A DNA stretch of 19,751 nt from a bacterium (GTDB lineage Bacteria > Blakebacterota > Blakebacteria > Blakebacterales > Blakebacteraceae), in assembly GCA_025774615.1 (NCBI GenBank), contig JALGVQ010000042.1, positions 1-19,751 on the forward strand, written 5' to 3'. Under the pieces are notes generated by a model. It was given only the letters and a program-made list of their open reading frames with translations, was not told the origin of the DNA and did no database searches. Below are positions 1 through 19,751 of the stretch, piece after piece; the stretch's first letter is position 1; every line of letters begins with the position of its first letter. A program made the translations under genes and the position numbers.

Positions 1-712
1 TGGCGCATCTCTCGGTATCCGGGTCGTACCAGGTATCGAGATCTCATGTGTACTCGACGGTGGAACCCTTCATATCCTCGGTTACGGATTCGATCCATCT
101 GAGCCACGTTTCGCAGCTGGAGTTGAGAGACTGAAACGCGCCCGGAAGGAACGAAACCCGAAGATCATCCACAACCTCCGGGAAATGGGCATTCCGATTA
201 CACTGGAGCAGGTGGAAGAACGTGCTGGCGGAGGCGTGGTGGGGCGGCCCCATATCGCAAAGACCCTGCTGGATCTCGGAGCCGTCAAGACCGTTCAGGA
301 AGCGTTCGACAGTTACCTGGCCTCAGATTCACCGGCTTACGAACACAAGTTCCGGTACGAACCTGCTGACGCCTTCGAGAAGATCAAGGGAGCGGGTGGC
401 ATTCCGGTCATGGCCCATCCCTATCAGACGCATCGTGAAGGCGAAGAACTCCGGCAGCTGGTATCAGAACTCGCTGAGCAGGGGCTCGAAGGCATCGAGG
501 TGCTCTACTCCCGGCACAGCCCGGAGCAGGTCGAGTTCTACGGGGAACTGGCGCGCGAGTTCGATCTGGTCCCGACCGGCGGCACCGATTTTCACGGTAA
601 AACAAAACCTGATATCACTCTCGGCACCGGGACGGGAGATCTGAAGGTCCCCTTATCGATCCTGGACGGGATCGATGCGCGGATAGCCGCCATCCGCCAG
701 ACAAGAACCTAG
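1..712 (+). CDS. PHP-domain metal-dependent phosphoesterase (YciV/TrpH-like), 5' truncated
   Basis: The gene enters from the left edge in the frame starting at base 2, and 236 residues are visible. PHP-family landmarks run in order: VPGIEIS (about residues 9-15), GYGFD after a LHIL strand, GRPHIA in mid-protein, MAHP (137-140) and GGTDFHG (193-199). The His and Asp in these motifs are expected metal ligands. The missing N-terminus should hold the first PHP motif (DxHxH...SDG) and the TDHD motif. Relatives such as E. coli YciV (RNase AM) remove nucleotides from 5' RNA ends or dephosphorylate nucleoside 3',5'-bisphosphates, and are about 280-290 residues long, so roughly 50 residues are missing. 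The gene is convergent with the peroxiredoxin gene, 31 bp away. The family call is firm. The exact substrate is inferred. Confidence 0.88.
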   Translation, partial: GASLGIRVVPGIEISCVLDGGTLHILGYGFDPSEPRFAAGVERLKRARKERNPKIIHNLREMGIPITLEQVEERAGGGVVGRPHIAKTLLDLGAVKTVQEAFDSYLASDSPAYEHKFRYEPADAFEKIKGAGGIPVMAHPYQTHREGEELRQLVSELAEQGLEGIEVLYSRHSPEQVEFYGELAREFDLVPTGGTDFHGKTKPDITLGTGTGDLKVPLSILDGIDARIAAIRQTRT

Positions 713-743
713 TGCCCTGTCACGCGATAACAGAGCAGCATGC

Positions 744-1214
744 TCAGGACTTTAGATTCTCGAGCGCGGTCAGAACCGTATCGACGTGCCCTTTTGCCCG
801 CACATGGTACCAGGCCTGCGCGATCTTCCCCTCACCGTCGATCAGGAAGGTCGACCGTATCAGACCCTGGAATGTCTTCCCGTACATCTTCTTCTCGCCC
901 CAGGCACCGTAGGCCTCGGCAACCGCGTGGTCATCATCCACAAGAAGAGGAAACGGCAGGTCGAATTTCCCGATGAACTTCTGATGACTTTTTACACCGT
1001 CAGGTGAAACTCCCAGTACCATCGCGCCGGCGCTGGTGATCCTGGCCATGTTGTCCCGGAAATCACACGCTTCGGTGGTACAGCCGGGAGTGTTATCTTT
1101 CGGATAGAAATAAAGAACGACCGGATTCCCCTTCAGACCGGTGAGCGTCACTTCTTCTTCATTGTGATCGCTGAGCGCAAAATCGGGGGCAGGGTCACCG
1201 ACAGCAAGGTTCAT
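744..1214 (-). CDS. bcp: Thioredoxin-dependent peroxiredoxin, Bcp/PrxQ type
   Basis: This 156-residue protein has the usual Bcp length and reduces peroxides in the cytoplasm at the expense of thioredoxin. The active-site segment YPKDNTPGCTTEACDFRD places the peroxidatic cysteine at C45 and the resolving cysteine at C50, the C-x4-C pattern of atypical 2-Cys PrxQ/Bcp enzymes. The GDPAPDF start, the VVLYFYP strand and the late RSTFLID strand are also typical. The ATG is at 1212-1214, preceded by an AAGGAA-type ribosome site. There is no signal peptide. It is transcribed divergently from the metallo-hydrolase gene, with only 37 bp between starts, so the two promoters must overlap. A shared detoxification role is plausible but not shown. 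Confidence 0.95.
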   Translation of the reverse strand: MNLAVGDPAPDFALSDHNEEEVTLTGLKGNPVVLYFYPKDNTPGCTTEACDFRDNMARITSAGAMVLGVSPDGVKSHQKFIGKFDLPFPLLVDDDHAVAEAYGAWGEKKMYGKTFQGLIRSTFLIDGEGKIAQAWYHVRAKGHVDTVLTALENLKS

Positions 1215-1251
1215 GAGTGTTTTCCTTCATTGATCAGAGAGAGGTCTCCAC

Positions 1252-1920
1252 GTGTCCATAACGATTGATACCATCCCCGTCGGCCCGCTGGCAACAAACT
1301 GCTACCTCGTTGGCGACCCGGATACCCGAGAAGCCTTCATCGTGGATCCAGGGGCCGAACCGGAGACAATCCTTAAAAGTGTCAGTGACGGAGGGTGGAC
1401 GGTCCATTACATCACCATTACCCATGCTCACTTCGATCATGTTCTGGCCGCGGGACCTCTCGTGAAGGAACTGAAGGCGCCCTTTCTCGTGCCACCGAAG
1501 GATCTGCCGGTCCTTGAACACGCCCATGAATCGGCTTCGACCTGGATCGGGATCCCCGGTGATCCTATACCCCCTCATGATGGAACTCTGGAGGAAGCTG
1601 ATGTTATCACTATTGGCGCTTACACCTTCACCGTGGCGGAGACGCCCGGACATTCACCCGGCGGAATCTGTCTGATCGGTGAGAAGCATGCGTTCGTGGG
1701 AGATACCGTGTTCGCGGGAAGTGTGGGCCGGACCGATTTTCCCGGTGGAGATTTCCCGACCCTGATGAAGAGCATCCGGGAGAAGATCCTGGTCCTGGAT
1801 GACGATGTGGTCCTGTATACGGGACACGGGCCGGCGACAACGGTGGGTGAGGAGCGGAGAACGAATCCCTTCATCCTGCAGATGGATGAACTGGCCGGGA
1901 TGCACGGTTCGGTTCTTTAG
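1252..1920 (+). CDS. MBL-fold metallo-hydrolase, glyoxalase II-like (GloB/YcbL type)
   Basis: This 222-residue protein has a complete set of glyoxalase II-type metal ligands: THAHFDH (57-63, giving H58, H60, D62 and H63), H134 in ETPGHSPGG, D151 in FVGDTVF, and H192 in YTGHGP. The ERRTNPF motif at 201-207 is characteristic of the short glyoxalase II-like YcbL group. Such enzymes hydrolyse S-lactoylglutathione or related thioesters. The C-terminal helical domain of full GloB, which binds glutathione, is absent, so glutathione specificity is uncertain. The start is GTG at 1252, with a GAGAGGT ribosome site at about 1238-1244. The stop lies 6 bp from the convergent lipoprotein gene. Confidence 0.9.
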   Translation: MSITIDTIPVGPLATNCYLVGDPDTREAFIVDPGAEPETILKSVSDGGWTVHYITITHAHFDHVLAAGPLVKELKAPFLVPPKDLPVLEHAHESASTWIGIPGDPIPPHDGTLEEADVITIGAYTFTVAETPGHSPGGICLIGEKHAFVGDTVFAGSVGRTDFPGGDFPTLMKSIREKILVLDDDVVLYTGHGPATTVGEERRTNPFILQMDELAGMHGSVL

Positions 1921-1926
1921 AAACCC

Positions 1927-2385
1927 CTAATAATCCTTCATGACGGTCCAGAGTCCCACACCGCTGAAGGGTGAGCCCTGATCGGCAAACCAGTCTCCGA
2001 ACGCCCCGGCGGAAACCAGATTGAACTCGCCGGCTATCGTTCCCGTGATCGAATCGGGCGCCGATCCCGCTCTGGTACGAACAGCCTTCACTGCCCCGAG
2101 GAGCCGCTTGTTCCCGTCGACGTAGCCGAATCCGGTTATATCGAGGTGGAACACTCCCCCCCACTCGGCGAGATTACCATCCACGAAGCCCTCGATAGTG
2201 CATTCCAGGTCCCGGGTGATCGTGAATTTCAGATCACCTTTGTTGGGTGTCCCCAGTATGGTTCCCTGAGATATATAGCCTTCCCATATGCCGGGAATGT
2301 CGACCCGCACTGTTCCGACTTCCTCTCCACAGCCCGCAAGGAGCAGGATGAAGGCGATTATCAGCGCTGATTTCCGTGTATTCAT
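1927..2385 (-). CDS. Small predicted lipoprotein of unknown function
   Basis: This 152-residue protein begins with a short lipoprotein signal: MNTRKS, a hydrophobic stretch, and LLAGC with the lipidation cysteine at C19. The mature part is glycine-rich and beta-rich, with evenly spaced strands such as GIWEGYI, FTITRDLECTIEGFV and VFHLDITGFGYVDG. It looks like a small beta-sandwich or half-barrel on the periplasmic side. I do not recognise the family. No catalytic motif is visible, and C53-type cysteines are few. The gene is downstream of the TPR gene on the same strand, but 130 bp apart, so co-transcription is uncertain. The ribosome site (GAGAA just before the ATG) is weak. Confidence 0.75.
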   Translation of the reverse strand: MNTRKSALIIAFILLLAGCGEEVGTVRVDIPGIWEGYISQGTILGTPNKGDLKFTITRDLECTIEGFVDGNLAEWGGVFHLDITGFGYVDGNKRLLGAVKAVRTRAGSAPDSITGTIAGEFNLVSAGAFGDWFADQGSPFSGVGLWTVMKDY

Positions 2386-2515
2386 TTCTCAACATCCGGT
2401 CCATATATGGTGAAAACGTGTACTCATACCTGTCTGTTAGACTCCGCGCGAACCAGAAGTCCTGCAGGGTTCTTTCAGTCAGTGACGTGTTCTAATAAGT
2501 ATTGTTTACTCCTGA

Positions 2516-3019
2516 TCAATCTTCAGGAGCATCTGAGGGAAGGTCACGAATCTTCTTGAGGGCAAGCAATGCCGGTGTAAAGGCCGGGTCTTCGTCAATC
2601 GAATTCTGATACCTCGTGTGCGCTTCCTCTCTATGACCGAGCAGTTCGTGTGCCCGGCCAAGGTTGTAGTAGGGATAACTGTAATTCTCATACCGTGTTG
2701 CCTTCAGAGCCCTCGCCAGCCAGGCCAGGGCATCTTCAGGTCGCCCCAGTTCGATCAGATACGCTCCGATATCATTGTAGGGATTTCCCAGGGAGGGATC
2801 GAGATCGATCGCCTTTCTGCACTCCACGATCGCTTCATCGAGTCTTCCCTGGAATGAATAGGCCCAACCGAGAAAGGTGTACGCCTCGGCGGTCGGGATC
2901 AGCTCGATGGATCGCCTGTAATGGAATATGGCCTGACCTAGTTCACCAGCGCGCTGACACCGATAGGCCACCGTGAACTCCCGCAGCGCTTCCCTTCTGA
3001 CATCTTCGGATATCATCAT
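2516..3019 (-). CDS. Tetratricopeptide repeat (TPR) protein
   Basis: This 167-residue protein has no signal peptide. About four TPR units tile almost its whole length: residues about 9-42, 45-78 (AYTFLGWAYSFQGRLDEA, ending in AIDLDP), 79-113 (PYNDIGAYLIELGRPEDA) and 116-150 (YPYYNLGRAHELLGHREEA, ending in DEDP). The W/G/Y/A/P consensus positions of TPR helices are present. It is probably a cytoplasmic protein-protein interaction scaffold, and no enzymatic domain is attached. Two tandem ATG codons (3014-3019) are possible starts and neither has a strong ribosome site. It is divergent from the DUF374 gene, with a palindrome between them. No specific partner can be named. Confidence 0.85.
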   Translation of the reverse strand: MMISEDVRREALREFTVAYRCQRAGELGQAIFHYRRSIELIPTAEAYTFLGWAYSFQGRLDEAIVECRKAIDLDPSLGNPYNDIGAYLIELGRPEDALAWLARALKATRYENYSYPYYNLGRAHELLGHREEAHTRYQNSIDEDPAFTPALLALKKIRDLPSDAPED

Positions 3020-3106
3020 CGCTGCTATCGTACCAACACCCCCTGACGCGGCAGTCGCATGAGGTTCGGTCGGTTTCCTGCCAACCCCGGTCCGCTTCGG
3101 AGTTGC

Positions 3107-3125
3107 TGACAGGACGGTCGTGTCA
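3107..3125. promoter_or_regulatory. 19-bp imperfect palindrome between divergent genes (candidate operator)
   Basis: TGACAGGACGGTCGTGTCA is symmetric at 8 of 9 base pairs around a central G at 3116. It lies 26 bp before the DUF374 gene start and 88 bp before the TPR gene start. Its geometry resembles a dimeric repressor site. No regulator is identified. Confidence 0.35.
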
Positions 3126-3150
3126 TATGGTCACTTGAGGATCGACAGGG

Positions 3151-3891
3151 ATGATCCGATTCGATCAGACACTGTCCCAGGATACGACCGGCATGGATAA
3201 CGAAACAGACAGTAAGGGGAGAGAGGACCTCCAGCCGGTTCCACCGACCATTTCACAGCAGATGATCGCACTGTTGGCCCGAATGCTGATCAGGATGATC
3301 GGTCTGACCCTGCAGATCCGGATACTCGGCTCAGATGAGCTGAAGAATGCCCGAACAGACTCCTCTTCCGGTCAGGTCGCGTTTGCTTTCTGGCATGGTC
3401 ATCAGTTCCCGCTTGTGAATCACTGGCGTCGGAAGAAGAACGCAGTACTCACCAGTCTCAGCCGGGACGGCTCTCTGCAGACCCTCATACTCGACGGCTT
3501 CGGATTCCATTGCATCCGTGGTTCCGCTTCCCATGGCGCGGTCAGGGGGCTGATCGGGATCATCCGTGCCATGAAGGCAGGTCACGATGCGGTGTTTGCA
3601 GTGGATGGCCCGCAAGGGCCGTACCACGAGGTCAAACCGGGAGGACTCTACGTCGGTATGAAGACCGGGGCGGCGATCGTCCCTCTTGGTATCGCTGTCA
3701 GAAAGGCGAGGATCTTCGAGAAGGCCTGGGACCGCTACATTCTGCCATACCCTTTCACGAAAGTGATCATTCTCCATGGCGCGGGTATGATCATCCCACC
3801 GGAAACCGATACCGAAAAACTCGATCAGATGGCAGAGAACCTTGGCGGGGTTATCGAGGCGCTCACCCTCGAGGCGGAATCACTCCTCTGA
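3151..3891 (+). CDS. DUF374 lysophospholipid acyltransferase-family protein
   Basis: This 246-residue protein matches the DUF374/LPLAT family, membrane-associated acyltransferases related to lipid A and lysophospholipid acylation. Visible motifs are FWHGHQFPL (80-88, containing the putative catalytic H82), the SLSRDGSL segment (102-109), RGSASHGAVRGL (123-133), the acceptor-binding VDGPQGPYHEVKPG (151-164) and GMKTGAAIVPLG (169-180). A hydrophobic helix (about 39-60) could anchor it to the inner membrane. The start at 3151 follows a weak AGGATCGACAGGG. ATG at 3193 (residue 15) with AGGA upstream is an alternative and would remove a poorly conserved leader. Its 3' end overlaps the convergent secreted-protein gene by 12 bp. 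The acyl donor and acceptor are unknown. Confidence 0.87.
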   Translation: MIRFDQTLSQDTTGMDNETDSKGREDLQPVPPTISQQMIALLARMLIRMIGLTLQIRILGSDELKNARTDSSSGQVAFAFWHGHQFPLVNHWRRKKNAVLTSLSRDGSLQTLILDGFGFHCIRGSASHGAVRGLIGIIRAMKAGHDAVFAVDGPQGPYHEVKPGGLYVGMKTGAAIVPLGIAVRKARIFEKAWDRYILPYPFTKVIILHGAGMIIPPETDTEKLDQMAENLGGVIEALTLEAESLL

Positions 3892-5529
3892 GCCGGCACC
3901 CCCATCTGTTGAGCCGGACTTCCCGGGCCTCACATCTGTCAGGAGCAGGGTGAACCACCACCGCAACCCGCCCCACTCTACCCGGCTGCCGGGTCGACCC
4001 GGATCGCCTGGAACGCCTTCGTCCGGGGGGACCCGTCTCTGAGAAGCGATCGGAATCAATTGTGCCGCCCCGGTCCGGACCATGACACCCCCGGTGACCG
4101 GTAGAGAGAGAACCACACCGAGATCAGCGAACTGCGCGGAACGGATCGACAGGCGATCCCTTATGATATTCGTCTTTCCCAGACCGAGCAGGAACGGCTC
4201 CCACGATTCGATCCGGCCGTCCATCCACAACGCGTGCATGTCAATACCGGCGTCAATCTCCCACCCTTTTCCAATACTCCTGGCCGCACCTTCGTCCTGA
4301 CTCCCGGTCGAAACATGTGCACCGGTGCTGAGAAGACTCATTCCGGCATCGGCGGCTCCCCTGCGCCTGAGACCAAGTAGATCGATGATCACAGGCGTGA
4401 AAGGCCAGAACTCAACCTCCCCTTCACTATTCCATCCAGTGCGCGTCACACCGGCCCAATAACGCCACGTGCAGTCGCCCGGGGAGATATTCCGCCCGAC
4501 ACGAAGCCAACGGCGGCTATCATCGAGCAGGAACCGCCCGTACCGGAGACCACGGGAATCGAGTGAGGCGCGATACCGGCTCCCCTCAATCCCAAGAGCC
4601 CCCCACCAGGTCCCATCACCTGAGGTGATCCTGAGTTCTGCGAGTCCGATCGATGATCGCGGTCGAAGCTGATGGTCCAGATCTGTTTCCCGCTCTGATG
4701 TGATCCGAGTTTGCTCCACCCGAATGAGGATATCCCAACCCGCGAGTCTGCTCTCGAGGCGCAATCCAGCGGATGATCTGTCAGACAGCGACACCACTTC
4801 GGCCCGAGTATCCAGCCAGGTGACGACCATCTCGTTGCGCCCTGACATCCCTGTGACCCAGGCCGACAGATTCAGATTCCGTACCGGTTCGATCCGTACT
4901 GCCAGAGTGTAGAGATCGAGGGGGCCGAACATCCTGCTCTGGCCACCGGCCGCGAGCAGGTCAATACCCCCGCTCCTCCTTCTGATCCCCAGCCAGAGAT
5001 TCTCCATCTCCGGATTCCTCAGAAGCGATCCCTTGTTTTCCCCGATCATCATGTCAGTCATCAGAGCGGTCCCTGAACCACCCCACACCATCGACCAGGA
5101 ATCATCATCCAGCGGAACAGTGATACCTGCTCCCCACCTTCTGCTGCCGACATCTGAGGTTCGGCCACCCGATCTGCCTGCCCGATAGACCAGTTCACCG
5201 GAATGTTCAAAACGCACCAGAGGCAGATCGTCGTTCATCCAGGTGAATGGATCAGCCGCCGGGTTCCCTCCCATCCGGGCGGTATCTCCCATTCCGGGTA
5301 GTCCCCATCCTGCCACCGGCAACAGGTCGCCCTCCCTGGTCCCGGTAAGCCCGGCCTCCGGCGCAAGGAGCCGGGCTACATCGGGCCAGAGGGTGCTCAC
5401 CTGTGCCTGTGCGGACTTCCCTGTCGATAGGACAAGAATGGAAAAGGAGAGCATCCCCGCGCAGAGCCGGGCCCCCCGGAAGAGAAACGGCCGGGACGTC
5501 TGATGTCGCCCCGGCCGCGGGATTATCAT
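3880..5529 (-). CDS. Secreted, probably outer-membrane beta-rich protein of unknown function
   Basis: This 549-residue protein has a cleavable signal peptide: a basic N-terminus, a hydrophobic core LCAGMLSFSILVL (22-34) and an AQA/Q cleavage site near 42. The mature protein contains many alternating-residue strands with aromatic ends and Gly/Arg/Asp turns (for example RRWGAGITVPL, WWGALGIEGSRY, LDLYTLAVRIEP), suggesting an outer-membrane barrel. An early GDTARMGGNPAADPF segment loosely resembles the N-terminal plug-like stretch of PorV/PorQ-type proteins. It does not end in a clear C-terminal aromatic signature, and the last 30 residues are acidic/glycine-rich. ATG at 5529 is preferred because AGGTGG lies 5 nt upstream; GTG at 5538 is the alternative. 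It follows the large lipoprotein gene by 24 bp, so the pair may act together at the outer membrane. Confidence 0.7.
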   Translation of the reverse strand: MIIPRPGRHQTSRPFLFRGARLCAGMLSFSILVLSTGKSAQAQVSTLWPDVARLLAPEAGLTGTREGDLLPVAGWGLPGMGDTARMGGNPAADPFTWMNDDLPLVRFEHSGELVYRAGRSGGRTSDVGSRRWGAGITVPLDDDSWSMVWGGSGTALMTDMMIGENKGSLLRNPEMENLWLGIRRRSGGIDLLAAGGQSRMFGPLDLYTLAVRIEPVRNLNLSAWVTGMSGRNEMVVTWLDTRAEVVSLSDRSSAGLRLESRLAGWDILIRVEQTRITSERETDLDHQLRPRSSIGLAELRITSGDGTWWGALGIEGSRYRASLDSRGLRYGRFLLDDSRRWLRVGRNISPGDCTWRYWAGVTRTGWNSEGEVEFWPFTPVIIDLLGLRRRGAADAGMSLLSTGAHVSTGSQDEGAARSIGKGWEIDAGIDMHALWMDGRIESWEPFLLGLGKTNIIRDRLSIRSAQFADLGVVLSLPVTGGVMVRTGAAQLIPIASQRRVPPDEGVPGDPGRPGSRVEWGGLRWWFTLLLTDVRPGKSGSTDGGAGSEE

Positions 5530-5534
5530 CTGAT

Positions 5535-5540
5535 CCACCT
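5535..5540 (-). promoter_or_regulatory. Ribosome-binding site supporting the 5529 start
   Basis: On the minus strand AGGTGG lies 5 nt before the ATG at 5527-5529. The upstream GTG at 5538 overlaps this site and has only a distant AAGG, so the internal ATG is the better start. Confidence 0.5.
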
Positions 5541-5553
5541 GTTCCGGTTACCT

Positions 5554-6951
5554 TCAGCCGGATCCCAGAAGAATGAGAAGGAGGAAGAATGGCCCGGGAA
5601 GCAGCCACATGTCGGTGGGCATACCGAAAAAGGCCTTGAATTCCGCGTCGGTGGTGAAGTCGGGAAATATCCCCCCCATGGTCGGATCGGGGAATACGAA
5701 CTGACTCGGATCCTGCTCCAGGTAGCCATCCCAGAAAAAGAGCTGGTCTTCTGATCCCCAGCTGTAAGGAGGCAGGAGCTGCTTCAGGTCCTGTACCGGG
5801 GCAGTGAAAATGGTCGAGAGGTTCACCGTGAGGACATCCGGCATTCCATCCATGTCGAAGTCGACATCGGTCACATCGAAGTCACCGTTGAGAGCCAGAG
5901 AGAGATCCAGCAGATTGGCTGCGATCTCGTCCAGTTCCTCCTCCGTCGGTCCATCAGTTCCCAACTTGATCAGGTCGTCAGACTGGTCGTCGGTCGGGTC
6001 CAGAGACTCCGCCTCCAGGCTTGCAGCGAAGAGACCCAATTTCATGATCGCGGCCAGGAGTGACGTTCTGACGCTCCCCATATTCGTTGTGCCGCTGGTG
6101 CGCAGTGAGAGGAAGGTGCCATCGGTCTGATTGAAAGCTGCCAGGACCTCTGTCTCAACCATGGTGTCAGGGATGTTCAGATTGTATGAAACGAAGAAGT
6201 GGAGCATCGCCTTCAGGGCGTGCATGGTGCTGTCGACCAGGAAGATATCGGTCACATCGATCTCGAGCTGGCCATCCAGGTCCTCGAATCCCTGCATCTG
6301 CGGTGTCAGGAGGAGCGTCCAGGTCGCATCACTCTCCACAGCACCCAGCAGCGCGATAACTGCATCAACTGTCGGGAGGATGACCGTCTCGACCGCGCTC
6401 TGCAGTGGATCGAGGTCTATAGCGGGGTCTCCCTGCACGATCTTTGTCATCCGGCCCTGCATCCAGGTGAGCCAGCCGGTCGGTGTGAGGATGCCTGTGC
6501 CTGAATCGGTGATATTCCCGAGGGCACGGCGGAATCCGGGTGAAGGTGCACCTGAGACAGCCCTCCCGATCGGTGTCACAGGAACAATTTCCCCGATTGC
6601 CGCCAGCAGGGTTGCATCCTGGGAGAGGAGTCCTATCTCACAGAGGGCGAGACCGACGCTGGCATCATGATTGTTCGGGTCGAGTTCAAGGGCGTCCTCG
6701 AATTTTGCTTTCGGAGTAGTGAAATCAGCCGGCGTCTCTGACGATGGGTCGATGTTTTCAAAAGCCATGACGAGCAGTCCGAAACCCTCATCGATCAGGG
6801 TCTGGGCTGCTTCGATATCGGCGTTGCTTGGCCCGGTCGGATCTTCCTCACAGCCGGTAATGACAAGCAGTGAAAGACCCGCCAGTAACAATGCGGGTGC
6901 CAGCAGACTACGGAACCATCGGGATCTGGATAGTGACGGGAACGAATTCAT
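5554..6951 (-). CDS. Large predicted lipoprotein with TPR-like segment and hydrophobic C-terminus
   Basis: This is a 465-residue product. The lipoprotein signal runs from SRSRWFRS through a leucine-rich core to VITGC, with lipidation at C34, followed by EEDPTGPS, an acidic flexible linker common in outer-membrane lipoproteins. Residues about 45-110 are helical and include a TPR-like KAKFEDALELDPNNHDA segment. The rest is mixed helical with many Asp/Thr. One acidic stretch, VTDVDFDMDGMPDVLTVN, resembles a calcium-binding DxDxDG-type loop. The extreme C-terminus (MWLLPGPFFLLLILLGSG) is strongly hydrophobic, odd for a lipoprotein. I do not recognise a family. It sits between the adenosyltransferase gene (52 bp upstream) and the secreted-protein gene (24 bp downstream) and probably forms a functional pair with the latter. 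Confidence 0.75.
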   Translation of the reverse strand: MNSFPSLSRSRWFRSLLAPALLLAGLSLLVITGCEEDPTGPSNADIEAAQTLIDEGFGLLVMAFENIDPSSETPADFTTPKAKFEDALELDPNNHDASVGLALCEIGLLSQDATLLAAIGEIVPVTPIGRAVSGAPSPGFRRALGNITDSGTGILTPTGWLTWMQGRMTKIVQGDPAIDLDPLQSAVETVILPTVDAVIALLGAVESDATWTLLLTPQMQGFEDLDGQLEIDVTDIFLVDSTMHALKAMLHFFVSYNLNIPDTMVETEVLAAFNQTDGTFLSLRTSGTTNMGSVRTSLLAAIMKLGLFAASLEAESLDPTDDQSDDLIKLGTDGPTEEELDEIAANLLDLSLALNGDFDVTDVDFDMDGMPDVLTVNLSTIFTAPVQDLKQLLPPYSWGSEDQLFFWDGYLEQDPSQFVFPDPTMGGIFPDFTTDAEFKAFFGMPTDMWLLPGPFFLLLILLGSG

Positions 6952-6959
6952 GGGACACA

Positions 6960-6964
6960 CCTCC
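6960..6964 (-). promoter_or_regulatory. Strong ribosome-binding site deciding the lipoprotein start
   Basis: GGAGG on the minus strand lies 8 nt before the ATG at 6949-6951. An in-frame GTG at 6972 would place this site inside the coding sequence, so the ATG is chosen. Confidence 0.75.
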
Positions 6965-7003
6965 TTCTGCACGGGCTGCAGCGGCTGGCTGGCTGAATAC
7001 TCA

Positions 7004-7552
7004 TTATCTCACACGATCGTATACCAATCCCTGTGCCTTCTCCTCCAGCCTCGCGAGCAGGAAAAGAATATCGGAGAGCCGGTTGAGGTACGGCATGATA
7101 CTGGGATTGGATAATGCGTTTCCCTCTTCCTGAACGAGCGAAACAACGCCCCGTTCCACACGTCGTACAACGGTACGGGCGACATCGAGCGCGGCGCTGG
7201 CCGGAGTTCCACCGGGGATGATGAACACCGGTGGAAGTTCAACTTCTTCTTCAAGTTCGTGGCCGAGTTCCTCGAGAGATTTCAGGTGATCCACATCGAG
7301 ACGGACTTTGAGACCGGAAGCGGCCGAGGGTGATGCCGCCAGTTCCGCCCCGACAATGAAACATACCTTCTGGATCGCATGGAGGTGCTCTCCGATCCGG
7401 TCCACTTCCGTCAGGGCGCGGGCCAGTCCCATCATGGAAACGGCTTCATCCAGGTCACCGTAGGTCGAGGTCCGGGTACTGCTCTTGAGAACCTCTTCAC
7501 CAGAGAGGAGCCGCGTTCGCCCACCATCACCCTTTTTGGTTGAAATACTCAT
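7004..7552 (-). CDS. PduO-type ATP:cob(I)alamin (corrinoid) adenosyltransferase
   Basis: This 182-residue protein transfers the 5'-deoxyadenosyl group of ATP to cob(I)alamin or a corrinoid to make coenzyme B12. PduO-family motifs appear in order: TKKGDGGRT (5-13, ATP phosphate binding), TYGDLDEAVS (30-39), FIIPGGTPASAALDVAR (110-126), RRVER (130-134) and YLNRLSDILFLLAR (155-168). Usual PduO length and the expected helical-bundle pattern support an active enzyme. I start it at ATG 7552 because STKKGDGG then sits at the family's usual N-terminal position. A TTG at 7564 overlapping the upstream stop is an alternative. It lies 8 bp after the HD-GYP gene, indicating co-transcription. No B12-dependent enzyme is visible in this window. 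Confidence 0.93.
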   Translation of the reverse strand: MSISTKKGDGGRTRLLSGEEVLKSSTRTSTYGDLDEAVSMMGLARALTEVDRIGEHLHAIQKVCFIVGAELAASPSAASGLKVRLDVDHLKSLEELGHELEEEVELPPVFIIPGGTPASAALDVARTVVRRVERGVVSLVQEEGNALSNPSIMPYLNRLSDILFLLARLEEKAQGLVYDRVR

Positions 7553-7560
7553 CTCTGGTA

Positions 7561-8877
7561 TCAATCCATATCAGGTCGGTTGACATCCTCACATCTGTCG
7601 TAGGCACACATGAAGCGTTCCACCAGGTTTCGCTCTTCCGACGACAGAGCGTCTTCTTCCTTTTCGAGCAATACCTGTAATGTGCTCAGGGAAATCTTCT
7701 CGAACAGCAGCATGTCCTCTTCAGGAACCAGTTCGCTGTTGTCCTCTTCCAGTATCTTGACGATCCGGGAGAGGGGGAGCTGCTTGAAGGCATTGACGAA
7801 TTCCGGCTGGATGTGGCTGCCCTCGGATTCCTCATCCAGGATCTTCAGCACCTTCAGGAATTCCATCCGGTCACGATAATGCCGCCGGCTGGTGATTGCG
7901 TCGAAGATATCGCCCACAGCAATGACCCTTCCCGCCTCCGGGATATCATCGCCCCTGAGACCGAGAGGGTACCCCGAACCATCGAGCCGCTCGTGGTGGG
8001 TGGCCGACATCATCGGGATCTCCTTCTGCTCCCGCACGAAATGGATCTTGTCGAGGATGTTGAGGGAATGGAGGGCGTGGGTCTGGATGACCTTGTACTC
8101 CTCATCGGTCAACCTGCCATCCTTGAAGAGCACCACTTCCGGCACTCCGATCTTACCGATATCGTGCAGCAACGCGGCGGCGTTCAGAACCGCGAGCTGT
8201 TTCTCGGTGTACTCCAGTTCCTCGGCGATGGCCAGGGAGTACAACGTTACCCGCGAACTGTGTCCGGCTGTTATCGGATCCCGGGCATCCATCGCGGTTG
8301 AGAGTGTTTCTACGAACGAGATAAAACTTTTCTTCTGGTCCTCATAGAGCTGTGAGTTCTCGACTGCTACCGCCGCCTGGTTGGCAAGGGCGCATAGCAG
8401 TTCCTGATCTTCCTCATCGAATGGGTTCTCACTCTTTTTATTGAGGACCTGGATCACACCGATCCGCTCCCCCTCCTTGTTCGTCATGGGGACGCAGAGC
8501 ACCGACCTGGTCCGGTAACCGGTCTTCCGGTCGAAGTCCTGGTTGAAACGGATATCATCGTAGGCGTCGGGGATATTGAGGACTTCACCACTTGTCGCGA
8601 CCGCACCGGCCAGCCCGAGATCCATGGGGAACCTGATCTCCATGAACCGGACTCCCTGGGCAACTTTCGACCAGAGCTCCTTTTTCTCCCAGTCGATCAG
8701 GAAGAGGCTTGAGCGATCAGCATCCATCACCTCGGTGATCCGGGTGATGATCAGGTCGAGCAGTTCATCAAGATCCAGGGTCCCTCCGAGGGCCCGCATC
8801 ACATCGTAGACCGCCCGGTAGCGCGCTACCTCATGCTCGAGATCTTCATACGATCGTTTCTGTTCGTCGTCGGGCAT
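7561..8877 (-). CDS. GAF and HD-GYP domain protein, probable cyclic-di-GMP phosphodiesterase
   Basis: This is a 438-residue, two-domain, soluble protein. A short helical lead (AYDVMRALG-type) is followed by a GAF sensor domain (about 25-175, containing SVLCVPM and GVIQVLN) and an HD-GYP domain (about 185-370). The catalytic signature is intact: HSSRVT (206-211), LLHDIGKIGVPE with H238, D239 and K242, THALHS, HHERLDGSGYP (294-304), and the late IAVGDIFDAIT and RHYR motifs. HD-GYP enzymes hydrolyse cyclic di-GMP (or related cyclic dinucleotides) with a di- or tri-iron centre. The GAF ligand is unknown. ATG 8877 is chosen for its AGGA, 10 nt upstream; GTG 8913 is an alternative. It heads a minus-strand operon with the adenosyltransferase gene. 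Confidence 0.92.
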   Translation of the reverse strand: MPDDEQKRSYEDLEHEVARYRAVYDVMRALGGTLDLDELLDLIITRITEVMDADRSSLFLIDWEKKELWSKVAQGVRFMEIRFPMDLGLAGAVATSGEVLNIPDAYDDIRFNQDFDRKTGYRTRSVLCVPMTNKEGERIGVIQVLNKKSENPFDEEDQELLCALANQAAVAVENSQLYEDQKKSFISFVETLSTAMDARDPITAGHSSRVTLYSLAIAEELEYTEKQLAVLNAAALLHDIGKIGVPEVVLFKDGRLTDEEYKVIQTHALHSLNILDKIHFVREQKEIPMMSATHHERLDGSGYPLGLRGDDIPEAGRVIAVGDIFDAITSRRHYRDRMEFLKVLKILDEESEGSHIQPEFVNAFKQLPLSRIVKILEEDNSELVPEEDMLLFEKISLSTLQVLLEKEEDALSSEERNLVERFMCAYDRCEDVNRPDMD

Positions 8878-8963
8878 GCTGCCGGCGTCCTTTCGGATAT
8901 CCTGAATCGGCACCGATTCGCCTGCAAACCTGGAGACTCAGCTCTTTATGTTACGTGCGCTTC

Positions 8964-8994
8964 TGGCGACAATTCAACCGAATTGTCCCCGCCA
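8964..8994. repeat. Strong inverted repeat upstream of the HD-GYP gene
   Basis: GACAATTC-AACC-GAATTGTC (8968-8987) is a perfect 8-bp inverted repeat with a 4-nt loop. It is extended by TGGC/GCCA (8964-8967 with 8991-8994) across a CCC bulge, so 12 base pairs can form. No T-tract follows on either strand, so it is not a typical intrinsic terminator. It may be an operator or a leader RNA structure for the HD-GYP transcript. Confidence 0.55.
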
Positions 8995-9108
8995 GGCACC
9001 TCCTGTCCCCATCGAAGGAAAGAATTTCCAATAGCAGGGAACATCGGGGTTTTACCCGGCAGACCGATATTCATTCACTGAAATCCGGCTATTTACCCGT
9101 CAGATTGT

Positions 9109-9122
9109 ACTGAGGATTCAGT
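9109..9122. promoter_or_regulatory. Palindrome copy 1, ACTGA-N4-TCAGT
   Basis: ACTGAGGATTCAGT is a perfect 5-4-5 palindrome. It matches a second copy 147 bp downstream, and the identity extends into a shared TCG just after the right arm. It is a candidate binding site for an unidentified dimeric regulator. Confidence 0.45.
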
Positions 9123-9243
9123 TTCGCACCACCTGACGACATCACACATGGGCGGAACACCTGAATATAATAATCAGCCATTTCGGATTGATCGGTCTGA
9201 AAAGGTTGACACCGGTGATTTGGGTTCCGATTGTTTAGATCAT

Positions 9244-9273
9244 CGACACTTCGGCACTGAGTAATCAGTGTCG
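9244..9273 (+). promoter_or_regulatory. Leader element with two mutually exclusive hairpins; contains palindrome copy 2
   Basis: CGGCACTGA (9252-9260) can pair with TCAGTGTCG (9265-9273) around a GTAA loop, a GNRA tetraloop as RNA, with one G-U pair. Alternatively CGACACT (9244-9250) pairs perfectly with AGTGTCG (9267-9273). Both structures use the same 3' arm, so only one can form. The core ACTGAGTAATCAGT (9256-9269) is the second copy of the palindrome found at 9109-9122. A short TTTCT follows. Position just upstream of the first gene fits an operator or a leader switch. Confidence 0.4.
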
Positions 9274-9320
9274 TTTCTGCATCCGGATTTCACCTTTCCG
9301 ACTGGGAGAGGATGTACAGA

Positions 9321-9854
9321 ATGCCATCATCCAGCGCCGTGCCCGACTCCGTGGAACCGGAAGTGGTGGTGACCGAAGAAGACCTCGCCAGGGTAGATGA
9401 AATCCTGAAGCTACATCAGCACGACCGCAGCGAGATGGTCGCAATACTGCTGGGTGTGCAGGACGCCCTCGGGTACCTGCCTGTACCGGTCCTGAAGCAT
9501 CTCGCGGAACGTCTTGAGGTCTCCCCGATCTCACTCTTCGGAATCGTGACGTTCTACACCTCATTCCAACTGAATCCGCCGGGACGTCACAAGTGTACCG
9601 TCTGTATGGGAACCGCCTGCCATGTACGCGGCGCCGTGAACGTTCTTAAGGAGTTTGAACGCCGCCTCGATATCCCCGCCGGGAGCACGACCCCCGACCG
9701 TCATTTCCAGCTCGAGACAGTCAACTGTGTCGGTGCCTGCGCCATGGGGCCGCTGGTCATCGTGGATGATGAATACCATGGCAACATAACTCCGACAAAA
9801 ATCCCGAGACTGCTGCGCCGTCTTGAACGTGACAAGGCCGAGGATGTGACATGA
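9321..9854 (+). CDS. NuoE/HydC-like [2Fe-2S] thioredoxin-fold subunit of a NADH/ferredoxin oxidoreductase
   Basis: This 177-residue protein belongs to the 24-kDa NuoE/HoxE/HydC (BfuC) family. An N-terminal helical bundle (DALGYLPVPVLKHLAERL and SLFGIVTFYTSF, about residues 48-82) precedes the thioredoxin-like cluster domain. The four [2Fe-2S] ligands are C95 and C100 (CMGTAC) and C136 and C140 (CVGAC). Such subunits dock on the FMN subunit and exchange electrons with it. ATG 9321 is preferred because GAGAGG at 9306-9311 sits 9 nt upstream; ATG 9312 lies only 3 nt from GGGAG. Its stop overlaps the next start in an ATGA (9851-9854), showing translational coupling. It is the first gene of the four-gene operon. 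No membrane subunit of complex I is present nearby. Confidence 0.93.
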   Translation: MPSSSAVPDSVEPEVVVTEEDLARVDEILKLHQHDRSEMVAILLGVQDALGYLPVPVLKHLAERLEVSPISLFGIVTFYTSFQLNPPGRHKCTVCMGTACHVRGAVNVLKEFERRLDIPAGSTTPDRHFQLETVNCVGACAMGPLVIVDDEYHGNITPTKIPRLLRRLERDKAEDVT

Positions 9855-11728
9855 CCGCCAAGATCAGATCCGTCAGCGAACTGCATGAACTCCAGGCGTC
9901 CCTGAAGGAAGAGCTGCAGGGCGACCGCACTGTCATTACCCTCTGCGCCGGTCCCGGTTGCGTGGCCAGTGGCGCGGACAACGTGGCCAAGGCCTTCCGG
10001 AAACACATCGAAGAGATGGGCCTGACCGACCAGGTGACCTTCAAGTGCACCGGATGTCACGGATTCTGTGCCCTGGCACCAGTGGTGGCCATCGATCCGG
10101 CAGGGTACTGCTATGAGGGTGTGAAGAAGGCCGATGTGAAGGATATCCTCGAGCGCACAATCGTTGGTGGCGAGGTTATCGAGAAGCTGCTTTATGTCGA
10201 CCCGGAGACGGGGGAGCCCATTCTGTATGAGAAGGATATCCCCTTCTACAAACATCAGGACCGCATACTGCTGGCCGAGAACCGGCAGATCGACCCCGAC
10301 AGCCTGGAGGACTTCCTCGCCATAGATGGGTACAGCGCCCTGGCCAAAGTACTGGATGAGATGTCATCGGAGGATGTGATCCAGGCCATACTCGATTCCG
10401 GCCTGAGGGGCAGGGGTGGAGCGGGGTTCCCGACCGGGTTGAAATGGCAGATCGCCCATCAGCAGACGGCCGAACCAAAATACATCGTCTGCAACGCCGA
10501 TGAGGGTGACCCCGGAGCCTTTATGGACCGGGGGATCATCGAAGGCAACCCGCATCGGGTAATCGAAGGCATGTGTATCGGTGCCCACGCGATCGGCGCG
10601 AACCAGGGGTTCGTCTATGTCCGTTACGAATACCCGATTGCCGTACAACGGATCAACCAGGCCGTCGACCAGGCCCGGGAGGCGGGACTGCTGGGAGAGA
10701 ACATCCTCGGGTCCGATTTCAGTTTCGACCTCAAGGTCGTGATGGGCGCCGGGGCTTTCGTCTGCGGCGAGGAAACCGCGCTCATCGCCTCGCTTGAAGG
10801 CAAAAAGGGCGAACCGATCCAGCGCCCGCCTTTTCCCGTCGAGTCCGGGTACAAGGGCAAGCCGACGGTCATCAACAACGTTGAGAGCTGGACCTGCGTG
10901 CCCCATGTGATCGGCAAGGGAGCAGAGTGGTTCTCCTCCATCGGTTCGGAAGGCAGCAAGGGGACCAAGATTTTCTCTCTGGTAGGGAAGGTCAAAAACA
11001 CCGGACTCGTCGAAGTCCCGATGGGGACGACGATCCGCAAGATCGTCTACGACATCGGCGGAGGCATCCCCAACGGCAAGAAATTCAAAGCCATCCAGAC
11101 AGGTGGACCTGCCGGTGGCTGTCTGCCTGAGGATCTCATCGACCTGCCCGTTGACTTCCAGGCGCTGACCGAGGCTGGAACCATCATGGGGTCGGGTGGT
11201 CTGATCGTGATGGACGAATCGACCTGCATGGTCGACGTGGCCCGTTACTTCACGCGTTTTCTTGAGGAGGAGTCGTGCGGCAAGTGCTACTCCTGCCGCA
11301 AGGGAACGCAGCGGATGCGGGAGCTCCTCGACGACATCTGCGAAGGGAAGGGAACGCTCGATCATCTCGAGCTGCTCGAGGAACTGGGCGAGACCGTGAA
11401 CAACGCGAGCATGTGCGGGCTGGGGCAGAACGCCGCGAACCCGGTCTTGTCGACCCTACGCTACTTCCGTCACGAATATGAGGCTCACATCACCGAACAC
11501 CGCTGTTCAGCCGGTGTCTGTGCAGCTCTGATCAGGTATTTCATTCAGGAAGAGCTCTGCGACGGATGTCACGCCTGCTCCAAGGTCTGTCCGGTCGAAG
11601 CAATCAGCGGTGAGAAGGACCTGGAACACAACATCGATCCCGATGTCTGCATCACGTGCGGATCATGCATCGAGGTCTGTCCGACGGATGCGATCATCAT
11701 CGTCTCGGGAAGTGGGGAAGAAGCATGA
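9851..11728 (+). CDS. NuoF/HydB-like NADH-oxidising FMN/Fe-S subunit with C-terminal ferredoxin domain
   Basis: This 625-residue protein has the full HydB (BfuB) domain order. An N-terminal thioredoxin-like [2Fe-2S] domain has C32, C37, C69 and C73, plus C66. The NuoF FMN/NADH domain follows, with GLRGRGGAGFPTGLKW (184-199), CNADEGDPGAFMDR (214-227) and GAGAFVCGEETALI (299-312). An SLBB-like region and the N3-type [4Fe-4S] site follow, with C476, C479, C482 and C522. A CSAGVC motif (552-557) is typical of the HydB C-terminal region. Last come two ferredoxin-type [4Fe-4S] sites (C570/573/576/580 and C600/603/606/610). It should exchange electrons with NAD(H) and ferredoxin. Its start and stop overlap both neighbours in ATGA junctions, so the three core subunits should be made in a fixed ratio. 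Confidence 0.93.
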   Translation: MTAKIRSVSELHELQASLKEELQGDRTVITLCAGPGCVASGADNVAKAFRKHIEEMGLTDQVTFKCTGCHGFCALAPVVAIDPAGYCYEGVKKADVKDILERTIVGGEVIEKLLYVDPETGEPILYEKDIPFYKHQDRILLAENRQIDPDSLEDFLAIDGYSALAKVLDEMSSEDVIQAILDSGLRGRGGAGFPTGLKWQIAHQQTAEPKYIVCNADEGDPGAFMDRGIIEGNPHRVIEGMCIGAHAIGANQGFVYVRYEYPIAVQRINQAVDQAREAGLLGENILGSDFSFDLKVVMGAGAFVCGEETALIASLEGKKGEPIQRPPFPVESGYKGKPTVINNVESWTCVPHVIGKGAEWFSSIGSEGSKGTKIFSLVGKVKNTGLVEVPMGTTIRKIVYDIGGGIPNGKKFKAIQTGGPAGGCLPEDLIDLPVDFQALTEAGTIMGSGGLIVMDESTCMVDVARYFTRFLEEESCGKCYSCRKGTQRMRELLDDICEGKGTLDHLELLEELGETVNNASMCGLGQNAANPVLSTLRYFRHEYEAHITEHRCSAGVCAALIRYFIQEELCDGCHACSKVCPVEAISGEKDLEHNIDPDVCITCGSCIEVCPTDAIIIVSGSGEEA

Positions 11729-12447
11729 AACTGATATCGCTGAATATCAACGGATTGCCGGTCGAGGTGGAAGAGGGTACCACCCTCCTTGAGGCGGCAA
11801 GGGCGTATGGTGTCAATATCCCGACCCTCTGTCACGATGACGGCCTCAGCAGTTACGGAGCCTGTCGCCTTTGCGTCGTCGAGATCGGCCCTCCCGGCAA
11901 ATCGAAGATGGTGTCTTCCTGTACCTACCGGTGTGAAGATGGGCTTGAGGTCCGCACGCACTCGGCGAAGATCATGAAAACACGGGCGATGATGCTGGAA
12001 CTGCTGGTCAGTTCTTCACCGCAGTCGAAGACGATTCAGGACCTTGCTTCGGCGCATGGCATGACGAAGCAGCGTTTTCGACCTGAACATGAAGATTGTA
12101 TTCTGTGTGGTCTCTGCGTCCGGATGTGTGCGGAGCAGATGATGTCATCGGCGATCGGATTCGTTGGTCGTGGACCGAACCGCCGTATTACTACCGCTTT
12201 CGATGAGGTCTCAGAGGTCTGCCGAAGATGTGGCGGTTGCATGTATATCTGTCCGGTATGCACGTCACGTTGCCATGGTCCTGACGAAGAGGCGACTCTC
12301 TGCAATGCTTGCCTCAATTTCAGCCCATCGTGTGTTGCGGTATATGATGATGTTCAATGTTGGATGCCGCCGGAATGCGGCACCTGTGTCCGTCCCGAAG
12401 GGGATTACCTGCCCGCCACCGGGCGGTTGGCAACAGAAGAGTCATAA
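11725..12447 (+). CDS. NuoG/HydA-like Fe-S subunit without hydrogenase domain (BfuA-like)
   Basis: This 240-residue protein has an N-terminal plant-type [2Fe-2S] domain with C36, C47, C50 and C66. Two ferredoxin [4Fe-4S] motifs follow: C125/128/131/135 and C166/169/172/176. The HxxxC-type extra cluster usual in NuoG and HydA is absent: the LELLVSSSPQSKTIQDLA stretch (91-108) has no His or Cys there. The last 60 residues hold eight more cysteines (C179, C183, C193, C196, C203, C212, C218, C221), enough for one or two further metal sites. No [FeFe]-hydrogenase H-cluster motif and no molybdopterin domain are present, so this is an electron conduit. ATG 11725 overlaps the upstream TGA. By position it should link the FMN core to the glutamate-synthase-like protein downstream. 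Confidence 0.88.
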   Translation: MKLISLNINGLPVEVEEGTTLLEAARAYGVNIPTLCHDDGLSSYGACRLCVVEIGPPGKSKMVSSCTYRCEDGLEVRTHSAKIMKTRAMMLELLVSSSPQSKTIQDLASAHGMTKQRFRPEHEDCILCGLCVRMCAEQMMSSAIGFVGRGPNRRITTAFDEVSEVCRRCGGCMYICPVCTSRCHGPDEEATLCNACLNFSPSCVAVYDDVQCWMPPECGTCVRPEGDYLPATGRLATEES

Positions 12448-12479
12448 CCAGAGAAACAGCCCGGAATAGTGGGCACTCC

Positions 12480-12486
12480 AGGAGGA
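12480..12486 (+). promoter_or_regulatory. Strong ribosome-binding site of the GltS-like gene
   Basis: AGGAGGA lies 6 nt before ATG 12493. An in-frame GTG at 12469 would put this site inside the gene, so 12493 is taken as the start. Confidence 0.8.
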
Positions 12487-12492
12487 ATCACA

Positions 12493-14073
12493 ATGTCGTA
12501 CACCAAGGTCAACGCGAGCGCAGCAACGCTCTCGAAAAACCGCACCGAAGACGCCATCACGAGCATTTCCGGGATGTGCGCGACCTGTGTGGACGGCTGC
12601 GTCGGGATGTGCGAGATCGGCAAATCTGCATATCGTGGAGCGGAAATGATCTACCCGCAGCCCTTCGGCATCATCACCGCTGCATCCGAGAAGGAGTATC
12701 CGATCGACTACAGCCACCTGACCATCCTCGGGACCGCCAAGGGCGCTCACGGGATCGAGGCTGACAGTGACAAGGCGATCTTCCCGAACGTGAAGCTGGA
12801 ACGTGAGATCGGAGCCGACAACAAGTTCACAGTCGGCCTCCCCTTCGTCATCGCCGGTATGGGATCCACCAACGTCGCCGCCAGGAACTGGGAAGGTCTC
12901 TCCATCGGAGCAGCCCTTCAGGGCGTACCCCTTACCATCGGTGAGAATGTGGTGGGGATGGACATGCAGTCCGAATTCAAGGACGGCAGGGTGTTGAAAT
13001 CCCCCGGGCTCGAGAGCCGCGTGAAACCTTATCAGGATTGGCAGATCGACGGCAAAGGCGATGTGATCCTGCAGGCAAATATCGAGGACACACGTCTGGG
13101 CGTCCAGGAGTACGCAATCGAAAAGCTCGGTGTCAAAACTGCCGAACTGAAGTGGGGTCAGGGTGCCAAGGACATCGGTGGCGAAGTCATGATCACCAAC
13201 CTTGAGAAGGCACAGGAGCTCTACAAGCGTGGTTACGTGGTTCTCCCCAACCCCACTGACCCCATGGTGATCGAATCATTCAAGTCGGGCGTCTTTCACG
13301 AGTTTGAGCGGCACAGCCGTGTCGGCATGATCAACGAGGAAGACTTCATGGCCCGTGTCGAGGAACTGAGGGCAGCCGGCGCACAGCGTATCACCCTGAA
13401 GACAGGCGCCTACCGCCCTGCCGACCTGGCCAGAGCGATCAAGTGGGCCTCCCAGGCACAACTCGACCTGCTGACGGTCGACGGTGCCGGGGGCGGGACC
13501 GGCATGAGCCCCTGGCGCATGATGAACGAGTGGGGTGTCCCGATCGTCGAACTGCACAGCCTGACTCACAATATGGCAAAGCACCTTGACGAGAAGGGTG
13601 AGTTCGTGCCCGATATCGCCTTCGCGGGTGGATTCACCTTTGAAGACATGATCTTCAAGGGACTCGCGATGGGCGCGCCATACACCAAACTGATCGCGAT
13701 GGCGCGTTCGCCGCTCGCTGCCGCCATGGTCGGAAAGACCCTGGGCAAACACATGGCCGACGGCGCGATGCCCGTCTTCGTGGGCCGCTTCGGCACCACG
13801 CCGGAAGAGGTGTTCATCACCGCTCCCGAGCTGAAGGACCTCGTTGGTCCGGAACGTTTCAAGGAGATGCCGACCGGCGCCATGGGTGTCTACACCTACT
13901 TCAGCCGGCTGGCACAGGGCCTGCGCCAGATCATGGCCGGTGAGCGCAAGTTCAACCTCGACGTCATCACGCGTGATGATGTGGCCTGCCTGACGCGGGA
14001 ATCCGCTGACGTCACCGGGCTGGATTACATCACCGAGGTGGACGCCAAAGAGGTCGAAGAGATCCTGGGATAA
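12493..14073 (+). CDS. Stand-alone glutamate synthase FMN-domain homologue with N-terminal Fe-S-type cysteine motif
   Basis: This 526-residue protein matches the FMN-binding (Glu_synthase) domain of glutamate synthase alpha subunits. Matching segments are ELKWGQGAKDIGGEV (218-232, the QGAKPG-type motif), a conserved lysine in ITLKTGAYRPADLARAIK (300-317), the FMN phosphate loop LTVDGAGGGTGMSP (327-340), and AFAGGFTFEDMIFKGLAMGA (376-395). The class II glutaminase domain, the GXGXG domain and the [3Fe-4S] cysteine triad of true GltB are all missing. Instead the N-terminus carries C29, C32, C36 and C40 (C-x2-C-x3-C-x3-C), probably a [4Fe-4S] site. The 45 bp gap from the NuoG-like gene and the terminator immediately after it make it the last gene of the NADH/Fe-S operon. 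The substrate is unknown. It may be an iminoglutarate-type or another carbonyl/imine reductase fed by the complex. Confidence 0.9.
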   Translation: MSYTKVNASAATLSKNRTEDAITSISGMCATCVDGCVGMCEIGKSAYRGAEMIYPQPFGIITAASEKEYPIDYSHLTILGTAKGAHGIEADSDKAIFPNVKLEREIGADNKFTVGLPFVIAGMGSTNVAARNWEGLSIGAALQGVPLTIGENVVGMDMQSEFKDGRVLKSPGLESRVKPYQDWQIDGKGDVILQANIEDTRLGVQEYAIEKLGVKTAELKWGQGAKDIGGEVMITNLEKAQELYKRGYVVLPNPTDPMVIESFKSGVFHEFERHSRVGMINEEDFMARVEELRAAGAQRITLKTGAYRPADLARAIKWASQAQLDLLTVDGAGGGTGMSPWRMMNEWGVPIVELHSLTHNMAKHLDEKGEFVPDIAFAGGFTFEDMIFKGLAMGAPYTKLIAMARSPLAAAMVGKTLGKHMADGAMPVFVGRFGTTPEEVFITAPELKDLVGPERFKEMPTGAMGVYTYFSRLAQGLRQIMAGERKFNLDVITRDDVACLTRESADVTGLDYITEVDAKEVEEILG

Positions 14074-14099
14074 CTCTCCGGGAAGTTTCTTCTGGAAAC

Positions 14100-14133
14100 G
14101 GGCCTGCCGGCAGTTGTCGGCAGGCCCTTTTTT
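14100..14133 (+). terminator. Intrinsic terminator of the NADH/Fe-S/GltS-like operon
   Basis: GGGCCTGCCG (14100-14109) pairs perfectly with CGGCAGGCCC (14118-14127) around an 8-nt loop and is followed by six Ts (14128-14133). It starts 27 bp after the stop codon. The stop of the convergent crotonase gene lies within the T-tract. On the minus strand only a short T-run follows, so it works mainly for the plus strand. Confidence 0.92.
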
Positions 14134-14953
14134 ACAGCTCCTCGATCTTCTTCCGCCAGGTAGGAGTCCGTTTTTCGAGAAAAGCAGCGATTCCCTCGAG
14201 ACATTCCTCGTTCAGGCGACCACGCGCGTTGACATCGGCAGCGTACTCGAAGGCCTCATCGAGTCCCAGTGTGGGTATCTTCTCCAGCACCTTTTTCGAC
14301 AACCTGATGCTGATACCACTGTTCAGGGCTATCTCGCTGGCGACCTCCCTGGCACGCTTCAGGTGCTCCCCGCTACCGACCACCTCATTGATGAGTCCGA
14401 TACGGTACGCCTCCCCTGCCGGCAGGAACCGCGCAGTGAGCAGGAGTTCACGGGCGTGTTTCTCACCGACACTTCGCAGGAGGAAGATCGTGACAATCGC
14501 GGCAACGAATCCGATCGCCGCTTCACTGTACCGGAAGCGGGCGCTCTCATCGGCGATGATGAGGTCACAGCCGGTGGCGATCCCGCAGCCGCCGGCGACG
14601 CAGGGACCATGCACCGCGGCGATCGTCGCTTTCGGGAACGTGTAGATCCGCCTGAAGAGACCGGTGAGGGCCAGGCTGGCTTCCATGTTCTCATCGAACG
14701 CGGCATTCTGGATCTTCTTCATCTCTCCAAGGTCGGCGCCGGCACAGAAGGCATCTCCCTCTCCACGGATGATGAGGACCTTCAGGTCAGGGTCCTGCTC
14801 CACCTGATCGAGAGCTTCACCCATCTCATGCATCATCCGGGATGAGACGGCATTCCGCATCTCGGGCCGGTTGAGTACGAGTTCGGCCAGTGGCGGCCGT
14901 GATTCGAGTCGTATTGTTTCCCATTGGTTCGACATGGCAGCGAGTATAGTCAT
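14132..14953 (-). CDS. Enoyl-CoA hydratase/isomerase (crotonase) family protein
   Basis: This 273-residue protein has normal crotonase length. The CoA-binding and oxyanion-hole segments are clear: AFCAGADLGEM (68-78) and IAAVHGPCVAGGCGIATGCD (111-130). The second catalytic glutamate is E144 in RFRYSEAAIGF. The first catalytic glutamate of enoyl-CoA hydratases (GGGxE) is replaced by G124, a pattern shared with delta3,delta2-enoyl-CoA isomerases, so isomerase or another one-glutamate reaction is more likely than simple hydration. ATG 14953 is chosen because GGAGG (minus strand, 14962-14966) lies 8 nt upstream. ATG 14935 has no ribosome site. It is divergent from the transporter gene and ends inside the convergent terminator. 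There are no other fatty-acid or amino-acid degradation genes nearby. Confidence 0.9.
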   Translation of the reverse strand: MTILAAMSNQWETIRLESRPPLAELVLNRPEMRNAVSSRMMHEMGEALDQVEQDPDLKVLIIRGEGDAFCAGADLGEMKKIQNAAFDENMEASLALTGLFRRIYTFPKATIAAVHGPCVAGGCGIATGCDLIIADESARFRYSEAAIGFVAAIVTIFLLRSVGEKHARELLLTARFLPAGEAYRIGLINEVVGSGEHLKRAREVASEIALNSGISIRLSKKVLEKIPTLGLDEAFEYAADVNARGRLNEECLEGIAAFLEKRTPTWRKKIEEL

Positions 14954-15063
14954 CTCCTGCACCTCCCCGAAACCACAAGCTGGTGTCCATCCGGAGTTCA
15001 CGAGGCTAAAACGAGAACAAGCGGCCTTGCCGTGTCGGGGTGATACTGATAGATTCGGCCGCC

Positions 15064-16359
15064 ATGAGTACAAACCAGGAACAGTTCGGGAGACGCCTGG
15101 CGACTCTCTTCGTGATGGTGGGCGTCGCCGTCGGACTCGGCAATGTCTGGCGGTTCCCCTACATGATGGGTACCTACGGGGGCGGCACCTTCCTCTTCCT
15201 GTATATCTTTGCGCTCGTGCTCTTCGGTATCCCGGCACTGATAGCCGAATGGGCCCTCGGCAGGAAGACCGGCGAGGGTCCGCCGGGAGCCTATATCAGC
15301 GCGGGACTGCCCGGTGGCCGCTACGTGGGCTCGGCGCTCTTCCTCACCGTACTCATGGCGACATCTTACTATGTGGTGGTGATCGGATGGGTACTTCTGT
15401 ACCTGGTCAGAGCGATCACAACCGGCCTGCAGGACGCCGATCCCGCCACCGTGTTCGAGACCACTGTCCACGGGTTCTCCGGTCAGGCCATCGCGACTTC
15501 GGTCGTTCTGGCGGGTTGCGCGTTTGTCATTCTCGCCGGTGTGAAGAAGGGCATCGAACGGGTAAGCAGGATATTCATCCCTATCTTTTTCATACTTATG
15601 ATCATTCTGATGATCAGGAGTCTCACTCTGCCCGGAGCCTCAGCCGGCATCAGATACCTCATCACCTTCGACGTGAGCGCGTTCACCGGCCGCACCCTCC
15701 TGGCCGTAGTCGGCCAGGTATTCTTCAGCATGGCGCTGGGCGGCACCTTCATGGTGACCTACGGCGCCTACCTGAGAAAGGATGTCCGACCGGTCTCCCT
15801 GGCGGTGCAGACAGCGACGGGTGACCTCATGGCGGCGCTCCTTGCCGCGTTCCTGGTCATCCCGGCGGTATTTGCGGCCGGTCTTGAGCCAACCTCGGGA
15901 CCGACTCTGCTCTTCGAGACACTGCCGGTTGTTTTTGCGGCGATACCGGCGGGTGATCTCGTCGCGACCATCTTCTTCTTTGCCCTGGCACTCGTCTCGT
16001 TTCTCTCAGCAGTCGCGGCGATCGAGGTGCTCGTCTCACCACTCGTGATCCGCCGGGGATGGTCGAGAAAGAAGGCGGTATGGACGGTCGTCACCGCCGC
16101 GGCTCTTCTCGGAATTCCGAGCCTGCTCAGTATCGATTACCTTATGAAGAGCGATCTGATATGGGGAAGCACCATGCAGCCGCTGGGCAGCCTCATGGCT
16201 CTCATCACCGTTGGCTGGTGCGTCCATCGTGCGAACGCGTTCGAAGCCGCCGGGCTGACAGAAGGAAGCAGGGCAGGACGACTCTGGCTCATCTGGATCC
16301 GGTTCGTGGTCCCGATCGGTGTGACGCTTGCGCTCCTCTCGGGCTGGTTGGCCGATTAA
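15064..16359 (+). CDS. Sodium-dependent neurotransmitter/amino-acid symporter (NSS/SLC6 family)
   Basis: This 431-residue polytopic membrane protein has the LeuT-type signature at its N-terminus: VGVAVGLGNVWRFPYMMG (19-36), with the unwound TM1 that binds sodium and substrate. GGGTFLFLYIFALVLFGIPALIAEWALGR (39-67) covers TM2. The later FFSMALGGTFMVTYGAYL (TM6) and FALALVSFLSAVAAIEVLVSP (TM8) segments also match the family. I count about 11 hydrophobic helices, as in many short bacterial members. It should import an amino acid or similar solute with Na+; specificity cannot be read. ATG 15064 is chosen so that GRRLATL sits at the family's usual offset. A GTG at 15040 is possible and neither has a strong ribosome site. 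Confidence 0.94.
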   Translation: MSTNQEQFGRRLATLFVMVGVAVGLGNVWRFPYMMGTYGGGTFLFLYIFALVLFGIPALIAEWALGRKTGEGPPGAYISAGLPGGRYVGSALFLTVLMATSYYVVVIGWVLLYLVRAITTGLQDADPATVFETTVHGFSGQAIATSVVLAGCAFVILAGVKKGIERVSRIFIPIFFILMIILMIRSLTLPGASAGIRYLITFDVSAFTGRTLLAVVGQVFFSMALGGTFMVTYGAYLRKDVRPVSLAVQTATGDLMAALLAAFLVIPAVFAAGLEPTSGPTLLFETLPVVFAAIPAGDLVATIFFFALALVSFLSAVAAIEVLVSPLVIRRGWSRKKAVWTVVTAAALLGIPSLLSIDYLMKSDLIWGSTMQPLGSLMALITVGWCVHRANAFEAAGLTEGSRAGRLWLIWIRFVVPIGVTLALLSGWLAD

Positions 16360-16370
16360 GATCGTCACTC

Positions 16371-16393
16371 GGGGCGGCCCACCGGACCGCCCC
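16371..16393. terminator. GC-rich hairpin between convergent genes, possible bidirectional terminator
   Basis: GGGGCGG (16371-16377) pairs with CCGCCCC (16387-16393), and two further C-G pairs lie inside a mismatch. It lies 11 bp after the transporter stop and before the convergent isocitrate dehydrogenase stop. No U-tract follows on either strand, so efficiency is doubtful. Confidence 0.4.
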
Positions 16394-16440
16394 TCTCTCC
16401 CGTAATCACGGGTCTGACCGAATACCAATGACCTCGAACG

Positions 16441-17781
16441 TTACATCCGCTCGACGATCGACTTTCCGAATCCGGAACAGGAAACCTCAGTCACGTCTTC
16501 ACGGCCTTCCTTCTTCATCAACCTGGCCAGGTCGTAGGTCACGTGTCCGTCGATGATCGACTGCTCCATACCCTTGATGATCAGATCAGCCGCTTCCTGC
16601 CACTCCATATGCTCGAGCATCATCACCGCCGACAGGATGAGCGAACCGGGATTCACCTTGTCCATCCCGGTGTACTTCGGCGCGGTACCGTGCGTGGCTT
16701 CGAAGAGCCCGATCTCATTGGACATGTTCGCGCCCGGGCCGAGTCCCAGACCACCCACCAGCGCGATGGCAGCGTCAGAGAGGTAGTCACCGTTGAGGTT
16801 TGGAGCCATGAGGACGCTGTATTCCTCGGGACGTGTCTGGATCTGCTGGAAGATCGAATCGGCGATCCGATCCTTGACCAGGAGTTTCCCTTCCGGCATC
16901 ACGCCGTCCAGGTCGTCCCACAGTGCCTTCTCGGAGACGGTCGCCTCACCGAACTCATCGGCGGCCACCTCGTATCCCCACTTGGCGAAGGAACCCTCGG
17001 TGAACTTCATGATGTTGCCCTTATGGACGAAGGTCAAAGACGGGAGGTTGTGATCGACCGCCCACTGCAGTGCCATCCGGGCGAGCTGCTTGGTCCCGGT
17101 CGATGACATCGGTTTCACCCCGATGCCGGAATCGGGCCGGATGGTCCTGCCGGTCATTTCCTTCACCAGATCGATGATCGCCAGGGCCGTGTCGCTCCCC
17201 GCCTCGAAGTCGTGCCCGGCGTAGACGTCCTCGGTGTTCTCACGGAAGATGATGAAGTCGACCTTGTCGGCATACTTGCTGGGGGAGGGAACACCTTCGA
17301 AGTAGCGTATGGGGCGCACACAGGCGAAGAGATCGAGGTGCTGCCTCAGGTTGACGTTGATCGAACGGAATCGCTCGCAGACACCATCATCCTTGCCGCA
17401 CTTGTCACAGGTACCGGCGTGGTACTGCTGGTGCGCGCAGTGGAGACAGACGTGAGTCTCTTCACCGATCGGAGTCGTGAACGGGCCCTTGATGGCGATC
17501 CTCAGGTAGCGGATCGCTTCGACTGTCTCTTCAGGGAACTCGCTCCCGTAATGCTGGAGCCCTTCCAGACCGGCAAAGAGCGGGCACCAGGAGATCGAAC
17601 GCGTACCGTCGTAGGCTTTCTCGACAGCCGATTCAACCACATGCTTCATCACCGGGGTGATGTCGATCCCGATCCCGTCGCCGCGCAGGACGCCGATGAC
17701 CGGGTTGTCACTGATGACCAGTTTCCCATCCTGGAACTGGATGATATCACCCTCGGGGATCTTCACTTCCTTGAATTCCAT
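16441..17781 (-). CDS. icd: NADP-dependent isocitrate dehydrogenase with cysteine-rich insertion
   Basis: This 446-residue protein is close to E. coli Icd (416 residues) over its whole length and oxidatively decarboxylates isocitrate to 2-oxoglutarate in the TCA cycle. Motifs include GDGIGID (34-40), IKGPFTTPIG (97-106), RSINVNLR (139-146), RENTEDVYAG (180-189), the metal-binding MAPNLNGDYLSDA and HGTAPKYTG. The NADP-specifying residues K369, Y370, Y416 and R420 match E. coli K344, Y345, Y391 and R395. Between G106 and R139 a 32-residue insertion (three residues in E. coli) carries C112, C115, C125, C128 and C135 and four histidines. It looks like a zinc ribbon beside the phosphorylatable/substrate serine (S140). 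ATG 17781 has GGGAG 8 nt upstream. An in-frame upstream start at 17865 would cross a terminator hairpin. Confidence 0.95.
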   Translation of the reverse strand: MEFKEVKIPEGDIIQFQDGKLVISDNPVIGVLRGDGIGIDITPVMKHVVESAVEKAYDGTRSISWCPLFAGLEGLQHYGSEFPEETVEAIRYLRIAIKGPFTTPIGEETHVCLHCAHQQYHAGTCDKCGKDDGVCERFRSINVNLRQHLDLFACVRPIRYFEGVPSPSKYADKVDFIIFRENTEDVYAGHDFEAGSDTALAIIDLVKEMTGRTIRPDSGIGVKPMSSTGTKQLARMALQWAVDHNLPSLTFVHKGNIMKFTEGSFAKWGYEVAADEFGEATVSEKALWDDLDGVMPEGKLLVKDRIADSIFQQIQTRPEEYSVLMAPNLNGDYLSDAAIALVGGLGLGPGANMSNEIGLFEATHGTAPKYTGMDKVNPGSLILSAVMMLEHMEWQEAADLIIKGMEQSIIDGHVTYDLARLMKKEGREDVTEVSCSGFGKSIVERM

Positions 17782-17844
17782 TCGATTGTCTCCCACTGCT
17801 GTAGTCCTGAAAGTCGGTCCGGATGCGAGCGACCGCATGATACG

Positions 17845-17887
17845 AAAAAGGGACTCCCGGAACAAGCATAGGGGCTCCGGGAATCCC
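17845..17887 (-). terminator. Intrinsic terminator after the M49 peptidase gene
   Basis: On the minus strand GGGATTCCCGGA pairs with TCCGGGAGTCCC (11 of 12 pairs; arms 17876-17887 and 17850-17861) around a 14-nt loop, followed by TTTTT (17849-17845). It lies 32 bp after the peptidase stop and upstream of icd on the same strand. icd therefore probably has its own promoter in the roughly 65 bp that remain. Confidence 0.85.
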
Positions 17888-17918
17888 GCTTCCTGATGGT
17901 GTTTTGCGTCCGGCTTTT

Positions 17919-19571
17919 CTAACGCTCCAGGCCGAGTACCTCCAGCCCCTGTTCAAACACAATATCGGTCGGTATTCCCGCCCTGTCGATCCTCTCCAGA
18001 TCCTCCACAAGTTGCGCACCGAGGACCGCATACTCCGCCATGAACGCTGCGGCAGCCTCGTAATCACCATCTCCCTGCATGGTCAGGATCATGCGAGCGA
18101 GGTCTTCTGTAGCCTGCTTCGCCTTATCGAGATCGACCCGGTAGAACCCGGTCGTCTCGTCGAAAGTGAACGCTTCGGCTCTGCTGAAGTACGAGAAGCG
18201 GGCAAGGTTCGCACGACCGTGCGCGCTTGAAGAACCGAAACGGATGGAACGGAAAATGCCTGCGATGAAGGTCACGTAGTTGTCCATCAGATCCGCGTCG
18301 CCGAGCTCACCCATCTCCGCCAGTTTTGTGATCGCGTAGAGCCCGAGGATGTCGGCCTTCCCCTCTTCGATCGATGAGGCCAGATCGCTGAGGGCCTCCC
18401 TGACCGTGCCCTGTCCCGTGAGAGTGTTCTTGATCCCGAGACCATGGGCGACCTCGTGAAACATGGTATTGCCGAAGAAAGCGTCGAAGGTGACATGGTG
18501 GCGCTGTTCCGGATCGATGATCACATCGACGATCGGCTTGAGGATCATATCGAATTTCGCCAGCATTGCGTTCTTCAGCTGCAGCCTGCGAGCGCCCATC
18601 TCAAGCTGGACTACCGGATCGTTCGGCAGGTTGATTGCGATCGTCTTGGAACCGGCGTTCGCATCACCGGCATAATAGATGGCATCGTAGGCATTCAGAT
18701 CGGAATCGCTCCCTGGAATTTCCTGCTTGTAGCGGTCAGTAACGGGGAGAACCCGCTGCAGTGCTGGAAGCAGTTCGGTATACCGGGCGAGTCTCCGGCT
18801 CCACTCCATGTCCTTGATGAGGACGAAGCACTCGTGGGCCGCCTTGGCGCCGAAGAGCTGGTCCTCGTATGTCTCTATGGGTCCTATCACCAGATCGATG
18901 AGGTTCGTCTTCATATCCATCCAGGCGAAGTCACTCTCCTGGTAGTCGTCGGTCAGGAGCGCCTCAGCTCGTAGTTCCAGATATCGTTTGAATCCGGGAT
19001 CTTCGGCCAGGAGTGCCGCGGTACGCAGGAGTTCGACCGCTCGCTCGGTGTGTTCCCCATAAGCGATGTGATACGGCACGGCCTCCAGGGTCCCGTCCGT
19101 CTTGCGTCGCACGACGGTGTAAAGACTCTTCAGCGCGGGATCGCTCTCTGCTGCTGCCTCGAGCTCTTCCTTCGTCATGTCCTCGGGATAGAAGTTGGCA
19201 CCGGGTGGTTTCGGCCCGAACCCTTCCATGAACGGTTCGTTATCCTCGATCCGGTCCCACGGCCCGTAGTTGATCCCCAGGTATTCACGTGTCAGGCGAT
19301 CGGTGTCCTGCAGTACTTCCTCTTTGTCACCCCAGGCCTGCATCCAGAATATCTCATCCATCTCCTCAGCCGCCCGGATGAGGAGCGGGATCATTTCCCG
19401 CTGGTTATCGGAGAGGACACTCAGGTCGGTCGTGAGTCGGAAGGTGGTGTACTGCTCCAGTCGATCCCTGATACTCATCATGCCCTCACTCTCCCCACCC
19501 CGGGACTGGCAGCCGAGGATGAGCGGCACCGCCAGAATCGGGATCCACAGGTGTTTTCTCCGGATAGACAT
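17919..19571 (-). CDS. M49-family (dipeptidyl peptidase III-like) zinc metallopeptidase, predicted lipoprotein
   Basis: This 550-residue protein has a lipoprotein signal: MSIRRKHLW, a short hydrophobic core and LILGC with C21 as the lipidation site. It is therefore probably anchored in the periplasm. Zinc motifs are HEVAHGLG (H372, E373, H376) and, 26 residues on, SIEEGKADILG (E402/E403), matching the EExKAD second motif of M49. Most DPP III enzymes have a six-residue HExxGH; this one has the five-residue HExxH variant known from some bacterial M49 members. DPP III removes dipeptides from peptide N-termini. The start has a strong GGAGGAGAG ribosome site. It follows the cyclophilin gene by 57 bp on the same strand, suggesting joint roles in extracytoplasmic protein or peptide turnover. 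Confidence 0.88.
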   Translation of the reverse strand: MSIRRKHLWIPILAVPLILGCQSRGGESEGMMSIRDRLEQYTTFRLTTDLSVLSDNQREMIPLLIRAAEEMDEIFWMQAWGDKEEVLQDTDRLTREYLGINYGPWDRIEDNEPFMEGFGPKPPGANFYPEDMTKEELEAAAESDPALKSLYTVVRRKTDGTLEAVPYHIAYGEHTERAVELLRTAALLAEDPGFKRYLELRAEALLTDDYQESDFAWMDMKTNLIDLVIGPIETYEDQLFGAKAAHECFVLIKDMEWSRRLARYTELLPALQRVLPVTDRYKQEIPGSDSDLNAYDAIYYAGDANAGSKTIAINLPNDPVVQLEMGARRLQLKNAMLAKFDMILKPIVDVIIDPEQRHHVTFDAFFGNTMFHEVAHGLGIKNTLTGQGTVREALSDLASSIEEGKADILGLYAITKLAEMGELGDADLMDNYVTFIAGIFRSIRFGSSSAHGRANLARFSYFSRAEAFTFDETTGFYRVDLDKAKQATEDLARMILTMQGDGDYEAAAAFMAEYAVLGAQLVEDLERIDRAGIPTDIVFEQGLEVLGLER

Positions 19572-19628
19572 CGTTTTCTCTCCTCCCTTTCGGGTACCCG
19601 GTTCATGCCCGGCTCGTTCCAGGAAAGA

Positions 19629-19751
19629 TCAGGGATACACCGTCGCTCTTACGACACGATCCCCTTCCACGATCGAATCTACAACATCCATTCCGGCGAT
19701 AACACGACCGAAGGCCGTGTATCTGCCATCGAGATGGGGCTGCATGCTGTG
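19629..19751 (-). CDS. Cyclophilin-type peptidyl-prolyl isomerase, C-terminal fragment
   Basis: The gene runs off the right edge; 40 C-terminal residues and the stop are visible. The segment SMQPHLDGRYTAFGRVIAGM followed by DVVDSI is the conserved cyclophilin C-terminal core (the PHLDGxYTxFGxV motif). It is too short to show a signal peptide or catalytic arginine. It is on the same strand as the M49 peptidase gene, 57 bp upstream of it, and may be co-transcribed. If it is exported, both products would act in the periplasm, but that cannot be seen here. Confidence 0.88.
   Translation of the reverse strand, partial: HSMQPHLDGRYTAFGRVIAGMDVVDSIVEGDRVVRATVYP

Follow-up and report, generated by a model that had tools for sequence, protein, structure and literature searches.

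Enzymes of the Bfu (HydABC) family exchange two electrons each with NAD and ferredoxin and four with a third substrate (PMC9304861). The third substrates given in the survey of the family are H2, formate, CO, pyruvate, aldehydes, aryl-CoA, NADP, F420, quinone and peroxide; 17 clades have no assignment, metagenomic data were excluded, and the word glutamate is absent from the survey (PMC9304861). Both Schut et al. (PMC9304861) and Feng et al. (PMC8880783) singled out the penta-coordinated B2 cluster, whose ligands in A. mobile are C438, C476, H525, C531 and C536. The histidine is missing from non-bifurcating homologues and is a diagnostic of bifurcation (PMC9304861, PMC8880783).

The DNA analysed here (the window, 19,751 nucleotides) belongs to contig C318 of a metagenome-assembled genome (G000) that is 82% complete. 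At 9321-14073, tightly packed on the forward strand, it carries bfuC, bfuB, bfuA and a gltS-like gene. The preliminary description of the window had read this stretch as four packed genes for HydC-like, HydB-like, HydA-like and GltS FMN-domain proteins, and the open reading frames, Pfam and PDB comparisons placed all four there.

Compared with the Bfu family, the set is nearest to Type 2 enzymes such as Wor-Bfu, and its BfuB is nearest to that of the A. mobile NiFe-Bfu (Type 3) (PMC9304861). It has the BfuBC core with the B1-B5 and C1 ligands in common with the family, and a BfuA lacking both the H-cluster and HxxxCxxC, together with an extra subunit for the third substrate, in common with the nearest types. 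Unlike the surveyed enzymes, it has a GltS-type FMN protein as third module and an eight-cysteine tail on BfuA, and in about half of its relatives a GltD domain has taken the place of the BfuB ferredoxin tail. With canonical glutamate synthase (GltB/GltD; Fd-GltS) it shares the motifs of the FMN barrel (QGAK, the lysine and GGTGASP) and, in the fused relatives, a GltD-like partner, but it has no glutaminase domain, GXGXG domain or [3Fe-4S] cysteines, possesses an N-terminal Cys4 motif of its own and would receive NADH and ferredoxin electrons through Bfu. A HydB-like core also occurs together with a GltD-like domain in Sporomusa-type Nfn (Stn / Nfn-Bfu; PMC7483475). There, the NuoG/BfuA-type subunit contains GltD, which serves as the NADPH site, whereas the sister forms of our set carry GltD on BfuB and have a GltS-like subunit in addition. 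In ANME archaea, putative F420-dependent glutamate synthases of the FrhB10 type likewise cluster with subunits of glutamate synthase and have an F420 module in place of BfuBC (PMC9012536). The preliminary description named no characterised member of this composition, and our full-text literature searches found no description of it either. The exclusion of metagenomic data from the Bfu survey may be the reason why it was missed. We read the set, which we call GltS-Bfu, as an undescribed Bfu subtype that may well make glutamate with NADH and ferredoxin.

The bifurcating-type core and its electron subunit

BfuC (9321..9854, + strand; an alternative start is possible at the ATG at 9312) is a HydC/NuoE-like protein with one [2Fe-2S] cluster (C95, C100, C136, C140). 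It matched the Pfam family 2Fe-2S_thioredx (E 2e-45), its best solved match was HydC (8a6t_C), and the cluster cysteines were kept in 58-59 of 59 sequences. As in other Bfu enzymes, this C1 protein is encoded beside bfuB. ATGA overlaps join bfuC to bfuB and bfuB to bfuA.

BfuB (9851..11728, +) showed the Bfu domain set in Pfam: Trx-like [2Fe-2S], Complex1_51K, SLBB, NADH_4Fe-4S and dicluster Fer4. It thus carries the NADH/FMN site, the B1 and B2 clusters and a ferredoxin tail with two [4Fe-4S] clusters (11537..11725, +). Its best solved match was 7t2r_B. Among solved full-length BfuB/HydB chains of bifurcating enzymes, the top five (7t2r NiFe-Bfu, 7q4v and 8a6t FeFe, 9mqx, 9n5u Nfn) scored 671-776 bits; chains of formate dehydrogenase and complex I, which do not bifurcate, reached about 404 bits or less among the matches listed. 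In the alignment to 7t2r_B all five B2 ligands were present (C459, C497, H546, C552 and C557; 11225..11521, +), including the diagnostic histidine H546. This histidine, C459, C552 and C557 were found in 66/66 aligned BfuB sequences covering the site. The preliminary description had called the HydB-type features complete, and both the Pfam domains and the B2 alignment agreed with it.

It had also proposed a BfuB tree. Here the window protein grouped with the bifurcating references, separate from two NuoF-type proteins that its own genome encodes; the split had a support of 88/98 with long outgroup branches, which is moderate. Taken with the B2 ligands and the bit scores, the membership of the set in the Bfu family is well supported. 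By sequence, the core is of the bifurcating or confurcating type that had been suggested, and it would couple NAD(H), ferredoxin and a third substrate. A second Bfu set was seen in the same genome (G000:C123; L104:5924-12634). It has bfuC, bfuB and a NuoG-like bfuA followed by an NfnA-like and an NfnB/GltD-like gene in a single stretch, is preceded by a sigma-54 response regulator, and is apparently BfuCBA joined to a whole NfnAB.

BfuA (11725..12447, +) is a HydA-derived electron subunit of 240 aa, with the 247-aa 9mqx_A as its best solved match. Pfam detected Fer2_4 and dicluster Fer4, accounting for one [2Fe-2S] and two [4Fe-4S] clusters. No H-cluster domain was detected by Pfam, which separates it from the HydABC [FeFe]-hydrogenases. 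The protein had been described as HydA-like without the hydrogenase; this part stood, but the difference goes further, because the HxxxCxxC cluster is missing as well and a tail has been added. Twenty cysteines of BfuA are essentially invariant: four for the [2Fe-2S] cluster, eight for the two [4Fe-4S] clusters, and eight in the C-terminal tail (C179, 183, 193, 196, 203, 212, 218 and 221; 12259..12387, +). The tail cysteines were kept in 61-63 of 63 sequences and probably hold extra clusters leading toward the GltS-like subunit.

The GltS-like protein

The gltS-like gene (12493..14073, +; 526 aa) starts 45 nt 3' of bfuA and has AGGAGG ahead of it. An intrinsic terminator with a 12-bp stem and T6 (14100..14127, +; fold z = -6) follows, confirming the single closing terminator reported before. 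A promoter scan found no sigma-70 promoter.

Glu_synthase (PF01645), the family of the GltS FMN barrel, was the sole Pfam family found in the protein (E 5e-15, 56 bits, cut-off 20.4), and the match was limited to residues 279-397. The family was found in 48/48 aligned members. FMN_dh (PF01070) was found in 1/48 members, at E 1e-3, and not in the window protein. Pfam gave no GATase_2 or GXGXG domain in the GltS-like protein, and none of the four proteins showed a class II glutaminase domain, consistent with the earlier suggestion that the fourth protein does not hydrolyse glutamine. Canonical GltB carries CHxxTC-type [3Fe-4S] cysteines after the barrel, and these were absent from the aligned GltS-like proteins in two alignments. 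We did not class the set as a glutamate synthase, as it has neither a glutaminase domain nor the [3Fe-4S] site.

The protein has its own cysteine motif, C29-x2-C32-x3-C36-x3-C40, near the N-terminus (12577..12612, +; from alignment). This CxxCxxxCxxxC was invariant in 45 aligned GltS-like sequences and also in two clostridial solo homologues, and it is a probable [4Fe-4S] entry cluster. The active site was mapped by motif reading. E-x-K-x-x-QGAK-x3-GG, the SVKLV lysine and the GGTG(A/M)SP loop are common to the GltS-like protein and canonical GltB. In the window protein the first of these reads E218-L-K-W-G-Q-G-A-K-D-I-G-G-E (13144..13185, +), the counterpart of EIKMAQGAKPGEGGQ in canonical GltS, and K303 (13399..13401, +) is the counterpart of the SVKLV lysine. 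K303 was invariant in all 48 sequences; its equivalence to the GltB lysine was judged by eye. A profile comparison with GltB by HHalign gave a probability of 59% (E 9e-5), a significant but partial match.

The AlphaFold model was an FMN TIM barrel (pLDDT 82.6), and Foldseek matched it to the glutamate synthase 1ofd (E 2e-10). Just as close in fold, at Z 25-26, were the glycolate/lactate oxidases and type 2 IPP isomerase. We considered the hydroxy-acid oxidases, which came first in the fold list, but they were not separable from GltS, which Foldseek also gives. Searches by sequence returned no solved relative, and one of them gave just designed TIM barrels. The subunit probably contains FMN.

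Conservation of the gene set and exchange of the BfuB tail

A genome scan found at least 515 GltS-like relatives, and the best 80 of these (64-91% identity) were taken. They span about 20 phylum-level groups of bacteria and archaea, including Aminicenantes, Zixibacteria, KSB1, Cloacimonadota, Planctomycetota, Bacteroidota, Bipolaricaulota, Armatimonadota, Myxococcota, Bacillota, Thermoplasmatota, ANME-2, Methanoperedens and Methanophagales. One of the two nearest relatives was from a Latescibacterota genome. Among these best 80 of at least 515 loci, bfuA lay directly 5' of the gltS-like gene in 76/76 loci with room for it, bfuB was present in 68/70 and bfuC in 63/63. The neighbouring bfu genes were all co-directional with the gltS-like gene, and order and strand were conserved across the roughly 20 phyla. 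This conservation rules out chance and answers the adjacency check proposed in the preliminary description.

In Planctomycetota, ten orthologues at 62-67% identity all adjoin bfuA, and nine GltS-like homologues at 42-58% have no Bfu linkage. Two clostridial homologues at 37-41% also have none. Since the distant paralogues compared here are unlinked and the close ones linked, there is a discrete Bfu-linked clade within a larger GltS-like family.

BfuABC and the GltS-like protein could also be separate proteins, the former a hydrogenase-less NADH:ferredoxin module and the latter a flavoprotein that just shares the operon. That GltS-like homologues occur without Bfu genes speaks for this, but the adjacency is strict across about 20 phyla, and the eight-cysteine tail is present in practically all GltS-linked BfuA proteins; the C-terminus differs in an Aminicenantes BfuA (L079:5353-6129) whose gene does not immediately precede the GltS-like gene. 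We consider two separate proteins quite improbable.

Several variants of the locus were observed. A second, divergent GltS-like gene (45-60%) stands beside the set in Bacillota and Methanoperedens (L030:9028-10602, L031:1129-2703, L037:2038-3618, L057:2024-3604). Solo GltS-like homologues (~50%) occur in Planctomycetota (L117:8609-12961, L121, L115 and L118). In L117, two haem-oxygenase-like (PF14518) genes and a sigma-54 two-component system share an operon-like stretch with the gene; a sigma-54 regulator is present in L121 and L115 too, and L118 has similar gene lengths. In Acetoanaerobium (L011:5868-9903) a GltS-like gene lies between apparent NifX-type and MinD-type ferredoxin-ATPase genes, named by eye. 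A cysteine-rich protein of ~100 aa without Pfam match recurs 5' of bfuC (L039:1727-2179, L029:1830-2141 and others).

The window BfuB is of the ferredoxin-tail form. In 30 of 64 length-classed sequences, classes that draft assemblies may blur, a GltD-like FAD/NADPH domain (Fer4_20, Pyr_redox_2) occupies the position of the tail. These fused proteins have about 1055 aa, as in L039:3123-6296 and 29 other loci, and they retain the B2 site as well. The two forms interleave in the BfuB tree, where about 12 changes are needed, at least nine of them on well-supported branches. The BfuC of GltD-fusion loci often has an extra Zn-ribbon-like C-terminus.

That about half of the relatives have no ferredoxin tail any more would fit an enzyme that has given up ferredoxin and works as a non-bifurcating, NADH-dependent glutamate synthase. 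However, the window BfuB retains the tail and all B2 ligands, and B2 is kept even in the GltD-fused forms, making such an enzyme very unlikely here.

Nitrogen-metabolism neighbours and the proposed reaction

We scanned 128 immediate co-directional neighbours, picked by position only from the best 80 of at least 515 loci, with Pfam. Glutamate dehydrogenase (GDH) was the commonest enzyme, with 8 seen versus 0.06 expected, for which the nominal probability is too small because some loci share ancestry. The same 128 included eight sigma-54 response regulators, six PPDK_N proteins and two glutamine synthetases (GS). Overall, GDH stands beside the set in 9 of these 80 loci in several phyla, 42 nt downstream in L043, and GS in three (L066, L072 and L088, the last from an archaeon). 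The GDHs of other loci are 33-57% identical to the query GDH; given such low identity, the association probably arose repeatedly. The preliminary description had guessed at a nitrogen-related reaction, and these neighbours back the guess, the reaction itself being our reading.

The glutamate couple lies at about -0.12 V, far above NADH, and GltD is the natural electron partner of GltS. Oxidation of glutamate could not reduce NAD and ferredoxin, and we therefore propose the reductive direction. The most likely third substrate, judged from sequence and gene context, is 2-oxoglutarate plus ammonia; this is favoured by the GDH and GS neighbours, the GltS-family motifs and the fusion of GltD to BfuB in 30 loci. 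Complex formation, substrate, direction and coupling are all inferred. Tentatively, and a little short of an even chance, the four proteins form one soluble heterotetrameric Bfu enzyme that makes glutamate from NADH, reduced ferredoxin, 2-oxoglutarate and ammonium. NADH would deliver its electrons at the FMN of BfuB, and reduced ferredoxin would do so at the tail of the same subunit. Electrons of both donors would merge and pass through BfuA and its cysteine-rich tail to the [4Fe-4S] cluster and FMN of the GltS-like subunit, where 2-oxoglutarate and free ammonia (as 2-iminoglutarate) would become glutamate: NADH + 2 Fd(red) + 2 (2-OG + NH4+) -> 2 Glu. In the GltD sister form, NADPH would replace ferredoxin as second donor. 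Low-potential electrons would stand in for the ATP of GS-GOGAT, so that scarce ammonia is strongly pulled and energy-limited anaerobes benefit. Against the glutamate reading, confurcation onto a -0.12 V couple would consume ferredoxin that GDH does without.

An enzyme of the same build might use another keto acid, an imine or a hydroxy acid, with GDH and GS neighbours reflecting general amino-acid and nitrogen metabolism. The fold is near many FMN hydroxy-acid oxidases, the divergent tandem or adjacent paralogues described above suggest several specificities, and the solo paralogues adjoin haem-oxygenase-like genes, from which it follows that the GltS-like family need not be glutamate-specific. 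On the other side, Glu_synthase is the single common Pfam family (48/48 versus 1/48 for FMN_dh), and GDH and GS are enriched among the neighbours. Another substrate is thus somewhat unlikely, though a serious alternative.

Bifurcation in the manner of Etf-Bcd was also weighed, in which two NADH reduce iminoglutarate and ferredoxin so that glutamate synthesis conserves energy. The height of the glutamate couple above NADH and the complete set of ferredoxin-tail ligands are compatible with it, but its stoichiometry does not match the scheme of two electrons for NAD and ferredoxin and four for the third substrate (PMC9304861), and we regard it as improbable.

We hold it possible, if on the doubtful side, that GltS-Bfu enzymes are a widespread undescribed bifurcating class coupling ATP-free glutamate formation to ferredoxin and NADH (or NADPH), with a low-potential port at which ferredoxin and NADPH are exchangeable. 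If true, ammonia assimilation driven by low-potential electrons, not ATP, would be a third strategy, next to GDH and GS-GOGAT, in many uncultured anaerobes such as Aminicenantes, Zixibacteria, Latescibacterota, Phycisphaerae and the ANME and Methanoperedens archaea, and the Bfu family would gain a third-substrate class. The natural swap of ferredoxin tail and GltD would then be a direct handle for locating the low-potential port within BfuB.

The genomes of carriers were also compared. GATase_2, the glutaminase domain of GOGAT, was found in 4 of 49 carriers (one match weak), a small-type GDH in 41/49 and GS in 42/49. In two phylum controls GOGAT was present in 5/29 carriers versus 71/217 non-carriers and in 5/23 versus 82/176, a combined difference (p = 0.008) that is confounded by lineage and lifestyle. 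Replacement of GOGAT by GltS-Bfu was rejected, as non-carriers of the same phyla often have no GOGAT either; a modest trend remains, which we count on the side of the glutamate reading, and the scarcity of GOGAT in carriers is mostly a matter of lineage. No GATase_2 match passed the limit applied to the window genome (82% complete), and no small GDH was detected; the genome does have two GS-family genes and a 964-aa NAD-GDH. The latter led us to reject GltS-Bfu as the sole glutamate-forming enzyme of this organism. With GDH in most carriers too, GltS-Bfu would be an additional system and not demonstrably the sole route to glutamate.

Two further features of the surroundings were noted. Genes with a PPDK_N domain recur beside the set in eight loci, for example downstream of gltS in L029, L040, L082 and L085. 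In the window, 5' of the set and on the opposite strand (7004-8913, -), lie a PduO-type Cob(I)alamin adenosyltransferase gene and a GAF/HD phosphodiesterase-like gene.
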